This document shows positions 1-64,000 of a stretch of 64,000 nucleotides of DNA, one piece after another. Position 1 is the stretch's first letter; each line of letters opens with the position of its first letter. The DNA is from Halomarina oriensis. GTDB lineage: Archaea; Halobacteriota; Halobacteria; Halobacteriales; Haloarculaceae. The translations under genes and the position numbers were made by a program. The stretch lies in assembly GCF_009791395.1 (NCBI RefSeq), contig NZ_WSZK01000015.1, forward strand, positions 62,001-126,000. Reading direction: 5' to 3'. A model generated the notes under the pieces. It was not told the DNA's origin. It ran no database searches and saw nothing but the letters and a program-made list of their open reading frames with translations.

Positions 1-587
1 GCACCCAGTGCGCGGGCGACCTGCACCGCGGAGAGACCGACGCCGCCACAGCCATGGACCGCCAGCCACTCGCCCGCACCGATGGCCGCGCGGTGTTCGA
101 GCGCGTGGAACGCGGTGACGTAGCGACAGCCGAGGGCGGCCATCGCCGTCGGAGAGACGCTCTCGGGTAACGGAACGAGGTTGTAGTCCGCGGCGGGGAC
201 GGCGACGAACTCCGCGAACGCGCCCGGTGCGTCGGCCTCGAAGCCCAGTGCCGTGCCGTTCGGGCAGACGTTGCCTCGGCCCGAGTGACAGTACGAACAG
301 GTGCCGTCACCGAGGCAGAACGGGACGGCCACTCGGTCGCCCTCCGCGATGGTCTGGACGTCCGCGCCGACGTCGACGACGTGTCCGGCGGGTTCGTGGC
401 CGAGCACCTGCCCTCGTGGCACGCGGTCGTCCACCCAGTCGCCGTGACCCTGCCACGCGTGCCAGTCCGAGCGACAGATGCCGCAGGCTTCCACCTCGAC
501 GACGACCCCGTCCGGAGGTGCGGTCGGTCGGTCGCGCTCCTCGATTTCGAGCGGTTCGCCGTACTCCCGGACGACTGCGGCGCGCAT
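1..587 (-). CDS. Zinc-dependent alcohol dehydrogenase, C-terminal part outside the window
   Basis: Medium-chain NAD(P)-dependent alcohol dehydrogenase; about 195 N-terminal residues are visible. The start MRAAVVREYGEP is typical. The catalytic zinc motif CGICRSD (about residues 35-41) and GHE (about 63-65) are intact. A structural-zinc Cys cluster follows (CSYCHSG and further Cys, about 108-120). The beginning of the nucleotide-binding motif, CGGVGLSAVQVARALG, lies at the window edge. The stop codon is beyond position 1. The substrate cannot be read from the sequence. The gene looks ordinary and full-strength up to the edge. Confidence 0.9.
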   Translation of the reverse strand, partial: MRAAVVREYGEPLEIEERDRPTAPPDGVVVEVEACGICRSDWHAWQGHGDWVDDRVPRGQVLGHEPAGHVVDVGADVQTIAEGDRVAVPFCLGDGTCSYCHSGRGNVCPNGTALGFEADAPGAFAEFVAVPAADYNLVPLPESVSPTAMAALGCRYVTAFHALEHRAAIGAGEWLAVHGCGGVGLSAVQVARALG

Positions 588-737
588 GGTCGCGGTTCGT
601 AGGGGTGGTGGTTAACTGTCCCTGCGTGCCTCGCGGTCGCTCTGGCGTCGCTACCATCGAGAGACTGGCGACCGTCGCGCGACCGTTCCGATATGTGACA
701 TATGTCGTAGCCGCTCTGTTCGGTTCTGTTTCCCTCT

Positions 738-1070
738 TCAGCGGTGTATCAGGCCCAGAACCCGACTTCGAACGTCGTCGGCGGAGGCGAACGTCTGATC
801 GTCCGTCGAAGCGAGGACTTCTCCGAGGGGTTTCACCCCGTCTTGGGTCTCGACTTCGTAGTCGCCGTAGGTCTCGACCAACTCCGTCGTCGTGGTCGGA
901 TACGCCTGCGTTTCGAGTGCCTCGTCCAGGTCACCAAGTCGCCCTTCTGGGTCGCCAGGCATCGGCTGGTCTTCATCGGCGTAATCACGTACCTTCTCTC
1001 GTCTCCGCTCTGGCTGGCGTCGCTCTTCGTCGTCCGCTCGGCCGTCTCGTTTCTGCTCGCTGTTCGTCAT
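738..1070 (-). CDS. DUF5789 family protein (haloarchaeal)
   Basis: A 110-residue acidic protein. The N-terminal third is highly charged and probably disordered. The C-terminal part carries the pattern I associate with the haloarchaeal DUF5789 family: LGDLDEALETQAYPTTTTEL, then YGDYEVE, then LGEVL, ending with an SADDVRSRVLG helix. Its function is unknown; related proteins are small cytosolic proteins with a two-helix C-terminus. It stands alone between the alcohol dehydrogenase and the clamp-loader gene. No signal peptide or membrane segment is visible. Confidence 0.75.
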   Translation of the reverse strand: MTNSEQKRDGRADDEERRQPERRREKVRDYADEDQPMPGDPEGRLGDLDEALETQAYPTTTTELVETYGDYEVETQDGVKPLGEVLASTDDQTFASADDVRSRVLGLIHR

Positions 1071-1268
1071 CTCCTCCTATACGAGAGCCGTTCACATAAC
1101 GGTGCAGGCATCCCTTTGAGCAACTCTCACCCGCCCGATTGACGTTCGCGTGGACTACCTCGGCTCGGCCGCTCGAACAGCGGTACACTCGCGACACAGT
1201 CCGTCGCCAGGCGTCCGCCAGCCAGCATGTATCGTCCGTCCGACCGACGCCCTCGACGACGTGTGCCG

Positions 1269-2711
1269 TCAGTAGAAGTCGGCCAGCCCCGACTGCTGGT
1301 CGCCGCTCTCCTCTCCGTCCGGGTCTTCCGATTCGGTATCGGTCGCGTTCGCGTCGTCGTTCGTCGCTTCGTCCAGTTCCGCCTCGGCGTCCTCGTCGTC
1401 GAACTCACCGCCCGCGAACGCGCCGTCGGAGTGCTCGACGGCCGCCTCCTCGCGTAACTGCTGGGCGTCCTCGACGATGGACTGGACCTTGTTCGTGTCC
1501 TCGCCACTGCCGGTGACGAACGCGACGTGTTTCGCCTCCAGCTCGTAGGCCGCGGCCATCCGCACCGTCAACTCGCGGTTCTTGCAGTGGTGGGTCATCA
1601 CTTCGAGGTACGGCAGCACCTGCTTGCGGGCGCTGGCCATCGACATCCCGCCCGTCTCGGCGATGTGTCGAGCGACGTAGTCGCGTTTGTCCCGCGAGGC
1701 GCGCGAACTGCCGAGTTTGCGCCAGTAGCTCGGTGGGCCGTAGCGTGTCCACCCGCCTTTCTGTCCGGAGCGTGCGGCGGCGACGCCGGCGGTCATGTTG
1801 TCGCTCGCGTAGCGCCAGTAGGAGTAGTTCTGCGTCGCCCGGACCCGACCCAGCCAGCGGTCGGCGTTGGCGAGGAAGCCGTAGGCGTCGGCGAGTTCGG
1901 TGCCGTGGTAGTCTTTCGGGAGGTTGTCCTCGATCCAGTTCACCATGTCGTCGGGCGTCTCGTCGACGTCGTAGGAGAACTTCAGTGCGCCCTCGGCGTC
2001 CTCCTCTTTGAACACCGCGTCGAGCAACTGGAAGATGCCCTCCGTCTTGTCGCGGCCGCCCGCCGTCACGTCCTCCTTGCGGACCTTCTCGCGGCCCTCG
2101 GCGGTCGCTTGCAGGTCCTTGACCGCCCCGCGCAGGTCCCCCGAGTTCGCCTCCGCGATAGCGTCGAGCGCGTCGGGTTCGTACTGGAGGTCCTCCTTCC
2201 GGCAGATGTCCCGGAGGACGGGGACGATAGAGCGCACCGAGACGTCGCGGAACTCGATGTCCTCACAGGCGTTCCGGAGGCCGTTGGACATGTCGTAGAA
2301 CTCGTTGGCGATGAGCACCATCGGCTGTTCGGCCTCCTTGACGAGTTTCGTGATGGCCCCCGACCCGCCCCGGTCGGCGTTGCCGTGGATGTTGTCCGCC
2401 TCGTCGAGGATGATGAGTTGGCGACCCGTCCCCGAGAGCGACCGGTTCATCGCCGCACCGCCGGCGTACTGCTCGATGTCGGCTTTCGTGCGCTGGTCGC
2501 TCGCGTTCAGTTCGATGGTCGGCCAGCCCATGTCGTTGGCGAGCGCGTGAGCGGCGCTGGTCTTGCCGACGCCCGGCGACCCGTGGACGATGACCGCCTG
2601 CCGGTGGTCGTCCCACGACTTCGCCCACTGGTGGAGCGCCTTGCGGGCCTTGTCGTTCCCCCGGACCTCCGCCAGCGTCGTCGGCCGGTACGTCTCCGTC
2701 CAGTCAGCCAT
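1269..2711 (-). CDS. rfcL: Replication factor C large subunit
   Basis: Large subunit of the archaeal clamp loader, which opens and loads PCNA at primer-template junctions. The protein is 480 residues. The Walker A motif HGSPGVGKTSAAHAL is near residue 45, Walker B (LIILDEADN) near 100, and an SRC-like arginine region follows. The acidic Asp/Glu-rich C-terminus ends in QQSGLADFY, a PIP-box-like motif (Q..L..FY) expected to bind PCNA. I chose ATG 2711 (MADWTETYRPTT), because family members begin here; the open frame continues upstream to 2855 without homologous sequence. It is divergent from the operon at 2839. Confidence 0.95.
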   Translation of the reverse strand: MADWTETYRPTTLAEVRGNDKARKALHQWAKSWDDHRQAVIVHGSPGVGKTSAAHALANDMGWPTIELNASDQRTKADIEQYAGGAAMNRSLSGTGRQLIILDEADNIHGNADRGGSGAITKLVKEAEQPMVLIANEFYDMSNGLRNACEDIEFRDVSVRSIVPVLRDICRKEDLQYEPDALDAIAEANSGDLRGAVKDLQATAEGREKVRKEDVTAGGRDKTEGIFQLLDAVFKEEDAEGALKFSYDVDETPDDMVNWIEDNLPKDYHGTELADAYGFLANADRWLGRVRATQNYSYWRYASDNMTAGVAAARSGQKGGWTRYGPPSYWRKLGSSRASRDKRDYVARHIAETGGMSMASARKQVLPYLEVMTHHCKNRELTVRMAAAYELEAKHVAFVTGSGEDTNKVQSIVEDAQQLREEAAVEHSDGAFAGGEFDDEDAEAELDEATNDDANATDTESEDPDGEESGDQQSGLADFY

Positions 2712-2795
2712 TACCGTCTCGTGGTCGGAGCGGCGGGTAATGGTTTCGGAGCGCCGGCCGTCAGCGTCGGCTGCCGCGTCCTCCCGGACACGACA

Positions 2796-2814
2796 GTTCG
2801 GCGAAACACCGAAC
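2796..2814. promoter_or_regulatory. Inverted repeat between rfcL and the FkbM operon
   Basis: GTTCGG and CCGAAC form 6-bp arms separated by CGAAACA, in the 127-bp divergent intergenic region. It lies about 25-43 bases upstream of the proposed GTG start of the FkbM gene. It could be an operator or mere coincidence in GC-rich DNA; there is no second copy nearby. Confidence 0.25.
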
Positions 2815-2838
2815 AGCCTGCCGCCCGTGTCTGTCTCA

Positions 2839-3561
2839 GTGTCCGTCTCACTCACCCGGCGGTCGACCGACCGAGCACGCCGAACCGGCCTCGGCCTGTA
2901 CCACCGGGCGGCGTCGCTGAACTACGCCTACGGGGTGGCGACGACGAAACGCACCGTCGCCGGCCCGTATCGGAGCTACGAACCGTGGAACAGCCACGGC
3001 GACGACTCCGGACTGGCGGCGCTCGGGACGCTGCCCGACGACGCCGTCGTCGTCGACGCCGGCGCACACGTCGGCGAGTACGCCCTCCCGCTGGCGGCGG
3101 CCGGCCGAACCGTCCACGCGGTCGAACCCGACCCCGTCGCCGCCGAGCGCCTCCGGGCGAACCGGTCGGCGACCGGCGTCGAGTCGCGGGTGACGGTCCA
3201 CGACTGTGGCCTCGGTGACCGCGACGGGACGGCGACGTTCTACCGCTCGTCGGCCCCGAAAGGGTCGGCGTTCGACGAGACGGCGGCGACCCGGTGGGGG
3301 GCGCGGGTCGTCGAACGCGTCGACAGACGGGTCGCTCGCCTCGACACGCTGGTCGACGACCTCCCACCACCGGACGCACTGAAACTCGACGTCGAGGGTG
3401 CGGAACTCGCGGCACTCCGCGGGGCCGAACGGACGCTCCGCGAGCACCGACCGCTGGTCGTCGTCGAACCACACGGCACCGACCGCGAACTCCGCGCCGA
3501 ACTCGTCGCGTTCGGCTACGCCGTCGACCCGTACGGCGACTGCTGGGTGTGTCGGCCGTGA
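2839..3561 (+). CDS. FkbM family methyltransferase
   Basis: A SAM-dependent methyltransferase of the FkbM type, usually O-methylating sugars or polyketides; 240 residues from the chosen GTG. Motif I is VVVDAGAHVGEYALPLA (about residues 67-83), followed by VHAVEPDP. The FkbM signature LKLDVEGAELAALRGAE is near 180-196, and VVVEPH follows. The start is uncertain: GTG at 2827 and at 2839 are both in frame and no ATG is close; 2839 leaves a short basic N-terminus. It is the first gene of the operon and overlaps the next gene by GTGA. Confidence 0.85.
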   Translation: MSVSLTRRSTDRARRTGLGLYHRAASLNYAYGVATTKRTVAGPYRSYEPWNSHGDDSGLAALGTLPDDAVVVDAGAHVGEYALPLAAAGRTVHAVEPDPVAAERLRANRSATGVESRVTVHDCGLGDRDGTATFYRSSAPKGSAFDETAATRWGARVVERVDRRVARLDTLVDDLPPPDALKLDVEGAELAALRGAERTLREHRPLVVVEPHGTDRELRAELVAFGYAVDPYGDCWVCRP

Positions 3562-4367
3562 GCGAGGTCGACCGCCGGCCGTCGGTCCCCGACCGTGTCC
3601 GTCGAACGTGGCTGGCGTGGGTCGGGGTCGCACTCCTCGCGCTCGTGCTCGGGGCCACGCTCGTCGCCCAGCGGATGACGGACTCGACGGGCCTGTGGTG
3701 GGCGCTGCTCGCCGGCGTGGTCGCCGTCGCACTGCTCGCCTACGTCCGTCTCCTCCTCGACCGGAACCGACCGGTCGACGCCGGCGAGGGGAGCGCGCTG
3801 CCCCCCGCCCGCTACGCGACGTTCGGACTCGCCAACGCGCTGACGACGGGGCGAGGACTGCTCCTCGCGGTACTCGCGGGACTGTTCGCCGTCCCGAATC
3901 CCGGCTGGCTCCCGGCGCTCCTGTACGGAAGCGTCGTGCTCCTCGACGTTCTGGACGGTCCGGTCGCCCGTGCCCGCGACCGGACCTCCGTGCTCGGGAC
4001 GCGCCTCGACACGGCCGTCGACGCCGCCGGACTGCTCGTCGCGGGCGGCCTCGGTGTCGCGCTCGGGACGCTCCCCGTCTGGTTTCTCGCCGTCGGCGCG
4101 GCCCGGTACTGCTACGTCGCTGGACTGTGGTGGCGTCGTCGCCGCGGACTCCACGTCGGGACGCTCCCGCCGAGTCGCGTCCGGCGGCCGCTGGCGGCGC
4201 TCCAGATGGTCGTGACGGCGGCCGCGCTCGCTCCCGTCGTCGGCCCGCCCGTGACGACGCTCGTCGCCACCGTGGCGATGACGCCGTTCGTCGTCGGGTT
4301 CTCTCTGGACTACCGGGCCGTCACGAGTCGGGACGTTAAGCAGTCGGCGGCCCAACGGCCGGTATGA
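3558..4367 (+). CDS. CDP-alcohol phosphatidyltransferase family protein
   Basis: An integral membrane enzyme that transfers a phospho-alcohol group from a CDP-alcohol to an acceptor with release of CMP; 269 residues. The full catalytic signature D-G-x2-A-R-x8-G-x3-D-x3-D is present: DGPVARARDRTSVLGTRLD followed by TAVD. About six hydrophobic segments surround it, and the first two (residues 10-60) precede the catalytic core. The GTG start overlaps the FkbM stop as GTGA, and the stop overlaps the next ATG as ATGA, so it is translationally coupled on both sides. Its location beside a pterin synthase homologue and a glycosyltransferase is unusual for housekeeping phospholipid synthesis. Confidence 0.9.
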   Translation: MSEVDRRPSVPDRVRRTWLAWVGVALLALVLGATLVAQRMTDSTGLWWALLAGVVAVALLAYVRLLLDRNRPVDAGEGSALPPARYATFGLANALTTGRGLLLAVLAGLFAVPNPGWLPALLYGSVVLLDVLDGPVARARDRTSVLGTRLDTAVDAAGLLVAGGLGVALGTLPVWFLAVGAARYCYVAGLWWRRRRGLHVGTLPPSRVRRPLAALQMVVTAAALAPVVGPPVTTLVATVAMTPFVVGFSLDYRAVTSRDVKQSAAQRPV

Positions 4368-4774
4368 ACGTCGCCGCTCGCAGCGCCCTCTCGCTGCTCG
4401 CCCGTGCGGTGGTGGTAGTGGTCCTCGCCGGGCCGGCGGTGGGGAAGGTGCTGGACTACGGCGGGCAGGTCGCCTTCTTCGAGAGCCTCGGTCTGCCCGC
4501 TCCCGGCCTCCTCGTCGCCCTCTCGGCGGCCGTCGAACTCGCCGCGCTGGTCGGCGTCGGCCTCGGTGTCGCGGGCCGACTGCTCGCGGTACCGCTCGTC
4601 GTGAACATGCTCGTGGCCGTCGTCGCCGGCGCACCGAACCCCGCGAACCTCGCCGTGCTGGCGGGGGCGCTCGTCGTCCTCGCACTGGGGACGGGGCCGT
4701 ACTCGCTGTGGTCGCCCGCCGTCGAGCGGCGGATGCCGTCGCCGGGGACCGACTCCGACCGAGGTGGTCGATGA
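4364..4774 (+). CDS. DoxX-like four-helix membrane protein
   Basis: A 136-residue protein with four predicted membrane helices and short loops. The first helix contains AGPAVGKVLDY and the second AAVELAALVGVGLGVAGRL, which matches the DoxX/MauE-like pattern of small redox-associated membrane proteins. No Cys pair is visible. It overlaps both neighbours by ATGA. What it does here is unknown; it could be a membrane partner of the dehydrogenase encoded directly downstream. Confidence 0.7.
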   Translation: MNVAARSALSLLARAVVVVVLAGPAVGKVLDYGGQVAFFESLGLPAPGLLVALSAAVELAALVGVGLGVAGRLLAVPLVVNMLVAVVAGAPNPANLAVLAGALVVLALGTGPYSLWSPAVERRMPSPGTDSDRGGR

Positions 4775-5766
4775 GTCGTCGCGTCCGCTTCGTCGCCCCG
4801 TCCGAGGTTCGGGTCGAGGACCGCCCGACACCGACGCCCGACACCGGCGAGGTGCTGGTCCGCGCCGCGGTGTCGGCGGTCAGTCCCGGCACCGAACTGC
4901 TCGTCTACCGCGGGACCGTTCCGACCGAGGACGGCGAGACGCTGGGCGCGCTCGACGGGGACCGCTCGTACCCGCTGTCGTACGGCTACGCCACCGTCGG
5001 CCGCGTCGAGGCCGTCGGCGACGGCGTCGACTCGAAGTGGCTCGACCGTCGGGTGTTCGCCTACGCCCCCCACGGCGAGCACGTCGTTGCCCCCGTCGAC
5101 GACGTGGTACCCGTCCCCGAGGACGTGCCGAGCGACGAGGCGGCCCTCCTCGCCAGTGTAGAGACGGCGCTCACGTTCGCGCTCGACGCCACACCCCGTG
5201 TCGGCGAGCGCATCGTCGTGTTCGGACAGGGGGTCGTCGGCCTCCTGACGACCGGCCTCCTCGCAGAGACGGCACTGACGACGGTGGTCGCCGCCGACTG
5301 CTACGGGCAGCGCCGGGCGCTCGCGGAGCGCTTCGGCGCGAGCGAGACCGTCGAGGCACCCGTCGACGGGACGCTCGCCGAGCGGTTCCCCGAGGGGGTG
5401 GACCTCGCCGTCGAGGTGAGCGGCGACCCCGACGCGCTGGACGAGGCCATCGACGCGACGGGCTACGGCGGACGTGTCCTCGTCGGGTCGTGGTACGGCA
5501 CCAAGCGCGCGAACCTCGCGCTCGGCGGGTCGTTCCACCGCGACCGCATCGAGATACGGAGCAGCCAGGTCAGCACCATCGCCCCCGACCTGCGTGGGCG
5601 CTGGGACCGCGAACGACGCTGGAGTGCCGCGTGGGACGCGATTCGGAGCCTCCCCGTCGACCGCCTGCTCACCCACCGAATCCCCGTCTCGGACGCACCG
5701 CGGGCGTACCGCCTGCTCGACGAGCGCCCCGAGGAGGCGGTCGGCGTACTCCTGACTCACGACTGA
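4771..5766 (+). CDS. MDR-family dehydrogenase without catalytic zinc ligands
   Basis: A medium-chain dehydrogenase/reductase of 331 residues. The nucleotide-binding motif VFGQGVVGLLTTGLLAE (about 152-168) is intact. The zinc-ligand Cys and His-Glu of classical alcohol dehydrogenases are absent: the sequence reads AVSPGTELLVYRG where CGxCxxD is expected and YGYATVG where GHE is expected. The structural Cys cluster is also missing. This resembles the BchC-like subgroup, which has a similar SxGTE motif. The start at ATG 4771 overlaps the previous stop as ATGA. The probable role is oxidation or reduction of a pathway intermediate made by the operon. Confidence 0.85.
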   Translation: MSRRVRFVAPSEVRVEDRPTPTPDTGEVLVRAAVSAVSPGTELLVYRGTVPTEDGETLGALDGDRSYPLSYGYATVGRVEAVGDGVDSKWLDRRVFAYAPHGEHVVAPVDDVVPVPEDVPSDEAALLASVETALTFALDATPRVGERIVVFGQGVVGLLTTGLLAETALTTVVAADCYGQRRALAERFGASETVEAPVDGTLAERFPEGVDLAVEVSGDPDALDEAIDATGYGGRVLVGSWYGTKRANLALGGSFHRDRIEIRSSQVSTIAPDLRGRWDRERRWSAAWDAIRSLPVDRLLTHRIPVSDAPRAYRLLDERPEEAVGVLLTHD

Positions 5767-5861
5767 GCCGCGAGCATCGACGAGTCGCCGGTCGACGATC
5801 CGGACGGCGACTGTCGGGTCGACGACTGGGGGTTGATACCGCGAGCGACGTAACGAGCGGT

Positions 5862-6284
5862 ATGTACACGGTCACGGTGACGGAAGCGTTCGTCGCCCAG
5901 CACGTCCTGACGGTCCCCGACCCCGGCCCCGAGGGTGACCTGCACGCCCACCAGTTCACGGCCCACGCCGAGTTCCGCGGGCCCACGCTCGGCGAGCACG
6001 ACTACCTGCTCGACATCGACGACGCGCGAGCGGCGCTGGCGGCCGTCGCCGACGACTACCGCGACACGACGCTCAACGACCGCGCGGGGTTCCTCGACCG
6101 CAACCCGAGCGTCGAACTGCTCGCACGACGGGTCCACGAGGCGCTGGTCGAAGCTCTCGACGCCCCTGGCGTCGAGGAACTGGTCGTCACCGTCGAGGAG
6201 GACGACGTGGCGAGCGTCGCCTACCACGCCCCCTTCGGCGACGGTAGACCAGAGGACGACGCGACGGAGCGCCGGACGGACTGA
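5862..6284 (+). CDS. 6-pyruvoyl/6-carboxy-tetrahydropterin synthase homologue with altered active site
   Basis: A T-fold pterin enzyme of the QueD/PTPS superfamily, 140 residues. The zinc site is recognisable: H14 in FVAQH, then H28 and H30 in LHAH. The catalytic Cys expected four residues before the HxH (C-x3-HGH in QueD) is replaced by Glu24 (E-G-D-L-H-A-H). The Asp-His pair before LND is not conserved (YRDTTLND). The C-terminal Glu before AYHAPF is kept. A Glu in this position is reported for the PTPS-III group that replaces dihydroneopterin aldolase, so ordinary queuosine or biopterin activity is unlikely. It follows a 95-bp gap and is coupled to the next gene by TGATG. Confidence 0.85.
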   Translation: MYTVTVTEAFVAQHVLTVPDPGPEGDLHAHQFTAHAEFRGPTLGEHDYLLDIDDARAALAAVADDYRDTTLNDRAGFLDRNPSVELLARRVHEALVEALDAPGVEELVVTVEEDDVASVAYHAPFGDGRPEDDATERRTD

Positions 6285-7375
6285 TGCACGTCGGTCTCGT
6301 CGTTCCGGGGTCGCTCGACACCGTCTCGGGGGGGTACTGCTACGACCGGCGACTCGTCTCGCACCTCCACGAGGCGGGTGACCGCGTCACCGTCGTCTCG
6401 CTGCCGACCGGCGGCTACCGGCGTCGCGTCGTCGACTCCCTCCGTCCACGCCTCCGCCGGGCGCTCGCCCGCCCGTTCGACGTCCTCGTCGAGGACGAAC
6501 TCGCCCACCCGTCGCTGGTCGGCGTCGCGCCGGACGTCCCACGCGTCGCCCTCGTCCACCTCCTGCGAGGGGCCGACCCGAGCGACCCGCACCGCCGGAG
6601 CGCCCGCCTGCTCGAACGCCGGTATCTCGGCCACGTGGACCACGTCGTGGCGACGAGCGACGCGACACGGCGAGCCGTCACCGACCTCGCGGACCGACCG
6701 ACGAGCGTCGTTCCGCCCGCTGGCGACCGCTTCGCACCGACCAGCGTCGACGCGGCGGCGATTCGGCGACGTGCTCACGAGGGTCCGCTGCGGGTCGCCA
6801 CGCTCGGTAGCGTCGTCCCACGGAAGGGACTGGACACGCTCGTCGCCGCACTGGCCCGTCTCGACACCGACTGGCGACTCACCGCGATGGGAGACACGAC
6901 GGGCGACCCCGCGTTCGTCCGCGCGGTGCGACAATCGGCCGCTCGGCGGGGCGTCTCCGACCGAGTGACGCTGACGGGTCGAGTCGAGGACGGGACCGTC
7001 GCCGGCCACCTGCGGCGCGCGCACGTCTTCGCACTCCCCTCGCGCTACGAACCGTTCGGCATCGCCGCGCTGGAGGCGATGGGGTTCGGTCTCCCCGCTC
7101 TCGCTACCACCGCCGGCGGCCCACCGGAGTTCGTCACCGACGGCGCGGACGGCTTCCTCGTCGACCCGGACGACCCGGAGTCGCTCGCCGCCCGCCTCGA
7201 CACGCTGGCGACCGACCGCGAGCGACTGGCGCGGATGGGCGTCGTCGCCCGCGGGACGTTCGAGACCGCGCCGTCGTGGGACGACCGGATGGCGACGTTC
7301 CGGACGGTGCTCGAACGGGTCGCGGCCGGGGACACACCGCCACGCGACCGACCGGCCGAAGAGGTGTCGCCGTGA
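6284..7375 (+). CDS. Glycosyltransferase family 4
   Basis: A retaining GT-B glycosyltransferase, 363 residues, cytosolic. The N-terminal acceptor-domain motif VSGGYCYDRRLV is near residue 15. The C-terminal nucleotide-sugar domain has GSVVPRKGLDTLV (about 190) and the family EX7E motif in YEPFGIAALEAMGFGLP. The ATG overlaps the stop of the pterin enzyme as TGATG, and its own stop overlaps the next gene as GTGA. The sugar and acceptor are unknown; the tight coupling makes a pterin or a membrane-bound carrier a reasonable acceptor guess. A G7 run near 6328 is in frame here. Confidence 0.9.
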   Translation: MHVGLVVPGSLDTVSGGYCYDRRLVSHLHEAGDRVTVVSLPTGGYRRRVVDSLRPRLRRALARPFDVLVEDELAHPSLVGVAPDVPRVALVHLLRGADPSDPHRRSARLLERRYLGHVDHVVATSDATRRAVTDLADRPTSVVPPAGDRFAPTSVDAAAIRRRAHEGPLRVATLGSVVPRKGLDTLVAALARLDTDWRLTAMGDTTGDPAFVRAVRQSAARRGVSDRVTLTGRVEDGTVAGHLRRAHVFALPSRYEPFGIAALEAMGFGLPALATTAGGPPEFVTDGADGFLVDPDDPESLAARLDTLATDRERLARMGVVARGTFETAPSWDDRMATFRTVLERVAAGDTPPRDRPAEEVSP

Positions 7376-8187
7376 CCGCCGGCGGGCCTCCCGTCGGCTA
7401 CCTGCTCGCCAAACGCGGCGTCGACGACCGGGCTATCGACCGGGCCACCCTCGAACGGTTCGTCGACGGCCTCCCGGCCGAACCGCGACTGCTCGACGTG
7501 GGCGGCGGCGTCGGGACGATGCTCGACCGCCTGCAGGAGTGGGACCTGGTGCCCGCAGGGACGCGCTACACGCTCCTCGACGCGGACGCCGCCCTCGTGG
7601 CGACGGCCCGCGAACGACTCGCCGACGTGCCCGTCGAGACGACGTTCGTCGCGGACGACCTGCTCGCGTTCGCGGACGGGACGGACCGACGGTACGACGC
7701 CTGTGTCGCCGCCGCCGTCCTGGACCTGCTCGACGGCGACCGGGCGCTGGACGCGCTGGCGACGCTCGCCCCTGGTGGCCTGCTCTACGCGCCGGTGACG
7801 TTCGACGGTGTCACGCTGTTCTCGCCGCCACGGCCCGACGACGAGCGAGTCCTCGGCTGGTACCACGACCACATGACCGCCCGCGACGGGTCGCCGGCGG
7901 GGGGCCGCCGACTGCTGGCCGCCCTCTCCCGGTCGGACTGCGACACGCTGGCCGTCGCGCCGAGCGACTGGCACGTCCACCCACCGTACCACGAGGGTGA
8001 GACACGGTTCCTCGCCGCCATCCTCGACACCGTCGAGGAGGCGCTGACGGGGTTCGACCCCGTCGAGAACGGGGTACTGAGCGCGTGGCTCACCGCCCGC
8101 CGCGACACGCTGGCGGCAGGTGAGTTGGCCTACGTCGCACACAACCTCGACGTGCTCGTGAGGCTGTCGGCACCACTCGAACACTGA
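7372..8187 (+). CDS. Class I SAM-dependent methyltransferase
   Basis: A 271-residue Rossmann-fold methyltransferase starting at GTG 7372 (overlap GTGA). Motif I is LLDVGGGVGTMLDRL (about 41-55), followed by YTLLDADAALVATARERL and a motif IV-like YDACVAAAVLDLL. The centre resembles methyltransferases acting on small molecules or lipids rather than RNA. It closes the operon that begins at 2839, and the next gene has its own upstream region. The N-terminal residues before GTG are open but not conserved in character. Confidence 0.85.
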   Translation: MTAGGPPVGYLLAKRGVDDRAIDRATLERFVDGLPAEPRLLDVGGGVGTMLDRLQEWDLVPAGTRYTLLDADAALVATARERLADVPVETTFVADDLLAFADGTDRRYDACVAAAVLDLLDGDRALDALATLAPGGLLYAPVTFDGVTLFSPPRPDDERVLGWYHDHMTARDGSPAGGRRLLAALSRSDCDTLAVAPSDWHVHPPYHEGETRFLAAILDTVEEALTGFDPVENGVLSAWLTARRDTLAAGELAYVAHNLDVLVRLSAPLEH

Positions 8188-8257
8188 CCGACTCCCGTAC
8201 GGCACGACCTCTCACGGTCGCCGAACGCTTTTTCTCCGGTCGGCCGTCGACTCGAGC

Positions 8258-8887
8258 ATGACCCTCTTCCCTCACTCCGTCGAAACCGAACGGCTCAGAC
8301 TCGAACGGCTGACGAGCGACGACCTGTGGGACCTGTACGACCACGCTCGGACCGACGCGCCGGGCATCGACGAGGTGACGCGACACCTGACGTGGGACCC
8401 CCACGAGACGCCGAAGGTGACCCGCGACTTCGTCACGATGGTCGAGTCGCAGTGGGCCGAGGGCGAGGTGGCGACGTACGTCGTCCGACCGCGCGACGGG
8501 GAGGCGAACGCGGGCGAGTTCGGCGGTGCGACGGGTCTCACGGTCGACTGGGAGCGCCGTCTCGGTACGCTCGGTCTCTGGCTCAAACCGCCGCTGTGGG
8601 GTCGTGGCTACTCCGGCGAACGGGCGGGTGCGCTGCTCGCGCTGGCGTTCGACCGTCTCGACCTGGACGTCGTCGCGGTGACCCACGACCCCGCGAACGA
8701 CGCCTCGCGCCGGGCCATCGAGAAGTACGTCGACCGCTTCGGCGGCCGACGCGAGGGCACGTTCCGCCACGCCGCCGTCGGGCACGGCGGGGGCGTCCTC
8801 GACCACGTCCGCTACTCCGTCGCCCGCGAGGAGTGGCGTGCGGCCGTCGGCGAGGACCACGGCGTCCGGTTCGGCGTGGAGTCGTAA
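8258..8887 (+). CDS. GNAT family N-acetyltransferase (RimJ-like)
   Basis: A 209-residue acetyl-CoA-dependent acetyltransferase. The start VETERLRLERLTSDDL is typical of RimJ/RimL-type members, which acetylate ribosomal or other protein N-termini. The acetyl-CoA binding loop is WGRGYSGERAGALLALAF and is followed by the beta-strand region DVVAVTHDPANDASRRAIEK. The gene stands alone with a 70-bp upstream region that contains CTTTTTC. The acceptor is not predictable. Confidence 0.85.
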   Translation: MTLFPHSVETERLRLERLTSDDLWDLYDHARTDAPGIDEVTRHLTWDPHETPKVTRDFVTMVESQWAEGEVATYVVRPRDGEANAGEFGGATGLTVDWERRLGTLGLWLKPPLWGRGYSGERAGALLALAFDRLDLDVVAVTHDPANDASRRAIEKYVDRFGGRREGTFRHAAVGHGGGVLDHVRYSVAREEWRAAVGEDHGVRFGVES

Positions 8888-8997
8888 CGACCGGTCGAGC
8901 GGACGTCACGGGACCCTCGAATCGTGGCACCGTGGCACCGTCACCGGGGCGACACGTAGCCACCACGCTGATACGTCGGGATTGCTTCGCGTCGGCT

Positions 8998-9621
8998 ATG
9001 TCCACACACTCGTCGGACCGGTCGCTGGTATCGACCGTCGTGAGCGGCGGCGTCGGCGGTGCGGTCGCGTGGCTACTCGGGTACGCTCTGACCCACCTCG
9101 CGGCGTCCCGGCAGGTCGAACGGGCGCTGTCGGACCTCAACACGTTCGTCGGGGTCGTCGGCGGAAACGAGATTCCGACCTGGAAGGCCGTCGGGTGGCT
9201 CTACCTCAACGCCCACACGGTCGTCCTGCGCATCACCGGACTCCCCGGCGGCACGCAGACCTACGACCTCATCGCCGAGAGCGAGGGAGGCAGCGCGGCG
9301 CTGCTCTACCTCGTCCCGGTCGTGGTGCTCCTCGTAGTCGTCGCGGTGGCCGTCGCCGTCTCCGGCGCTCGTGACGCCGGCTCCGGTGCAGTCGGTGGCG
9401 CGGGCGCGGTCGTCGGCTACCTCCTCGTGACCGCCGTCTTCGCGCTCCTCACCGCGCACTCGCTCGGCGGCGACGTCCGCGCGGCCCCCGCACTCGTCTC
9501 CGCACTGTTGCTCGCCGGGTTCGCGTACCCGCTCGTCGTCGGGTCGGTCGCCGGTGCGGTCGTCGGACTCGTCCGCTCGGAGGAGACCGGTCAGTCGACA
9601 CCGGCTCAGTCGAGGTCGTAG
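8998..9621 (+). CDS. Uncharacterised haloarchaeal membrane protein
   Basis: A 207-residue protein that I do not recognise. It has about four hydrophobic segments: one near residues 12-30, and three between about 100 and 200 (LVPVVVLLVVVAVAVAV, AVVGYLLVTAVFALL and the final SALLLAGFAYPLVVG region). An extracellular or periplasmic-like loop of about 60 residues lies between the first and second helix. Its 3' end overlaps the convergent acetyltransferase gene by 16 bases. ATG 8998 follows a short AT-poor leader. Confidence 0.7.
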   Translation: MSTHSSDRSLVSTVVSGGVGGAVAWLLGYALTHLAASRQVERALSDLNTFVGVVGGNEIPTWKAVGWLYLNAHTVVLRITGLPGGTQTYDLIAESEGGSAALLYLVPVVVLLVVVAVAVAVSGARDAGSGAVGGAGAVVGYLLVTAVFALLTAHSLGGDVRAAPALVSALLLAGFAYPLVVGSVAGAVVGLVRSEETGQSTPAQSRS

Positions 9622-10100
9622 GCGACCATCTCGCCCCACGGCTCGAAGCCGTAGCGTTCGTAGACGCGTGCTGCCCGGCCGTTCTTCGGGTCCACGTCGA
9701 GGACGAGTCGGTCCAGCGGGAGTCGCTGGCTCCGAGCGTGCGCGACCGCCCGGTCGAGCAGGTCCGTGGCCAGACCGCTCCCCCGGTGGTCGGGCGCGAG
9801 GAACAGTTCGTTGAGCACGGCGGCGTCCCAGATGTACGCGAGGTCGGCCGGGAGGACGAAGACGTACCCCACGAGGTCACCCTCGGCCTCGACCACCGTG
9901 ATGCAGTCGGGGTCCCGCGAGACGCAGTCCCCGACCCAGCCACGGTAGCCCGCACGATACTCCTCGGTGAGTTTCGCGTCGTAGGTCTCGGCTTTCGCCT
10001 CGTTCGCCCCGCCGAGTTCGCGCTCGAAGGCCGCTTTGAGGTCCCACAGCCCCGGCCAGTCGCCCTCGTGGTCGTAGCTCCGAACCGTCGTGTCGGTCAT
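9606..10100 (-). CDS. GNAT family N-acetyltransferase
   Basis: A 164-residue acetyltransferase of the GNAT fold. The acetyl-CoA binding motif A is NELFLAPDHRGSGLATDLLD (about 95-114), with the R/Q-x-x-G-x-G/A pattern as RGSGLA. Motif B is NGRAARVYERYGFEPWGEM, the typical end of small-molecule or peptide acetyltransferases. It is monocistronic on the minus strand, and its 3' end overlaps the convergent membrane-protein gene. Its substrate is unknown. Confidence 0.9.
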   Translation of the reverse strand: MTDTTVRSYDHEGDWPGLWDLKAAFERELGGANEAKAETYDAKLTEEYRAGYRGWVGDCVSRDPDCITVVEAEGDLVGYVFVLPADLAYIWDAAVLNELFLAPDHRGSGLATDLLDRAVAHARSQRLPLDRLVLDVDPKNGRAARVYERYGFEPWGEMVAYDLD

Positions 10101-10194
10101 GAGCGTGCCACTCCCGGCCGGCGCAAAGCCGGTTCGGTCCCGGCGGGGGAGCGACTCGACCGACGGCTCGGAGTCGTGTGTGATCGCCGGCGAG

Positions 10195-10890
10195 TCAGTC
10201 CCGCCGGGTGAGTCGCCGCTCGACGAACGTCCCGGTCAGCACCGCCGCGGAGGTGAGCACGAGCAGGAGTTGCCACCCGGTCTGGGCGATGGGGAAGATG
10301 CGCTCGACGTCCGCGGGTTCTCTCCCCCGACTCGGGTCGATGCCGGTGTTGACGTGGACCTCCTTCGTCGACCCGCGCTGACCGGCGTCGACCGCCGGAC
10401 TCCCACCACCGCCACCGGACGCGTCCGCCCCGGACTCCGCACCGGGGTTCAGTTCGACGAACGTCTGTTCCCACCCGACGGTCGTCGAGTACTGGAGTCG
10501 ACCCGTGATGACGTAGAACTGGTCGTGCAGCGGGTAGAACGGGTTCGCACCGAACGTCGTGAACAGGTCGGGGCCGATGCCGGCGAAGACGTAGACGACG
10601 ATAGCGACCCACGCGACGTGGACGCCACGCCCCCCGTAGCGACCACGGACCCACGACTCCTCTCGACGCCGGGTGTCGTAGTAGAGCAGGAGTGCTCCGG
10701 TCAGGGGAATCAACAGCGTGTGCAACAGCGCGCGGTGGGTGCCGGGGACGAGAAAGCCGCCGAAGGCGTCGAGGTCGGGGACGATGGGGACCGCGAGGAT
10801 CAGCAGGATCGACCGCCGGTCGAACCGGTGCCCGAGGAGCGCCGCCCCGACGAGACCCGCGAGCGCGACGTGGACGACGAGCGATGGCAT
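10195..10890 (-). CDS. YdjM/DUF457-type membrane-bound metal-dependent hydrolase
   Basis: A 231-residue membrane protein. The N-terminal half shows the family hallmarks: a His in the first helix (VVHVALAGLVGA), PIVPDLDAFG, and THRALLHTLLI, which together form the presumed metal site. About four membrane helices are visible, the last near the C-terminus (WQLLLVLTSAAVLTGTF). A Gly/Ser-rich linker lies near residue 155. Activity is inferred only from the family; several members are linked to membrane or DNA-damage responses in bacteria. Confidence 0.8.
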   Translation of the reverse strand: MPSLVVHVALAGLVGAALLGHRFDRRSILLILAVPIVPDLDAFGGFLVPGTHRALLHTLLIPLTGALLLYYDTRRREESWVRGRYGGRGVHVAWVAIVVYVFAGIGPDLFTTFGANPFYPLHDQFYVITGRLQYSTTVGWEQTFVELNPGAESGADASGGGGGSPAVDAGQRGSTKEVHVNTGIDPSRGREPADVERIFPIAQTGWQLLLVLTSAAVLTGTFVERRLTRRD

Positions 10891-11025
10891 ACCACACGCT
10901 TCGGGCTGGCGATAATGGGTGTTGTGGATGGAGTGGGCGCGAGGAGTGACGGAAGGGTTCGGTCGTCAGAGGCAGCGCGTGGGTCCGTCACCTCCGGTCG
11001 TGTCAGCGACGGGGGTCCGAACTCC

Positions 11026-11634
11026 TCACCGTAGGCGTACGGAGTGCCCATCGAACAGTGACGTGAACCGGACCACCAGTGCAAGGACGATGGCCAGTCC
11101 AAGCGTTGGATACTCGACCCCGACGAGTGCCCACTTCACCGTTTCGGAGGCGTTCATCAGGTCGATGAGGATGGTCGCGTAGTCGTCGGGGTTCGTGTAG
11201 ATCAGGACGACCCAGAGGTTCTCCAGGGAGTCGAAGAGTCGAGAGAAGACGGTCACGACCATCCCGACCTTCGGGACCAGAGCCAGTTTGGCGTGGCCTT
11301 CCAGCGTGTTCAGGGCGAGCGAGTGGAGCGAGAAGAACAGGAACAGTCCGGCCAGAACGAAGAGGTAGTCGAGAGCCGACAGGAGCATCACGGAGTCCAC
11401 GACCGGCTCCAGCGCCAGCAGTATCGTGTCCACCTCCGTTCGGGTCGTCGCGTCCTGTAACTCCGAGGTGGAGTACCCGGACGTCTCGATTCGGCGTGTC
11501 ACCGGGACGAATCCCAGAGCGATCACCCCGACGAAGGTGCAGAACGAGACGAGGGCGACGACACCGTGAGTTCTGGGAGAGACGGCGTCCGCATATCGCT
11601 CGACGGGTCGGAAAACCGCGTTCGGTCGTCGCAT
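11026..11634 (-). CDS. Uncharacterised four-helix membrane protein
   Basis: A 202-residue protein with no family that I recognise. Hydrophobic segments lie near residues 23-42 (VVALVSFCTFVGVIALGF), 75-105 (YLFVLAGLFLFFSLHSLAL), 115-145 and 175-195. I chose ATG 11634 (MRRPNAVFRP) because the open frame upstream to 11739 is less hydrophobic and lies in AT-richer DNA. The composition is less acidic than its neighbours. It borders the island that starts near 11.64 kb. Confidence 0.6.
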   Translation of the reverse strand: MRRPNAVFRPVERYADAVSPRTHGVVALVSFCTFVGVIALGFVPVTRRIETSGYSTSELQDATTRTEVDTILLALEPVVDSVMLLSALDYLFVLAGLFLFFSLHSLALNTLEGHAKLALVPKVGMVVTVFSRLFDSLENLWVVLIYTNPDDYATILIDLMNASETVKWALVGVEYPTLGLAIVLALVVRFTSLFDGHSVRLR

Positions 11635-11639
11635 GCGTG

Positions 11640-12176
11640 ACACTGCTCGTACTCGGTCATAGTTCTGACCGAACACTCGAAGGCATCTGCCCGGCGAACG
11701 GTGAACTCGTTCGAGAGCGATTCCGGGAACGACGTTCACCGACTCGTCGGCTGCACCGAATCGAAGCCGGTTCGTCGCTTGCCGGCATCGATAGACAGAG
11801 AGCGTGGGTCTATCGTCAGGGAATTCGATCTCTCGTATTTCTTCCAGTTTTGGCGTGCAGTATACAGAGCGCGTATCTTACACAGCGATCGCGCTAATTA
11901 GCGCGATCTGTTTGGCGTCGGAATAGTGCTCTTCTCGCCGTGCAACCCGTGTAGTTGCGAGAGACGCTTTCACAAACCCCTTACTCCTGCTCATCTCGCC
12001 TGCTCCACAGCCCGGCAAAAACCACTGGCGACGATCTCGAGCAGCGTTCAGACCGCTCCGCCGTGACGTCGGTGTCGACCGCAGAGTCGGATTACACCCT
12101 CCAGCTTGTCGACCGAAAGTCCAGATACTTTACCTGTCATGGCATAGATGAGAGGTTCCAATGTCACTGTAACGTA
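11640..12176. other. Non-coding, relatively AT-rich stretch
   Basis: About 540 bases without a convincing gene. The open frames here (for example 11496-11897 and 11955-12452 on the plus strand) lack haloarchaeal protein character and the second runs antisense through the TetR gene. The base composition is clearly more AT-rich than the surroundings. The 22-bp palindrome at 11887 is the only strong structure. Confidence 0.6.
11887..11908. repeat. 22-bp perfect palindrome
   Basis: GATCGCGCTAA followed directly by TTAGCGCGATC is a perfect 22-bp dyad with no spacer, centred between 11897 and 11898. It sits in a gene-free AT-rich stretch, about 270 bases beyond the stop of the TetR gene. It could be a repressor or recombinase site, or a hairpin. 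No U-rich run follows on either strand that would make it a standard terminator. Confidence 0.7.
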
Positions 12177-12764
12177 TCAGCTGGTGGCACCAAGCAGGTC
12201 TCTGCTGATGAGATCGTCAACGACCGTTCGAAGGACAGGAACCGTATCCTCTCGATCGGTTGTCGCCCGAGCGTACTGTCCATGCAACAACAACGCAACG
12301 ATGTGCTCTGCCACGACATCGGACTCGACCACCTGAAACTGCCCGCTCTCGATTCCTTCGTCGATGAAGGTAGCGACAGTCTCGACGAGGAGGTCATCTA
12401 TCCAAGTGACCTTTTCACGGTACTCGTCGTTGCGAGCAGCCTGTGCCCGTAGCTCGGCGTAGACAGAGAGTAACTCCAACTCATCGGCAGACACCTCTTC
12501 CGGGAGGAATTTCTCTACCAGCTGTCTGAGCTTCGTTTCCGGATCGGCCGTCGAGCCTTCGATATACTGTTCGGTGAACCCCTCGATGTGAAAATCGAGG
12601 AGTGCCAATATCAGGTCGTCCTTGTCCTCGAAGTGATAGTAGATGAGCGAGGGGCTTTGGCCCAGTTCCTCGCCGATGGCCTTGATCGAGAGGTCCGCAT
12701 AGCCGTGAGTAGCCAGTGCGTCGAACGCCGCCTCAATGATGCGCTGTTTCGTCGCCTTCGTCAT
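12177..12764 (-). CDS. TetR/AcrR family transcriptional regulator
   Basis: A 195-residue one-component repressor. The N-terminal HTH has the classic pattern RIIEAAFDALATHGY, then IKAIGEELGQSPSLIYYHF and KDDLILALL (residues 8-57). The rest is an all-helical ligand and dimerisation domain with an acidic centre. It lies 112 bases downstream of the SDR gene on the same strand, so both are probably co-transcribed and autoregulated. The candidate operator is the palindrome at 13871. Codon use is less GC-biased than in the flanking regions, consistent with transfer. Confidence 0.9.
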   Translation of the reverse strand: MTKATKQRIIEAAFDALATHGYADLSIKAIGEELGQSPSLIYYHFEDKDDLILALLDFHIEGFTEQYIEGSTADPETKLRQLVEKFLPEEVSADELELLSVYAELRAQAARNDEYREKVTWIDDLLVETVATFIDEGIESGQFQVVESDVVAEHIVALLLHGQYARATTDREDTVPVLRTVVDDLISRDLLGATS

Positions 12765-12876
12765 GGTTTTTCTCCTCCGTCGAATCGATAGTTGTCGGTC
12801 ATGTCGTCGGTCAAGCGTATCAGTCTCATCTACGTCCGGATATGGTGCCGTGATTACCGACCACCGTTCGATATAC

Positions 12877-13830
12877 TCAGGCTTCGGCTGGTTCGGAGAC
12901 AGTCGTCGTGTCAGCGTTCTCAGAGGGGTATCGAACGCCAGTTAGTTCTTCGGCGGCCGTCCAGAGCCGCTTTGCCGTCTGTCTGTCTTTCACTCCGGAG
13001 GGGAGCGTTGCGAGTTCCGGATAGCCCGACATCTCGAGAAATCCGTCGGGACCGTAGTGGGCCCCACCGATCGCCTCCGGGTCGGTCGCCGCGTAGAGCG
13101 TCGGCAGTGCGCCCTGTTCGGCGGGCATCGAGACTCGATTCAACACGAAATCGGGGATGGCGACGGGGGAGTGTCGCGGGAGGTTCGTGTCCGACCAACC
13201 GGGATGTGCCGCGAACGACTTCGTATCGTTCCCATCGCGGTTAAATCGACGCTGGAGTTCGACCGCGAACTGGCTCATCGCAAGCTTGCTCTGTGTGTAC
13301 GCGCTCCATCGACTGTACGATTGTTCGTCGCCACGGAAACTCCCGAGGTCGATACTCCCCAGATGGGCCCCACCGCTGCTCAGCGAGACGATCCGTGCGC
13401 CGGATGTTGCGGTGATCGTATCGAGGAGATGGCCAGTGAGCGCGAAGTGGCCGAGGAAGTTCACTCCGATCTGTAACTCGAAGCCGTCCGCTGTCGTCGA
13501 GTATGGCGGCATCGAGACGCCGGCGTTGTTGACGAGGATGTCGAGTCTGTCGTACTCCGATTCGAACGCCGACGCGAACTCCCGAACGGACGAGAGATCG
13601 GCGAGGTCGAGTTCCATGATCGACAGGGACGGGTCATCGACAGTCCGCTCGATTCTCGACTCAGCGTCACGCGCTCGGTCCATACTTCGGCACGCCATGA
13701 CGACGTGTGCGCCCTTGGCCGCGAGTGCCTTGGTGATCTCGTAGCCGAGACCGCTGTTCGCTCCCGTGACGATCGCCGTCTTGCCGTTCAGGTCGGGCAT
13801 CTCATCTGCTACCCATTTCGTAATTGCCAT
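12877..13830 (-). CDS. Short-chain dehydrogenase/reductase (WWOX/retinol-dehydrogenase-like)
   Basis: A classical SDR of 317 residues. The cofactor motif TGANSGLGYEITKAL (about 21-35) is followed by LVNNAGVSMPP, the catalytic Ser in IVSLSSGGAHLG and Tyr/Lys in SAYTQSKLAMSQFA. A long C-terminal region (about residues 215-317) is typical of the retinol-dehydrogenase-like group. The substrate is unknown. It is the first gene of a probable two-gene unit with the TetR regulator and has an AT-rich upstream region with the TTGAACGTTCAA palindrome. Confidence 0.9.
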   Translation of the reverse strand: MAITKWVADEMPDLNGKTAIVTGANSGLGYEITKALAAKGAHVVMACRSMDRARDAESRIERTVDDPSLSIMELDLADLSSVREFASAFESEYDRLDILVNNAGVSMPPYSTTADGFELQIGVNFLGHFALTGHLLDTITATSGARIVSLSSGGAHLGSIDLGSFRGDEQSYSRWSAYTQSKLAMSQFAVELQRRFNRDGNDTKSFAAHPGWSDTNLPRHSPVAIPDFVLNRVSMPAEQGALPTLYAATDPEAIGGAHYGPDGFLEMSGYPELATLPSGVKDRQTAKRLWTAAEELTGVRYPSENADTTTVSEPAEA

Positions 13831-13870
13831 TGTCGGTTTTCTGTCGAACGGAGTTTCAACGCCATGTTGA

Positions 13871-13882
13871 TTGAACGTTCAA
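13871..13882. promoter_or_regulatory. Candidate TetR operator (12-bp perfect palindrome)
   Basis: TTGAACGTTCAA is a perfect dyad 41 bases upstream of the SDR start codon. After two mismatched pairs the symmetry resumes for three more pairs (GTT/AAC at 13866-13868 and 13885-13887), giving about 22 bp of interrupted symmetry, the size of many TetR operators. No second copy is seen upstream of the TetR gene itself, which fits control of both genes from this one site. Confidence 0.55.
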
Positions 13883-14108
13883 CAAACTGCTCTACTACGC
13901 CATCAGTATATACCGATGCCGATGCCGGAAATCAGAGTACGTCTAGTAGTCAGAGAAAGTTAGGCTTTCGCCACTATTCATCATCGGGTTCCTATCGCGC
14001 AAAATTAGGCAGGATAAAAGAGATGCCGACAGGGGTCAGGTGCAAGATACACCCTCGGTATGAAGCAGACCGGTAGACGGTATGCACCCAATCTGGCAGG
14101 AGTTGTGT

Positions 14109-14135
14109 CGTTAGACTCCCGGCACGGGTCTAACG
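14109..14135 (-). terminator. Possible transcription-end hairpin downstream of aceB
   Basis: CGTTAGAC and GTCTAACG form 8-bp arms separated by an 11-base loop. It lies about 60 bases beyond the aceB stop codon in the direction of minus-strand transcription. No T-run follows, so a termination role is only a suggestion. Confidence 0.35.
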
Positions 14136-14196
14136 GCTGCACCACGGCTGACGATGGTAGAATAAACCGAAGGAATCGACTACCGAGACGGTTCGT

Positions 14197-15498
14197 TTAC
14201 TTCCCGACGTTCGACGCGCGCTCCACGACGCTTTCCCCGTACAGCTCGGCGAGTTCCTCGTGCTGGTCGGGGCGGTTCTCGTAGACGTCTTGGAACAGCG
14301 CGATGGGCGTCATCGCGGCCTGGTAGGTCGCCTCGTCCCACATGCGGTCGTTCGAGATGTCGACCTCGACGTCGTCGATGCGGATGGTCGCCGCCTGCTC
14401 CATGGCGATGGCACCGGTGCCGGCGTCGCGGGCGGCCTCGAACTCCTCCATGGAGTCGACGATGTCGTCCATACTCGGGACGTACTCGGCCATGCCGAGC
14501 AGTTCCTCGCGCAGGTCGTCCTCGTCGAGCGTCTGCTCGCCGCTCGGGGTGCGGAGCGTGTACTCGCCGCCGCTCTCTTCGAGCGAGAGGCGGTCACCCT
14601 CGTAGACCTGCACGCCGTCCTCGTCGGTCAGGTCGGCCTGCTGGTCGCCGACGGTGAGGTGCCAACTGCCCTCTTTGGGCGGGAGCGGGTGGGTGTTCGC
14701 TTCGACGACCTGCCCCGGGGTGAGCGACCAGATGCCGAGCATCCCCTTGGCGTGGTTCTCGGTCATGCGCTCGCGGTAGCCCTCGACGTCGCGGATGTCG
14801 TCGAACGGGCCGTCGACGGCGATACAGCCGGTCGCACTCGCGCCACGGGAGGTGTTGTGGCGGAGTTCGGGCCACGGCGGGAGCTTCCCGGTCGGGGTCA
14901 TCCCGCGCATGTCCTTGGTGTAGTCGACCTCGCCGTCGACGAGCAAGAACAGTCGTTCGAGGTTGTTCGTGGCCTTCCCCATCTCGTCGCGGAGTTTCCC
15001 CATGGCGAGTTCGGCTTCGCCGCTCTCGACGATGACCGACATCTTCAGCGACCCCTCTTCGAGGCCGTGTTCGGTCTCGACGATGGTGAAGAACTCGTCG
15101 GCCTTCTTCCAGTCGTCGATGTCGCCGACCTCGGGGATGACGAAGCCGTCGATGTGCTCGCCCGCACCGTTCTCGGGGTCGGCGATGTCGAGCATGTGCT
15201 GGAAGCCCTGATAGCGCGTCGCGGGGCTGTCACGGTGCCAGACGATTCGTGGGTGGATCTCGCCGGGGAACTCCGCGCCGTGTTCGGCGACCACCTCGAC
15301 GATGTTCCGTGCGCCCTCGTCGCGCATCGAGGGGGCGGTGGCGTCCTCGTTGTCCGGCACCCAGACGTCGGGCGCTTGCAGGCCGCGGAGTTGGGCTGCA
15401 CGTCGAATCATCTTCGCGGAGTCCTCCTCGCCCTGCAACGCGGTCGGCGAGGTGAAGAACGTCCGCACGAACTTTCGCTGGTGTCTACGCTCGGTCAT
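14197..15498 (-). CDS. aceB: Malate synthase, haloarchaeal type
   Basis: Condenses glyoxylate and acetyl-CoA to malate, the second step of the glyoxylate shunt. The 433-residue length matches the compact haloarchaeal malate synthases rather than the bacterial 530- or 720-residue isoforms. It has the CitE-like lyase barrel features: VWVPDNEDATAPSMRDEGAR (about 45-64), IHPRIVWHRDSP, and GFVIPEVGDIDDW. A second region (DLTDEDGVQVYEG) is characteristic of this group. It is 66 bases downstream of aceA and is probably co-transcribed with it. Confidence 0.95.
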   Translation of the reverse strand: MTERRHQRKFVRTFFTSPTALQGEEDSAKMIRRAAQLRGLQAPDVWVPDNEDATAPSMRDEGARNIVEVVAEHGAEFPGEIHPRIVWHRDSPATRYQGFQHMLDIADPENGAGEHIDGFVIPEVGDIDDWKKADEFFTIVETEHGLEEGSLKMSVIVESGEAELAMGKLRDEMGKATNNLERLFLLVDGEVDYTKDMRGMTPTGKLPPWPELRHNTSRGASATGCIAVDGPFDDIRDVEGYRERMTENHAKGMLGIWSLTPGQVVEANTHPLPPKEGSWHLTVGDQQADLTDEDGVQVYEGDRLSLEESGGEYTLRTPSGEQTLDEDDLREELLGMAEYVPSMDDIVDSMEEFEAARDAGTGAIAMEQAATIRIDDVEVDISNDRMWDEATYQAAMTPIALFQDVYENRPDQHEELAELYGESVVERASNVGK

Positions 15499-15564
15499 GT
15501 GTAATCGACTCTGTGGGGAACTGGAATAGGCATTGAAGTAAGGGCAGTACTGGCCGCGTATCGT

Positions 15565-16629
15565 TCAGTCGTCGTCGTTCGAGTTCGAGGTCAGCGGCTC
15601 CGAGCGGTCCTCGCTGAAGCCGGCGGACTTCTCCATGCGCTCGCTGGCCTCGGGGTCGAACTGCGCCTCGATGTCCTGGTAGCGCGGGACAAAGGAGAGC
15701 TGGTGGTGGCTCTCGGTCTCGTGGCCGAGGTAGCGGCCTTCGAGGTCCATCTGACCCTGTTCGGCGTTCTCGGCGACGTTCTTCATGTCCTCGTAGACCG
15801 CGTGCGCACCGGAGTGCAGGGCGTACAGCGTCACGAAGATGTACTTGTAGCCGAGGTCACCCAGTTCCGCGAACGTGAGCGGGTCCTCCTCCTCGCTCCA
15901 GGCGAAACTGGAGGAGTAGTTGAACGCCAGGTCGATATCGGGGTGGGTCTCGTGGAGCGTCTCGGCGTAGTTGACGGCGTCCTCCCGGGAGGGGTCGGGC
16001 ATCTCCGGCCAGACGAGGTCGACGCCCGCGTCGGCGTACAGGCGGCCGCGTTCGAGGTGCTCCTCCCAGTCGCCGTTCGACGACCCGTAGGCGTCCGTCC
16101 GGGCGATGATGACCGTGTCCTCGCTCTGCTTGGCGTCGACGGCGGCCGAAAAGCGCGAGACGGCCTCGTCACGCGAGACGATTCGCTTGCCCGCGATGTG
16201 CCCACAGCGCTTGGGCGACGTCTGGTCTTCGATGTGGACGGCGGCGACGCCGGCCTTCTCGTACTCGCGGACGGCCCGGCGGACGTTGTGGACGCCGCCG
16301 TACCCGGTGTCACAGTCCGCGACCACGGGGAGGTTCGTCGCCTCGACGATGCGCTTTGCGTTCTCGACCATCTCGGTCATGGTGACCATCTCCAGGTCCG
16401 GGAACCCGAACTGCCCCAGCACGGTCGAGTAGCCGCTCATGTAGACGGCGTCGTGCCCGGCCATCTCCGCGAGGCGAGCGTCCAGCGCGTGATACAGTCC
16501 CGGTGCGAAGACGTACGGTTCGTCGTTCAGCAGTTCGCGGAACTCCCGGCCCGCCGTGTTGTCGACGTCTCTGATGCTCGATTCGGTGCTTCGCACCCGA
16601 CTCGCAACCTTGTCCTGTGAATCCTTCAT
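15565..16629 (-). CDS. aceA: Isocitrate lyase
   Basis: Cleaves isocitrate to succinate and glyoxylate, allowing growth on acetate or fatty acids. The 354-residue protein has the PEP-mutase/ICL fold: [33 protein letters not shown] with metal-binding Asp residues, and the catalytic-loop signature [11 protein letters not shown] containing the catalytic Cys. I chose ATG 16629 ([12 protein letters not shown]); the frame is open to 16680 but the extra 17 residues are not family-like. An AT-rich promoter with a dyad lies 65-105 bases upstream. Crotonase-fold genes elsewhere in the window fit a fatty-acid or acetate lifestyle. Confidence 0.95.
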
Positions 16630-16689
16630 GGCTTGGTCTACGCGTGGCCGCTCCACGCGACGTATCCATCCCTGCCACATTCCGGGTAA

Positions 16690-16736
16690 AAACTGTTATG
16701 ATTGATAATGATAATAGTCTATTATTGCCTATTACG
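16690..16736 (-). promoter_or_regulatory. aceA promoter region with 15-bp dyad
   Basis: A strikingly AT-rich block upstream of aceA in otherwise GC-rich DNA. Within it, ATAATAG-T-CTATTAT (16711-16725) is a near-perfect inverted repeat, and related ATTATTGCC and CTATTACGCC words follow. TATA-like sequences occur on the minus strand. The arrangement suggests a regulator-controlled promoter, as expected for acetate-induced glyoxylate genes. Confidence 0.5.
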
Positions 16737-16827
16737 CCCTAGTACGCACACCGAGGGAGTATACCGGTCGGGTGACCGTCACGACGGCCGGAGCCATTTA
16801 ATCGGGTGACTGCGTAGCGCTGAGACA

Positions 16828-19215
16828 ATGCGAGAGAACGGCGAGATGGACACCGCGCCACGGCTGGGAGGTCCCCGCTCGACCGTCGAAGTGGCGTACG
16901 TCGACGACGACTCGACGTTCGCCGAGTTGGTCGTCAACGGACTCGAACTCGCCGGTGACATCGACGCCCGGTCGATTCCCGACGCCGAGTCGCTCCTCGT
17001 GGTGCTCAACGACGTCGACTGCGTCGTCTGTCGGTACGACCTCCCGGACGGGACGGCCCCGGCGCTGGTCGACCGCATCCACCAGCGCCGGCCGACGCTC
17101 CCGGTCATTCTCTTCTCGGAGGCGACCCCCCGCGAGGTCGACGAGGCCGTCTCCGCGGGCGTGACCGACCACCTCAGACGCTCGGCCGACGTCGCTCGTC
17201 ACGAACGCCTCGCCGACCGGGTCCGGGCGGCGGTCGCCGAGAGTCGCGCGAAGACCAACTACCGCGAGGTGTTCGAGAAGGTCGACGCCGGCCTCGTCGT
17301 CTACCACCCGGAGACGGGGATGGTCGACGACGTGAACCAGCGGTTCTGCGAGATGCTCGGTTACGACCGCGAGACGCTCCTCGACCGCTCGCTCGCGGAC
17401 ATCACCATCGCCGCCGACGAGACCGGACGCGAGCGCGCACGGACCCACATCGCCGACGCCGTCGACGGCGAGCCACAGCGGTTCGAGGCCCGTGCACGGA
17501 CCGCCGCCGGGGCGGTCCTGTGGGTCGAGATTCAGCTCAAACTCGCCACCATCGACGGCGAACGGCGTCTACTGGCCATCCTCCGAGACATCGAGGAGCG
17601 CAAGCGCCACGAGCACGACCTGGAGGACGAACGGGCGTTCGTCGAGAGCATCCTCGACGGCCTCCCGGACGTCCTCTACACCGTCGGCGAGGGCGGCGAG
17701 ATACTCCGCTGGAACGACCGGGTGAACGCCGTCACCGGCTACACCGACGAGGAGATTGCGGGGACGACCGCCTTCGAGTTCGTCCCCGAACGCGACCACG
17801 ACCGTATCATGGCCGCCATCGCGGCGGTCGTCGACGAGGGCGAGTCCGTCACCGTCGAGTCCCACCTGCTCACCAGCGACGGCGAGGAACTCCCCTACGA
17901 GTTCACGGGCGCACCCGTCACCGACGCCGACGGCGACGTGGTCGGCCTCACCGGCATCGGACGGGACATCTCCGAGCGGACCGAGCGCGAGGCGTTGCTC
18001 GAACGCCAGCGCGACGAACTCGAACGACTCGACCGCATCAACGGCGTCATCCGTGGGGTACTCCGGTCGCTCGTCGACGCCGAGAGCCGCGAGACCATCG
18101 AACAGCGCGTCTGTGACCGACTCGCCGACTCCGAGACCTACCGGTTCGCGTGGGTCGGCGACCGGAGCGGCGTCGACGGACGGGTCGTCCCGCGCGCGTC
18201 GGCCGGCGTCGAGGCGGGCTATCTGGACGACATCGACATCACCGTCGACGACGCCGACACCGGACGCGGCCCGGCCGGCCGCGCCGTCCGGACCCGCGAG
18301 GTGAGCGTCGCCCAGCGCATCGACGCGGACCCCGACTTCGCACCGTGGCGGGCGGACGCGCTCGAACGTGGCTACCGCTCCTCGGCCGCCGTCCCACTGG
18401 TCTCCGGCGAGACGCTGTACGGCGTGCTCAACATCTACGCCGACCGCCCGAACGCGTTCGACGAGGAGGAACGGGCCGTCCTCAGGGAACTGGGCGAGAC
18501 GGTCGGCTACGCCATCGCCGCGACCGAACGCAAGCGGGCACTGGTGAGCGACGCCGTCGTCGAGTTGGAGTTGACCGTCGAGGACGCACCCCCGTTCACG
18601 GCGCTCGCCGGCGCGACGGGGAGTCACGTCGTCCTCGACGGCGTCGTGGGCCGACCCGACGGGACGTTCGTCCTCTCGGTGACCGTCGAGGGCTGTGACG
18701 ACGAGACGGCGCTGGTCGCCGCCGAGTCCGTCGAGACGGTTCAGCACGCCAGCGTCGCGGGCACCGTCGACGACGCCGTCCTGCTGGAGGTGCTCGTCGA
18801 CGACGACACGCTCGTCCCGGTACTCGTCGAGAGCGGTGCGACCGTCCGTGACCTCTACACCGACGGCGAGGAGACCGCCCTCCTCGTCGACGTGGCCGAA
18901 CGCGCCGACGTCCGAGGTATCGTCGACACCCTCTCGCGGGTCGCTACGGGAGTCCGACTCGTCGCCCGCCGCGAACGTGACCGGCCGCTCAAGTCGCGGA
19001 ACGCCTTCCGAGCGGAACTCGACGACCGACTCACCGAACGACAGGCGACGACGCTCGAAGCCGCGTACCAGGCCGGCTACTTCGAGCGCCCGCGACGCCA
19101 CTCCGGCCAGGAGGTGGCCGACCTGCTCGACATCTCCGCGAGCACGTTCACCCAGCACCTCCGAGCCGCCGAACGCAAACTCCTCGGCGTGCTGTACGAA
19201 CCGGAGAGCGAGTGA
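16828..19215 (+). CDS. Multi-domain sensor-regulator: receiver, two PAS, GAF, Bat-type HTH
   Basis: A 795-residue bacterio-opsin-activator-like regulator. Order: a receiver-like domain (about 20-135) with VDDD near 25 and phosphoacceptor D71 in CRYDLPDG; PAS 1 (about 150-265); PAS 2 (about 270-385) ending DISERTERE; a GAF domain (about 410-560, GRAVRTREVS and AAVPLVSGETLYGVLN); a Bat-associated domain (about 565-725); and the HTH_10 DNA-binding domain (RQATTLEAAYQAGYFERPR, then VADLLDISASTFTQHLRAAE). There is no histidine-kinase domain, so sensing and DNA binding are in one chain. Divergent from aceA; a link to glyoxylate-shunt control is possible but unproven. Confidence 0.9.
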   Translation: MRENGEMDTAPRLGGPRSTVEVAYVDDDSTFAELVVNGLELAGDIDARSIPDAESLLVVLNDVDCVVCRYDLPDGTAPALVDRIHQRRPTLPVILFSEATPREVDEAVSAGVTDHLRRSADVARHERLADRVRAAVAESRAKTNYREVFEKVDAGLVVYHPETGMVDDVNQRFCEMLGYDRETLLDRSLADITIAADETGRERARTHIADAVDGEPQRFEARARTAAGAVLWVEIQLKLATIDGERRLLAILRDIEERKRHEHDLEDERAFVESILDGLPDVLYTVGEGGEILRWNDRVNAVTGYTDEEIAGTTAFEFVPERDHDRIMAAIAAVVDEGESVTVESHLLTSDGEELPYEFTGAPVTDADGDVVGLTGIGRDISERTEREALLERQRDELERLDRINGVIRGVLRSLVDAESRETIEQRVCDRLADSETYRFAWVGDRSGVDGRVVPRASAGVEAGYLDDIDITVDDADTGRGPAGRAVRTREVSVAQRIDADPDFAPWRADALERGYRSSAAVPLVSGETLYGVLNIYADRPNAFDEEERAVLRELGETVGYAIAATERKRALVSDAVVELELTVEDAPPFTALAGATGSHVVLDGVVGRPDGTFVLSVTVEGCDDETALVAAESVETVQHASVAGTVDDAVLLEVLVDDDTLVPVLVESGATVRDLYTDGEETALLVDVAERADVRGIVDTLSRVATGVRLVARRERDRPLKSRNAFRAELDDRLTERQATTLEAAYQAGYFERPRRHSGQEVADLLDISASTFTQHLRAAERKLLGVLYEPESE

Positions 19216-19353
19216 CCGGCCGGCGAACGACGTGGTTCGACCGCCGTGACGGCGGTTCAGCAGTGAACACCACGATACCGTGGCTCGCAGTTGAAGTACC
19301 TCCGACAGTCGTGGCACTGCACTCACGCAGGTCCGGTCGAACGTACGGCCAGC

Positions 19354-19674
19354 ATGGCAGAGAACGGACTGCGACGACGAATGGCAGGGACGTCGATGGC
19401 ACGCGCGTCGCCGGAGACCGACCGTATCTATCGACTGGTGGCCGACGACGAGCGCCGGACCCTGCTCGGAGTGCTCGCCGACACCGACCGCGTGGCCGTC
19501 GAGGACCTGCGTGTCGCCATCACCGACGACGACGGCGACCCACAGCACGCCGACATCCGCCTCCACCACGTCCACCTCCCGAAACTCGAAGACGCGGACC
19601 TCGTCCGTCGTGACGACGACGCCGTCGGCCTGACCGACCGTGGACACACCGTCGCCGACCGCGTCGACTGCTGA
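19354..19674 (+). CDS. DUF7344-type winged-helix protein
   Basis: A 106-residue small DNA-binding-like protein. The pattern IYRLVADDERRTLLGVLAD, then RLHHVHLPKLEDADLVRRDD and VGLTDRGH, is the winged-helix layout common to haloarchaeal DUF7344 regulators. ATG 19354 was chosen; ATG 19396 (MARASPETD) is a shorter alternative and gives a start closer to the conserved core. It follows the Bat-like gene on the same strand after 138 bases. The target is unknown. Confidence 0.75.
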   Translation: MAENGLRRRMAGTSMARASPETDRIYRLVADDERRTLLGVLADTDRVAVEDLRVAITDDDGDPQHADIRLHHVHLPKLEDADLVRRDDDAVGLTDRGHTVADRVDC

Positions 19675-19756
19675 GACCCCTCCGACTCCCGACTCCCGAC
19701 ACCGGGCGGGTCGACACCGAAACTGATGGGCGGCGTCGGCGAGAACCGACGCCCGG

Positions 19757-20653
19757 ATGCCCGACGACGTGTACCCCCCGGCCGACCGCGACGATCCCCG
19801 AGCGTGGCGTGACGCGCTTGCGACGACGCTGGGAAGCGACGTCACCGCCGTCGCGCCGCTGGTCGGTGGCGTCACGGGCCGGGCCTACCGACTCTCGCTC
19901 GCCGACGGCCGCCGCGTCGTCGCCAAGACCGCACCGACCCCGCTGACCGTCGAGGCCCGGATGCTCCGCCACCTCGCGGCGAACGGCACGCTCCCGGTCC
20001 CCGACGTGCTCGCCGCGAGCGACGACCTGCTCGTCCTCTCGTTCGTCGACGGTACGGACCCCATCACACCGACCGTCGAGCGTGACCTCGCCGACCACCT
20101 CGCGGCGCTCCACCGGGAGACCGCCGACGCGTTCGGCTTCCCGTTCGAGACGACCGCCGGCCCGCTCCCGAAACCGAACCCCTGGACCGACTCGTGGCCG
20201 GCGTTCGTCCGCGACCACCGCCTCCGCTACTACGCCACGCTCGCGGCCACGGAGGTGGCGTTCTCCTCGACCCTCCTCGACCGACTGCGACGACTCGGCG
20301 ACCGACTCCCCGACCTGCTCGACGACCCCGCATCGCCCGCACTCCTCCACGGCGACGTCTGGTTCGAGAACCTCGTCGTCGACGGCGACCGAGTCGCGGC
20401 GTTCCTCGACCCGGCGTGCTACTACGGCCACCCCGAAGCCGAGGTGAGCTACGTCCTGTGGACGGAGACGGCCGGCGACCCCTTCCTCGACCGCTACCGC
20501 GACCGGGCCGGACTGGCTCCGGGGTTCGAGACGCGCCGTGCGGTCTACGAAGTCGTCTTCTACTGCCAGCAGGCGTGGTGGTTCGCCGACGAGAGCCGCG
20601 AGGACGACCTGCTCGACGGCCTCCGTACACGTCTCTCGCGGCTCGACTGCTGA
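19757..20653 (+). CDS. Fructosamine/ketosamine-3-kinase family protein
   Basis: A 298-residue protein of the APH-like kinase fold. The N-terminal lobe has LVGGVTGRAYRLSLADGRRV and the ATP-binding Lys in VVAKTAP. The catalytic loop is LLHGDVWFENLVVDG and the metal motif FLDPACYYGHPEAE, both close to fructosamine-3-kinase signatures (HGDLW.GN and DPA.YYG..E). Such enzymes phosphorylate glycated protein adducts, which leads to deglycation. It stands alone with a short upstream region. Confidence 0.85.
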   Translation: MPDDVYPPADRDDPRAWRDALATTLGSDVTAVAPLVGGVTGRAYRLSLADGRRVVAKTAPTPLTVEARMLRHLAANGTLPVPDVLAASDDLLVLSFVDGTDPITPTVERDLADHLAALHRETADAFGFPFETTAGPLPKPNPWTDSWPAFVRDHRLRYYATLAATEVAFSSTLLDRLRRLGDRLPDLLDDPASPALLHGDVWFENLVVDGDRVAAFLDPACYYGHPEAEVSYVLWTETAGDPFLDRYRDRAGLAPGFETRRAVYEVVFYCQQAWWFADESREDDLLDGLRTRLSRLDC

Positions 20654-20734
20654 GCGAGAGAGACGTCAACGAGTTGATTTTTGTCGCCGCCGTAGGGGAG
20701 ACGTGATACGCGAGACGGGGACACGCGAGACCCG

Positions 20735-21412
20735 GTGGGCGCTCGGAAGCCGACGGGAGAGGACGGCACCGCGACGGACGGTTCCCGGCGGCGACGGAGG
20801 ACGGTCGTGAGCGTCGCAGCCGTCCTCCCGCTAGCCATCGTGATGGTCGCCGGCCCCCAGATACTCAGTGCCGTCTTCCTCGCCACGAGCGAGCAGTGGC
20901 GGCGCACCTCGTTCGCCTACGTCTTCGGTGCGTCGCTGTCCATCAGCGCCGTCGTGACCGTCGCGTACCTGCTCGGTGGGTTCGGCGTGCGAGAGCAGGG
21001 CTCGACGCCCGTCGTGATGGCGGTCGTCGTCGTGGCGATACTGGGTGCGATGGCGCACACCTACCGCACCCGCGAGGAAGCCGAACCACCGAAGTGGATG
21101 GGACGACTCGGCCGAGCGACGCCACGGTTCGCGTTCAGACTCGGCTTCCTCCTGCTGGGCGTCTTCCCGACGGACGTCCTCACCTCCGTCGCCGTCGGGT
21201 CGTACCTCGCCTCGAACGACCTGCCGCTGCTGGACGCGGCGGGGTTCGTCGCGCTCACCCTCCTGTTGCTCGCACTGCCCGGTCTGTCGGTGCTCGCGTT
21301 GGGAGAGCGAGCCGAAACACGGCTCCCGACCGTTCGAGACTGGATGAACGACAACTCCTGGGTCGTCAACGAGGTGGTGCTGGCGTTCTTCCTCGTCCTC
21401 GCGTTGACGTGA
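20735..21412 (+). CDS. GAP-family (SfLAP-like) membrane protein
   Basis: A 225-residue integral membrane protein with about six helices. It fits the GAP/sulfolipid-addressing-protein family, a LysE-related transporter group: the first helix begins VAAVLPLAIVMVAGP, later FRLGFLLLGVFPTDVLTS, and it ends with WVVNEVVLAFFLVLALT. The ATG at 20735 gives a basic N-terminus; GTG 20807 is an alternative directly before the first helix. The sequence GTTGATTTTTGTCG near 20670 is a plausible promoter element. The cargo is unknown. Confidence 0.65.
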   Translation: MGARKPTGEDGTATDGSRRRRRTVVSVAAVLPLAIVMVAGPQILSAVFLATSEQWRRTSFAYVFGASLSISAVVTVAYLLGGFGVREQGSTPVVMAVVVVAILGAMAHTYRTREEAEPPKWMGRLGRATPRFAFRLGFLLLGVFPTDVLTSVAVGSYLASNDLPLLDAAGFVALTLLLLALPGLSVLALGERAETRLPTVRDWMNDNSWVVNEVVLAFFLVLALT

Positions 21413-21532
21413 GTCACACACCACCGGATACCGCGTGAGACCTCACAGAAGACCGGCCAGAACGGCCTGAAGACCAGCGCCCATCGCTCGCTGCGAGGGG
21501 GAGTCGCCGCTCGTCGTGAGGAGTTCCGAAGA

Positions 21533-21604
21533 AGCCTAGGCCGGGATTTGAACCCGGGCTCTCGTCCTTACCAAGGACGCGCTTTACCGCTAAGCTACCC
21601 AGGC
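21533..21604 (-). tRNA. tRNA-Thr (GGT)
   Basis: A cloverleaf folds from 21604 to 21533: acceptor stem GCCTGGG with CCTAGGC (one G-U pair), D arm GCTTAGCGGTAAAGC, anticodon stem CGTCC/GGACG with loop TTGGTAA (anticodon GGT), and T arm CCGGG-TTCAAAT-CCCGG. The discriminator base is U, as expected for archaeal tRNA-Thr. No intron is seen and CCA is not encoded. Confidence 0.95.
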
Positions 21605-21654
21605 ACGTCGTGTGCGTTTCGAGAGTGCGACGACTCGACTTTAGGCGTTTCGAT

Positions 21655-22272
21655 TCAGAGGTCCGCGAACGCACCGGTATCACGTCGCACGCGTTCGGTG
21701 ACGTCGTGGTCGTCGAGTGCTCTGACCGGCGGGAACGGGGCCGCGAGCGACTCCGCCAGTTCGCCGGCGAGCGCTCGCAGGTCGGCCGTCGGGGCCGTCC
21801 CGCCGACGGCCGCACCGGCGACGACCGCGAGGTCCAGTACGTCGGCTTCGAGGGTCGGCGCGTCCGTGCCTCGTTCGCGGCGCTCGGTCTCGTCGCGGCC
21901 GAACGCCTGGACCACCTCGACCGCAGCGTCGGCCGCCTCGGTGCGAGCGAGGAGGTAGAACCCGCGAGCGACGAGCGCGTTGGCCGCGAGGACGTGCATG
22001 TCGCCGGTCTCGCGGTCATCGGTGAGCCACGGCTCCTGTGCGGCGAGTCGACGGGTGAGTCCGAGGCCGTCGTAGATCAACTGGACGCCGGCGGCGTGGT
22101 CGTAGACGGCGTCGCCCTCGACGTCGTACGCCCGAGCGACGTGGACCGTCACCACTCCAGGGACCATCGAGCCGTCGTCGATGACCGCACGCAGGTCGGC
22201 TCTGAGCCGTTCGGGCTCGATATCGTCGACCGACGCACGCGCGGCCCGACGGACGGCGGCGGCGTCCTCCAT
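21655..22272 (-). CDS. Uncharacterised haloarchaeal protein (DUF7114-like?)
   Basis: A 205-residue, mostly helical, soluble protein. It starts MEDAAAVRRAARASVDDIEP and contains MVPGVVTVHVARAYD, VYDHAAGVQLIYDGLGLTRR and HVLAANALVARGFYLLART. The helical pattern and the last motif vaguely recall polyprenyl-synthase-like folds but the DDxxD motifs are absent. I have only a weak memory of a haloarchaeal DUF for it. It is divergent from the crotonase gene at 22318, with a 45-bp gap, so the two may share a promoter region. Confidence 0.65.
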   Translation of the reverse strand: MEDAAAVRRAARASVDDIEPERLRADLRAVIDDGSMVPGVVTVHVARAYDVEGDAVYDHAAGVQLIYDGLGLTRRLAAQEPWLTDDRETGDMHVLAANALVARGFYLLARTEAADAAVEVVQAFGRDETERRERGTDAPTLEADVLDLAVVAGAAVGGTAPTADLRALAGELAESLAAPFPPVRALDDHDVTERVRRDTGAFADL

Positions 22273-22317
22273 CGCTCGGAACTAGCCGCGGAACACGCAA
22301 AGACCTTTGGAAACCGC

Positions 22318-23046
22318 GTGCCAGCGACGCTCGTGCTTCACATCGACGACACCGACGACGTCCGGACGGTGACGCTCGACCGACCCGAGCGACGGAACGC
22401 GCTCACCCCCGACACCCTCGACGCGCTCGAAGCCGCCGTCGTCGACCCACCCACGCCGGTCGTCCACCTCCACGGGGCGGGCAGCGCGTTCTGTGCTGGC
22501 GCGGACCTGGACGCCGTCTCGGACGTCGCCGCCGCGACGGAGGCTGGCGAGACGGACGCCGCCTGCGAGTTCGCCGCCCACGGCCAGCGCGTCGCTCGCG
22601 CCGTCGCCGACTCCGCCGCAGTCGTCGTCGCGGGCGTCGACGGCGCGGCCCGCGGCGGTGGTGTCGAACTCGCACTCGCGTGTGACCTCCGGGTGGCCAC
22701 CCCGGAGGCGACGTTCGCGGAGACGGGCGTCACCTTCGGTCTGTTCGGCGCGTGGGGCGGCACCGCCCGACTGCCACGCGTCGTCGGCGAGGGCAACGCG
22801 ATGGATATCGCACTCTCGGGGCGCACCGTCGACGCGGAGGAGGCGCTGCGGATGGGTCTCGTCTCCCGAATCGTCGACGACCCCGCCACCGTCGCCGCGG
22901 AACTGGCCGTCGCCGACCACACCGCGCTCGGTCGGTTGAAGCCGCTCGTGCGGGCGACCCGGAGCGACGAGGACCGCGAGCGGGCCGAGCGCGACGCCTT
23001 CGCCGACCTCGTCGCCCGGAACGCGGACGCACTGCAACGGGACTGA
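22318..23046 (+). CDS. Enoyl-CoA hydratase/isomerase family protein, one catalytic Glu missing
   Basis: A crotonase-fold protein of 242 residues from GTG 22318. CoA and oxyanion features are present: RPERRNALTPDTL, SAFCAGADLDAVSD and ARGGGVELALACD. The first catalytic Glu (in GGVELA) is kept, but the second (the E of the usual PE-I/V-x-LG) aligns with Gly in FAETGVTFGLFGAWGG. Simple hydration is therefore doubtful; isomerase, hydrolase or decarboxylase chemistry is possible. The start codon follows the divergent gene closely. Confidence 0.85.
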   Translation: MPATLVLHIDDTDDVRTVTLDRPERRNALTPDTLDALEAAVVDPPTPVVHLHGAGSAFCAGADLDAVSDVAAATEAGETDAACEFAAHGQRVARAVADSAAVVVAGVDGAARGGGVELALACDLRVATPEATFAETGVTFGLFGAWGGTARLPRVVGEGNAMDIALSGRTVDAEEALRMGLVSRIVDDPATVAAELAVADHTALGRLKPLVRATRSDEDRERAERDAFADLVARNADALQRD

Positions 23047-23136
23047 GCGGGAAACCGACGTCGACGGCCGGAGACCGGGCCGCCTCCGAGGAGTGCCGGA
23101 GTTTTTGTCGTGAGGGCATGACGAGCGAGACGAACG

Positions 23137-25122
23137 ATGGACGGGTTCGGGCCGGCGGTCGACGGTCACTACGACGTCGCGGACCAGACGAGAAGCTACC
23201 TCCGGGAGCGAGCACGGCGGCAGTTCGAGCGGACACACGACGAGCGACGGCCCCTCGACACCCGTGGGGCGGTCGAGAGCCACCGTGAGCACGTCCGGGA
23301 GTGGTTCCTCGACACCATCGGCGGCCTCCCGGACCGACCGGCCGACGCCGACGTGACCGTCACGGCGTCGCTGGAACGCGACGGTCATCGCGTCGACTGC
23401 CTCACGTTCGAGAGCCGTCCCGGGTTCCACGTGACGGCCAACTGTTACGTCCCCGACGGAGAGGGGCCGCACCCGGGCGTGCTCTTCTGCTGCGGTCACG
23501 TCGGGGCGGCGAAGATCGACCCGCTCAACCAGCGGGCCTGCATCGAACTCGTCACCAACGGGTTCGTCGTCCTCGCCGTGGACCCGGTCGGACAGGGTGA
23601 GCGCGAACAGTACCACGACCCCGACACCGGCGAACGCGTCGTCGGTGGTGGTGGGGGCGTGTTCGAGCACTGCTACGCCGGCCAGCAGTGGCGCTACGCC
23701 GGCGCGAACGTCGCACAGGTGTTCGTCCACGACGCACGCTGTGCACTGGACGTGCTCGCGGAGCGGGACGACGTGGACAGTGACCGACTCGGCGTCACGG
23801 GCACCTCCGGGGGCGGCCTCCAGACGCAGTATCTCTGTCTCGTCGACGGCCGGCCCGCCGTGGCCGCCCCGTGTTGCTCGGTCACGACGCGCGAGGAGTG
23901 GCTACGAACCGGCAAACGAATCGACGCCGAACAGCACCTCACGGGGGCGATTACGGCCGGTATCGACTATGCTGATTTCCTCGCCGCGTTCGCGCCGATA
24001 CCGCTCTTCGTCGGGGCCGCCGCCTCCGACCAGTACTTCCCAGTCGAGGGCGTTCACGAGGCGGTCGAGCGGACACGACGAGCTTACGACTCGTTCGACG
24101 CAGCCGGGAACGTCAGGCTCCACGTCGCAGACGAGCCACACTGCTCGGTCTACGACCTCAGCGAACCCGTCTTCGAGTGGTTCTGTGCCCGCCTCGGAGA
24201 CGGCGAGTACGTCTCGTGTGCGGACCACGACGTCGTCGACGGCGCGGCGCTCCACGCGACACCCGCGGGGAGCGTTCGAGCGGCCTTCCCGGACGAACGG
24301 ACGGTCGACGACCTGTTACGGGAGGACCTGGCGTCACGAGCGTCGACGGAATCCCCCGAGGCGACCGACGGTGAGAGTGACGCCGGCGAGGCGGTCGACC
24401 CGACCGTGGTTCGTCGCCGCGTCCGCGAGCAGTTCGACCTCGACCGGGCCGCTGCCGACCTCCGCCCGCGGCGGACCCGGACCGACGAGGGCGACGGACT
24501 CACCGTCGAGTACGTCTGGTTCCGGACCGAGCGGGACCCCGACATCGTCGTCACAGGGCTACTGGCTTCGGACCCGGACGCGACGGCACGGCGTCCCGCC
24601 GTGGTCTGTTTCGAGGACGGCACGGCGGAGCTCCCCGAGCGAAGCGACGACGTCGCCGAACTGGCCGCCGCGTACGGCACCGTCCTCGTGGTCGACCCGC
24701 GCGGCGTCGGGGCCGTCGCCGACCGACCGATTCCCATCCCGAACTGGGTCGACCACGAGAACGGTATCTACGGAACGGAGTTCAAACTCGCCTACGACGC
24801 CCTCCTGCTCGACGACTCGCTGTTCGGGATGCGCGTCTTCGACGTGCTCCGAGCGGTCGAACTCCTGCGCGAGGCGACCGGAACCGACTCGGTGGCGCTG
24901 GTGGGCGAGGGCGTCGGCGCGTCCCACGCCCTCTACGCCGCCGGAGCCACCGAGCACGTCGAACGTGTGACGCTTCGGAGCCTCGAAGCGGGGTTCCGCG
25001 AGATGGCGACCAGCCACGAGTACCCCTACGACGCACGCCTCACCGTCGACGGGGTGCTCGACTGCGACGTTCCGCTGGTGCTCGACGCACTCGACGTGCG
25101 GGGCGTGCGCGTCGACCGCTGA
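23137..25122 (+). CDS. Large alpha/beta hydrolase with two hydrolase-like halves
   Basis: A 661-residue protein. The N-terminal half (to about residue 345) is an acetyl-xylan-esterase or dienelactone-hydrolase-like alpha/beta hydrolase: PHPGVLFCCGHVG, DPVGQGEREQYH, the nucleophile elbow GVTGTSGGGLQTQ, and a candidate catalytic His in VADEPHCSVYDL. After an acidic linker (about 410-430) a second segment resembles another hydrolase core (TVLVVDPRGVG and VALVGEGVGASHALY), but the elbow reads GEGVGA, so it probably has no Ser nucleophile. The substrate is unknown; there is no signal peptide. Confidence 0.75.
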   Translation: MDGFGPAVDGHYDVADQTRSYLRERARRQFERTHDERRPLDTRGAVESHREHVREWFLDTIGGLPDRPADADVTVTASLERDGHRVDCLTFESRPGFHVTANCYVPDGEGPHPGVLFCCGHVGAAKIDPLNQRACIELVTNGFVVLAVDPVGQGEREQYHDPDTGERVVGGGGGVFEHCYAGQQWRYAGANVAQVFVHDARCALDVLAERDDVDSDRLGVTGTSGGGLQTQYLCLVDGRPAVAAPCCSVTTREEWLRTGKRIDAEQHLTGAITAGIDYADFLAAFAPIPLFVGAAASDQYFPVEGVHEAVERTRRAYDSFDAAGNVRLHVADEPHCSVYDLSEPVFEWFCARLGDGEYVSCADHDVVDGAALHATPAGSVRAAFPDERTVDDLLREDLASRASTESPEATDGESDAGEAVDPTVVRRRVREQFDLDRAAADLRPRRTRTDEGDGLTVEYVWFRTERDPDIVVTGLLASDPDATARRPAVVCFEDGTAELPERSDDVAELAAAYGTVLVVDPRGVGAVADRPIPIPNWVDHENGIYGTEFKLAYDALLLDDSLFGMRVFDVLRAVELLREATGTDSVALVGEGVGASHALYAAGATEHVERVTLRSLEAGFREMATSHEYPYDARLTVDGVLDCDVPLVLDALDVRGVRVDR

Positions 25123-25143
25123 ACCGGTGTCCAGACGGCGACC

Positions 25144-26268
25144 TCAGTCCACCGGGAACCGCAACAGCGCGCCGACGCCGAAGGTGTCGGCGAACCCCGC
25201 GCCACGTTCGGTGTCGGCCGCGACGAGGACCGTCTCGCCGCCGCGCTCCTCGACTGCGGAATCGAGTCGCTCCCGTGTCTCGCGGGCCACCGTCGACGCG
25301 ACGAGCAGCGTGTCGACGGCCCCGAACTCGGTCGCCCGTTCCACGTCGCCCTCACCGTACGTGACCGCGCCGTCGTCCCGGAGACCGGCGTAGAACCGGT
25401 CGAGACGGTCGCGTGCTGCGCGCTGCTCGGCGTCGAGCAACTGCTCGCTCGCCTGCTCGACGAGGCGGTCGAGGCCCTGCTCGGTGGCGTACTCGACCGG
25501 GTAGGTCCCGAGCAGTCGCTCGCGGAGGCGGTGGTCGAGGTGGCCGTCGGCGACGAACCGGTCGGCCGTCGTCAGCGTCCCGCCGACGACGAGGCCCGCG
25601 ACGGGGGCCTCCCCGAGGAAGGCGTCGGCGGCGACGCGAGCGACGCGCTCGAAGAACTCCTGGGTCTGGCGCTCGCGTTCGCGGGCGAACCGCTGGGCGG
25701 ACTGCCCGCCGGCGCGGGTCTTGCCCATGACGCGACTGTCGCCGGTCCAGACGGGGACGACCCGCTCGCCGACGAGTCGGCCGACGGCCGCGCCGCCTCG
25801 TTCGACGACGACCAGACCGAACGTCGCCTCGGGAGCGACGACCGTTTCGAGCGGTCCCACGTCGAACCGGTCCGCACAGCGGTAGGTCGACTCGGCGACG
25901 GGACGGGGCAGGTCGTCGAAGACGAACGAGTGGAGGTCGCCGTCGACGACGCCGGCGTAGGCGACGAGGCCGTTTTCGGGCGTCCCGTCGTACGCGCGGA
26001 GCGTCCGCTGGACGCGGTCGAGCGCTCGCTGGACGCGCTCGCGGGTTCGTTTCGACCGGATGTGCTCGGCGCTCGCGTACTCGTCGGCGATACGTGCACG
26101 GACGGTCCGCAGCGACTTCCCCGGCGGCACGGAGACGGTGACGAGTTCCGTCCCCTCCCCGTGGAGCGAGTCGAGGTGCGCGATACGGTCGGTGAGGTTC
26201 CGGTCGGTGGTCCTGTCGGAACTGGTCGTCTCGTCGGTACTGGCGTGACTGTCGTCGGTGTCGGACAT
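25144..26268 (-). CDS. Archaeal release factor 1 paralogue with GGQ loop (Vms1/VLRF1-like peptidyl-tRNA hydrolase)
   Basis: A 374-residue eRF1/aRF1-fold protein. The catalytic GGQ is intact (GKTRAGGQSAQRFARERE, GGQ at about 187-189), so peptidyl-tRNA hydrolysis is plausible. The stop-codon recognition motif NIKS is changed to HIRS (AEHIRSKRTRERV, about 67-79), the decoding Cys-containing motif is absent, and the zinc-ribbon insertion of domain 3 is missing. It is about 40 residues shorter than true aRF1. The likely role is ribosome rescue or quality control rather than termination. ATG 26268 was chosen (MSDTDDSHAS). Confidence 0.8.
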   Translation of the reverse strand: MSDTDDSHASTDETTSSDRTTDRNLTDRIAHLDSLHGEGTELVTVSVPPGKSLRTVRARIADEYASAEHIRSKRTRERVQRALDRVQRTLRAYDGTPENGLVAYAGVVDGDLHSFVFDDLPRPVAESTYRCADRFDVGPLETVVAPEATFGLVVVERGGAAVGRLVGERVVPVWTGDSRVMGKTRAGGQSAQRFARERERQTQEFFERVARVAADAFLGEAPVAGLVVGGTLTTADRFVADGHLDHRLRERLLGTYPVEYATEQGLDRLVEQASEQLLDAEQRAARDRLDRFYAGLRDDGAVTYGEGDVERATEFGAVDTLLVASTVARETRERLDSAVEERGGETVLVAADTERGAGFADTFGVGALLRFPVD

Positions 26269-26508
26269 GGTGTGCTGGTGGCTGGGTGGTCGGAGACGGT
26301 TCGCGCGAGGTCCGGTGGTCGTCACGTCGGACCCCAGCACCAGCTACGAGGAGACGAGGCCGCCGCTCGGGGACCGCGAGCCCACACGGGCGACCGGAGC
26401 GAGACGGCGCATACACCGACCGAGGCGATGCGGTGTATAAAACGGTTGCTCAGGTGAGGTACCGTACCGCACGGTGGGTCGTGGTGGGGTCGCTCGCCCC
26501 GTAGCGAC

Positions 26509-27339
26509 TCAGAGCGACAGCGCGTCGGGTGCGGGTGGCATGTGACGCTTGTGCTCGCTCCTGGCGTAGAGTTCGTCCACCCGCTCGACGACCGACTCGT
26601 CGACGTCCAGGGTGCTCGCCGTCGCGGACGTCGAGAGCGGCCCGTCGACGTGGAGGACGAGGACGGCGTCGAGCAGGTCGTAGCTCAGCCCCATCTCCTC
26701 CTCGTCGGTCTGTCCGACCCACATCTCCGCGCTGGGTGGCTTCTCGACGAGGTCCTCGGGAACGCCGACGTGGGCGGCGAGCTGGCGGACCTGTCGCTTG
26801 TAGAGGTTGCCGATGGGGTTGCAGTCGACGGCCTGGTCGCCGTACTTCGTGTAGTAGCCCGTCAACGTCTCCGAGCGGTTGCCCGTCCCGAGGACGATGC
26901 GGGACTCGGCGTTGGCGACGAAGTAGTTGAGGACGCCGCGCGTCCGGACCCGAACGTTCCCGAGTGCCATCCGGTCGTCCACGCCTTCGGGGTAGGCGTC
27001 GACGAACGCGTCGACGATGGGTTCGATGTCGACCACGTCGTAGTCGATGTCGAGCATCTCGGCGACCCGTTCGGCGTCGCTCATGTTCCCCTCGGTGTTG
27101 ACGTCGCTCGGCATCACGAGGCCGTGGACCGCGTCCTCGCCGAGGGCTTCGACGGCGAGGTGGGCGGTCAGCGTCGAGTCGATACCACCCGAGAGGCCGA
27201 TGACCGCACCGTCCGCGCCGGCGTCCTCGACGACAGCCTCGACGAACGCCGTGATGTGCGCTCGGTGGGCGTCGAGTTCGTCGTCGGAGAGCGAGAGGTC
27301 GATGGGTAGTTCCTTCGGTCGGGCGACGGCGTCGCTCAT
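26509..27339 (-). CDS. nadE: NAD(+) synthetase (ammonia-dependent type)
   Basis: Makes NAD from deamido-NAD, ATP and ammonia. The 276-residue protein has the PP-loop GLSGGIDSTLTAHLAVEAL (about 48-66), the NaAD-binding region RTRGVLNYFVAN, LGTGNRSETLTGYYTKYGD and the P2-like region KPPSAEMWVGQTDEEEMGLS. It has no N-terminal glutaminase domain, so ammonia must be supplied directly. It is on the minus strand with its own start at ATG 27339; the neighbours show no functional link. Confidence 0.95.
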   Translation of the reverse strand: MSDAVARPKELPIDLSLSDDELDAHRAHITAFVEAVVEDAGADGAVIGLSGGIDSTLTAHLAVEALGEDAVHGLVMPSDVNTEGNMSDAERVAEMLDIDYDVVDIEPIVDAFVDAYPEGVDDRMALGNVRVRTRGVLNYFVANAESRIVLGTGNRSETLTGYYTKYGDQAVDCNPIGNLYKRQVRQLAAHVGVPEDLVEKPPSAEMWVGQTDEEEMGLSYDLLDAVLVLHVDGPLSTSATASTLDVDESVVERVDELYARSEHKRHMPPAPDALSL

Positions 27340-27565
27340 GTCGGTTCCCAGGAGTCCTGGGGACTAATAGCTGCCCTGTCGCGGGGGATTTCCGACCGTT
27401 CGTCCAGGAGTACCACCCCCTTCGGAGGCCGAACTGTGGAGGCTCCCGCTCTCACGTCGACCACGGGGAGTCGCTACGTTCAAGTGGGACGATAGAGAAC
27501 TGATGTGTAGCGCACCGTCGGCGAGCAGTTCCGAAGGAACCGCGAGGCTCGGTGCGACCACGGGA

Positions 27566-27636
27566 GCGCCGTTGGTCCAGTGGTAGGACATTGGCTTCCC
27601 AAGCCAATAGCCCGGGTTCAATTCCCGGACGGCGCA
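27566..27636 (+). tRNA. tRNA-Gly (CCC)
   Basis: A cloverleaf from 27566: acceptor GCGCCGT with ACGGCGC, D arm GGTCCAGTGGTAGGAC, anticodon stem TTGGC/GCCAA with loop TTCCCAA (anticodon CCC), and T arm CCGGG-TTCAATT-CCCGG. The discriminator base is A. No intron; CCA is not encoded. A partial copy of its 3' end lies at 27711. Confidence 0.95.
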
Positions 27637-27710
27637 GTTCTGTCCGAACGACGGTGAGGACGAAGTCAGTCACGGGGAGGAACCAGCGAGCGACCGCAGG
27701 AAGCGAGCGA

Positions 27711-27732
27711 GGTTCGACTCCCGGACGGCGCG
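27711..27732 (+). repeat. Partial duplicate of the tRNA-Gly 3' end
   Basis: Nineteen of 22 bases match the T arm and acceptor strand of the tRNA-Gly gene (27615-27636), in the same orientation and exactly 96 bases downstream. No other tRNA part precedes it. Such 3'-end copies are left by integrases that recombine at tRNA genes, or by decay of a tandem tRNA. Confidence 0.7.
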
Positions 27733-27844
27733 TGCTGCGAACGAACTCGGCAGTGGCGACGAGAACGCGCCGGTGCGGTCGGACCACGTCACACGTCGAC
27801 CGGTCGTCAGCGGACTTTTCACGCCGTCCTGCGAGCGCTAGCGT

Positions 27845-28645
27845 ATGTCACACGAGACGTTCACCGCCGAGAACGGACAGGCACACGTCGACGTCGATGG
27901 CCACCGGGCGGACGTGCTCATCGACCGCCCGGAGAAGCGAAACGCGATGAACCGGCCGGTCGTCGCCGCGCTGACCGAGGCGTTCGACTGGGTGGCCGAA
28001 CGGGACGAGGTTCGGGCCGTCACCCTGCTCGGCGAGGGGCCGGTCTTCTGTGCCGGGATGGACTTAGAGATGATGCGCGACAGCGACGCGACGAGTCACG
28101 AGGAGATCGGCGGGGACCTCCGTGCACTGTTCGAGCGTCTCGACGCCCTCAGGAAACCGGTGGTCGCGGGTATCAAACGAGCGGGGGTGGCGGGCGGGTT
28201 CGAGTTGACCCTCCCGGCGGACTTCCGCATCCTGGGCGAGGACGCGAAGTACGGCGTCGTCGAGGTGAAACTGGGGGTGTTTCCCAGCGGTGGCTCGACA
28301 CAGCGACTCCCGCGGCTGGTCGGACTGGCGCGAGCGAAGGAACTCGTCCTGACCGGGGAGTACGTCGACCCGGAAGAGGCCGACCGGATGGGACTGGTCA
28401 CCGAGGTCGTGCCCGACGACGCGGTGGACGAGCGGGCCCGCGAGTTCGCCGACGGACTCACGGAGAACGCGCCACTCGGGATGGAGCGGGCGTTGCGAGC
28501 GTTCGGCCACGCCTTCGAAGTCCCGCTCGACGCCGGCCTCGACGTGGAGGCCTCTCTCTCCGCGCCGCTGTACGACACCCACGACCACCACGAGGGGTTC
28601 AGTGCGCGAATCGAGGGGCGCGACCCCGAGTTCGAAGGGCGGTAG
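27845..28645 (+). CDS. Enoyl-CoA hydratase family protein, both catalytic Glu present
   Basis: A 266-residue crotonase. RPEKRNAMNRPVVAAL and GPVFCAGMDLEMM carry the CoA and oxyanion-hole features. Both catalytic Glu of hydratases are in place: one in AGGFELTLPAD and one in YGVVEVKLGVFPSGGSTQRL. The C-terminal tail EGFSARIEGRDPEFEGR closes the active site. It is probably a true enoyl-CoA hydratase in fatty-acid or amino-acid breakdown. It begins a plus-strand run with an SDR and another crotonase; gaps of 63 and 90 bases allow separate promoters. Confidence 0.9.
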   Translation: MSHETFTAENGQAHVDVDGHRADVLIDRPEKRNAMNRPVVAALTEAFDWVAERDEVRAVTLLGEGPVFCAGMDLEMMRDSDATSHEEIGGDLRALFERLDALRKPVVAGIKRAGVAGGFELTLPADFRILGEDAKYGVVEVKLGVFPSGGSTQRLPRLVGLARAKELVLTGEYVDPEEADRMGLVTEVVPDDAVDERAREFADGLTENAPLGMERALRAFGHAFEVPLDAGLDVEASLSAPLYDTHDHHEGFSARIEGRDPEFEGR

Positions 28646-28708
28646 ACGCCGGCGAGCGGGCCTCCCGAGAGGGGAACGTTATTGTGACCCCTGTGCGACC
28701 GGTGTGGT

Positions 28709-29560
28709 ATGAGTTTCCAACCCCCCGACCTGAGCGGTCGAACGGCGTTCATCACCGGGAGCACCCGCGGTGTCGGCAAGTCCATCGCGCTGTCGCTCGC
28801 CGACGCCGGCTGTAACGTCGTCTCGACGGGCAAGACCGTCGACGACAGCGACACCGACCTCGAAGGGACCATCCACGAGACCGCCGAGGAGTGCGAGGAG
28901 CGCGGTGTCGACGCCCACGCCATCCAGTTGGACCTGCGCGACACCGACCGGATTCACGCCGCCGTCGACGAGGCTATCGACGTCTTCGACGAGGTGGATA
29001 TCCTCGTCAACAACGCCAGCGCCATCCAGATCGCGTCGGTCGAGGAGATGCCCGCCAACCGGTTCGACCTGATGACCGACGTCAACGTGCGTGGGACGTA
29101 CGTCACCTCGCGGGCGTTCATCCCGCACCTGAAGGAGATCGGTGGCGGCCACATCCTGACGAACGCTCCGCCCGTCGAGATGACGAGCGCGCCCGGCAAG
29201 GCCGCCTACGCCTGGGCGAAGATGGGGATGACGTTCGTCACGCTGTCGCTGGCCAGCGAGTTGCAGAACGACGGCGTCGCCGCCAACGCGTTCTGGCCGG
29301 TGACGGCGCTCGACACCCGCGCGACGCGGTACTTCGGCCTCGGGACCGAGGCGGACTGGCGGACGCCGGACATCCTCGCCGACACCGTCCTCGAACTGCT
29401 CCGCCGTGACCCGACCGAGTTCTCGGGACACGCCGTCTACGACGAGGAGATACTCCGTGAGGCGGGTGTCGAGGACTTCTCGGGCTACAACGTCACCGAG
29501 GGTGACCCCGCGCCGACCTCCGCCCAGATGTTCGACCCGGCGTTCGCGCGGCCGGAGTGA
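28709..29560 (+). CDS. SDR family protein (HSDL2-like), catalytic Ser replaced
   Basis: A short-chain dehydrogenase of 283 residues. The cofactor motif is FITGSTRGVGKSIALSLADA, followed by LVNNASAIQI. The Tyr and Lys are present in AAYAWAKMGMTF, but the position of the catalytic Ser (the S of LNISPP in HSDL2-type proteins) reads LTNAPPVE, so Ser is replaced by Ala. The C-terminal region FWPVTALDTRATRYFG is typical of HSDL2-like proteins of lipid metabolism. It lies between two crotonase genes on the same strand, which supports acyl-CoA metabolism. Confidence 0.85.
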   Translation: MSFQPPDLSGRTAFITGSTRGVGKSIALSLADAGCNVVSTGKTVDDSDTDLEGTIHETAEECEERGVDAHAIQLDLRDTDRIHAAVDEAIDVFDEVDILVNNASAIQIASVEEMPANRFDLMTDVNVRGTYVTSRAFIPHLKEIGGGHILTNAPPVEMTSAPGKAAYAWAKMGMTFVTLSLASELQNDGVAANAFWPVTALDTRATRYFGLGTEADWRTPDILADTVLELLRRDPTEFSGHAVYDEEILREAGVEDFSGYNVTEGDPAPTSAQMFDPAFARPE

Positions 29561-29650
29561 CCCGCGCACGCTGAGCACGGCACGCCGACGCCCGAGCGGG
29601 AGGTTCCTCCGCGAACGAACGCTTTTGTCCTCACTGGCCGACCCACGGCC

Positions 29651-30439
29651 ATGGCCGAACCCGACTACGAGAACTTCGTGACGACGTTCGAGGACGGCGT
29701 CCTGCGTGCCGAGATTCACAGTACGTCGAAGATGAACGCGCTCAACGGGACGATGACCGAGGAGTTCCTCGACCTCGCCGTGCGACTCCACGAGGAACCG
29801 GTCCGGTGTTTCGTCCTCACGGGGTCCGACGGGGTGTTCTGTGCGGGTGGTGACGTCGGGACGTTCGTGAGTCCGGACGCCGCCGCCGAGATTCGGAAAG
29901 GGGCGTCGCTCCTCCACGACGCGGTCTACCACCTCGTCGAGGCCGACGTCCCGGTCCTCACCGGTGTCAACGGTCCCGCGGTGGGTGCGGGGTTCAGCTT
30001 CGCCATCCTCGGCGACTACGTGCTCGCCAGCGAGGAGGCGTACTTCCAGTTCGGCTACCCCGGCATCGGCGCGACCGGCGACGGCTCGTCGACGTACTTC
30101 CTCCCGCGGGTCGTCGGGCTCAGACAGGCCAAGCGTATCGCGCTGTTGAACGAGCGCATCGGGACCGAAGCGGCCGTCGACCTGGGGTTGGCGACCGAAG
30201 CCGTCGCCGACGACGCGTTCGCCGACCGACTCGACGAGATAGCGAGCGAGGTCGCCGAGGGCCCGACGGTCGCACTCGGCCGGACCCAGCGGTTACTGAC
30301 CGAGAGCACGGCGAACGACCTGGAGACACAACTCGCCGCCGAGACCGAGGGGATGGTCCGTGCGGCGCGGACCGACGACTTCGACGAAGGGGTCGCCGCC
30401 TTCGCCGAGAAGCGTCCGCCGGAGTTCGAGGGCCACTGA
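29651..30439 (+). CDS. Enoyl-CoA hydratase/isomerase family protein (PaaG-like), hydratase Glu residues absent
   Basis: A 262-residue crotonase-fold protein. Fold motifs are clear (GVFCAGGDVGTFV, VGAGFSFAILGDYVLA, LPRVVGLRQAKRIALLNERI). Both hydratase Glu positions are substituted: GAGFSFA has Ser where Glu is expected, and FGYPGIGATGDGSS has Gly. The GDGSS segment resembles the PDGGS of PaaG-type isomerases, whose Asp is catalytic, so an isomerase is more likely than a hydratase. The typical tail EKRPPEFEGH is present. Confidence 0.85.
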   Translation: MAEPDYENFVTTFEDGVLRAEIHSTSKMNALNGTMTEEFLDLAVRLHEEPVRCFVLTGSDGVFCAGGDVGTFVSPDAAAEIRKGASLLHDAVYHLVEADVPVLTGVNGPAVGAGFSFAILGDYVLASEEAYFQFGYPGIGATGDGSSTYFLPRVVGLRQAKRIALLNERIGTEAAVDLGLATEAVADDAFADRLDEIASEVAEGPTVALGRTQRLLTESTANDLETQLAAETEGMVRAARTDDFDEGVAAFAEKRPPEFEGH

Positions 30440-30520
30440 GCGCGCTCGCGGCGGCGTCGGTCGGGCGGGTCGGAGAAGCGTCGGTGAGCGGAGCACGGAG
30501 CCACGAGCGTGGCCGTGGCT

Positions 30521-30853
30521 TCAGGAGAGTCGGCCGGACCCCCACTCGTGGTACGAGCGGAGCGCGTCGGTGCCGGCGTCCGAGATGGTGTAGTAGTTCG
30601 TCCGGCGGTCGATCTCGCCTTTCGACACCAGCCCCCGGTTGACGAGCGTGTCGAGGTTCGGGTACAGCCGTCCGTGGGTGATCTCGCGGCCGGTCTGTTC
30701 TTCGAGCGTCTCCCGAATCCTCTGCCCCGAGGGTCTGTCCAGACCGACGATACAGTAGAGGAGGTCACGCTGGAACCCCGTCAACTGGTGAATCGTCTGG
30801 ATGTCGGCCTGTACGTTCTTCCCGCCGTCGATTGCTGTGTCCGAACCCAACAT
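30521..30853 (-). CDS. PadR family transcriptional regulator
   Basis: A 110-residue winged-helix regulator. The core LTGFQRDLLYCIVGLDRPSG, then EITHGRLYPNLDTLVNRGLV and YTISDAGTDALRSY, matches PadR-type haloarchaeal regulators, including the GRLYPNL recognition helix. The upstream region is AT-rich (CATAACAAATATC on the minus strand), suggesting a promoter and autoregulation. It is convergent with the crotonase gene at 29651; its targets are unknown. Confidence 0.85.
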   Translation of the reverse strand: MLGSDTAIDGGKNVQADIQTIHQLTGFQRDLLYCIVGLDRPSGQRIRETLEEQTGREITHGRLYPNLDTLVNRGLVSKGEIDRRTNYYTISDAGTDALRSYHEWGSGRLS

Positions 30854-31122
30854 GACCGATAGCTACCACCCGTCTGATATTTGTTATGGACTGTCAAGGC
30901 GGTGAGACGGTCGCAACGATGACTGTCCCACCGACTTCACCGACGGCTGCCCCGACACGTCGCCCGTTAGAAAGATGTTAACTCACATTCATGTTCGTAT
31001 TGCTGAGCTTACACGTTACACGGTGGCAGCGTCGGATACCCCTCGCGTGTCACGGAAGGGTGTGGTGGTCGGTGTCGTGGTCGGAGCGGTTCGCTCGCGC
31101 TCCCCGGCGGCGATGCGTTCGT

Positions 31123-31464
31123 TCAGGCGACGCCGGCGAAGGTCAGCGCCCACGTCCCCGCCGCGGCGCTCCCGAGGACCAGCGCCGCGAGGGCCGCCCG
31201 TGGGAAGTCCGAGACGTCCGTGTCCTCGGTGTGTTCCATCGCTCGCCCCGGACTGGCCCCGATGGAACCGGCGTCCTCGGCGGCGTGGACGGAGTTGTCG
31301 AACCCACCGAGGACGAACAGCGCCGGTGCCGCCGCGAACAGCGAGACGCCGAACGCGAGGTTGCCGAGCGGTATCGTCGTCCCGAGTGCGACACCGACGA
31401 GGGCGAGCGTGAGCACCCCGCCGTACCCCAGTACGTACCTGACGAACAGTGTCGTGGAGGACAT
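31123..31464 (-). CDS. Small haloarchaeal membrane protein
   Basis: A 113-residue protein with three hydrophobic segments: LFVRYVLGYGGVLTLALVGVAL (two adjacent stretches with GNLAFGVSLFAAAPALFVLGG) and AALAALVLGSAAAGTWALTF at the end. A polar loop of about 30 residues (residues 58-88) separates the last two. I do not recognise the family. No convincing gene lies in the 270 bases between it and the PadR gene. Confidence 0.6.
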   Translation of the reverse strand: MSSTTLFVRYVLGYGGVLTLALVGVALGTTIPLGNLAFGVSLFAAAPALFVLGGFDNSVHAAEDAGSIGASPGRAMEHTEDTDVSDFPRAALAALVLGSAAAGTWALTFAGVA

Positions 31465-31530
31465 CTGTCGACAGTACAGAACGTTACCGTCGCCTTGAGT
31501 GTTCGGGCGGCCGACACCGACACGTCCCCG

Positions 31531-31887
31531 TCAGCGTCGTTCGACCTCGGTAGTCCGGTCCGTCACCCGGTCGCCGGTGTTCCGCGTTCCCGCCGGTTCG
31601 AAGAGGAGGACGAACGCCGTCTCGTCGGCGACCGGGCGGTGTTCGACGCCCGCCGGGACGACGTGGAGGTCGTCCTCGGTCAGTTCGACGGCCCCGTCAC
31701 GGAACTCGACGCGAATCTCCCCCTCGACGACGAGGAACAGTTCGTCGGCCTCGGGGTGTGCGTGCCAGTCGAACGCCCCCTCCATCCGCGCGAGTTTGAC
31801 GTGCTGGCCGTTCAGTTCCGCGAGCAGTCGCGGCGACCACGGGGTCGCCATCGTCGCGGCCTCGGCGTCGAGTGAGGTCGGAGCCAT
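31531..31887 (-). CDS. Cupin domain protein
   Basis: A 118-residue single-domain cupin. Cupin motif 1 is FDWHAHPEADELFLVVEGEI (two His and a Glu as metal ligands) and motif 2 is LHVVPAGVEHRPVA (third His). The start was set at ATG 31887 (MAPTSLDAEA). The intact metal ligands suggest a small-molecule isomerase, dioxygenase or binding role, but nothing in the context identifies the substrate. Confidence 0.85.
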   Translation of the reverse strand: MAPTSLDAEAATMATPWSPRLLAELNGQHVKLARMEGAFDWHAHPEADELFLVVEGEIRVEFRDGAVELTEDDLHVVPAGVEHRPVADETAFVLLFEPAGTRNTGDRVTDRTTEVERR

Positions 31888-31995
31888 ACGACCCGGACGC
31901 ACCCCGTCGCCTTAGCCGGTACCGGTCGCTCGTATCCGGTGGATAACCGTCGGTAGTAGACGAGTACTGAACTACCTGGTCGTCGAGACAGTCTC

Positions 31996-33750
31996 ATGAA
32001 CGAATTCGTCTCCCTCGCCCGACCGGAACGGTGGGTCGAGCAGGACGACACCGCCGTCCGTGGCACGGCGTTCGTCGACGGCGACCCCGTCGACGCGGCG
32101 GCGCTCGCCGGCCGGGTCGCGGCCGTCGACACCGCCACAGCGTTCCGGCGGACCGTCGAGCGACTCGACGGGTTCTACGCCGTCGTCCGGGTCGTCGACG
32201 GGACGGTCTACGCCGCGACCGACCACGTCCGGAGCGTCCCGCTGTTCTACGCACCCGACCTCGGTCTCGTCTCCGACAGCGCGCGACTGCTCCGCGAGCG
32301 ACTCGGCACTCCCGCCGTGGACGGCGTCGCGGAGGCGGAGTACCTGACCGCCACCTACGTGACCGGCGACGAGACGCTCTATCGGGGCATCAGGACGCTC
32401 CGAGCGGGGGAACTGCTCGAACTCGACACGACCACGCCGGTGGAGGCCACCGGCCGCGTGCGGACCGAGCACCACTGGACCTACTCGCCGGGTGCGGCCC
32501 CCGACGCGCCGGAGGCGACCACCGGCGAACGACTCGCAACGCTGGACGACGCGATGGTGACGGCGTTCGAGCGCTGCCTCGCCGTCGCTGACGGGCGGCC
32601 CATCGCCGTCCCGTTGAGCGGCGGCTACGACTCCCGCCTCGTCGCCGCGATGCTCGTCCGACTCGGAGCCGAGGACGTCCGGACGTTCACCTACGGACAG
32701 GCGGGGAGCGCCGACGTGCGCGTCGCCGAAGACGTCGCCGACGCCCTCGACCTGCCGTGGCGACACGTCGAGTACACTGCCGACGACTGGTTCGAGTGGT
32801 TCAACTCCGCGGACCGGGCGGCCTACTACGAACGGGCCGACGACTTCGACGCCATCCCGAACCTGAGCGCGTGGCCGGCGGTCCGTCGACTCCGTGACGA
32901 GGGGTGGCTACCGGCCGATTCGGTCGTCGTCCCCGGACAGACCGTCGCCGGAATCGCCGGCCACCTCCCCCGGTCGCTCCTCGTCGCTGACGCCACCGTC
33001 GCCGACGCCGTCGACGCCGTCCTCGACCAGCACTACGTCCAGTGGGCACACGACGACGAGTTGGAACGAGCGTTCCGGACGCGAGTCCGCGGCGTCGTCG
33101 ACGGCGTCTGTGAACCCGAGGACCCCACGAGCGTCTACAGCGCCTGGGAGTGGCAGGAACGACAGGCGAAGTTCCTCTGTAGCGACGGCCGTATCTACGA
33201 GGACTGCGGTCTCGACTGGTGGTTCCCGCTGTGGGACCCGATGGTGGCCGCCGCGTGGGGCGCGCTTCCGGTGGACGACCGCCTCGACAAGCGCCACTAC
33301 ACGGAGTACGTCGAGACGCTGTACGCGGACGTCGCGGACGTCGGCCGTGACGCCGCCGAGCGAAACCAGGTGACCGACAGTCGCGTCACCGCGACGGTCA
33401 CCCGTGTCAGGAGTGCGCTCGCCCGGTCGCCGCTCGCGGGCGTCCTCCGCCCGGTCTACCGGCGCTACCGGACCCGGACCGACACGCGAGCGAGCGGGCA
33501 GTTGGGCCACCTCGGGATGCTCTCGCCGGAGCAGTTCGACCGCCTGTACACCGCCGGCCGGAGCCACCACGCCTTCCGAGCGCTCGAAGCCGTCGGGCGG
33601 GTGTCGTTCGCCCCGGCCCACGAGGACGGCTGGCCGGGCGAGGTGCTCTCCGTCGACGGACTCGACCGGACGCGGCCAGCGACGAACCGCGGCGTGGCGG
33701 GTCGGTCCACGAGCGACCCGCCGACGGAACTCGCCGAATCCGACGACTGA
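31996..33750 (+). CDS. Asparagine-synthetase-like protein lacking the glutaminase Cys
   Basis: A 584-residue AsnB-type protein. The C-terminal synthetase domain has the PP-loop PLSGGYDSRLVAAMLVRLG (about 206-224), so ATP-dependent adenylation is expected. The N-terminal domain has the class II glutamine-amidotransferase shape (YAVVRVVDGTVYAATDHVRS) but no Cys after the initiator Met, so it cannot hydrolyse glutamine in the normal way. The 60-residue insertion after the PP-loop (DWFEWFNSADRAAYYERADD) and the arginine-rich tail resemble AsnB-like proteins of polysaccharide and glycosylation clusters. The substrate is unknown; no partner gene is adjacent. Confidence 0.8.
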   Translation: MNEFVSLARPERWVEQDDTAVRGTAFVDGDPVDAAALAGRVAAVDTATAFRRTVERLDGFYAVVRVVDGTVYAATDHVRSVPLFYAPDLGLVSDSARLLRERLGTPAVDGVAEAEYLTATYVTGDETLYRGIRTLRAGELLELDTTTPVEATGRVRTEHHWTYSPGAAPDAPEATTGERLATLDDAMVTAFERCLAVADGRPIAVPLSGGYDSRLVAAMLVRLGAEDVRTFTYGQAGSADVRVAEDVADALDLPWRHVEYTADDWFEWFNSADRAAYYERADDFDAIPNLSAWPAVRRLRDEGWLPADSVVVPGQTVAGIAGHLPRSLLVADATVADAVDAVLDQHYVQWAHDDELERAFRTRVRGVVDGVCEPEDPTSVYSAWEWQERQAKFLCSDGRIYEDCGLDWWFPLWDPMVAAAWGALPVDDRLDKRHYTEYVETLYADVADVGRDAAERNQVTDSRVTATVTRVRSALARSPLAGVLRPVYRRYRTRTDTRASGQLGHLGMLSPEQFDRLYTAGRSHHAFRALEAVGRVSFAPAHEDGWPGEVLSVDGLDRTRPATNRGVAGRSTSDPPTELAESDD

Positions 33751-33829
33751 CGCCGGCTTCGGCGGCACTCGACGCCGGAGCGGACCCGACGGTGACCGGA
33801 GAACGACCGGGGGTGGTCGCGGCCGGCGC

Positions 33830-35239
33830 TCAGCGGTCGCCGGCCGGTTCGACGTTGACGTTGCTCCGGAGCAGGTTCTCGGGGTCGTACGTCGCCTTCA
33901 GGGCGGCGAGGCGGTCGTAGTTCTCGCCGTAGGCCATCCGGCCACGCTCCTCGGCGTCGACGGGGCCGGGGAAACCGGGGTAGGACCCGTCGACGCAGTG
34001 CGGTCCGAGCGCCTCCCAGTGACGTTCGGCCCACGCACGGTTCTCGGTGTCGGCCTCGGGGTCGTCCCACGCCGCGTCGACGGTGATCATGAACTCGGCG
34101 TCGCGGTAGCCGAAGGCGGTCCCGTCCTCGTCGACGTCACGTATCGCGCCGCCGAGGTGCCAGATACCCAGTTCCGACTCCAGAGACGGTGCGTCGGCGA
34201 ACGCGTCGGTCACGACGTCGACGACGTCCTCGGAGAGGTCGTCCGCGTACAGCGAGTGCCAGGCGTACCGGCGGCCGTCCGGGAACAGGTCACGAGCGAC
34301 CTCGTGGACCGCTGCGAGCGGCATCGGTCCGCTCATGTCCATCAGTGGCTCGCCGAGTTCGCGGAGCGGCGCGAGCGCGCGTTCGCCGTCCTCGACCGCT
34401 CCGGCGTAGACGCTGAAGACCATGACGACCGGCGCGCCGTGTGCCTCCGGCGGGACCATGGCGAGCGGCGGCACGTGCATGACGACGACGAGCGTCGTCG
34501 CCTCGCGTGGAGCGTCCTCGCTCCACTCGCGGAACCGTCGGAGGACGTCGTCTGCGGCGTCGGCCGGGTAGACGACCTGTGCGATCATCACCTCGGGACC
34601 GACCTCCACGAGGTCGAACTCGAAGGCCGTCACGACGCCGAAGTTGGGGCCACCGCCGCGAACTCCCCAGAACAGGTCGGGGTTCTCCTCGGGACTGGCG
34701 CGGAGGACGGTCCCCTCGACGGTGACGAGTTCGACCGCCCGGAGGTGGTCGACGCCGAGGCCGTGGGCACGGCGAAGCCAGCCGATGCCGCCGCCGAGCG
34801 TCGACCCCGCGATGCCGTTCTGGGCCGCAGAGCCGACGATAGGCGCGAGACCGTACTCCTGAGCGGGGTCGAGGACGTCGCTCACGCGAGCGCCCGGACC
34901 GACGCGGGCGACCCGCGCGTCGGGGTCGATGCTCACCCCCGTCATCCCGCTCAGGTCGACGACGAGGCCGTCGTCGACGAGGGCGCTCCCGGTGACGTGG
35001 TGACCGCCGCCACGAACGCCGAGCGGGAGGCCCTGTTCGCGGGCGAACGTGACGGCCGTCGAGACGTCGTCGGTGCTGACGGCGCGGACGACGAGCGCGG
35101 GGCGCTTCTCGACCGCCCCGTTCCAGAGCGAGCACGCCTCCTCGTACGCCGCGTCGGACGGCGTGACGACGTCGCCGTCGACGGCGGCACGGAGTTCGGA
35201 GACGAGCGACTCACTGGGAGTTCGGGTTGCGTATTCCAT
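33830..35239 (-). CDS. FAD-binding oxidoreductase of the berberine-bridge-enzyme type
   Basis: A 469-residue flavoprotein of the PCMH/VAO fold. The FAD-linking His is in GVRGGGHHVTGSALVDDG. The second covalent site (Cys in bicovalent enzymes) is not conserved: the loop reads GSAAQNGIAGSTLGGGIGWL. The C-terminal BBE segment is complete (YGENYDRLAALKATYDPENL). I chose ATG 35239 over GTG 35248. There is no twin-arginine signal, so it is probably cytosolic. Such enzymes oxidise sugars or aromatic alcohols with oxygen. Confidence 0.9.
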   Translation of the reverse strand: MEYATRTPSESLVSELRAAVDGDVVTPSDAAYEEACSLWNGAVEKRPALVVRAVSTDDVSTAVTFAREQGLPLGVRGGGHHVTGSALVDDGLVVDLSGMTGVSIDPDARVARVGPGARVSDVLDPAQEYGLAPIVGSAAQNGIAGSTLGGGIGWLRRAHGLGVDHLRAVELVTVEGTVLRASPEENPDLFWGVRGGGPNFGVVTAFEFDLVEVGPEVMIAQVVYPADAADDVLRRFREWSEDAPREATTLVVVMHVPPLAMVPPEAHGAPVVMVFSVYAGAVEDGERALAPLRELGEPLMDMSGPMPLAAVHEVARDLFPDGRRYAWHSLYADDLSEDVVDVVTDAFADAPSLESELGIWHLGGAIRDVDEDGTAFGYRDAEFMITVDAAWDDPEADTENRAWAERHWEALGPHCVDGSYPGFPGPVDAEERGRMAYGENYDRLAALKATYDPENLLRSNVNVEPAGDR

Positions 35240-35376
35240 CGGTATCACTGCCCAGACGGGCGGCCAGTAGACTGGACGGGAGACGTTGGCTGGAAACCGT
35301 CTTAGCCCTGCTGTGACAGATTATATCCTCGGGGACGTGCGTCGAGCCACGCGACGGCGTGGGGCGTTCTCCACGC

Positions 35377-36114
35377 TCAGAAACACGAGTCGAGGTCGCG
35401 CTCGCCGACGATTCGCCGGAGTTCGTCGGTCTCGCTCGCGTCGAATCGCATCGGCCGTCGCCACCACGGCCCCTTCCCCGAATCGCTCGACAGGTCCGTG
35501 ACGAGACGGTTCGCGTCGGTTCCGGCGTCCTGCCCGGAGAGCGGTACTGCGCGGTCGAACAGCCGTGAGCGCTCCTCGTCGCCGAGAATCAGGACGTCCG
35601 CGTCGAACTGCTCGCGGCGGACGTGCGCGTTCGTCCGGAAGGGGGCGCGTTCCGTCTCCGCCATCCCGCGATACTCCTCGCCCGTCACCGCGTCGCGGGC
35701 GAGACACATCGCGCCGACGAGGTACGCCCCCCAGCGCGGCGACTGCCACCACGCCGGGTCGCCCTGCTGGCTCAGTGTCGCGTAGAAGAACAGCCAGTCA
35801 CCCCGTCGGAGTTCCGAGAGCGGCCGGGCCTTCACGCCGTGTTCGTCGCCGTAGGTGTAGCGCTCGCCGCCGGCTTCGGGGAACTCCGGGTCGAAGTGCA
35901 TCGGCGTGTCGGCGACACTGCTCACGTCCGTCTCGACGTCGAGGTCGGCGTAGGTCGGAACCGCCTCTCGGGTCGGTTTCGTCTCGGGTATCGGGACGTA
36001 CTCGAACGTGCCGTCGGGGAAGACGGGGCCGCGAAAGCCCGGTTGATTGGTGTTCGCGGCGACGTTGATGGCGACCGCCCGTCGGTCGCGGTCGGCAGGT
36101 GACTCGTCGCTCAT
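35377..36114 (-). CDS. Probable Nmad3-family nucleotide-modification protein
   Basis: A 245-residue protein. The N-terminus reads AINVAANTNQPGFRGPVFPD followed by GTFEYVPIPET, which strongly resembles the start of the Nmad3 (nucleotide-modification-associated domain 3) family (..G..GPIF.DG.FEYIPIP). Further in are HFDPEFPEAGGERYTYGDE, LRRGDWLFFYATLS and VGAMCLARDAVTG. The family was defined computationally near DNA-base modification systems; its chemistry is unknown. The gene is coupled to the sugar dehydrogenase upstream by a TGATG overlap (start ATG 36114), and no methylase or restriction gene is adjacent. Confidence 0.7.
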   Translation of the reverse strand: MSDESPADRDRRAVAINVAANTNQPGFRGPVFPDGTFEYVPIPETKPTREAVPTYADLDVETDVSSVADTPMHFDPEFPEAGGERYTYGDEHGVKARPLSELRRGDWLFFYATLSQQGDPAWWQSPRWGAYLVGAMCLARDAVTGEEYRGMAETERAPFRTNAHVRREQFDADVLILGDEERSRLFDRAVPLSGQDAGTDANRLVTDLSSDSGKGPWWRRPMRFDASETDELRRIVGERDLDSCF

Positions 36115-37250
36115 CACTCCCCCTCGGGGCGAAACCGGAGCAGTCGGTCGTCGCCGTCGCCCGGACTGCCCCGCCCGTCGCGGTTGCTCGTCGTCGCGTA
36201 GAGGTGGCCGTCCGGACCGACGATGGTCGTCCGGAGGCGACCGAACTCGCCGTCGAACAGTCGTTCGTCGAGGGTGACGTCGTCGCTCCCGTCCAGTCGA
36301 ACCCGGTGGAGGTGCGTCCCCGAGAGCGTCCCGAAGAAGAAGTCACCCTGCCACGCGGTGACGCCACCGTCGTCGGGGTACCGGGCGAGTCCGCCGGGGG
36401 CGATGGTGGGGGTGTAGCTCGACAGCGCGGGGACGAACCGGTCGTCCTCACCGGACTCGACCCCGCGGACGACCGGCCAGCCGTAGTTCTCGCCGGCGCG
36501 GAGTCGGTTGACCTCGTCGTCGGTGTCCGGGCCGTGTTCGGTCTGGTAGAGCGACTCGCCGTCCGCACCGACCGCCAGTCCCTGCGGGTTCCGGTGGCCG
36601 TAGGTGAACACGGCGGGGTGGCCCACGTCGGGGTTCTCCGGATGCGGTTCGCCGTCGAAGGTGAGTCCGAGAACCGACCCGTTGAGCGTCTCGGGGTCCT
36701 GTGCGAGGTCCGCGTCGGTGGCGTCGCCCGCGGTGACGTACAGCGTGTCGTCGTGGACGAGCAGTCGACCGCCGTCGTGGTATCGTGCGCCGGGGATGTC
36801 CTCGAACATCGGCTCGCTCGCCCAGTCGTCGTCGACGGCGTGGCGGAGCACGCGGTTCTTCGTCCCGCCGTCCTCGTACGTCTGGACGGTGAACGCGACC
36901 GACGCGTCGTCGGGGTGGAAAGCGAGGCCCATCAGACCGCCCTCGCCGCGCGTACCGGTGCCCTCGGGTTCGGCGACCACCGTCGTCTCGCCGTCGGCGA
37001 GGTGGACGACGCGCCCCGGCCGTTCGGTGAGAAACAGGTCGGCGGGGTCGTCGCCGGGCCACGCGACCCCCCACGGCACTTCGAGGTCGCTGGCGACCGT
37101 CTCGGCGACGACCCGCTGACCGTCGTCGGCCGTGGTGGTCGCGGTGCCGCCCTCGGCGGTCGGCGGGTCTGACTGGAGACAGCCAGCGACACCGGTGACG
37201 GTTCCGAGAGCGCCCGTACCGACGACCCGGAGGAAGGTTCGCCTGTCCAT
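36114..37250 (-). CDS. PQQ-dependent aldose sugar dehydrogenase, exported lipoprotein
   Basis: A 378-residue beta-propeller dehydrogenase of the soluble glucose dehydrogenase family. The N-terminus MDRRTFLRVVGTGALG is a twin-arginine signal followed by a lipobox (VAGCLQSD), so the protein is exported and anchored by a lipid. Propeller and active-site motifs include VPWGVAWPGDD, GEGGLMGLAFHPDD, ARYHDGGRLLVHDDTLYV, YGHRNPQGLAV and QTEHGPDTDDEVNRL. It oxidises extracellular sugars. The start at ATG 37250 is fixed by the signal peptide. The gene downstream is the Nmad3-like one. Confidence 0.9.
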   Translation of the reverse strand: MDRRTFLRVVGTGALGTVTGVAGCLQSDPPTAEGGTATTTADDGQRVVAETVASDLEVPWGVAWPGDDPADLFLTERPGRVVHLADGETTVVAEPEGTGTRGEGGLMGLAFHPDDASVAFTVQTYEDGGTKNRVLRHAVDDDWASEPMFEDIPGARYHDGGRLLVHDDTLYVTAGDATDADLAQDPETLNGSVLGLTFDGEPHPENPDVGHPAVFTYGHRNPQGLAVGADGESLYQTEHGPDTDDEVNRLRAGENYGWPVVRGVESGEDDRFVPALSSYTPTIAPGGLARYPDDGGVTAWQGDFFFGTLSGTHLHRVRLDGSDDVTLDERLFDGEFGRLRTTIVGPDGHLYATTSNRDGRGSPGDGDDRLLRFRPEGE

Positions 37251-37326
37251 ACCGTTCGTTGGGCCGAACGGGCAAAAGGTCGTTCGTCGTGTGTGTCGAG
37301 CGAGAAACGACCGACGGGACGTCCGA

Positions 37327-38268
37327 CTACCGTGGACGTCGGTCGGTCGCGGGACTGTGCGGGTCGACGGGAGCACCGACGCCACGGCCGAACTCGTCGA
37401 AGACGTCGAGGTCGTCGGGCAGGTCGTACGGTATCTCTCGGTCGCCCTGGTGGTTGATGAGTTTCCCGTCCTCGGGCACCGGGTCCGCGACGTCCTCGAA
37501 GCCGGGCTTGACGGAGATGGACCGGGCGGGCATCCCGACGGCGACGTGGTGGGCCGGAACGTCGCCCTGCACCACGGCCCGTGCGCCGACGACGCTGTTC
37601 TCGCCGACCCGACAGCCGGCGCGGACCATCGCGTCGTAGGTGACCCGCGCGTCGTCCTCGACGACGGTGTGGAAGTTGCTCACCTCGGTCTGGTCGACGA
37701 TGTCGTGGTCGTGGCTGTAGAGGTGGACGCCGTCCGACAGCGAGACGCGCGACCCGACGTCGAGGCGACCCCGGTCGTCGAGGTGGACGTCGTCGTGGAC
37801 GACCGTGTTGTCGCCGACGGTGATGTTGTGACCGTACGAGAAGGTGATACCCTTGAACAGGCGGAGGTTCTCGCCGGCCTCCTCGAACAGGTGGTCGGCG
37901 AGCATCTGGCGGAACTTCAGCGCGAAGTCGACGTTGTCGGCCATCGGCGTCGCGTCGAACTGTCGCCAGAGCCACTGGAGGTGTTTCGAGCGCTTGAACC
38001 GCTGTTCGTCCTTCTCGGCGTAGTACTCGGCCTCGACGGTGGCGTTGCAGGGGTCGTAGCCCTGGAGGCGGACGCGCTCGGCGGGCGAGACGTCCTCGCC
38101 CGCCTGCCAGCGCTCCCAGGCCTCGCGGTCACCGTAGAGGTCGACGAGCACGTCACGAACTACGTCACACGTGTCCTCGGGACCCGACAGTCGCTCGTCC
38201 ACTTCGCTCAGGAACGCCTGCAACCCCGCTTCGGCGTCCGGCGGCAGTGAGACGTGCCGTTTCGTCAT
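37327..38268 (-). CDS. Hexapeptide-repeat sugar acetyltransferase
   Basis: A 313-residue acyltransferase. The N-terminal half includes a maltose-acetyltransferase-like cap (YYAEKDEQRFKRSKHLQWLW). The left-handed beta-helix is built of hexapeptide repeats from about 165 (NITVGDNTVVHDDVHLDD, VSLSDGVHLYSHDH, VRAGCRVGENSVVGARAVV) and ends with VAVGMPARSISVKPGF. SHDHD supplies the catalytic His region. The start was set at ATG 38268 (MTKRHVSLPPDAE). Its target sugar is unknown. Confidence 0.85.
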   Translation of the reverse strand: MTKRHVSLPPDAEAGLQAFLSEVDERLSGPEDTCDVVRDVLVDLYGDREAWERWQAGEDVSPAERVRLQGYDPCNATVEAEYYAEKDEQRFKRSKHLQWLWRQFDATPMADNVDFALKFRQMLADHLFEEAGENLRLFKGITFSYGHNITVGDNTVVHDDVHLDDRGRLDVGSRVSLSDGVHLYSHDHDIVDQTEVSNFHTVVEDDARVTYDAMVRAGCRVGENSVVGARAVVQGDVPAHHVAVGMPARSISVKPGFEDVADPVPEDGKLINHQGDREIPYDLPDDLDVFDEFGRGVGAPVDPHSPATDRRPR

Positions 38269-38461
38269 GGGACCGAGTTGGGACGGTGCGGGCATAGGGG
38301 TTTCTGTTGCACGAATCACACAACACCGCTCGAGACTGCCGCCGGTAGCCCCGTCGGCCGCGTCACGGCCGGGCCTGTGACACGTGACCGACGACCCCCG
38401 GCGACACCGAGGACGGACCGCAACCGCACCCCATAAGTCCTTCAGTCCGCTAGGCTCGTCC

Positions 38462-39559
38462 ATGCACTACCGCACACTCGGCGACTCGGGCGTCGAGGTC
38501 AGTGAGGTCGGGTTCGGCGCGTGGGTCGTCGGCACCGACTGGTGGGGTGACCGTTCCGAGGACGACGCGAAGGAGATGCTCCGGTTTGCACTCGACCAGG
38601 GCATCACCTACTTCGACACGGGCGACGTCTACGGCCACGGTCGCTCCGAGGAACTCGTCGGCGAGGCGCTGGCGGACGTCCGCGACGAGGTGACCATCGC
38701 CACGAAGGTCGGCTACGACTTCTACAACAACCCGCAGGCCGGCCACGGCGAACTCCCGAAGGAGATGGACGCCGACTACCTCCGCGAGGCGTTCGAGAAG
38801 TCGCTGGACCGACTCGACACCGACTACGTCGACGTCCTCCAGTTGCACAACGCGAACGTCGGCGAGGTTGACGAGGAGGTACTCGAACTGCTCGACGAAC
38901 TGCGCGAGGAGGGCAGGGTCGACGCCGTCGGCTGGGCGCTCGGTCCCTCCATCGGCTGGCTCGCCGAAGGTGACGCCGCGGTCGAACACGACTTCGACGC
39001 CGTCCAGACCGTCTTCAACCTCTTCGAGCAGGTGCCCGGACAGCACTTCATCGAGACCATCCGCGAGAGCGACGCCGACACGAGCCTCGTCGCTCGCGTC
39101 CCGCACTCGTCGGGCCTGCTCAACGAGCAGGTCCGGCCCGACACCGAACTCGAAGAGGGGGACCACCGCGGGTTCCGCCCCGACGCCTGGTACGAGACGG
39201 GGTGGGAGAAACTGGAGAACCTCCGATTCCTCGAACGTCGCACCGAGCACGGGTCGACCGACTCCCGGACGGGGGCCGAGAACGACGGCGAGCGCACGAT
39301 GGCACAGGCGGCCATCCAGTGGCTCCTGAGCCACGACGAGGTGGCGTCGGTGACGCCGACGTTCCGCACCCGCGAGGACATCGAGGAGTGGGCGGCCGCC
39401 AGCGAGACGCCGCCGCTGACGCCCGGCGAGGCCGAACGCGTCGAGGAACTGTACGAGCAGAACTTCGGTGTCGACCGCGACGACGGGATGGACTCGCTGC
39501 GCTCGTCGGTCGAAGGGACGGACCTGGAGGGCACCGGCATGCAGTGGGCCGGTCGCTGA
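38462..39559 (+). CDS. Aldo/keto reductase
   Basis: A 365-residue NADPH-dependent reductase with a (beta/alpha)8 barrel. The catalytic tetrad is present: Asp and Tyr in YFDTGDVYGHGRSEEL, Lys in IATKVGYDF and His in VLQLHNANV. The NADPH-binding C-terminal part has AQAAIQWLLSHDEVASVTPTF. An insertion near residues 225-285 (ELEEGDHRGFRPDAWYETGW) is typical of haloarchaeal AKR members. The start ATG 38462 follows a leaderless-style AT-containing stretch (CATAAGTCC). The substrate is unknown. Confidence 0.9.
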   Translation: MHYRTLGDSGVEVSEVGFGAWVVGTDWWGDRSEDDAKEMLRFALDQGITYFDTGDVYGHGRSEELVGEALADVRDEVTIATKVGYDFYNNPQAGHGELPKEMDADYLREAFEKSLDRLDTDYVDVLQLHNANVGEVDEEVLELLDELREEGRVDAVGWALGPSIGWLAEGDAAVEHDFDAVQTVFNLFEQVPGQHFIETIRESDADTSLVARVPHSSGLLNEQVRPDTELEEGDHRGFRPDAWYETGWEKLENLRFLERRTEHGSTDSRTGAENDGERTMAQAAIQWLLSHDEVASVTPTFRTREDIEEWAAASETPPLTPGEAERVEELYEQNFGVDRDDGMDSLRSSVEGTDLEGTGMQWAGR

Positions 39560-39586
39560 GGACGGGTCGCGTTCGACTGTCGGCCC

Positions 39587-39799
39587 CTATCGCCGGAGGA
39601 GTCGACTTCTCGGGAACACCACGCCGTAGGCGACGAGCATCGCAGGCAGAAGAGCGACTCTGTAGCTATCCAGCACTATCCACCCGCTCGGGAGGAAGAC
39701 TACGACGAGCATGCCCGTCCCGACGGCGAACCACGTGACCTGTGTGACCACGAGGACGACGGCGAGGCGGCCAGGCACACCGTACCGGTCGTCAGCCAC
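39587..39799 (-). CDS. Small membrane protein, or C-terminal part of an interrupted gene
   Basis: Seventy residues from GTG 39799 with two membrane helices (VVLVVTQVTWFAVGTGMLVVV and ALLPAMLVAYGVVF). The same frame is open upstream as far as the TGA at 39974 and encodes a third helix (LTGLLLVLLTLAVVVYVVH) and a credible soluble segment, but contains no ATG, GTG or TTG before 39799. It is therefore probably the tail of the preceding 130-residue frame, separated by one in-frame stop. Confidence 0.5.
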   Translation of the reverse strand: MADDRYGVPGRLAVVLVVTQVTWFAVGTGMLVVVFLPSGWIVLDSYRVALLPAMLVAYGVVFPRSRLLRR

Positions 39800-39973
39800 C
39801 GACAGCCATCGCTGAACTGGCCGACTCGTTCGGTGGACGACGTAGACGACGACGGCGAGCGTCAGCAGGACGAGGAGGAGTCCGGTGAGGTCCGCCGGGA
39901 GGACGCTCCGGTCGGGTCCTACTTGCAGAGAGAGTTTCTCGACCGAGAACCGATAGGTTCTCTGTCTCGAATC

Positions 39974-40366
39974 TCACGGCCACCCTAACCCCGGCAGACT
40001 CGACAGAACGCCGCCGTGAGCGAACGGCGAGTCGGCGACCGTCAGCAGTTCGGGGGCCGTGAGGGAGTCGAGTAACGACACGAACTCGCTTCGGGAGCCA
40101 CCGCCGTCGTAGTCGGTGACGTTCCACGGCGGCCAGATGGTGAGTCGTTCGAACCCGCGGTTCGGGTCGTGGCGGACGTAGACGTCCGCGAGGCCGTCGT
40201 GGCCGACGAGACAGAGATCACCGCTACAGACTCGGAGCGTCTCCACGAGGTCCACGCTCGCCGCCGTGTCGAGCGTGTCCTGCTGGACCGCCTCCCAGAC
40301 CGTCCGGCAGGCCCGCTGGTCGGAGCTGTCGAGGAGAACCTCTCGCACCGTCGTCGCCCCTGACAT
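39974..40366 (-). CDS. Uncharacterised protein ending at an in-frame TGA
   Basis: A 130-residue acidic protein of unknown function, starting at ATG 40366 (MSGATTVREVLLDSSDQRAC). It contains VCSGDLCLVGHDGLADVYVR and WPPWNVTDYDGGGS and no membrane helix. It stops at TGA 39976-39974 after LPGLGWP, using a rare TTA codon just before. The frame continues open for about 128 codons with three predicted membrane helices. The full-length product would be about 260 residues with a C-terminal membrane domain. It is either a recent nonsense mutation, a sequence error or readthrough. Confidence 0.6.
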   Translation of the reverse strand: MSGATTVREVLLDSSDQRACRTVWEAVQQDTLDTAASVDLVETLRVCSGDLCLVGHDGLADVYVRHDPNRGFERLTIWPPWNVTDYDGGGSRSEFVSLLDSLTAPELLTVADSPFAHGGVLSSLPGLGWP

Positions 40367-40502
40367 GGGACCACACACGACCGAGTCGGAGATAAACCGT
40401 CGGGTCGGTCCGGCGTGTGAGCGGAGCGACTCCGAGACGGCACGCGAACCCGACCCCGTTCTCGGGGCTATCCTTTTTACGACCGCCGTGGGAGAGAGAC
40501 GC

Positions 40503-41168
40503 ATGAAGTTCGTCATCGCTGGCTACGGCCGTGTCGGGATTCGGACCGCGGACATCCTCGGCTCGGAGGGCCACGACGTCACCATCGTCGACAACGACCC
40601 CGAGAAGGTCGAGCGCGCCGAGTCAGCGGGGTTCGACGCGTTCTTCGGCGAGGGAGACGACGAGGAGACGCTCCGGGAGGCGGGACTGGAGACGGCCGAC
40701 GCGCTCGGCGGCCTCACCGGCGACCTGAACACCAACCTCAGCGCGTGTGTCATCGGCGACGCCTACGACTGCCGGACCGTGATGCGCATCGACGACGACT
40801 ACCACGCCGACATCTACGAGAAGTACGCCGCGGAGGTCGACGAGGTCATCTACCCCGAACGACTCGGCGCGGCCGGAGCGAAGACCGCACTGCTCGGCGG
40901 TGACTTCGACGTGCTCGGAGACCTCACCGAGAGCCTCTCGGCGGCGAGCGTCGTCGTCGGGGCGGACGCCGACGTGGTGGGCCAGCGCGTCGTCGAGGTC
41001 GAGGTGCCCGACGGGGTGCTCATCTACGCCCACGGGAGCGCGAACGAACCGATGACCATCCCGCTGCCCCAGACCGAAATCGGCGTCGGCGACGAGATCG
41101 CGTTCATCGCGGAACCCGACCTGGTCGCCTCGGTGCGAGCGCAGTTGAGCGGCGAAGCGGCCCTCTGA
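40503..41168 (+). CDS. trkA: TrkA-type NAD-binding potassium-transport regulator
   Basis: A 221-residue cytosolic RCK protein. The TrkA-N Rossmann motif is VIAGYGRVGIRTADILGSEG with NAD-ribose Asp in VTIVDNDPEKVERAE. After this come a typical RCK strand-helix region and a C-terminal TrkA-C domain (VEVPDGVLIYAHGS, IGVGDEIAFIAEPD). It gates or regulates potassium uptake through TrkH-like channels, important for salt-in haloarchaea. No channel gene is adjacent. ATG 40503 is preceded by CTTTTTACG, a typical leaderless promoter. Confidence 0.9.
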   Translation: MKFVIAGYGRVGIRTADILGSEGHDVTIVDNDPEKVERAESAGFDAFFGEGDDEETLREAGLETADALGGLTGDLNTNLSACVIGDAYDCRTVMRIDDDYHADIYEKYAAEVDEVIYPERLGAAGAKTALLGGDFDVLGDLTESLSAASVVVGADADVVGQRVVEVEVPDGVLIYAHGSANEPMTIPLPQTEIGVGDEIAFIAEPDLVASVRAQLSGEAAL

Positions 41169-41466
41169 GGACGGCCACGTCGCTCGGGGACCGGTGTCGA
41201 AGGTGGAAGTGGGGGAGTGCCGGCGTGTGCCCGAGACACGCCGACGGACGCCTGTGTGCCCTCGAAACGCCGGGCGCGCGGTGGGGAGGATGGGGACGAG
41301 ACCGCAGCGCGCGCCCGGTTCGGGGATGTATCGGTTGGGACTTAAATCCGCGTCAGACGCGCGTATGCCGCAGTCTGTTCGGCTCACGTGACTCACGCTC
41401 GCGGCGTCGCGTCACCCGTCGAGGGGTCGGGGGGAGATTGAAGCGACCGGCCCCCGAGGCGAGCGT
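41169..41466. other. Gene-free stretch with a TATA-like box
   Basis: About 300 bases without a supported gene. A TTAAAT box occurs near 41342. The open frame at 41225-41494 is basic and low-complexity and is not a convincing protein. Confidence 0.5.
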
Positions 41467-42334
41467 ATGCACGGGACAGGCGTTCCGCTGGTGACCCCCT
41501 TCGAGGAGGACGGCACGGTCGACGAGACGGCGGTGGGCGACGTCGTGGAGTGGCTGGAGGCACGCGGTGTCGACTTCCTCGTCCCCTGTGGGTCGACGAG
41601 CGAGGCACCGCTCATGAGCCCGGACGAACGCGCTCGGGTGACGGAACTGGTCTGTGCGGCAGCCAGCGTCCCCGTCCTCGCCGGGACGGGACACCCCGGA
41701 CGGGCCGCGACGGCCGACCAGACGGAGCGGGCCGCCGCCGCCGGCGCGGACGCCGCACTCGTCGTCACACCGTTCTTCTACGACCACGACCAGGCCGCCC
41801 TCCAGCGGTACTACGAGGCCGTCGCGGACGAGAGTCCGATTCCCGTCTACCTCTACAGCGTGCCGAAGTTCACGGACGTGGCGCTCGCTCCCGAGACGGT
41901 CGAGACGCTCGCCGAACACCCGAACGTCGCCGGGATGAAGGATTCGAGCGGCGACGTCGGGACGTTCCAGCGACTTCGTCGGCGAACGCCGGCGGAGTTC
42001 GACCTGCTCGTCGGGAGCGGGAGCGTCTACGCGCCGGCGCTCGACGCGGGGGGGCGACGGCGGCATCCTCGCGCTGGCGAACGTCGTCCCCGAGGCGGCG
42101 AGCGAGGTGTACGATACCCACCGCGAGTACGGCGAGAACGCCCGCGAGTTGGGAGCGGAACTGGTCGAACTGAACGTCGCCGTCACCGACACCTACGGCG
42201 TGCCGGGGCTGAAGGCCGCGATGCGGGACCGTGGCGCGCCCGCGGGCCACCCGCGGGCCCCGTTCGACGACGTGTCGGTCGCGGTCCGCGAGGAGCTCAC
42301 CGAACTGGTCGACGACGCGCTGACGCTGGTCTGA
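41467..42334 (+). pseudogene. Dihydrodipicolinate-synthase-family aldolase, frameshifted at a G7 run
   Basis: A DapA/KDG-aldolase superfamily protein split by a frameshift. The first frame (about 197 residues) has VPCGSTSEAPLMSPDER, the Tyr of VYLYSVPKF and the Schiff-base Lys in VAGMKDSSGDVG, then LVGSGSVYAPALDAG. At the run of seven G (42048-42054) the frame is lost. With six G the protein continues GGDGGILALANVVPEAASEV and ends at 42334 (YGVPGLKAAMRDRG), giving a normal length near 289. The substrate is likely a 2-keto-3-deoxy acid or pyruvate-derived. A homopolymer error is as likely as a true lesion. Confidence 0.85.
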
Positions 42335-42367
42335 GCGTCCCCGCCAGGAGGGACGGACGGCGCGAAC

Positions 42368-43090
42368 TCACAGGTCCGGCGCGGGGGTCGCTCGCGTCGC
42401 CGTCGCTTTGAGCGTGGCGACGACGGGCGTTCCGGAGGCGAGTCCGAGACGCTCGACGCTGTCGACGGTGACCAGCGCGGCCAGCGTCGGGTCGTCCTCG
42501 TCCGCGTTCGCGTCGTCGTCTCGACGCTCCCCGTCCAGTTCGACGGTGACGAGTGCGACCGACGCGCCGCGGTCGACCCGGACGACGGTACCCGAGAAGC
42601 GGTTTCGCGCGCTCGTTCCCCGAGACGGTGGGGCGTCGTCGGGCGCGTGGAGCGTGACGGCGTCCGCCCGGACGGCGACCTGCACGGCCTCGGCCTCGGG
42701 GGCGAGTGCACGGAGCGTTCCGGCGGGTGTCTCGACGGTGGCGAGTTCGCCGTCACGGTCGACGATACGACCCGACAGGACGGTCTCTTCGACCGTCGTC
42801 GTCCCCGAGAGCGTCGTTCGGAGGCGGTCGAAGCGGGCGAGCAGTCGGTGGCCGTTCGGCGTGAGTCGACTCCCGCCGCCGCCGGCCCCGCCTCGCTGGC
42901 GCTCGACCAGCGGACCGAACGCGGTTTCGAGGTCCGTGAGCCGTTCGTGTGCGCGGGCGTACGACCGGCCGAGTGCGGTCGCCGCGGCGTTGAGCGACCC
43001 CTCGGCGTCGACCGTCCGCAGCAGGGTCGCGTCACGCTCGTCGAACGTCGCCCCGCCCTCACGCAACCGTGCGTCGAACCCTGCGTCCAT
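42368..43090 (-). CDS. ModE-like HTH regulator with TOBE/molbindin domain
   Basis: A 240-residue molybdate/tungstate-responsive regulator. The N-terminal ModE-type winged helix is LLRTVDAEGSLNAAATALGR followed by SYARAHERLTDLE and a wing RLTPNGHRLLARF. The C-terminal half (about 110-235) holds two oxyanion-binding TOBE-like repeats (LSGRIVDRDGELATVETPAG, RFSGTVVRVDRGASVALVTV). It is divergent from tupA with an 80-bp gap, so it probably regulates tupABC. ATG 43090 was chosen. Confidence 0.9.
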   Translation of the reverse strand: MDAGFDARLREGGATFDERDATLLRTVDAEGSLNAAATALGRSYARAHERLTDLETAFGPLVERQRGGAGGGGSRLTPNGHRLLARFDRLRTTLSGTTTVEETVLSGRIVDRDGELATVETPAGTLRALAPEAEAVQVAVRADAVTLHAPDDAPPSRGTSARNRFSGTVVRVDRGASVALVTVELDGERRDDDANADEDDPTLAALVTVDSVERLGLASGTPVVATLKATATRATPAPDL

Positions 43091-43169
43091 GCACCACGTC
43101 GCGGGCGAGGGGGCAAAAACCCGCTGACGGCGCAATCGTTATACCCGTGGTGAGAGAACGGTTCGTATC

Positions 43170-44237
43170 ATGAGCGACGAGCAACCCCGCGACTGGGGGG
43201 CGACACGACGACGACTGCTACAGGCTGCCGGCGCGGGGAGCGCACTGGTCCTCGCCGGCTGTCTCGGCGGGGACGGTGGCGACGAGGGCGAGAACGGCAC
43301 CGGCGACGGGTCGGGAAACGAGAGCGGTGGCGGGAGTAGCGACACGCAGAGCGGTGGTGGGGCGGTCGGTGACGGCGAACTCGTGCTGGCGACGACGACG
43401 AGTACGTACGACACGGGACTGCTCGACGCTCTGAACCCGGTGTTCCAGGACATGTACGGCATCACCGTGCGGGTCATCTCCCAGGGGACGGGCGCGGCCA
43501 TCGAGACGGGCCGGGCGGGCGACGCCGACTGCATCCTCGTCCACGCTCGCAACGCCGAGGGGCAGTTCATCAGCGACGGCGCGGGCGTCAACCGTCGTGA
43601 CGTGATGTTCAACGACTTCGTCGTCGTCGGGCCGGAAGACGACCCTGCGGGTATCGACGGGATGAGCAGCGCGACGGAGGCGTTCGCCACCATCGCCGAG
43701 CAGGAGGCGACGTTCCTCTCGCGGGGCGACGACTCCGGGACGAACAAGAAGGAACTCATCGTCTGGGAGGAGGCGGGCGTCGAACCGAGCGGGTCGTGGT
43801 ACCGCGAGAGCGGCCAGGGGATGGGCGACACGCTCAACCAGGCCAGCCAGTCGGGCGCGTACACGCTCGCCGACCGCGGCACGTACCTCTCCCAGCAGGA
43901 TAACATCGACCTCGTCATCCACGTCCAGGGGCCGCTCAAGGACGGCCCAGCCATCCTCCGGAACCCCTACGGCGTCATCCCGGTCAACCCCGCGGTCCAC
44001 GACAACGTCAACTACCAGGCCGCGATGGCGTACGTCGGCTTCCTCACCAGTCCGCAGGGGCAGAGCGCCATCGAGGAGTACACCGCCAACGGCTCACAGC
44101 TGTTCTTCCCGAACGCGCTCTCGGAGGAGCCACAGTTCGGCCAGTACGTCCCACAGGACTGGGACGGCTCCACCGAGTCGATGGCGGCCGCCCGGTTCCA
44201 CCACTGGGTCGACACGGCCGTTCCGGAGGACTTCTGA
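43170..44237 (+). CDS. tupA: Tungstate ABC transporter substrate-binding lipoprotein
   Basis: A 355-residue extracellular binding protein. The twin-arginine signal is [20 protein letters not shown] with lipobox LAGCLGG, followed by a Gly/Ser/Asp-rich linker (residues 33-70). The TupA signature is clear: [67 protein letters not shown] and [11 protein letters not shown]. These residues bind tungstate in the family. It is first in the operon tupABC and divergent from the ModE-like regulator. Confidence 0.95.
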
Positions 44238-44260
44238 CGGCCCCCACGAACTGACGAGTC

Positions 44261-45016
44261 GTGTTCCAGGCCGGTATCTTCGAGGAGTTCGGCACGCAGT
44301 ACCTCATCAGCATCGTCCTCGTGACGCTGCGGGTGAGCCTCACGGCCGTCGGTGTAGCGACACTCATCAGTATCGTCCTCGCCGGTGTCCTCGGGTTCAG
44401 GGAGTTCCCCGGCAAGCGGGCGGCCGTCGCCGTCGTCAACACGGGGATGGGCTTTCCCAGCGTCGTCGTCGGCCTCGCCGTCCTCCTGTTGCTGTCGAAC
44501 CAGGGACCCATCGGCGGCGGGTTCACCCTCGGGATTCCGGGGACCACCGTCGCGTTCGACTTCGGCGGGGTCGAACTGCTGTTCACGCCGACGGCGATGA
44601 TCATCTCGCAGGTCATCCTGGCGACGCCCGTCGTCACGAGCGTCACGCTGTCGGCCATCGAGGGCGTCGACGACTCCATCCGTGACGCCGCGTTCGCCGC
44701 CGGCGGGACCGGAGTCGACGTCTCGGTGGCCGTCGTCCGCGAGGCACGCTACGGCGTCGTCACGGCCGTCCTCGCCGGGTTCGGGCGGGCGGTGAGCGAG
44801 GTGGGGTCGGTGCTCATCGTCGGCGGCAACATCGCCATCGCTACCGGCGGCGGGGCGCGCGTCTCGTTCACCCGGACGCTGACGACGGCCATCACCGTCG
44901 AGTCCCGGCAGGGCAACTACGAACTCGGCATCGCGCTCGGCGTCGTCCTGCTCGTGCTCGCACTGGCCGTGAACGCGCTGGGGTCGCTCGTCCGCGACCG
45001 GGGGAACACCCGATGA
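44261..45016 (+). CDS. tupB: Tungstate ABC transporter permease
   Basis: A 251-residue inner-membrane permease with about six helices, starting at GTG 44261 ([15 protein letters not shown]). The coupling-helix region is [20 protein letters not shown], the EAA-like motif that contacts the ATPase. The pore-region [19 protein letters not shown] is typical of TupB. The stop overlaps the ATG of tupC as ATGA. Confidence 0.9.
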
Positions 45017-45828
45017 CCGGTATCGCCGCCGAGAGCCTCACCTACGGCTACTCCGAGACCGTCGTCGAGGACGTGACGCTCGCGGCCGACCACGGCGAGG
45101 TGCTGGCGCTCATCGGCCCCTCGGGGACCGGGAAGACGACGCTGCTGCGGACGCTCGCGCTGTTCGACCCGCCCGTCTCGGGACGGGTCCGCATCGACGA
45201 GCAGGACCCCTGGGAGGAGAGTCGAGAGGACCGGCGACGGCTCAGACGGCGCGTCGGGATGGTGTTCCAGGACCGGTCGCTGTTCTCGGCGAGCGTCGAG
45301 TACAACGCCGCCTACGGCCTGACGGTCCGCCGGTCGTGGCCCGACCGACTGCACCGGTGGGGACGGGACGTCGTCCGTCGGGAACTCGGCCGTACGCCCG
45401 GTCTCTCCGCGGAGCGCGTCCTCGGCGAGCGGCCGACCCCGTCGTCGGTGGTCGACGCCCTCGACGCCGTCGGCATGCTGTGGGCGCGTGACCGCCACGC
45501 CCGGTCGCTCTCCGCGGGCGAGGCCCAGCGCGTCGCGTTCGCCCGGGCGCTGGCCACCGACCCCGACGTCCTCCTGCTCGACGAACCCACCTCGAACCTC
45601 GACCCGCGGAACACGGCGCTCATCGAGGCGGCCGTCGAACGGGCCAGCGACCGTGGCATCGCCGTCGTGCTGGCGACCCACGACATGCAGCAGGCCCGGC
45701 GGGTCGCCGACAGCGTCGCCGTCCTGCTCGGCGGGGAGTGTATCGAACACGGCCCGAGAGAGCGCGTGTTCGAGGACCCCGCCGACGAGCGCGCCGCGAA
45801 GTTCGTCGCCGGCGAACTCGTCTACTGA
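45013..45828 (+). CDS. tupC: Tungstate ABC transporter ATP-binding protein
   Basis: A 271-residue ABC ATPase. Walker A is [17 protein letters not shown], the Q-loop is [14 protein letters not shown], the signature is [15 protein letters not shown], Walker B with the D-loop is [15 protein letters not shown] and the switch His is in LATHDMQQ. A helical-subdomain insertion of about 40 residues lies between the Q-loop and the signature ([20 protein letters not shown]). Together with tupA and tupB it forms a complete importer. Confidence 0.95.
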
Positions 45829-45933
45829 CCGACCGAGAGACCTGTCGTAACCACGGCTGGTTTCGTCGGCGGGCTCCCGTGAACGGTTCCGATTTCCGAC
45901 AAGATACAACCGCGAGCGCCCCTTCCGCGAAGT

Positions 45934-47220
45934 ATGGCGACGTCGTCCGTCACGACCCTCCGCAACCGCCTGCCGTTCCCCGCTGGCGACGTGACGGGCG
46001 CGCTCGGCGACTCCGTGACGGTGTTGCCGCTGGTCGTCGCCCTCGCGGCGCTCACCCCGGCGAATCTCGGGACGCTCCTGCTCGGCTTCGGCGTCTTCCA
46101 GGTGGTCTGGGGCGTCCGCTACGGACTTCCCCTCTCCGTCGAACCGATGAAGGCGCTGACCGGGTTGGCCATCGCGGGGGCGCTGAGCTACGGCGAGTTC
46201 CTCGCGGCGGGCCTGCTGGCGGGGGGCGTCCTGCTCGTCGCCGGGCGGACGGGCACGCTCTCGCGGGTCGAACGCTACGTCGGCCGGCCCGTGGTCCGTG
46301 GCGTGCAGTTGGCCGTCGCACTCGTCCTGCTCGAATCGGGCCTCTCGCTGGCGGTCGGTGACCTGTCGCTGGCCGTGCTCGGCCTGTTGGTCGCCGGCGT
46401 CGTCGCACTCGTCGCGCCACGGGCGGCGGCACTGGCCGTCCTCGGTGTCGGCGTCGTCCTCGCGGTGCTCAACGGTGGGGTGCCCGCTCCGGCCCTCCCG
46501 ACGCTCGGCGCGGCCGTCGTCCCCAGCCTCTCGGTAGACGCGCTCTCGGGGACGGCCGGCCAGTTGGCGATGACCGTCGGGAACGCCGCCGTCGCCACCT
46601 CGCTGCTCTGTTCGGACCTGTTCGACCGAGAGGTGGCCAGCGACGACCTGGCGACGAGCATGGGGACGATGACGCTCGCCGCGATTCCGTTCGGTGGGCT
46701 CCCGATGTGTCACGGGTCGGGCGGCCTCGCGGGGAAGTACGCCTTCGGCGCTCGGACGCAGTGGGCGAACGTCCTCCTCGGCGTACTCTACGTGCTGGCC
46801 GCGCTCGTCGCCGGTCTCTGGACGGGCTTCCCGATGCCGTTGCTCGGCGTGCTCGTCGGCGTCGTCGCCCTCCAACTGGGCCGGGTCGCGCTGGCCGAAC
46901 GGTCGTGGCTCGCCGTCGCGGTGGGCGTCGTCGGCGCACTGGTCTCGGTCGGCGTCGGCTTCGTCCTCGGTGTCGTCGTCTACCTGCTGTGGACGCGTGT
47001 CCGGGGGGGGACGGGCCGAGGTTACGACCACCCCGAGCGACGACTGACCCGTGACGACCGGAGTGGCCGTTCCACACGCGACCGGAGCGGCTTTTCCACA
47101 CGCGACCGGAGCGTCCGTATGGAGACGTGGACAGCACTGTTCGAGCGAGCGGCGACGGTCGACGTGAGCGAGGAGTCGGTTCGTGAACGACTCCGCGAGC
47201 GACGGAACGGCGATGAGTGA
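45934..47220 (+). CDS. MOT1-type molybdate/sulfate transporter; C-terminal end doubtful
   Basis: A multi-helix transporter of the MOT1 (MFS_MOT1) type. Motifs: FPAGDVTGALGDSVTVLPLV, LPLSVEPMKALTGLAI, MTVGNAAVATSLLCSDLF and MCHGSGGLAGKYAFGARTQ. It follows tupABC, so the neighbourhood supplies a second oxyanion carrier. As read, it is 428 residues. However, a run of eight G at 47003-47010 lies just after the last helix; with seven G it would end at 47047 (..VTTTPSDD), and the residues after it (arginine-rich repeats, then METWTALFE) look like a promoter and a separate small protein. Confidence 0.8.
   Translation: MATSSVTTLRNRLPFPAGDVTGALGDSVTVLPLVVALAALTPANLGTLLLGFGVFQVVWGVRYGLPLSVEPMKALTGLAIAGALSYGEFLAAGLLAGGVLLVAGRTGTLSRVERYVGRPVVRGVQLAVALVLLESGLSLAVGDLSLAVLGLLVAGVVALVAPRAAALAVLGVGVVLAVLNGGVPAPALPTLGAAVVPSLSVDALSGTAGQLAMTVGNAAVATSLLCSDLFDREVASDDLATSMGTMTLAAIPFGGLPMCHGSGGLAGKYAFGARTQWANVLLGVLYVLAALVAGLWTGFPMPLLGVLVGVVALQLGRVALAERSWLAVAVGVVGALVSVGVGFVLGVVVYLLWTRVRGGTGRGYDHPERRLTRDDRSGRSTRDRSGFSTRDRSVRMETWTALFERAATVDVSEESVRERLRERRNGDE
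47051..47112 (+). repeat. Imperfect tandem repeat, about 24-bp unit
   Basis: Three copies of GCGACCGGAGCGGCTTTTCC-type units (the third partial) lie between the probable end of MOT1 and the small ORF at 47119. In translation they give DRSGRSTR, DRSGFSTR, DRSVRMET. The CTTTTCC in the second copy lies about 25 bases upstream of the ATG at 47119. Confidence 0.6.
47119..47220 (+). CDS. Possible small protein (33 residues)
   Basis: METWTALFERAATVDVSEES followed by VRERLRERRNGDE is a helical, charged mini-protein in the same frame as the tail of MOT1 as read. A CTTTTCC box 25 bases upstream fits a leaderless promoter. Its ATGAGTGA junction with the next gene is a typical coupling. It is real only if the eight-G run upstream is really seven G. 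Confidence 0.4.
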   Translation: METWTALFERAATVDVSEESVRERLRERRNGDE

Positions 47221-47722
47221 GGGCGACGACGAGAGCGGGAGCGACGGGACACCCGAGAGCGTCCACGCCACCCGCGTCGTCGCCGACGCGGACGTGCTGG
47301 CGGCGGACCTGCTGGTCGGCGGGGCGTCCCGTGACGCACTGGACCTCGTCCGGAGTCACTCGTGGGTCGACCTCGTGGCGAGCGACCACCTGCTCGACGA
47401 CGCCGAAGCGGTCGTCGCCGCCCTCGCGGACGCGACGCTCGCCGCGGACTGGCGAGCGCGCGTCACGGCCCTGCGCGTCCCGGTCGACCACCCGGCGGGC
47501 GACCACCCCGCGGTCGCCTCGGCGCTCCACGGCGACGCCGCACACCTCCTGACGCTGGACGACGGCCTGCAGAGCGCGAAGGCCGGCGCGACCATCCGCG
47601 GCCTCGTCGAGACGAGCGTCAAGGCTCCGGCCGCGTTCGCCGCGCTGTTCGACCCCGAGTCGGTCTATCCGGGACTGTTCGACGGGCCGTATCCGGGACC
47701 GGACCGCGACCCGCGCGAGTAG
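47213..47722 (+). CDS. PIN-like domain protein
   Basis: A 169-residue protein with a PIN-type nuclease-like domain: TRVVADADVLAADLLVGGAS has the first acidic residues (two Asp), SDHLLDDAEAVVAAL provides the middle acidic group, and AAHLLTLDDGL the last Asp. It is preceded by an acidic N-terminal tail. RNA cleavage is expected from the fold, but the family is uncharacterised. ATG 47213 overlaps the previous stop codon. Confidence 0.7.
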   Translation: MSEGDDESGSDGTPESVHATRVVADADVLAADLLVGGASRDALDLVRSHSWVDLVASDHLLDDAEAVVAALADATLAADWRARVTALRVPVDHPAGDHPAVASALHGDAAHLLTLDDGLQSAKAGATIRGLVETSVKAPAAFAALFDPESVYPGLFDGPYPGPDRDPRE

Positions 47723-47825
47723 TCGGCCGTCCGACCGTCAGTCGACGGGGAGGGTGACTCACCGGACGGTCGCGGGGGCAGGACGCCGTGGCGGCCGTGG
47801 TGGCGGCGTCCGGTTCACCCCGCGG

Positions 47826-48482
47826 TCAGCGCTCGGCGTAGAACTCCGCGAACGTCGCCAGCGCGCGGCCGCGATGCGAGATAGCGTTCTTCTCGGCGGC
47901 GCTCATCTCCGCGAGCGTCGACCCGTCGTGTTCGAAGACGGGGTCGTAGCCGAACCCGCCCTCGCCGCGCGGTTCGACGATGCGCCCGCGGACGACGCCG
48001 GCGAACAGTTTGACCGGGACGTCGCCCGCGTCGATGGAGTCCGTGGTGCTCGCGGTCCCACGGTCCTCGGCCGACAGGTCGTGCCCGCGTCGGTCGCCGT
48101 AGTCGACGGCGTCGGGCGTCGCGGCGAACCCCTCGCCGTCGCAGTACGCGAGGACACAGCGGAACTGCGCACGCGGTGTCTCGCCGGTCTCCTCGGCCCG
48201 CCGTCGGGCGATGTCGCCGACCCGGTCGACACCGAGCGTGTGCTCGACGTAGGCGGAGTACGGGCCGGGGAAGCCGTCGAAGCCGTCGACGAACAGACCG
48301 GCGTCGTCGACGAGCACCGGTCCGCCGACGTGGGCGAACGCCTCGCGTGCGCCGTGGGCCGCGATCGGGCCGAGTTCGGCGGCCTGAATCTCGGTGTAGT
48401 CGAAGTCGACCGCCCGGACGTCGGCCAGATACTCGCGGGCTTCCCGGACCTTCCCGTCGTTGGTCGTCACGTAGCTGATCAT
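47826..48482 (-). CDS. rdgB: XTP/dITP diphosphatase (Ham1/RdgB family)
   Basis: A 218-residue house-cleaning pyrophosphatase that removes non-canonical purine triphosphates. The Ham1 motifs are YVTTNDGKVREAREYL at the start, VLVDDAGLFVDGFDGFPGPY (with the substrate-binding acidic cluster) and RGEGGFGYDPVFEHDGSTLAE with EKNAISHRGRAL at the end. The middle region carries an insertion (GDRRGHDLSAEDRGTASTTD) typical of haloarchaeal versions. Confidence 0.95.
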   Translation of the reverse strand: MISYVTTNDGKVREAREYLADVRAVDFDYTEIQAAELGPIAAHGAREAFAHVGGPVLVDDAGLFVDGFDGFPGPYSAYVEHTLGVDRVGDIARRRAEETGETPRAQFRCVLAYCDGEGFAATPDAVDYGDRRGHDLSAEDRGTASTTDSIDAGDVPVKLFAGVVRGRIVEPRGEGGFGYDPVFEHDGSTLAEMSAAEKNAISHRGRALATFAEFYAER

Positions 48483-48575
48483 ACCCGTGCTCGGAGCGCG
48501 GCGTGAAAAGCGGCGTCGATACTGCCTGCGCCGGAGGGCGTGTCGGGGGCGGGCGAGGCTGGCCGGGCGAGTGGT

Positions 48576-48839
48576 TCAGTCGACGATGACTTCGACGGGG
48601 TCGTCCTCGGGCATCTCGTCGTCGCCGCGGCGCTCGGTGTAGAGGAGGACGCCGGCGACGGCGAGGACGACCCACGAGCGCCAGTTGGCGAGGTTGAGCG
48701 TGTAGCCGATGCCGAACGGCTTCTCGACGAGCATCCCGTCGTCGGGCTGCCAGTACGAGGAGAACATCCGTCCGACACTGGGTCGCTCGAAGTTGTACGG
48801 GACGCCGAATATCTCACCGGTCTGTGACCTATCTGCCAT
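48576..48839 (-). CDS. DUF5808 domain protein
   Basis: An 87-residue protein. FGVPYNFERPSVGRMFSSYW, then MLVEKPFGIGYTLNLANWRS, is the DUF5808 pattern (function unknown). One membrane helix (WVVLAVAGVLLYT) precedes a short acidic tail. ATG 48839 was chosen. It is preceded by AT-poor DNA, and the divergent glycerophosphotransferase gene starts 90 bases away. Confidence 0.85.
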   Translation of the reverse strand: MADRSQTGEIFGVPYNFERPSVGRMFSSYWQPDDGMLVEKPFGIGYTLNLANWRSWVVLAVAGVLLYTERRGDDEMPEDDPVEVIVD

Positions 48840-48902
48840 GGCGAGCGCTACGGCGGGCGACGTTAAACCGTTTGCCACGTCGCTCACGTCGCGGCCGACG
48901 AC

Positions 48903-48911
48903 CGATTTAAC
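48903..48911 (+). promoter_or_regulatory. TATA box of the glycerophosphotransferase gene
   Basis: The sequence GATTTAACC lies 25-30 bases upstream of the GTG cluster at 48929-48938, the distance expected for a leaderless haloarchaeal promoter. It supports GTG 48935 or 48938 as the true start. Confidence 0.5.
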
Positions 48912-48928
48912 CGCCCGGTCCGTGTCGT

Positions 48929-50116
48929 GTGGGCGTGGTGACCCGACGCGACCGCTGGCGAAACGCACTCCGCCTCCTGCTCGGAACGCTCGCACACCTG
49001 GCGACCGCTCGGCTGACCAGCGTGGTCGGCCGCGAGGGGTCGTACTGGGTGTTCGGCGCGCGATTCGGGTCGGGGTTCGTCGACAACGCCCGCTATCTCT
49101 TCGAGGAGGCGGCCGACCGCCCCGGCGTCCGGGCGGTATGGCTCTCGGCGGACCCGGAGACCGTCGAGACGGTACGGGCATCGGGCTACGAAGCGTACCA
49201 CAGTCGGTCGCTGCGCGGCCGCTGGCTGGCGGTGCGTGCGGGGACGGTCGTCGTCACCCACAGCCTGCGCGACGTCTCGCTGCCGCTGACCGGCGGGGCG
49301 TTCGTCGTGAACTGCTGGCACGGCGTCCCGCTGAAGACCGTCGGGTTCGACGCCGAACTCGGCGAGGAACCGTGGGTCGTCCGTCGTCTCCATCGGCGAC
49401 TCGCCGACGCCCTCGACGTCGTGGTCTCCCCGTCGCCGCTGGCCGTCCACTCGACGGCGACGGGACTCGGCGTCCCCCGAACGTGCGTCCACGTCCTCCC
49501 GTACCCTCGCTACGAACCGCTGGTCGGTGACCCGCCCCGAGCGGACGCGACTGCCGAACGAGTCGCCGCCCTCGCCGAGCGTGGACCGCTGGTCTGGTAC
49601 CTCCCGACGTTCCGGGAACGTGGGGCCGACCTCGCCGACCGGGTCGACTTCGCGGCGCTCGACCGACTGCTGGCGGCCCGCGGCGCACGACTGGTCGTCA
49701 AGCCCCACCCCTTCGAGTCGGTGACGCTCCCGGCCGACCTCGAACACGTGACGGCGCTCGACGGTGTCGACGACCTCTCGACGATGCTCCCGCACGTCGA
49801 CGTGCTGGTGACCGACTACTCGTCGGTGTGCGTCGACTACCTGCTGCTCGACCGACCGATGGTGTTCTACGCGCCGGACCTCGACGCCTACCGCGAGGAG
49901 CGCGGGTTCTACGTCGACTACGAGTCGTTCGTCCCCGGTCCGCTCGTGACCGACGACGACGCACTCGTGGACGCGCTGGCACGGGCGCTCGACGGCGACG
50001 ACCCGGCCGCGGTACACCGGCGTGCGCTCCGCGAGGCGTTCCTGACCGACACCGGCGACGACCCGGCCGCGACGGTGTTCGAGGCGGTCGACGCGGCCCG
50101 TACCGGAGTTCGGTAA
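48929..50116 (+). CDS. CDP-glycerol glycerophosphotransferase family protein (TagF/TagB-like)
   Basis: A 395-residue peripheral membrane GT-B-like enzyme that adds glycerol-phosphate or another polyol-phosphate to a lipid-linked acceptor. Signature regions: FVVNCWHGVPLKTVGFD (the N/HG motif), VSPSPLAVHSTATGLGVPR, VWYLPTFRERGADL (the P-T-x-R motif), RLVVKPHP and VLVTDYSSVCVDYLLLDRPM with FYAPDLDAYREERGFYVDYE. These are the TagF/TagB donor-site motifs. Three in-frame GTG codons (48929, 48935, 48938) compete as starts. The downstream genes are a glycerophosphodiesterase and a nucleotidyltransferase-HAD fusion. Confidence 0.9.
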   Translation: MGVVTRRDRWRNALRLLLGTLAHLATARLTSVVGREGSYWVFGARFGSGFVDNARYLFEEAADRPGVRAVWLSADPETVETVRASGYEAYHSRSLRGRWLAVRAGTVVVTHSLRDVSLPLTGGAFVVNCWHGVPLKTVGFDAELGEEPWVVRRLHRRLADALDVVVSPSPLAVHSTATGLGVPRTCVHVLPYPRYEPLVGDPPRADATAERVAALAERGPLVWYLPTFRERGADLADRVDFAALDRLLAARGARLVVKPHPFESVTLPADLEHVTALDGVDDLSTMLPHVDVLVTDYSSVCVDYLLLDRPMVFYAPDLDAYREERGFYVDYESFVPGPLVTDDDALVDALARALDGDDPAAVHRRALREAFLTDTGDDPAATVFEAVDAARTGVR

Positions 50117-50180
50117 CACTCCGTACCTCACACGAACCCGTCACTGGAAAACGTAGTCGTACGTACAGGACAACGTGAAG

Positions 50181-50190
50181 TTTAATATTC
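50181..50190 (+). promoter_or_regulatory. TATA box of the glycerophosphodiesterase gene
   Basis: TTTAATATTC is centred about 27 bases upstream of the ATG at 50213, a typical leaderless promoter. Confidence 0.6.
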
Positions 50191-50212
50191 CAAGCAAGTA
50201 AGGGGAGGCCGC

Positions 50213-51118
50213 ATGCAAGAGGGTCGTCGGACCGCAGTCACGCAGTCAGTCACCGGGGCCGCGACCGGAGGAGTCGACGTCATCGCACACCGCGGGTTCG
50301 CCGACCGGTACCCCGAGAACACGGTCGGCGCACTCGAACGTGCGACGGCCGCCGGCGGGGCCACCCGGCCGACGACGGTGGAACTCGACGTGATGCCGTC
50401 GGCCGAGGGCCACCCCGTCGTGTTCCACGACGCGACCCTCGACCGCCTGACCGACCCGCCGGCCACCCTGGCGGGGCAGTCGGTCTGGGAGACGCCGCTG
50501 GCGACGCTCCGGGACCTGGAGGTCCTCGGCAGTGGCGAACCGATTCCGCTGCTCGACGAGGCGTTCGCGGCCGTCCCCTCGGACGTTCGGGTCAACGTCG
50601 AACTGAAACATCCGGGCGTCGACCCCGGCCCGACGGGACCGCTCGCGGCCGAGGAGGCCGACCGCGAACGCGGCCGCTGGCGACCGGCCGTCGACCGCGT
50701 CCTCGCCGTCGCGGACGACCACGGGCACGACCTCCTGTGCTCGTCGTTCTTCGAGGGTGCGCTCGCCGCGGTCCGGGAGCGCGACCCGACGGTCCCGCTG
50801 GCGAACGTGTTCCACGACTCCATCGCCGACGGGTTCGCCGTCGCCGACCGCTACGACTGCGAGGCCGTCCACGCACCGTGGAACATGATCTACGGCACCT
50901 CGCTGTTCAACGAACCGTACGTCTCCGGCCCGTTCGAACCGGTCGACCTCGTGGGACGCGCTCACGACGACGGGCGGGCGGTCAACGTCTGGACCGTCGA
51001 GACCACAGAACAGGCGAGCGAACTCCACGCCGCCGGCGTCGACGGCATCATGGTCGACGACCCCGCTGTCGCCACCGACGTCCGACCACGACCCGACAGT
51101 CACGAAGCTGATAACTGA
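50213..51118 (+). CDS. Glycerophosphodiester phosphodiesterase
   Basis: A 301-residue GDPD enzyme that splits glycerophosphodiesters to an alcohol and glycerol-3-phosphate. The signature motifs are VIAHRGFADRYPENTVGALE (catalytic His and the ENT metal residues), VELDVMPSAEGHPVVFHDAT (ELD and the second His) and VNVELKHPGVD. The TIM barrel closes with NVWTVETTEQASELHAAGVD. No signal peptide is evident, so it is probably cytosolic. Between the glycerophosphotransferase and the cytidylyltransferase-like gene, it may recycle or edit polyol-phosphate units. Confidence 0.95.
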   Translation: MQEGRRTAVTQSVTGAATGGVDVIAHRGFADRYPENTVGALERATAAGGATRPTTVELDVMPSAEGHPVVFHDATLDRLTDPPATLAGQSVWETPLATLRDLEVLGSGEPIPLLDEAFAAVPSDVRVNVELKHPGVDPGPTGPLAAEEADRERGRWRPAVDRVLAVADDHGHDLLCSSFFEGALAAVRERDPTVPLANVFHDSIADGFAVADRYDCEAVHAPWNMIYGTSLFNEPYVSGPFEPVDLVGRAHDDGRAVNVWTVETTEQASELHAAGVDGIMVDDPAVATDVRPRPDSHEADN

Positions 51119-51226
51119 AGAGCTAATCGCACGACAGAGAGTCTTTCCGTCGTGTCATACGAACGTGTTTAGCAGGCCATACGACTAAGGACGCCGGCAG
51201 GTTCTTTCGGTCGGAGTCGAGACCAC

Positions 51227-52780
51227 ATGAACCACGCCGTCATCCTCGCCGCGGGCATCGGGTCGCGGCTACGACCGATCACGTTGAGTCTTCCCAAGGG
51301 GTGTATCCCGGTCGCGGGGCGGCCGATTCTCGCCCATCAGCTACACGCGTACGCCGACGCGGGTATCGAGGAGGTGACCGTCGTCGCGGGCTACCTCCCC
51401 GACCGGACGCGAGCGTGCTGTGTGTCCGTCGCCGAGGAGCGCGAGGACCTCACGGTCTCCGTCGTCGAGAACGACCGCTACGCCAACACGAACAACCTCT
51501 ACTCGCTGGCGCTGCTCGCCGACCGACTCGCGGGCGAACCGTTCCTGTTGAGCAACGGGGACGTCGTCTTCGACCCCGTCGTCGTCGAGCGACTGCTGGC
51601 GAGCGACGGCGAGAGCGCCATCGCGTGCGACGAGACCACCTACGACGAGGAGGCGATGAAGGTCACCACCGACGAGTCGGGCCACGTCGACCACATCGCC
51701 AAGGACGTCGCGCGGTCGGACGCGCACGCCACGTCCATCGACCTCTATCGCTTCTCCGAGGCCTTCTCGGCGCGGCTGTTCGCCAGAGCCGACCGCGTCC
51801 TCGACGGCGCGTACGACGCGTGGACGGAGGTGGCCATCGACGACCTGCTCGGGGAGTTCCCCGTCGAACCGGCCTCTATCGGTGGTGCGGACTGGGTCGA
51901 GGTCGACGACGGTGACGACCTGCAGGTCGCGGACCGCACCTTCGGCGACGTCGCCCTCGACGATTACGAGGTCGTGTTCTTCGACCTCGACGGCACCATC
52001 TACCTCGACGACACACTGGTCGAGGGGGCGGCGACGGTCGTCGAGACGCTGCGACGGCGCGGAATCGACGTCCGGTTCCTCTCGAACAACTCCTCGGCGT
52101 GGAAAGACGACTACGCGGAGAAGCTCACCACGCTCGGTATCGACGCCCGCCCCGAGGACGTCGTCCTCTCGACCGACGGCGTCATCGCCTACCTCGAACG
52201 GCGGGACGCCACCGAGACGTACGTCGTCGGTACCGACGCGATGCGCGGGGCGCTCGCCGACCACGGCATCGGCGTCGATTCGACCGACCCCGACTACGTC
52301 GTCGTCGGCTTCGACACCGACCTCACCTACGAGAAGGTCCGGCGAGCGACGCTCGCCGTCCGCGACGGCGCGGAGTTCCTGCTGGCCCACGGCGACACGG
52401 TCTGTCCGACCGCCGAGGGGTTCATCCCGGACTGCGGTGCCATCGGCGCGCTCGTCGAGACGGCCGCCGACGAACCGCCGACCCGCGTCTTCGGCAAGCC
52501 CGACCCCACGATGGTCGACCCCGTCCTGAGCGACGGTGGCTACGCCCTCGAGGACGTGCTCGTCGTCGGTGACCGACTGGAGACGGAGATTCGACTGGCC
52601 GACCGACTCGGCTGTCACTCGGTCTGTGTCCTCACCGGCGATGCGACCCGCACCGACGTCGCCACCAGCGAGGTCCAGCCCTCGCTGGTCGTCGAGACGG
52701 TCGGTGACCTCCAGCAGTGCTTCGGTGCGGACGCGTCGACCAGCGGCGAGGGTGGCGAGTCCCTCGGCTACACCGACTGA
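51227..52780 (+). CDS. Bifunctional nucleotidyltransferase - HAD-IIA phosphatase fusion
   Basis: A 517-residue fusion. Residues 1-245 form an NTP-transferase domain: VILAAGIGSRLRPITLSLPK, LLSNGDVVFDP (metal Asp) and SIDLYRFSEAF. Residues 246-505 form a NagD-like HAD phosphatase: VVFFDLDGTIYLDDTLVEGA (nucleophile and acid Asp at 253/255), VRFLSNNSSAWK, VFGKPDPTMVDPVLSDGGY and VLVVGDRLETEIRLA. A cytidylyltransferase acting on a polyol- or aminoalcohol-phosphate plus a phosphatase acting on a related phosphate is a sensible pair for a CDP-alcohol precursor. The N-terminal domain lacks a choline-kinase part. Its start is ATG 51227. Confidence 0.85.
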   Translation: MNHAVILAAGIGSRLRPITLSLPKGCIPVAGRPILAHQLHAYADAGIEEVTVVAGYLPDRTRACCVSVAEEREDLTVSVVENDRYANTNNLYSLALLADRLAGEPFLLSNGDVVFDPVVVERLLASDGESAIACDETTYDEEAMKVTTDESGHVDHIAKDVARSDAHATSIDLYRFSEAFSARLFARADRVLDGAYDAWTEVAIDDLLGEFPVEPASIGGADWVEVDDGDDLQVADRTFGDVALDDYEVVFFDLDGTIYLDDTLVEGAATVVETLRRRGIDVRFLSNNSSAWKDDYAEKLTTLGIDARPEDVVLSTDGVIAYLERRDATETYVVGTDAMRGALADHGIGVDSTDPDYVVVGFDTDLTYEKVRRATLAVRDGAEFLLAHGDTVCPTAEGFIPDCGAIGALVETAADEPPTRVFGKPDPTMVDPVLSDGGYALEDVLVVGDRLETEIRLADRLGCHSVCVLTGDATRTDVATSEVQPSLVVETVGDLQQCFGADASTSGEGGESLGYTD

Positions 52781-52840
52781 GTTCGGCCCGCTCCGAAACA
52801 CCGCCACGTGGTGAACCGGTCACCGAGCGCTCGCCTGTCC

Positions 52841-54478
52841 TCACTGGTACCGGCCGCGCCCTTCGATGTCGCGCAACTGCTCGACGACCGACGGGTCGCC
52901 CGTCTCGCGGTACGCCGCCTCGAAGGCGTCGACGAGGGGGGCGGGGTCGTCGGCCGTCCCGACGACCGACCCCTCGAAGACGTGACAGTCCATCGCGTAG
53001 TCCTCCACGTCGTCGGAGTGATAGCCGAGTCCGAAGTCGACCAGCCACGTCCGCTCGCTACCTCCGCCGAGAGCGCGGCCGGTCGCGTCGGGGACCCGGA
53101 CGTTCCGCGTCGTCGGGTCGCCGTGGACGACGCCGGCACCGTGGAGCGTGGCGAGATGCCGACCGACGGTCGCCACGAGGTCGGGGTCGAGTCGTCCGGC
53201 GAGGTCGCTCGCGCCGACGCGCTCCATCGTGATGGTCGCCTCGCGCTGGTCGACGTCGTGGACCACGGGCGTCGAGACGCCGAGTTTCCGCGCGTCGTGG
53301 AGCAGTCGGGCCTCCGCACGGGTCCGCTCCCGACGGAGTCGCGCGTCGAGGTCGGGATGCCGGTAGGACTTCGCCTCGCGGCGTTTCACGACCCGCTCGC
53401 CGAGCGAGACGGTCGCCTCCGCGCCGCGCTGAGTCGGCCCCTCGCGCGGGGTGGCGGCCCGCGAGACGTCCTCACCGTCGCGCCACGTCACGGGCACGTC
53501 GTTCGGTCGCCAGTTGGGGCGTACCGCGCTCTCCTCGACGGCGACGGTGTCACCCGCGGCCGCCATCCGTGCGCCGAGCACCGCTATCATCCCGGCGTTG
53601 TCCCGCAGGAAGCGCGGTTCGGGCGCGTGGAACGACGCGCCGCGCTGGTCGCACATCTCGGCGAGCATCTCCCGGAGACGGGCGTTCTGCCCGACGCCAC
53701 CACCGAGGACGAGTTCGTCGCTGCCGGTCAGCGACAGCGCGCGCTCGGCGACTTCCGTGAGCATCCCGAAGACGTGTTCCTGCAACGAGAAACAGACGTC
53801 CTCGACGGGGACACCGTCGTCGACGGCCTGTTTCGCCGCGGACATGATACCCGAAAACGAGAACTCCATCCCCGTGACGACGTACGGCAGGTCGACGTAC
53901 GCGCCGTCTTCGGCAGCAGCCTCGACCTTCGGCCCGCCGGGGTGAGACCAGTCGAGGTGGCGCGTGAACTTGTCGATGGCGTTGCCGACGCCGGTGTCCA
54001 TCGTCTCCCCGAGCATCCGGTAGCGCCCGCCGTGGTAGCCCAGCAGGTGGGCGTTCGCGCCGCTGGCGTTCAGACAGACCGGCGAGTCGAACCCGGCCGA
54101 GGCCCGCCCGATTTCGAGGTGCGCGAGCATGTGGTTGACGCCGACCAGTGGCACGTCGAGGCGCTGAGCGACGGTCCGTGCGGCGGTGGCGACGATTCTG
54201 AGACAGGGGCCGAGACCCGGACCACGCGAGAACGCGACGGCGTCGACCGGCGGGTCGTCGCTCGGCCGGTTCTCGGGGGTCGTCTCGCGGGCGTAGTCGA
54301 GCGCTGTGGCGACCTGCGTGGGAATCGCCCCGCGCATGTGCTCGGCGGCCTCGCGTGGGTGAATGCCGCCGCTCTCGGGCAGGTAGGCGTCGGTGAAAAT
54401 CCGTGTGTCGCCGGCCTCGGTGTCGTGTACGGCGGCGCTCGCCGCCCACGCCGTGCCTTCGATACCGAGGACGCGCAC
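52841..54478 (-). CDS. Kae1-Bud32 fusion, bifunctional tRNA t6A37 synthase and kinase
   Basis: A 545-residue fusion of the KEOPS-complex catalytic subunit and its kinase. Kae1 part (1-325): MRVLGIEGTAWAASAAV, SGGIHPREAAEHM, FSRGPGLGPCLRIV, the metal motif VNHMLAHLEIGR, and GNAIDKFTRHLDW. Bud32 part (about 360-545): VVKRREAKSYRHPDLD, VVHGDPTTRNVRV (catalytic loop) and LVDFGLGYHSDDVEDYAMD. It makes threonylcarbamoyl-adenosine in tRNAs that read ANN codons. The 3' neighbours S27ae and S24e are only 6 bases away, a conserved archaeal arrangement. Confidence 0.95.
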   Translation of the reverse strand: MRVLGIEGTAWAASAAVHDTEAGDTRIFTDAYLPESGGIHPREAAEHMRGAIPTQVATALDYARETTPENRPSDDPPVDAVAFSRGPGLGPCLRIVATAARTVAQRLDVPLVGVNHMLAHLEIGRASAGFDSPVCLNASGANAHLLGYHGGRYRMLGETMDTGVGNAIDKFTRHLDWSHPGGPKVEAAAEDGAYVDLPYVVTGMEFSFSGIMSAAKQAVDDGVPVEDVCFSLQEHVFGMLTEVAERALSLTGSDELVLGGGVGQNARLREMLAEMCDQRGASFHAPEPRFLRDNAGMIAVLGARMAAAGDTVAVEESAVRPNWRPNDVPVTWRDGEDVSRAATPREGPTQRGAEATVSLGERVVKRREAKSYRHPDLDARLRRERTRAEARLLHDARKLGVSTPVVHDVDQREATITMERVGASDLAGRLDPDLVATVGRHLATLHGAGVVHGDPTTRNVRVPDATGRALGGGSERTWLVDFGLGYHSDDVEDYAMDCHVFEGSVVGTADDPAPLVDAFEAAYRETGDPSVVEQLRDIEGRGRYQ

Positions 54479-54484
54479 GCTACC

Positions 54485-54631
54485 TTACTCGTCGTCCGTG
54501 TGCCACTCGGTGTAGCCACACTTCCCGCAGTGGACGCGGTCGGAGTGCTCGGCGAGGAAGGTGTCGCCACAGCGCGGACACATCTCCTTCTCGGTCGTGC
54601 CGTCGTCGGAGTAGTACTCGTTGCGCGCCAT
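54485..54631 (-). CDS. rps27ae: 30S ribosomal protein S27ae
   Basis: A 48-residue ribosomal protein. A zinc ribbon of four Cys is complete: [20 protein letters not shown] followed by CGY (C-x2-C...C-x2-C). It starts [11 protein letters not shown] at ATG 54631. Six bases separate it from kae1-bud32, and its start lies one base after the S24e stop codon. Confidence 0.95.
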
Positions 54632-54632
54632 C

Positions 54633-54947
54633 TCAGGCCTCCTCCGCCTCGGGATCGGCTTCCTCGTCCATGCCGATCTTGTTGCGTTCGAGCATGTACT
54701 CCTGTTCGACGTCGCGGGCGGCGTCGGCCGTCTCGTAGACCTTCGCGTAGCCGACGGTCTTGCGCATGCCGAACTTCGTGTCGAGTTCGTGGATGACGAC
54801 CTCGTCGGCGTCCTTGTTCAGTTTCGCGGCGAGCGAGTCACGCACCGAGAGACGCGAGGGGGTCGCCTCGTCGTGGACGACCTCGAACCGCACGTCGGAG
54901 CGGTGCAACATCGGGTTGCCCTCCTCCGAGATGACGTTGATTTCCAT
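54633..54947 (-). CDS. rps24e: 30S ribosomal protein S24e
   Basis: A 104-residue ribosomal protein. It begins [20 protein letters not shown] at ATG 54947 and has the family core [20 protein letters not shown] and [15 protein letters not shown], with an acidic C-terminal tail. The start was set by this N-terminus; the open frame to 54965 is not family-like. A CTTTTA box near 54981 gives a promoter for the S24e-S27ae-kae1 operon. Confidence 0.95.
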
Positions 54948-54980
54948 GGTTACGTTGTACGACAATGCTCTCGTCGCGGC

Positions 54981-54990
54981 TAAAAGGATT
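54981..54990 (-). promoter_or_regulatory. TATA box of the S24e operon
   Basis: On the minus strand the sequence AATCCTTTTA lies about 37 bases upstream of the S24e ATG. It is the only AT-rich element in the region. Confidence 0.5.
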
Positions 54991-55041
54991 TCGAGTCGGA
55001 AAGCCGGCCGCGGCGGGTGCTCCGCGACCCACCGCCCGGTC

Positions 55042-55539
55042 CTACAGGAACAGTCGGACGTCGTTCACCACGTCGTTGTCCTCGCCCGCGGGTAGGTCGA
55101 TGGTAGTCGGGTCGCGCCACGACGCGGTCCAGTCGTGGCCCGCCTCGGGGTCGATTTCGGTGGTCTCGACCGGCGACGCGGTGAACACCACGTCGTACCC
55201 GCTCGTCTCCCTGCCGTCTTCGGCACGGTACGTGGAGCGACGGACGCGAAGCACGTCGTCGCCGGTCGCGTCGACGCCCGTCGCCGTCGTGACGATACCC
55301 CGGGCCGCTTCGACGTACTCCTCGTCGTGGTCCACTTCGGTGAAACAGAGGTGAGGGTACGGTGCGTCGTCGTGTTCGAGCACGAGGAGTCGTCCCTCGG
55401 GGTCGGTGACGCCGACGACGACGTATCCCGCGATGTCGTCGTAGGCGTCGTGATGGTGCTGGTGGACCTCCGGCGGGTTCTCGACGTACTCGACGTCGTC
55501 ACGGTCTCGGAGGGACTCGGGGTCGGTGAGTTCGTCCAT
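55042..55539 (-). CDS. Nudix-fold-like protein with degenerate Nudix box
   Basis: A 165-residue acidic protein. VVVGVTDPEGRLLVLEHDDA and the region LCFTEVDHDEEYVEAARGIV followed by TTATGV align with the start and box of Nudix hydrolases, but the REUxEE residues of the Nudix box are not conserved. It is probably a binding protein or has lost activity. A His-rich segment (HQHHHDAYDD) lies near residue 27. ATG 55539 was chosen. It stands alone on the minus strand. Confidence 0.7.
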   Translation of the reverse strand: MDELTDPESLRDRDDVEYVENPPEVHQHHHDAYDDIAGYVVVGVTDPEGRLLVLEHDDAPYPHLCFTEVDHDEEYVEAARGIVTTATGVDATGDDVLRVRRSTYRAEDGRETSGYDVVFTASPVETTEIDPEAGHDWTASWRDPTTIDLPAGEDNDVVNDVRLFL

Positions 55540-55714
55540 GAGAACGACGGTCGCTCCCCCGTCGAGCGGGGAGGTGGTGACCCGCACCGACTGTGAGGAA
55601 CGCCGTCGCTGGAGGTAGCGAGAACTGATAGAAGAACTCACCGATTTCGTTTCGTCTCTTTTCTACGTGTAATAATTCGCAGCGCGGCGTCTTAACTGTT
55701 TCGTCGCTCGGGGG

Positions 55715-56242
55715 TCACTCGATGCCGAGTGCCTCGTTCGCGCCGTCACCGTCGCCCTCCATCCGCGCGAGGAACTCGCGCATCGCCGCGCGCGTCTCGT
55801 CGTCGACGCGAACGTGGACCATCCCCTCGTCGGGTTGGCCGTAGACGACGCTCGCGCCGTCGGGCGCGACGGCGATGGCCGGCACGGCCGCCAGGTCCTC
55901 CTCGCCCTCGACGAGGAGAACCGTGGACTCGTCGGACGCCAGCGCGTCCGCGAGCGCGACCAACAGGTCCCGCGAGAGGGTCGCCGCGGGGTTCTCGACG
56001 TGGACGACGCTGTCGAACGCGTCGGTGTCGACGCGCTCGTCGTCAGGGAGTTCCGTTCGCTTCGTCAGGCCGTCGACGAGTGCGACGTCGGGCGTCGTCT
56101 CCCGGAGCAGGTGGGTCGTGACGACGTCGCCCACCGCGACGAGCGGTCGGCCGGCGTCGGCCAGCAGTGCCGCGGGGTCGGTGTAGAGCGGCCCCACCGG
56201 GTCCTTCAACTCGGCGCGGAGTTCCTCGGAGAGTTCGAGCAT
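55715..56242 (-). CDS. GTP-dependent dephospho-CoA kinase (DUF359)
   Basis: A 175-residue enzyme that phosphorylates dephospho-CoA with GTP, the last step of archaeal CoA synthesis. Motifs: VAVGDVVTTHLL, VALVDGLTKRTEL, VHVENPAATLSRDLLVALA and VVYGQPDEGMVHV. GTG 56248 is an alternative start two codons upstream of the chosen ATG. The gene closes the aIF2-gamma - RpoE' - Spt4 operon on the minus strand. Confidence 0.9.
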   Translation of the reverse strand: MLELSEELRAELKDPVGPLYTDPAALLADAGRPLVAVGDVVTTHLLRETTPDVALVDGLTKRTELPDDERVDTDAFDSVVHVENPAATLSRDLLVALADALASDESTVLLVEGEEDLAAVPAIAVAPDGASVVYGQPDEGMVHVRVDDETRAAMREFLARMEGDGDGANEALGIE

Positions 56243-56300
56243 CGTCACGCCACCTCGTCGCTCGGCCGTCGCTCGGCGCGGGCGGCGGCGTGTGTCGTCA

Positions 56301-56498
56301 TCACCGGACCTTCAGCGCGTACGCACCGGGTTCGGTGACCTCCATCTCCTGGGCGATCTCCGATTGCTCGGGGTGGGCGATGACGACGTAGCCCGCCCAG
56401 TCCTCGGTCAGCGACGTGGAGCCACAGACGACACAGGACTGCTCCTCGCCGGCGTCCTGGACGCGGTGGCACTCACGACAGACGAGTCGGGTCGCCAT
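56301..56498 (-). CDS. spt4: Transcription elongation factor Spt4 (RpoE'')
   Basis: A 65-residue zinc-binding protein that partners Spt5 on RNA polymerase. Two CxxC pairs are present: LVCRECHRVQ and SCVVCGS. It continues with EDWAGYVVIAHPEQSEIAQE. The start at ATG 56498 (MATRLVCREC) is family-like; a GTG two codons upstream overlaps the rpoE stop. It is immediately downstream of rpoE, as usual in archaea. Confidence 0.95.
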   Translation of the reverse strand: MATRLVCRECHRVQDAGEEQSCVVCGSTSLTEDWAGYVVIAHPEQSEIAQEMEVTEPGAYALKVR

Positions 56499-56500
56499 CG

Positions 56501-57067
56501 TCACTCACCCGCCGTGGCTTCCTGCTCGCGTTTCTTCTGGAGCCAGCCGTGTTTGCCCAGTCCGGGCTGTTTCGCCGTCAGACCGATCTTCGAGTCGCGC
56601 GGGTTGCGCTCGTCGATGGACTTGGTGACGATGCGGGCGCGGACGGCGTCGCCGACACCGAGCGTCTGGTTGGACTCGCGGGAGGCCAACTGCTGGCCCT
56701 CCTCGTCGAACGCGAGGTACTCGTCGGAGATCTGCGAGACGTGGAGCAAACCGTCGACGGGACCGATACCGACGAACGCCCCGAAGTTGACCACTTCGAC
56801 GACCTCGCCGTCGATGACCTCCTGCATGTCCGGGTCGAACGTGATGGCGTCGAACTCGGCCTGGTAGTAGACGCCCGGCTTCCCGGGGAGGACCGAGCCG
56901 TCACCGATGTCGACGACGTCGACCACCGAGACGACGGAGCCGACCTGTTCGTCCATCCGGCCTTCGAGTTTGTCCTGGAGCAGTTCCTTCACGAGCTGGT
57001 CGGACACGTCTGCGAGGAACCGTGGCGGCACCTCGACCGTGTCGCGGAGTGTGACCCTCTTGTACAT
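56501..57067 (-). CDS. rpoE: DNA-directed RNA polymerase subunit E' (Rpb7)
   Basis: A 188-residue stalk subunit of RNA polymerase. N-terminal RNP-like domain MYKRVTLRDTVEVPPRFL; C-terminal S1 domain from EVIDGEVVEVVNFGAFVGIG to KIGLTAKQPGLGK. The basic C-terminus (HGWLQKKREQE) is typical. It is followed by spt4 with overlapping codons. Confidence 0.95.
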   Translation of the reverse strand: MYKRVTLRDTVEVPPRFLADVSDQLVKELLQDKLEGRMDEQVGSVVSVVDVVDIGDGSVLPGKPGVYYQAEFDAITFDPDMQEVIDGEVVEVVNFGAFVGIGPVDGLLHVSQISDEYLAFDEEGQQLASRESNQTLGVGDAVRARIVTKSIDERNPRDSKIGLTAKQPGLGKHGWLQKKREQEATAGE

Positions 57068-57069
57068 GT

Positions 57070-57438
57070 TCAGTTGATTGCGAGTTGGTTGTGGCCCCTT
57101 ATACCGATTGCCTTGCCGGGAAGACGGTCACGCAGGGGCCCGTCTCTCGTGACCACGTAGTCCGCCGTCCCGCGCTCGGCCAGTTCGACCAGCGCGTCGT
57201 CGGCGTAGTCGGCGTCCGTCTCGACGACGGTACACCGCTCGGCGAGGTCACGGCCGACCGACGCGGCCGTCGCCTCCGTCCCGTTGCCGTCTGCGAGCTT
57301 TTCGAGTTCACGGACCACCGCACGCGGCGTCACGAGGTCGTACACCCCGGCACCGAGGATTCGGTCGAGTTCGTCGAAGACGCGAACGTCGCACTCGACC
57401 GGCATCATCAACGCGCTGGTGTCCATGGCGACGTGCAT
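57070..57438 (-). CDS. PIN-domain protein (Fcf1/Utp24-like)
   Basis: A 122-residue PIN-domain nuclease-like protein. The start MHVAMDTSALMMPVECDVRV has the first catalytic Asp, VVRELEKLADGN supplies the conserved Glu, and ADYADDALVELAERGTADYV with VTRDGPLRDRLPGK the remaining acidic residues. Its place between aIF2-gamma and rpoE is a conserved archaeal arrangement and suggests a role in rRNA processing. It is 2 bases downstream of aIF2-gamma. ATG 57438. Confidence 0.9.
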   Translation of the reverse strand: MHVAMDTSALMMPVECDVRVFDELDRILGAGVYDLVTPRAVVRELEKLADGNGTEATAASVGRDLAERCTVVETDADYADDALVELAERGTADYVVTRDGPLRDRLPGKAIGIRGHNQLAIN

Positions 57439-57440
57439 TC

Positions 57441-58667
57441 CTATCCGGTGAGCGTCCCGACGCCGATGAGTCGCCAGCGCGTCCCGACGCGGCGGTTGAT
57501 CGCTATCTTCGCGCCCTCCTCGGCGCAGACGGGGCGTTTGAGGTTCACCTCGGCCTCGTCGTCGCGGGCGCTCGTCACCGCACCCACCGTCGTGGACGTC
57601 CCGACGGTGAGCATCAGCGGTTCGCCGGTCGATATCTCCTCGATGTCCTCGCCACCGACGAGGCGGTCGAGCAGTTCGACCTCCATCGTGAACGAGTCCC
57701 ACGTCGGCGGGAGACTGCCGGGCGGTCCGGCGACCTGTCCCGCCAGCGCGTCACCTTTCGTCAGCGACGGGTCGAGACCCGTCCCGACGCCGAGCAGTCC
57801 GCCCGGTCCGACCTCGTCGACGATGTTGCCGCCCGCCTGCAGCGAGCGAACGCTCGTCCGAATCTCGTGGTACTCGGCCTGCCCCCCCTCCTCGATGCGG
57901 CGGCCGGGACGGAGTTCGAGGTCGTCGCCCTTCTCCAGACGCCCCTCGACGAGACTGCCGCCGAGCACGCCGCCCATCAGGTTCTCGAACGTCGTGCCGG
58001 GGCGGTTGATGTCGAACGAGCGGGCGACCTGCATCCGCGCGTCGGCGTCCGGGTCGCGCTCGGGGGTCGGAATCGCCTCCTCGATGGCCTGCATCAGCAG
58101 GTCCATGTTGACCTCCTGCTGGGCCGAGATGGGGACCACGGGCGCGTCCTCGGCGACGGTGCCCGCGACGAACTCCTGAATCTCCTCGTAGTTGTCGCGT
58201 GCCCGCTGGCCGTCGACCAGGTCGACCTTGTTCTGGGCGATGACGATGTTCTCGATGCCGATGATGTCGAGCGCCATCAGGTGTTCTGCGGTCTGTGCCT
58301 GCGGGACGGGTTCGTTCGCCGCGATGATGAGCACCGCACCGTCCATCATCGACGCCCCCGAGAGCATCGTCGCCATCAGCGTCTCGTGGCCCGGTGCGTC
58401 GACGAACGAGACGGTGCGGACGCGCTCGCTTTGCTCCCCGTTGTCACACTCTTCGTCGACCGTGTAGCACTCTGGCTCGTCCATACCAGGGCACCGACGG
58501 AACGTCGCGTCCGCGTACCCGAGGCGGATGGAGATTCCGCGTTTCATCTCCTCGGAGTGCTGGTCGGTCCACTCGCCGCTGAGCGCCTGCACCAGCGTCG
58601 TCTTGCCGTGGTCGACGTGGCCGACCAGACCGATGTTCACCTCCGGTTGTCGGTTGTTCCCTGTCAT
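57441..58667 (-). CDS. eif2g: Translation initiation factor aIF2 subunit gamma
   Basis: A 408-residue GTPase that carries initiator Met-tRNA to the ribosome with the alpha and beta subunits. G1 is [20 protein letters not shown]3 is [19 protein letters not shown]4 is [10 protein letters not shown] zinc-binding insert with Cys residues ([20 protein letters not shown]) is present. Beta-barrel domains II and III follow. It is the first gene of a minus-strand operon reaching to the dephospho-CoA kinase. Confidence 0.95.
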
Positions 58668-58703
58668 ATCGAGAGTAATAGGGGGAAGTCGTCCGGTGAA
58701 GGA

Positions 58704-58709
58704 TTTAAA
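58704..58709 (-). promoter_or_regulatory. TATA box of the aIF2-gamma operon
   Basis: TTTAAA lies about 38 bases upstream of the aIF2-gamma ATG, implying a short leader. No other AT-rich element is nearby. Confidence 0.6.
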
Positions 58710-59246
58710 ACTGCTGTTCTGGGGAGCGACCCAGAATCGGTGCGACGAACACAGTGAGTCTCACGCGATTCACGTGAGGAGCGAGCGTCAGTGAGCGACG
58801 AGCGTGGCCCCGGTCGGACCGTGGAGCCAGCGGGTCCGTAGGACCCGCCCACGTCCGACCTCGAACACCGCGAACGGACGACCCGAGTCACACCGAACGG
58901 ACGAGCAGTGAGTCTCTCCTCCCGACAGGTCCCCTCTCGTGAGTGAGTGCGACGGCCGTCGAACGGCCGTCAGACACCGCCACAACGCCTTTCACGGCGG
59001 TCTTCGAGAATCGGGTATGCCACCACTGCGAGCACTGGCGACGTTGCTCCTCACGGAGGTCACCGACGTGGTGGACCGCGGCGAGGACGACCTGCCGGGC
59101 GAGGAGATTCCAGTCACCGAAGAGTGACCGACCACCGGGAGACCAGCGGTCGCTTCCGGAACCGGACTGAAACGTTCTTCAGTTGGTTCGCCAACCTAAC
59201 TGTATTTCTGCTAACACTTTTTCTCCCGTGTCGCGTCCGTCCACCC
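58710..59246. other. Largely gene-free region between divergent operons
   Basis: About 540 bases with no strong gene. A possible 36-residue ORF begins at 59017. AT-rich TGTATTTCTGCTAACACTTTTT (59201-59222) probably holds the promoter of the membrane-protein gene at 59247. Confidence 0.5.
59017..59127 (+). CDS. Possible small protein (36 residues)
   Basis: MPPLRALATLLLTEVTDVVD followed by RGEDDLPGEEIPVTEE. An N-terminal amphipathic helix and an acidic tail resemble many haloarchaeal small proteins. A CCTTTCAC box 24-30 bases upstream is compatible with a leaderless start. There is no homology I recognise. Confidence 0.35.
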   Translation: MPPLRALATLLLTEVTDVVDRGEDDLPGEEIPVTEE

Positions 59247-59513
59247 GTGCTGGGAACTTCCGTCGAACGGACGACCGGTGGCGAGACGGCCGGTCAGGAA
59301 CCCGCTGTGGGGTATCGACTCCCGAGACTCGACGTGCCAGTCGCGGCGCTGGTGCTCGCACTCGGTGCACTGGTCGCGGTCGGTGCGCTGGCGTGGCTGC
59401 TCGTGACCACGCCGCTCGGCATCGTCGCAGTGTACACCGTCGTCGTGTTGTTGCCGCTGCTCATCCCGATGGCCGTGGTGTGGGTGGTGAGTTCGGTGCT
59501 GGAGCGGTACTGA
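59247..59513 (+). CDS. Small two-helix membrane protein
   Basis: An 88-residue protein from GTG 59247 with two hydrophobic helices: VAALVLALGALVAVGALAWL and LGIVAVYTVVVLLPLLIPMA. A short hydrophilic N-terminus precedes them. No known family. The AT-rich CACTTTTTC at 59215 lies about 28 bases upstream. Confidence 0.55.
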   Translation: MLGTSVERTTGGETAGQEPAVGYRLPRLDVPVAALVLALGALVAVGALAWLLVTTPLGIVAVYTVVVLLPLLIPMAVVWVVSSVLERY

Positions 59514-59569
59514 GCGCCCGACCGCGTGGCGAACCGGACGTTTTTCTCCCCCGCTCGCCAACCCCGAGC

Positions 59570-60517
59570 GTGCGCGAGTTCGGCTTCGAGATGCGCCTCT
59601 GTGCCCGACTGGAGAGCGACGGCCACCTCGTGAGTCGCCAGCTCGGAACCGGCACGCGAAGCCGACGCATCGTCGACACCGTACTCGTCGAACCCGGCCC
59701 GGCGTTCGCCGAGCGGACCCGTATCACCGACGCGACCATCCCCGCGGCGGCCATCGAGGCCGACGTCGGAACCGGCCGGGCGCGCTACTGGCGCGACGCG
59801 CTCGCCGACTACCACCCCGAGTACGCCCGCGAGGTGGTCGAAGCGGCCGTCGACGCGGGCTTCTTCGAACGGGAACGGCGCGGCGCACGCGAGTACGTCC
59901 GCCAGACGACGCGATACCCCGACGACTGGTTCGGGCGACTCCTCGGCGTCGAGAACAAACCCGACCTCTCGCGGCCCGGCGACCTGGAGACCCAGTTGCG
60001 AAAGGACGTCTCGCTCGGCCTGCTCGACGAAGTCGTCCTGGCGACGGCCACGTACGTCACCGGTGCGCATCTCAACCGCATCCCCGAGGAGGTGGGCGTC
60101 TGGCGCGTCGACCCCGAGGACGGTAGCTACGAGGTGGTCCGCGAGGCCACGCCGCTCGCTCCCGAGGAGTCGGGTGTCGAGGTCGTCGGCGAATCCCGGA
60201 CGGAGACGCACGTCGAGGTGGTCGACGCCACCGAGAAGGCCCGTCTCCGTCGCCGGGTCGCCGAACGCGCCTACGGCAAGGGCTGGCGGGTGCCGGTCAT
60301 CGACTGTCCGCACGTCGACTGTCTCGAACTCGGCGGCGTCGGGCCGATTCCGTACTGTACCCGCGAGGAACGTGTCGTCGGGCCGGGCCACGCCTGTGAC
60401 TGTGCCGACGGCACGCGTGACGTGGACCTCGACGCGTTCCGAGCGGCGACGTCGCCGTGGGTCCGGAACCCACGGGGCGTGGTCCGCCGGCAGTCGGGAC
60501 TCGACCGCTTTCGCTGA
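59570..60517 (+). CDS. DUF5787 protein, possible PD-(D/E)XK nuclease-like fold
   Basis: A 315-residue protein with N-terminus VREFGFEMRLCARLESDGHL typical of DUF5787. Around residue 128 it has GVENKPDLSRPGDLETQLRK, an E-N-K triad followed by an amphipathic helix that fits the E-x-K of restriction-endonuclease-like folds, with LLDEVVLATATYVTG after it. The C-terminus has five Cys (CPHVDCLELG, YCTREE, CDCADG), a likely zinc site. DNA or RNA cleavage is inference only. The start is GTG 59570, and no neighbour explains it. Confidence 0.65.
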   Translation: MREFGFEMRLCARLESDGHLVSRQLGTGTRSRRIVDTVLVEPGPAFAERTRITDATIPAAAIEADVGTGRARYWRDALADYHPEYAREVVEAAVDAGFFERERRGAREYVRQTTRYPDDWFGRLLGVENKPDLSRPGDLETQLRKDVSLGLLDEVVLATATYVTGAHLNRIPEEVGVWRVDPEDGSYEVVREATPLAPEESGVEVVGESRTETHVEVVDATEKARLRRRVAERAYGKGWRVPVIDCPHVDCLELGGVGPIPYCTREERVVGPGHACDCADGTRDVDLDAFRAATSPWVRNPRGVVRRQSGLDRFR

Positions 60518-60537
60518 CGACGAGCCCCCTCACGGCA

Positions 60538-61044
60538 CTACCCGATAGAGGAGACGTCGTAGCGCTCGAAGAGGTCGCGGGTCCGTTCGTCGCGGTGGGC
60601 GCGGAGGACGCTGACCCCCGCGACGGACGCGCCGGCGTCCTCGACGAGGTGGGCCGCCGCCCACATCTGGGCCCCCGTCTCTATCCAGTCGTCGACGACG
60701 AAGACGCGGTCACCCTCACCGACCAGTTCGCGTGCGAGTTCGAGCGTCTTGGTCCGGCCGGAGTAGTCGGTGAGCTGGCGACGGTGGAGGTCCTCGTCGC
60801 GCAGCGGGAACTTCCCGCCTTTCCGGACCGGGACGAACCCACAGCCGAGGTCACGGGCGACGGCCGCGCCGAGCACGAGTCCGAGCGCTTCGACGCCGGC
60901 GACGTGGGTGCAGTCGCCGGGCGCGGGGCGGCCGACGTCCGTCACGAGGTTGTCGAACACGCCCGGGTCGGCGAACAGCGGCGTCACGTCGTACCGACCG
61001 ACGGCGTCGGTGTTGAGCCGACGGTGGTAGTAGCTGTACTCCAT
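60538..61044 (-). CDS. Purine/adenine-type phosphoribosyltransferase
   Basis: A 168-residue phosphoribosyltransferase. The PRPP-binding loop VFVVDDWIETGAQMWAAAHL (residues about 112-131) contains the two Asp and the G-A/S of the motif. The upstream GVEALGLVLGAAVARDLGCG and FVPVRKGGKFPL match the hypoxanthine/adenine PRTase group of haloarchaea. ATG 61044 (MEYSYYHRRL) was chosen. A role in purine salvage or as a PRTase-like regulator is likely. Confidence 0.85.
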   Translation of the reverse strand: MEYSYYHRRLNTDAVGRYDVTPLFADPGVFDNLVTDVGRPAPGDCTHVAGVEALGLVLGAAVARDLGCGFVPVRKGGKFPLRDEDLHRRQLTDYSGRTKTLELARELVGEGDRVFVVDDWIETGAQMWAAAHLVEDAGASVAGVSVLRAHRDERTRDLFERYDVSSIG

Positions 61045-61122
61045 ACCCCTCACTCGTGGGCACGGCTAAGGTCCGTTTCGGCCGACCCGTCGGCGCTACG
61101 GGGTGAGAGTCGCCGGGCGAAC

Positions 61123-61947
61123 TCAGAGGGTGTACCGCTCGCCGTCGACGGCGACGTCCTCGGCGAACGCCTCCTCGGGCGTCGGGAAGTGCGAGACGTG
61201 GACGATGCGGTAGTCGGCGGCGTTCAGGTCGTCGGCCAGCGCCCGCGCACCCTCGAACGTCATGTGCTTCGTCCCGAACGTCCGTGGGGTGCCGTCGTCG
61301 GCCTCGTGGGTGCCGCCGAGCGGGTGGTACTCACAGAGACGAGCGGGGACGATGCCGTCGACCAGCAGGAGGTCGGCGTCCGCGAGTGCCGCCCGCGAGT
61401 CGTCGGGAATCGCGTACGAGGAGTCACCGGACAGCGCCAGCGTCGCTCCCGTCTCCGGGTCCCGGACCGTCAGTCCGTAACAGACCAGCGGCGGGTGGTC
61501 GACGGGGACCAGCGTCACCTCGAACCCGCAGGACTCGAAGGCCTCGAACGGCGTCTGCGGGTGGACCGTCACCCGGTCGAGGTAGTCGAACTTGCTCCGG
61601 ACCGTCTCGGCGACGCTCTCGCCGGTCTCGGGGTCGGTCTCGTCGGCGGCGTACACCGGGAACGAGTCGAGCAGACGGTAGGCGTTCCCCAGACCGTCGA
61701 GGTGGTCGAAGTGGATGTGGCTGACGACGGCCTCGTCCGGGAGCGGGACGTCCTCGCCGAGGAACTGGTGGCGGAAGTCCGGCGAGCAGTCCACCAGCAG
61801 CGACTCGCCGGTGCGCTCGTTGTGGACGTGGACCGAGAACCGCGAGCGCTCGACGCCTCGCTGCCGGGCCGCCTCGCAGGTGTCACAGCCACACCCGGCG
61901 GTCGGCGTCCCCGTCGTGTCGCCGGTGCCGAGCAGCGTGACCTCCAC
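61123..61947 (-). CDS. PhnP-like metallo-beta-lactamase hydrolase
   Basis: A 274-residue MBL-fold phosphodiesterase. The N-terminal zinc-binding Cys cluster is TAGCGCDTCEAARQRGVERS, specific for PhnP-type enzymes. The active-site HxHxDH is SHIHFDHLDGLG, followed by ALSGDSSYAIPDD and the last His in HVSHFPTPEEAF. It probably cleaves a cyclic phosphodiester or a nucleotide phosphate. It lies 3 bases downstream of the AAA ATPase gene on the minus strand, so they are translated from one transcript. Confidence 0.85.
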   Translation of the reverse strand: MEVTLLGTGDTTGTPTAGCGCDTCEAARQRGVERSRFSVHVHNERTGESLLVDCSPDFRHQFLGEDVPLPDEAVVSHIHFDHLDGLGNAYRLLDSFPVYAADETDPETGESVAETVRSKFDYLDRVTVHPQTPFEAFESCGFEVTLVPVDHPPLVCYGLTVRDPETGATLALSGDSSYAIPDDSRAALADADLLLVDGIVPARLCEYHPLGGTHEADDGTPRTFGTKHMTFEGARALADDLNAADYRIVHVSHFPTPEEAFAEDVAVDGERYTL

Positions 61948-61950
61948 GGG

Positions 61951-63387
61951 TCAGTCGTGGCCGTGGTCGGCGTGCGCGTGGTCGTGGTCGGTGTGTGCGT
62001 GGTCGGCGTCACCGTGGTCGTGGTCGTCCTCGTCTTTGTCCTCGTCACCGGCCGCATCGCGGCCGTTGCCCGCGATGAGTTCGTCGCTGTCGTCCATCAT
62101 GTCGAGGTTCTTCAGGTTGTCGCGCTCCTCGAAGTCCTCGACGGCGTCCAGCAGGTCCTGCTGGGTGAGCGTGGTGCGCTCCTCGGTGAGCGCTTCGAGG
62201 ACGGCCTCCCGGAGGACGAGTCGGAGGTCGCTCCCCGTCAGCCCCTCGGTCTCGGCCGCGAGGGCGTCGGGGTCGAAGTCCACGATGTCCATCTGCCGGG
62301 TGATGACCCGGAGGATGTCCGAGCGCATCCCGTCGTCCGGTTTGGGGAAGTTGACGATCTCGTCGAAGCGCCGCCAGGCCGCCGAGTCGAGTTGGTTCGG
62401 GTGGTTGGTCGCCCCGATGAGCAACACCTCGTCGCGGATGAGCGAGATCTCGTCGATGGACTTCAGGAGCGTGTTGACCGCACGCTTGATGGCGGCGTGT
62501 TCGTCCGACGAGCGCGTCTTCGCCACGAAGTCGAACTCGTCCATGAAGAAGATACACGGCGAGAGCCGTTTGGCGACCATGAACGCCTTGTCGACGTTCT
62601 TGGCCGTCTCGCCGAGGTACTGACTCGTTATCATCGACAGTTTCACCTCGACGAACGGCAGGTCGAGTTCGTGGGCCAGCGCGCGGGCGATACTCGTCTT
62701 CCCGGTGCCGGGCGGGCCGACGAACAGCAGTTTCCCGATCTCCCGGAGGCCGATCTGCGCGAGGTAGTCGCGGTGCTCGATGGCTTTGACGATCTTGCCG
62801 ATCTCGCCCATCTGGTCGTCGGTGAGCACGAGGTCGTTGAGCGTCATCTCGACCTCCTCGGGGGCGCGGACCTCCACGAGGTCGAGCATCTCCTCGTCGT
62901 CCTCGTCGAACATCTGGTCGAGGAGGCTGTCGATCCAGATCCGGTCGGCGTGGACCGGGCGGTTGTTCGCGCGAGCGACCTCGTAGTCGACGTCCTCGAC
63001 GTCGTCCTCGAAGAACTGGGCGAGCGTCGGGTTCGCCAGCAGCCGTTCGGCGTCGGCCCGCTCGGCGAACCACTTTCGGGCCATCCCGACGTCGGTGAAG
63101 CCGATTTCGCCGGAGAACTCCGTGCGTTCGGTGAACATCAGGTCCGAGACGGCATCCCAGGGGTGGGCGAGGTCGGTCGCCTCGGCGACGGCCGTCTCGG
63201 TGGTCGAGAGAGGCCGTTCGATGCCACCCGGCGCGGGGCGGCCGGAGGACTCGTCGGGGGTCGCGTCGGCGCTCCAGAAGGCGCGGCGATACGCGGGGGG
63301 GAGGTCGCCCGGGTCGAGATTGCGGTTCTCGCTGTAGACGTGCGCTGTCAACAGCAGTTCGACGACGTCGAGCGCCGGGGCGGTCAT
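61951..63387 (-). CDS. AAA-type ATPase with His/Asp-rich C-terminal tail
   Basis: A 478-residue AAA protein. Walker A GPPGTGKTSIARALAHELDL at 224-243, Walker B CIFFMDEFDF at 278-287, sensor/second region LLIGATNHPNQLDSAAWRRF. The N-terminal 200 residues are acidic and lack a recognised substrate domain. There is no protease domain (no HExxH). The tail HDHGDADHAHTDHDHAHAD alternates His and Asp/Ala and probably binds metal ions. A similar ATPase next to an MBL hydrolase is unusual. Confidence 0.8.
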   Translation of the reverse strand: MTAPALDVVELLLTAHVYSENRNLDPGDLPPAYRRAFWSADATPDESSGRPAPGGIERPLSTTETAVAEATDLAHPWDAVSDLMFTERTEFSGEIGFTDVGMARKWFAERADAERLLANPTLAQFFEDDVEDVDYEVARANNRPVHADRIWIDSLLDQMFDEDDEEMLDLVEVRAPEEVEMTLNDLVLTDDQMGEIGKIVKAIEHRDYLAQIGLREIGKLLFVGPPGTGKTSIARALAHELDLPFVEVKLSMITSQYLGETAKNVDKAFMVAKRLSPCIFFMDEFDFVAKTRSSDEHAAIKRAVNTLLKSIDEISLIRDEVLLIGATNHPNQLDSAAWRRFDEIVNFPKPDDGMRSDILRVITRQMDIVDFDPDALAAETEGLTGSDLRLVLREAVLEALTEERTTLTQQDLLDAVEDFEERDNLKNLDMMDDSDELIAGNGRDAAGDEDKDEDDHDHGDADHAHTDHDHAHADHGHD

Positions 63388-63479
63388 TTCCCGGAGAGTT
63401 ACGGCTTGAGCGTGATAAGACCGTCGGAGAGCGGTCGTGCCGGCGCGGTCACGCGGCCGGTCGACGACACCGGCGTGGT

Positions 63480-64000
63480 CTATCGGCCGACTCGGGCCGG
63501 AGCGACCGACTGGTTACCACCGTCGGGGTCGAGTGCGTCGAACACCCGCGACTCGACACTGGCGTACTGCCGCCAGTCCTCGCGGACGAAGACGACGAAC
63601 TCGCTGGACCAGCCGTAGCGCTCGAAGGTGTGTTTCTCGTAGCCGTCAAGATACGGCTCGATGTCCGAGGCGTTCCCCCCCGTCGTTGCCCGGTCGGTCG
63701 GCGAGCGTGACGACGACGGGCGGGAGCCGTTCGGGAGCAGTCCGCTGAACGTCGCTCGCACGAATCCGACTGTCGACCCGAACCTCCGGTTCGCCGGGGG
63801 CACGGGTCTCGTACTGCTGTTGTTCGATGTACCACGCCATCGGCAGGCGGTCGAACCAGTTGCCCGTCCGGTACGGGTGGTCGGCCTTCGACTCGTTGCC
63901 GGTGTAGAACTCGTCGCCGAAGTAGAGGATGTCCGTCCCACGGTTCTCGCGGGAGACGTCGGCGACCTCTCCTTCGAGGAGCGTCTTCAGTTCCGGCGTC
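63480..64000 (-). pseudogene. C-terminal part of a glycosylation-type membrane protein (Agl23-like?), frameshifted
   Basis: The 5' end lies beyond the window. The reading frame from 64000 encodes VSRENRGTDILYFGDEFYTG, then NWFDRLPMAWYIEQQQYETR. At the run of seven C (63675-63681) the frame is lost; with six it continues NDGGNASDIEPYLDGYEKHT and FERYGWSSEFVVFVREDWRQ, ending at 63480. The tail resembles the C-terminal soluble domain of large haloarchaeal membrane proteins associated with flippases (TIGR03663/Agl23), but I am unsure. Confidence 0.5.

Follow-up and report, generated by a model that had tools for sequence, protein, structure and literature searches.

A seven-gene operon of Halomarina oriensis, located in the window (the whole stretch of 64,000 nucleotides that was analysed), encodes, with a probability of roughly 0.6, the downstream part of a dedicated pathway in which early riboflavin intermediates are turned into a compound that carries sugar and methyl groups and is probably attached to the membrane. 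The product would probably be a glycosylated molecule akin to pterins and flavins, perhaps bound to the membrane. This reading draws on direct observations: the genes are conserved and linked, GTP cyclohydrolase and reductase genes accompany them in relatives, and the active site of the PTPS-like protein is changed. The operon is widely distributed, in about 60% of the Halobacteria sampled and in several bacterial phyla, which makes its product a common cell component and not a curiosity; if membrane-attached, it would represent a new class of lipid or cofactor. The pathway is conserved and apparently undescribed, as the original prediction had proposed, and a literature search found no paper describing such a gene set.

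Organization of the operon and its recurrence in Halobacteria

The original prediction gave the seven genes, their overlaps and the single 95-base gap exactly (Table 1). Adjacent genes overlap by GTGA (3558-3561), ATGA (4364-4367 and 4771-4774), TGATG (6282-6286) and GTGA (7372-7375). The start of the FkbM gene is uncertain; GTG at 2839 is supported, because the homologue in locus L113 aligns from residue 4. A sigma-70 promoter scan gave no match, a sigma-70 model being not applicable to archaea.

Table 1 Features of the operon in window coordinates
Feature	Position	Strand	Evidence or remark	Place in the recurrent unit
FkbM-family methyltransferase	2839..3561	+	Pfam PF05050 E 2e-19; TIGR01444 above cut-off	accessory
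CDP-alcohol phosphatidyltransferase	3558..4367	+	Pfam PF01066 (CDP-OH_P_transf) E 7e-16	core member
DoxX-like membrane protein	4364..4774	+	Pfam DoxX E 1e-10	
BchC-like MDR dehydrogenase (DH)	4771..5766	+	Pfam PF00107 (ADH_zinc_N) E 3e-11	core member
Gap, 95 bases	5767..5861	+	sole untranslated stretch within operon	
PTPS-like T-fold protein	5862..6284	+	Pfam PF01242 E 5e-21	core member
GT4 glycosyltransferase	6284..7375	+	Pfam PF00534 E 2e-34	core member
Class I SAM-dependent methyltransferase (MT)	7372..8187	+	Pfam PF08242/PF13649 E 1e-7	core member

Recurrence of the gene order, proposed earlier as a check, was found: a core of five genes (CDP-alcohol phosphotransferase, DH, PTPS-like, GT4 and MT) recurs across Halobacteria, and L113 has all seven in the same order, including a gene 49% identical to DoxX at the same position. 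FkbM and DoxX are not kept in most relatives (3/80 loci in one survey, 0/80 in another), and the recurrent unit therefore consists of five genes with two optional ones. The FkbM gene was found in few relatives (L113, L132, L079, L100 and L112).

The linkage in related haloarchaea exceeds chance. Same-strand neighbours, in this order, are DH and PTPS in 55 loci, PTPS and GT in 51 and GT and MT in 40; the latter two junctions are mostly overlaps or very short gaps, whereas DH and PTPS either overlap or lie up to about 400 bases apart, in most cases less than 160. Haloferax is among the genera with DH-PTPS loci (L142 and L163). The most constant pair of the cluster is DH with PTPS: the two have identical presence and absence in 42 sampled Halobacteria (27 with both, 15 with neither; Fisher p about 1e-11, without kinship correction). 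An orthologue of the PTPS-like protein is encoded in 116 of 194 Halobacteria genomes. The CDP-alcohol phosphotransferase, assigned to the kit from the start, is present in 53 of 80 haloarchaeal loci.

Active sites of the encoded proteins

In alignment the PTPS-like protein keeps the three zinc-binding His residues, with the catalytic Cys replaced by Glu and the catalytic His by Asp; the pterin/guanine-binding Glu is kept in 75/75 haloarchaeal sequences. None of these 75 has CxxxHGH, the defining motif of QueD/PTPS-I (PMC5041015); the window sequence has ExxxHAH and scores 29 against a curated cut-off of 89 bits with the QueD model, and the motif is present in the other PTPS of the same genome (L001). 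The CxxxxxHGH motif of PTPS-II (biopterin) is likewise missing, the Gly of HGH being Ser, Asp or Ala in 75/75 and the catalytic column having no Cys. ExxHGH of PTPS-III (folate) occurs in 0/75, the spacing being ExxxH and the Gly replaced by Ser or Ala in nearly all. FGPAQ, the signature of PTPS-IV (PMC5445326), was also found in none of the 75. The neighbourhood of PTPS-IV includes PF00925 and PF01872 (PMC5445326), and this combination of GTP cyclohydrolase II and RibD_C is absent from the window and from haloarchaea, yet present around bacterial members with a PTPS of the window type. PF00925 is labelled GTP cyclohydrolase I in PMC5445326; its Pfam name is GTP cyclohydrolase II. The active-site motifs, together with the separate QueD-type gene in the genome, argue against roles in queuosine/archaeosine, biopterin or folate synthesis; the earlier view of a biosynthetic kit distinct from these routes and from ordinary phospholipid synthesis is supported. 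Automatic annotation is affected: in public records the bacterial members are named 6-carboxytetrahydropterin synthase and placed in queuosine synthesis.

The dehydrogenase lacks the CGxD zinc-ligand motif of alcohol dehydrogenases and has the signature SWYG. Its best or near-best NCBIfam match, aligned over the full length, is bchC, at 62 bits far below the curated cut-off of 291. Solved relatives of the GT4 protein include mycothiol MshA-type and PimA/PimB-type enzymes and UDP-Glc:tetrahydrobiopterin glucosyltransferase. MT belongs to an unnamed family with an N-terminal K..VDDRA motif and aligns with its bacterial counterparts; a fold search with its model (pLDDT 94) returned generic methyltransferases only, with no clear hint of the substrate.

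The CDP-alcohol phosphotransferase has an intact DxxDGxxAR...GxxxDxxxD motif (DVLDGPVARARDRTSVLGTRLDTAVD), and the catalytic pattern DxxDGxxARx8GxxxDxxxD is found in 52/52 family sequences, that of the window included. It scores 28 against a curated cut-off of 180 bits with the NCBIfam model of archaetidylinositol-phosphate synthase, so that the assignment is to the general CDP-alcohol phosphotransferase motif only. The DoxX protein matches the C-terminus of the phosphotransferase of L145 (BLASTP E 1e-6) and the C-terminal domain of a bacterial phosphotransferase (hhalign probability 96); a Pfam search of the C-termini of the bacterial phosphotransferases found no DoxX. The DoxX protein appears to correspond to a C-terminal domain that the phosphotransferases of L145 (Chloroflexota) and L187 (Methylomonas) carry as a fusion. 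This seemingly justifies the place given to DoxX in the kit. The DoxX-like fused domain and the flippase-like protein added in some bacterial operons make a membrane-attached product plausible.

Riboflavin-type context and competing readings

Bacterial counterparts of the cluster were found in Chloroflexota, Methylomonas, Methylosinus, Thiodictyon, a rhizobium, a rhodobacterium and a deltaproteobacterium. In the 16 bacterial loci the DH-PTPS-GT-MT genes are adjoined by GTP cyclohydrolase II (RibA) in 11 and by a RibD-type reductase in 15, as in Methylosinus, Thiodictyon and Rhodobacteraceae. The bacterial RibD protein matches solved 2,5-diamino-6-ribosylaminopyrimidinone-phosphate reductases and RibD (best E 1.5e-32). 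L145 additionally has CDP-alcohol phosphotransferase, an LPG_synthase_TM protein and DUF7475, and in Allorhizobium (L197) an FkbM gene adjoins the CDP-OH gene. Among Alphaproteobacteria L198 has no GT, and neither L196 nor L198 has a nearby CDP-alcohol phosphotransferase; glycosylation and lipid attachment therefore seem optional or lineage-specific.

In haloarchaea a GTP cyclohydrolase III gene (ArfA; PF05165, E 4e-88) is present in 23/80 loci against about 0.6 expected, and in 17 of those 23 it lies directly before DH, overlapping it or within 31 bases. It fills the place of the unrelated bacterial RibA, and two unrelated GTP cyclohydrolases at the same place indicate a shared type of product. 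The cluster-linked gene is a second copy in 11 of the 23 genomes and the only copy in 12; duplication of arfA with one copy in the cluster argues for a branch apart from vitamin synthesis. A passage of PMC8305020 on the Haloferax arfA deletion cites Phillips 2012 (COG0720). Searches with bacterial queries revealed no linked RibD-type gene in haloarchaeal loci, and none for RibA. A creatininase (ArfB candidate) was rejected as a cluster member, being too rare (near 2/80 haloarchaeal loci, L056 and L112, plus Haloarcula L193 and archaeon L199). The window and the majority of haloarchaeal loci contain no linked GTP cyclohydrolase, and we therefore infer the entry point from relatives; the window genome has one arfA and one RibD_C-type gene. 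The most likely precursor is 2,5-diamino-6-ribosyl/ribitylamino-pyrimidinone phosphate, rather than dihydroneopterin triphosphate or a ready-made dihydropterin, because in other genomes the cluster is accompanied by a RibD-type reductase and by GTP cyclohydrolase II or III. The pterin-type precursor of the original prediction has thus to be revised: the pathway is conserved, but its entry point is most likely a riboflavin-type pyrimidine and its PTPS-like protein is without the catalytic Cys and His.

The riboflavin-type character of the linked cyclohydrolases and reductases, and the loss of the standard catalytic residues from the PTPS-like group, would also suit a flavin- or lumazine-like product which keeps the ribityl chain (e.g. 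a 2-amino lumazine analogue, or a side branch of F420 or flavin synthesis), the pyrimidine itself being the substrate of the PTPS-like enzyme. For the related PTPS-IV group, a role in F420 synthesis is stated as an unpublished result (PMC5041015). F420 as the sole role is excluded by gene distribution (CofG in 194/194 Halobacteria, the PTPS-like protein in 116/194), and neither lumazine synthase nor riboflavin synthase was seen among the recurrent neighbours identified; we regard such a product as possible, if on the unlikely side.

Considerably less weight can be given to the modification, glycosylation and lipid attachment of a ready-made dihydroneopterin-type pterin from MptA/FolE2, yielding a phosphohalopterin-like compound. 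The PTPS fold with its invariant pterin-binding Glu and the tetrahydrobiopterin glucosyltransferase among the GT4 relatives favour it, but the Cys and His of known PTPS catalysis on dihydroneopterin triphosphate are replaced, and the recurrent neighbours identified are GTP cyclohydrolase II/III and RibD, with no GTP cyclohydrolase I, FolE2 or MptA among them. The literature search found no mention of phosphohalopterins, and the sequence speaks neither for nor against a link to them.

Glycan clusters frequently contain genes for GT4, CDP-alcohol phosphotransferase, FkbM and LPG_synthase_TM, families that occur in the operon or, in the case of LPG_synthase_TM, in L145. A surface-glycan or glycolipid cluster with unrelated housekeeping PTPS-like and DH genes is nevertheless very improbable, given that DH-PTPS is the most constant pair, that in most loci PTPS overlaps with, or directly adjoins, GT or MT, and that a minimal cluster (L198) drops GT and keeps DH, PTPS, MT and RibD.

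Proposed pathway and comparison with known systems

In the riboflavin-derived pathway that we favour, GTP would be opened by GTP cyclohydrolase III (ArfA), a role that falls to GTP cyclohydrolase II in the bacterial clusters; an ArfC/RibD-type reductase would reduce the ribosylamino group to ribitylamino. In the window genome both activities would come from unlinked single-copy genes. One of the secondary alcohols in the polyol chain may then be oxidised by the BchC-like DH to a keto intermediate, on which the PTPS-like enzyme, a zinc T-fold protein, would act. Possibly oxidation takes place at C2', followed by closure onto the 5-amino group to give a dihydroneopterin-phosphate-like pterin; taken together, this reduction and oxidation would amount to the Amadori step that GTP cyclohydrolase I carries out. 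A sugar would be added by GT4 and methyl by the methyltransferase(s). Coupling through a phosphodiester, probably to archaeol or another membrane alcohol, could fall to the CDP-alcohol phosphotransferase together with DoxX as its partner. We infer the sequence of the steps, and that oxidation occurs at C2', from chemical reasoning only. MptA/FolE2 already supply cells with dihydropterins; an additional way of forming that ring would need a reason. In its boldest form, which is speculative and rather unlikely, the proposal is a pathway, not described so far and common to two domains of life, that turns riboflavin precursors into a glycosylated pteridine with a lipid anchor. This pteridine might serve in the membrane as a redox cofactor together with a DoxX-type protein, and its pterin ring would be made by reduction, oxidation and T-fold-catalysed closure and not by GTP cyclohydrolase I chemistry.

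The linked clusters share with the early riboflavin pathway the enzyme families of its first two steps (RibA or ArfA, RibD or ArfC), whereas enzymes from further along riboflavin synthesis were not observed among the recurrent neighbours. UDP-glucose:tetrahydrobiopterin glucosyltransferase is a GT4 enzyme acting on a pterin and is related to the GT4 of the operon (E 3e-11), but MshA-type and PimB-type enzymes outscore it and the operon PTPS is without the PTPS-II motif. With QueD/PTPS-I, PTPS-II and PTPS-III the PTPS-like protein has the T-fold, zinc His residues and pterin-binding Glu in common. PTPS-IV shares the operon context through FGPAQ-type PTPS genes in Thiodictyon, Allorhizobium and Rhodobacteraceae, but differs in motif, FGPAQxxHGAT against GPE(G/N)xxH(S/A)H in the window group. 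Unlike the FGPAQ proteins, the window group has preserved the third zinc His, and the position of their Ala is occupied by Glu. Closest both by sequence (E 5e-6, the nearest solved structure) and by fold (AlphaFold model with pLDDT 91, best PDB match E 1.5e-11) is SCO6650 of Streptomyces coelicolor (PDB 3d7j), a protein which no paper found in the literature search names. An orphan PTPS-family group, one member of which has had a crystal structure since 2008, thus gains a testable pathway context.

The seven-gene cluster and its conservation in Halobacteria

The coordinates, the overlaps and the single 95-base gap of the seven predicted open reading frames were all borne out in the window sequence, and profile searches agreed with the family proposed for each product. 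Since none of the seven proteins reached the cut-off of an NCBIfam equivalog model, the genes cannot be named precisely from existing curation; the broad FkbM domain model was the only NCBIfam model above cut-off. The gene for the replication factor C large subunit probably starts near 2711, at MADWTE, the listed frame running about 48 codons further upstream. No counterpart of the GNAT acetyltransferase gene that follows the operon turned up next to the cluster in related genomes.

Features of the operon, its flanks and related loci
Feature	Location	Remarks
Replication factor C large subunit gene	window 1269-2855 (as listed)	divergent, upstream of operon
Seven-gene operon	window 2839-8187 (+)	FkbM, CDP-alcohol phosphotransferase, DoxX, dehydrogenase (DH), PTPS-like, glycosyltransferase (GT), methyltransferase (MT)
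GNAT acetyltransferase gene	window 8258-8887	~70 bases after operon
Second PTPS-family gene of window genome (L001)	G000:C1:45307-45672	CxxxHGH motif, QueD-type
PTPS-like match in two pieces	G154:C7:104289-104662	different frames
PTPS-like match in two pieces	G038:C1:179624-180006	different frames
RibA and SWYG-type DH in one ORF	L202:1990-3723	577 codons

Matches to the PTPS-like protein were present in 116 of the 194 Halobacteria genomes sampled, and 80 loci were fetched out of these 116. Best tblastn matches near the PTPS gene comprised DH (69 loci), MT (63), GT (56), CDP-alcohol phosphotransferase (53) and FkbM (3). The flanking genes vary between these genomes; what is conserved is thus the cluster itself and not a large region around it. 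The GT-MT and PTPS-GT pairs mostly overlap or touch, as do PTPS and MT where GT sits elsewhere, and among 42 genomes checked for both DH and PTPS, 27 carry both and 15 neither. The gene-neighbourhood search for the predicted seven-gene order recovered it complete in one relative, the metagenome-derived haloarchaeon L113. The small membrane protein DUF7475 occurs in about 50 of the 80 loci. In 22 of the 80 loci (L033, L045, L054 and similar) a Gfo/Idh/MocA oxidoreductase is encoded close to the cluster; in L033 it is joined to an aldo/keto reductase, and some of these loci also encode small membrane proteins or a PAP2 phosphatase. The split PTPS-like genes of two genomes are apparently decaying copies or sequencing errors.

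Cyclohydrolase exchange and the probable precursor

GTP cyclohydrolases II (RibA) and III (ArfA) are unrelated proteins that both yield riboflavin-type ring-opened pyrimidines; the ArfA product retains the formyl group, which is removed by ArfB. ArfA (PF05165, 4e-88) is the family placed most tightly before DH in haloarchaea, being present in 23/80 loci against ~0.6 expected; in 17 it lies immediately before DH in the same orientation (gaps -8 to 31 bases). Of these 23 genomes, 11 have another arfA besides the one at the cluster and 12 have no other. In the window genome arfA (G000:C24) and a RibD_C/ArfC-type gene (G000:C4) are each present once, neither linked to the operon. A few genomes (L056, L193, L199) have creatininase-family genes, candidates for ArfB, close to the cluster; the window genome has four such matches, none in the operon.

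A species-genome scan with the DH alignment placed 12 bacterial loci among the best 80. The Anaerolineae locus L145 reads CDP-alcohol phosphotransferase, LPG_synthase_TM, DUF7475, GTP cyclohydrolase II, RibD_C reductase, DH, PTPS, GT, MT. Across 16 bacterial loci RibD was matched in 15 and RibA in 11, and counterparts in plasmid records were found for Methylosinus trichosporium OB3b, Candidatus Thiodictyon syntrophicum, Rhodobacteraceae SC52 and Allorhizobium. L199, from an archaeon that shares the phylum of the window genome but lies outside the haloarchaea, carries MT, GTP cyclohydrolase II, DH, PTPS and GT. The single RibA-DH frame of L202, from an incomplete and possibly misbinned bin, reflects either a true fusion of the two genes or an error of assembly. 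Haloarchaea group together in the DH tree, with weak support (82/21), beside a Chloroflexota-Methylomonas-deltaproteobacterial group, and the proteobacterial plasmid set, mostly with FGPAQ-type PTPS, lies far from it.

Solved relatives of the bacterial RibD-type reductase act on the riboflavin-type ring-opened pyrimidine. Because cyclohydrolases II and III interchange at one operon position, together with this RibD-type reductase, that pyrimidine is the most likely precursor of the pathway. It is on this point above all that the original prediction, which had started from a pterin-type compound, needs correcting.

Predicted enzymes and a possible route

The AlphaFold model of the PTPS-like protein (pLDDT 91) best matched SCO6650, then QueD. 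The three zinc histidines are kept in 75/75, 74/75 and 75/75 haloarchaeal sequences and the pterin-binding glutamate in 75/75, and the catalytic cysteine and histidine are replaced by glutamate (74/75) and aspartate (73/75); on these residues, the enzyme should have retained binding of zinc and of a 2-amino-4-oxo-pyrimidine ring, but known PTPS reactions are not expected of it. The QueD-type gene elsewhere in the window genome probably belongs to the archaeosine pathway.

Among the NCBIfam models, BchC ranks with the best matches of DH and covers nearly its full length; a search for the CGxD motif typical of zinc alcohol dehydrogenases found none in DH. BchC oxidizes a secondary alcohol next to a ring system, and by analogy DH might plausibly act on a similar alcohol. 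The CDP-alcohol phosphotransferase motif is intact in 52/52 sequences. By sequence, DoxX appears to be the counterpart of the domain at the C-terminus of bacterial CDP-alcohol phosphotransferases, which would explain its position directly after the phosphotransferase gene in the window. LPG_synthase_TM in some bacteria and membrane proteins in both domains of life favour a membrane-attached product.

We read the operon, with a probability of about 0.6, as a branch off riboflavin precursors toward a modified, probably membrane-linked compound. One explicit, rather unlikely route would begin with RibD-type reduction of C1' to CH2; DH would then oxidize C2', giving the same 1-deoxy-2-keto chain as the Amadori rearrangement carried out by GTP cyclohydrolase I, and closure with the 5-amino group would yield a 7,8-dihydropterin bearing a neopterin-like chain, a step for which a zinc T-fold enzyme would be a natural catalyst.

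Relation to described PTPS groups

SCO6650, the nearest solved structure, reportedly lacks zinc, a catalytic triad and PTPS activity. The open-access literature searched for the gene set yielded no account of the operon in full or in its archaeal form, nor of the exchange of cyclohydrolases or the fusion of phosphotransferase and DoxX. PF00925 (GTP cyclohydrolase) and RibD_C domains adjoining PTPS-IV genes have already been seen (PMC5445326). An F420 role of PTPS-IV has been reported as unpublished, and that of PTPS-V described as unclear (PMC5041015); F420 as the sole role of the PTPS-like group conflicts with its distribution in Halobacteria. The third zinc histidine is absent from the FGPAQ group, whereas the window-type group keeps it.

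Follow-up and report, generated by a model that had tools for sequence, protein, structure and literature searches.

A PTPS-fold protein of Halomarina oriensis with glutamate at the QueD cysteine position may well belong to a conserved cassette for an uncharacterised pterin pathway

What does a PTPS-fold protein do when the catalytic cysteine is replaced? The question is raised by an open reading frame at 5862-6284 on the plus strand of the window, which is the whole stretch of 64,000 nucleotides of Halomarina oriensis DNA that was analysed. The frame starts with ATG and encodes 140 amino acids. A sequence-only reading of the window had judged the protein unlikely to be QueD and likely to catalyse another pterin-type reaction, and this judgement agrees with its sub-cut-off QueD score, its changed residues, and the ordinary QueD elsewhere in the genome. 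The operon and its bacterial counterparts, from which most of the functional information comes, were not part of that reading. On balance, the protein probably represents the archaeal side of a PTPS subfamily that is so far uncharacterised and has PTPS-IV as its bacterial side, and it is probably one enzyme of a conserved cassette for a proposed pterin pathway from GTP. Under this proposal, the absence of the Cys would reflect membership of a separate, uncharacterised pathway, the genes of which occur linked to one another in archaea and in many bacteria.

The protein is a member of the PTPS superfamily based on its PF01242 score (75.4 bits, cut-off 22.4). It did not reach the cut-off of the curated QueD model TIGR03367, an NCBIfam equivalog (29.4 vs 89.25 bits), or that of the 6PTHBS model (21.4 vs 125.5 bits), and a PHROGs search returned only a weak QueD-like match. 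The sequence-only reading had suggested a structure prediction with an overlay on QueD and PTPS-III. The AF2 model (pLDDT 89.9, pTM 0.83), based on an alignment of the window protein and 49 bacterial rows, has the PTPS fold, and its best Foldseek match was SCO6650 from Streptomyces coelicolor (3d7j; E 2.2e-11, TM 0.82), with QueD 4ntk a close second (1.5e-10, TM 0.74). In VIA-align, 3d7j had a Z of 18.9 (rmsd 1.5, 125 aligned; next best Z 16.8), and the P. vivax PTPS structures had a Z of about 15.

When the protein was aligned to the E. coli QueD entries 4ntk and 3qna, Glu24 (codon 5931-5933) sat four residues before HGH, at the QueD Cys position. This position is Ala in both entries, which we take to be Cys mutants, and Cys in the QueD of the Halomarina genome itself (KCSRPHGH). 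H28 and H30 (codons of His28-Ala29-His30, 5943-5951) align on the HGH histidines and H14 (5901-5903) is kept, the three being the predicted Zn ligands, and R67-D68 (6060-6065) align on the Asp-His dyad, presumably D70-H71 in E. coli numbering. The motif is thus E-x3-H-x-H (ExxxHAH, with Gly at -3), where PTPS-I/QueD have CxxxHGH and an Asp-His dyad, and no Cys was found anywhere in the 140-residue translation, so the PTPS-II motif CxxxxxHGH is likewise absent. The PTPS fold, the Zn triad, the anchor Glu, and the LND and NPS/E region are shared with PTPS-I/QueD; the Cys, the dyad, and the genome context differ, and an ordinary QueD (KCSRPHGH and WDH) is encoded at C1:45307 of the same genome.

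These residues are conserved in haloarchaea. Within the class, 194 genomes were sampled, of which 116 had a match at E <= 0.001 and the other 78 had none; two of the 116 (G057 and G127) matched weakly, and the regions extracted from them gave no match. For the conservation analysis, 59 of the 61 loci searched gave a match, and the resulting 45 distinct sequences made 46 with that of the window. H14, H28, H30, D68, and N72 are present in all 46, E24 and E85 in 45 each (the single exception at position 24 being Asp), R67 in 41, and E113 in all 45 that extend that far, while position 29 is Ala in the window copy (HAH) and Ser in the other 45 (HSH). The claims that the zinc ligands are kept and that E-x3-HxH replaces C-x3-HxH are therefore confirmed by alignment and by conservation across the branch. 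The claim that the Asp-His dyad is not conserved was correct as far as its absence goes, but the dyad is replaced by a conserved Arg-Asp and not merely lost. The near-invariance of E24 and D68 indicates a conserved branch and not a decaying copy. The nearest plasmid-borne relatives are from Haloarcula, Halomicrococcus, Halobellus, Haladaptatus, and Natronorubrum, and most matched plasmid proteins are annotated as 6-carboxytetrahydropterin synthase.

Some genomes of the sample deviated. In G038 (C1:179624-180006 and 1683286-1683666), one gene copy appeared as two partial matches and is possibly broken, a diverged second copy being present; G154 likewise showed a split match. No second PF01242 gene was found in G049 and G060, so that the canonical QueD may be absent there.

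Relatives were also found in bacteria. A tblastn search with SCO6650 matched 25 plasmid records (20 bacterial and 5 haloarchaeal). A scan of genome contigs with seven bacterial protein queries matched at least 595 stretches and confirmed at least 573, from which the best 80 of 573 loci were used (Proteobacteria, Actinobacteria, and one acidobacterial and one myxobacterial assembly). As the scan used two peptide patterns, FGPAQ..H and RDH.M..H, the bacterial residue counts describe a selected set whose uniformity is partly by construction. In the 87 bacterial rows, which include these best 80 of 573, Ala24, Ala30, His9, His14, His28, and Glu113 were each present in 87 and His115 in 85. In the 31 haloarchaeal rows, Glu24 was present in 30 and His30 in 31, and the four most frequent residues at position 9 did not include His. 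Glu24 and the full Zn triad are thus not cassette-wide, given Ala24 and Ala30 in all 87 bacterial rows (the best 80 of 573 included), and the residues suggest that the chemistry may differ between the bacterial and haloarchaeal branches.

FGPAQ is the published signature of PTPS-IV, and this subfamily and part of its neighbourhood, PF00925 and PF01872, are described in PMC5445326. The bacterial PTPS-IV examined (including the best 80 of 573) have FGPAQ, HGA, Ala24, Ala30, and mostly Tyr at position 68, with His9 and mostly His115 instead, whereas the window protein has PGPEG, HAH (HSH in the family), Glu24, His30, and Asp68. PF00925 and PF01872 were found in 47 and 51 of the 87 bacterial loci (the best 80 of 573 included), and neither is in the window cassette. 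The closest homology of the window protein is to SCO6650 by alignment, Foldseek, VIA-align, and HMM, and this COG0720 subfamily (PTPS-IV; SCO6650, 3d7j) is its best structural and profile match and has the same partners in its operons, arranged in the same order. An HMM of the bacterial branch scored the window protein at 51.7 bits, four haloarchaeal QueD at no more than 8.5, and four other PTPS rows at no more than 20.8; a small QueD HMM scored it at 26.9. By hhalign, the haloarchaeal set matched the bacterial set at E 8.6e-23 and QueD, also significantly, at E 5.4e-15. A 68-row tree, built from the 31 haloarchaeal rows, one in three of the 87 bacterial rows, and 8 outgroup rows, placed the haloarchaeal and bacterial sets each as one group and joined them, apart from the QueD-like rows (support 97/80); as it is based on 132 columns, has long branches, and was rooted at the midpoint, it counts as weak evidence. 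Of the 85 genomes labelled as same phylum within a phylum-level sample of 100, 4 matched, the weakest being G217 (E 5.5e-4), and the loci of the other three were examined. One of the three, archaeal but non-haloarchaeal (L187), reads FGPETRLHGH, between the window and bacterial forms. PTPS-V, of unclear function, is mentioned in passages of PMC5041015.

The window gene is part of a series on one strand, in the order CDP-alcohol phosphatidyltransferase, DoxX, MDR, PTPS, GT4, methyltransferase, with overlapping stop and start codons at four of the five junctions (ATGA, ATGA, TGATG, and GTGA) and a gap of 95 bases between MDR and PTPS. All genes are on the plus strand. The first encodes a membrane protein of the CDP-alcohol phosphatidyltransferase family (3549-4367, GTG start at 3549 guessed; PF01066, 57.9 bits for 3687-4367), and a DoxX family membrane protein follows (4364-4774; PF07681, 42.1 bits) with an ATGA overlap at each end. 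The MDR dehydrogenase (4771-5766; PF00107, 43.7 bits) is "zinc-binding" by family name only, and the usual catalytic-zinc ligands were not seen in it by eye. Downstream of the PTPS gene, the start of a GT4-family glycosyltransferase (6284-7375; PF00534, 118.7 bits) overlaps the PTPS stop (TGATG), and a class I SAM-dependent methyltransferase (7372-8187; PF08242, 32.7 bits) overlaps the glycosyltransferase (GTGA). An FkbM-family methyltransferase upstream (2935-3561, GTG start at 2935; TIGR01444, 100.6 bits) is a possible accessory; elsewhere FkbM was matched in one haloarchaeal locus (L049), annotated in another locus (L068), and FkbM-like by eye in 6 of 41 bacterial loci. Outside the cassette, the Halomarina genome has one GCH III (C24), one RibD_C (C4), and four creatininase-family genes.

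A PADLOC search with five proteins gave a single weak match, of the methyltransferase at 7372-8187 to mads_2 (32 bits); it is probably a generic methyltransferase match, and we rejected a defence link.

To describe the gene order across loci, we used 33 haloarchaeal loci, consisting of 29 regions picked for spread and for ordinary or weak matches (two from G038), the window upstream stretch (L053), and three plasmids, together with the 87 bacterial loci. Three haloarchaeal loci (L053, L056, and L057) and one bacterial locus (L148) were without a PTPS match, leaving 30 and 86 for positional counts. The gene immediately 5' of PTPS, on its strand, was MDR in 83 of the 86 bacterial loci (including the best 80 of 573) and in 20 of the 30 haloarchaeal ones; the gene immediately 3' was GT4 in 80 and 20, respectively. 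The order MDR-PTPS-GT4-methyltransferase was found in 74 of the 86 bacterial loci (the best 80 of 573 included) but in only 12 of the 30 haloarchaeal ones; the shorter order MDR-PTPS-methyltransferase was seen in another 2 bacterial and 7 haloarchaeal loci. By family, with example proteins of the neighbour families compared with Pfam, the 87 bacterial loci (again including the best 80 of 573) had MDR in 86, GT4 in 83, class I methyltransferase in 80, CDP-alcohol in 74, RibD_C in 51, GCH II in 47, creatininase in 42, and LPG_synthase_TM in 38. The 33 haloarchaeal loci had methyltransferase in 26, CDP-alcohol in 20 (including the window upstream stretch), GCH III in 8, and creatininase in 2, and bacterial queries found no RibD_C in them. 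PTPS and partner distances were correlated weakly within haloarchaea (rho 0.33-0.56) and at rho 0.75-0.80 in bacteria (including the best 80 of 573). The cassette was found, whole or in part, on annotated plasmids of Streptomyces, Thiodictyon, Methylosinus, Palleronia, Neorhizobium, Microbacterium, Halomicrococcus, Natronorubrum, and Haloarcula; for some of these, the stretch shown does not include the CDP-alcohol gene, and the Palleronia glycosyltransferase stands apart.

Several further neighbours were observed. The recurrence of the LPG_synthase_TM membrane protein (e.g., L073 10273-11109) points to a membrane step. A DUF7475 membrane protein is beside 17 of the 33 haloarchaeal cassettes, and a GFO/IDH-aldo/keto reductase fusion (AKR; e.g., L072 3919-5889) is beside 8. 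A Streptomyces sp. NBC_00019 plasmid has a PTPS-IV gene without the cassette and a GPP34-family gene about 3 kb off.

GTP cyclohydrolases are linked to the cassette. The 8 GCH III genes near the 33 haloarchaeal cassettes compare with about 0.3 expected (binomial 1.4e-9, under a rough model), and five of them are directly 5' of MDR. GCH II holds that place in two of the three other archaeal loci and in 1 of 86 bacterial loci (including the best 80 of 573), being otherwise elsewhere in the locus. In L185, GCH II and MDR form one open frame of 577 amino acids (1990-3723), a possible gene fusion on a contig from a draft genome that is 61% complete. A second GCH III was found elsewhere in 4 of the 8 genomes with a cassette GCH III, and 6 of 6 comparison genomes had a single copy; where the cassette copy was the sole one found, in the other 4 of 8, it must serve riboflavin/F420 too. 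The window cassette and most haloarchaeal cassettes are without GCH, RibD_C, or creatininase.

In the Streptomyces cassettes, GCH II has Met at the position of E. coli Tyr105. Spoonamore and colleagues are said to have found in 2006 that Met at this position makes SCO6655, which we take to be the FAPy-forming GCH II of Streptomyces, stop at FAPy, and we assume the same of the non-Tyr GCH II of the cassettes. FAPy-forming cyclohydrolases of the type of archaeal GCH III and SCO6655 are in or beside many cassettes, although the cassette is not among their established outlets, which are riboflavin and F420. Creatininase co-occurred with GCH II lacking the Tyr105 equivalent in 30 of 30 bacterial loci but with the Tyr type in only 7 of 17 (including the best 80 of 573; Fisher 3.8e-6 on the 30/0 vs 7/10 table, with kinship ignored). 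This table leaves out the E. coli reference and a partial match (L149_3024, "T"), and one of the 10 cases with Tyr and no creatininase (L149) may lie outside the cassette. An archaeal locus, L186, has creatininase adjoining a Tyr-type GCH II, against the expected pairing; together with the 7 Tyr-type bacterial genes that also occur with creatininase (of 17, with the best 80 of 573 included), this makes the FAPy/formamidase pairing imperfect. FAPy formamidase activity was shown experimentally for an enzyme first annotated as creatininase, according to passages of PMC9478397.

With these data, we considered other roles for the protein. It is unlikely to be a non-catalytic binding or regulatory subunit accompanying glycan or lipid genes: membrane proteins are among its partners and the bacterial members examined (including the best 80 of 573) are without a Cys equivalent and one Zn ligand, but in haloarchaea all three His, Glu24, Asp68, and Glu113 are kept almost without exception, and the genes alongside, of cyclohydrolase, reductase, and formamidase type, point to chemistry on a pterin or pyrimidine.

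A PTPS-III-like substitute for dihydroneopterin aldolase in folate synthesis appears quite unlikely. The sequence-only reading took Glu at this position as the PTPS-III hallmark, and PTPS-III (Plasmodium and the bacterial ExxHGH proteins) does share a catalytic-loop Glu instead of Cys; in passages of PMC2229834, Glu38 of Plasmodium PTPS is needed for 6-hydroxymethyldihydropterin production, and the P. vivax structures align with our model. However, the published motif, ExxHGH, has Glu three before the first His (passages of PMC5041015 and PMC5445326), and Glu in the window protein is at -4, one residue further from HxH, so the hallmark does not apply. A Glu one residue off could still act alike, and a different motif is not proof of different chemistry. 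The suggested aldolase-like role is not needed, as a member of PF04038, the dihydroneopterin aldolase family of archaea, was found in each of the 59 haloarchaeal genomes examined, that of Halomarina among them; in addition, 78 of 194 genomes of the class are without a matching gene, and no folate gene was recognised by eye in the recurrent neighbourhood.

A role in F420 synthesis is very unlikely. Passages of PMC5041015 cite unpublished data placing PTPS-IV in the F420 pathway, GCH III and RibD_C are common to both pathways, and shared early intermediates are possible. Yet CofG (FO synthase subunit) was over the cut-off in 194 of 194 haloarchaeal genomes vs 116 of 194 for our gene, and in only 6 of 20 cassette-bearing bacterial genomes (14 of 20 without); 17 of these 20 had a match at E <= 0.001, 11 of them far below the cut-off. 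The annotation of most matched plasmid proteins as 6-carboxytetrahydropterin synthase, and the single PF01242 gene in G049 and G060, could suggest that the protein is a QueD that has diverged. This is highly improbable given the 29.4 bits against the cut-off of 89.25, the absence of Cys and Asp-His with conserved substitutes, the normal QueD already in the Halomarina genome, and no QueC/QueE either by Pfam or NCBIfam in the seven neighbour genes or by eye in the recurrent neighbour families.

For the pathway from GTP that we favour, the following route is proposed. GTP would be opened by GCH III in haloarchaea, or by GCH II in bacteria and some other archaea, to FAPy or a diaminopyrimidine ribotide. 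As unrelated cyclohydrolases leading to FAPy or its deformylated form are both tied to one cassette, a FAPy-type compound is the likely entry. A creatininase-type formamidase would strip the formyl group where needed, and RibD_C and the MDR dehydrogenase would adjust the ribose-derived chain; a shift of the carbonyl from C1' to C2' by this redox pair would make closure to dihydroneopterin phosphate possible. Bacterial riboflavin synthesis deaminates the ring first and reduces the chain afterwards, and many bacterial cassettes have a formamidase-type gene and RibD_C of their own. The haloarchaeal precursor could also be supplied by riboflavin/F420 genes at other sites of the genome; this would account for the lack of a cyclohydrolase in the window cassette. 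The haloarchaeal riboflavin genes include arfA and arfC (passages of PMC8305020), and if these already yield those intermediates, this would explain why most haloarchaeal cassettes are without a formamidase-type gene and RibD_C.

The PTPS-fold protein would hold the 2-amino-4-oxo-pyrimidine edge via Glu113, which is the pterin anchor by homology and suggests that the substrate retains this edge. A Zn bound by H14, H28, and H30 and a Glu24/Asp68 acid/base pair could then carry out a side-chain isomerisation, a retro-aldol step, or pterin ring closure. The GT4, methyltransferase, and CDP-alcohol phosphatidyltransferase would decorate the product to a glycosylated, methylated pterin, maybe with a phosphodiester or lipid; these product features are guesses, since the families concerned (MDR, GT4, methyltransferase, and CDP-alcohol) are all generic. 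Family, predicted fold, residue conservation, and the linkage to the partner and cyclohydrolase genes are observed, from which we infer the pathway direction, substrate, metal binding, reaction, and product. We offer only tentatively the more specific idea that the cassette makes a cofactor or pigment not described before, namely a pterin with glycosyl and methyl groups and a phosphodiester or lipid link, made via FAPy and diaminopyrimidine ribotide without GTP cyclohydrolase I, with the PTPS-fold enzyme closing the ring or performing a side-chain step with Glu/Asp in place of Cys/Asp-His. An orphan compound name from haloarchaea is "phosphohalopterins", and such a compound may account for them. 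Glycosylated pterins are known, namely solfapterin in archaea (from a reference title) and cyanopterin in cyanobacteria (passages of PMC3546692).

In the literature searched, outside of which most subscription journals lie, we found no description of the whole cassette, its spread over two domains, the haloarchaeal E-x3-HSH branch, or the GCH III variant, and no paper on SCO6650. A search combining haloarchaea, 6-pyruvoyl, and pterin found nothing in that literature, nor was "phosphohalopterin" found in the literature searched for pterin-glycoside names.

Sequence, context, and co-occurrence argue against the 6-carboxytetrahydropterin synthase label that most matched plasmid relatives bear. 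The conserved partners give concrete candidate substrates and outline the proposed pathway, and its entry is directly testable given GCH III and GCH II at the equivalent place, the GCH II-MDR frame, and the second GCH III in four genomes. The system would show the PTPS fold working without the catalytic cysteine.
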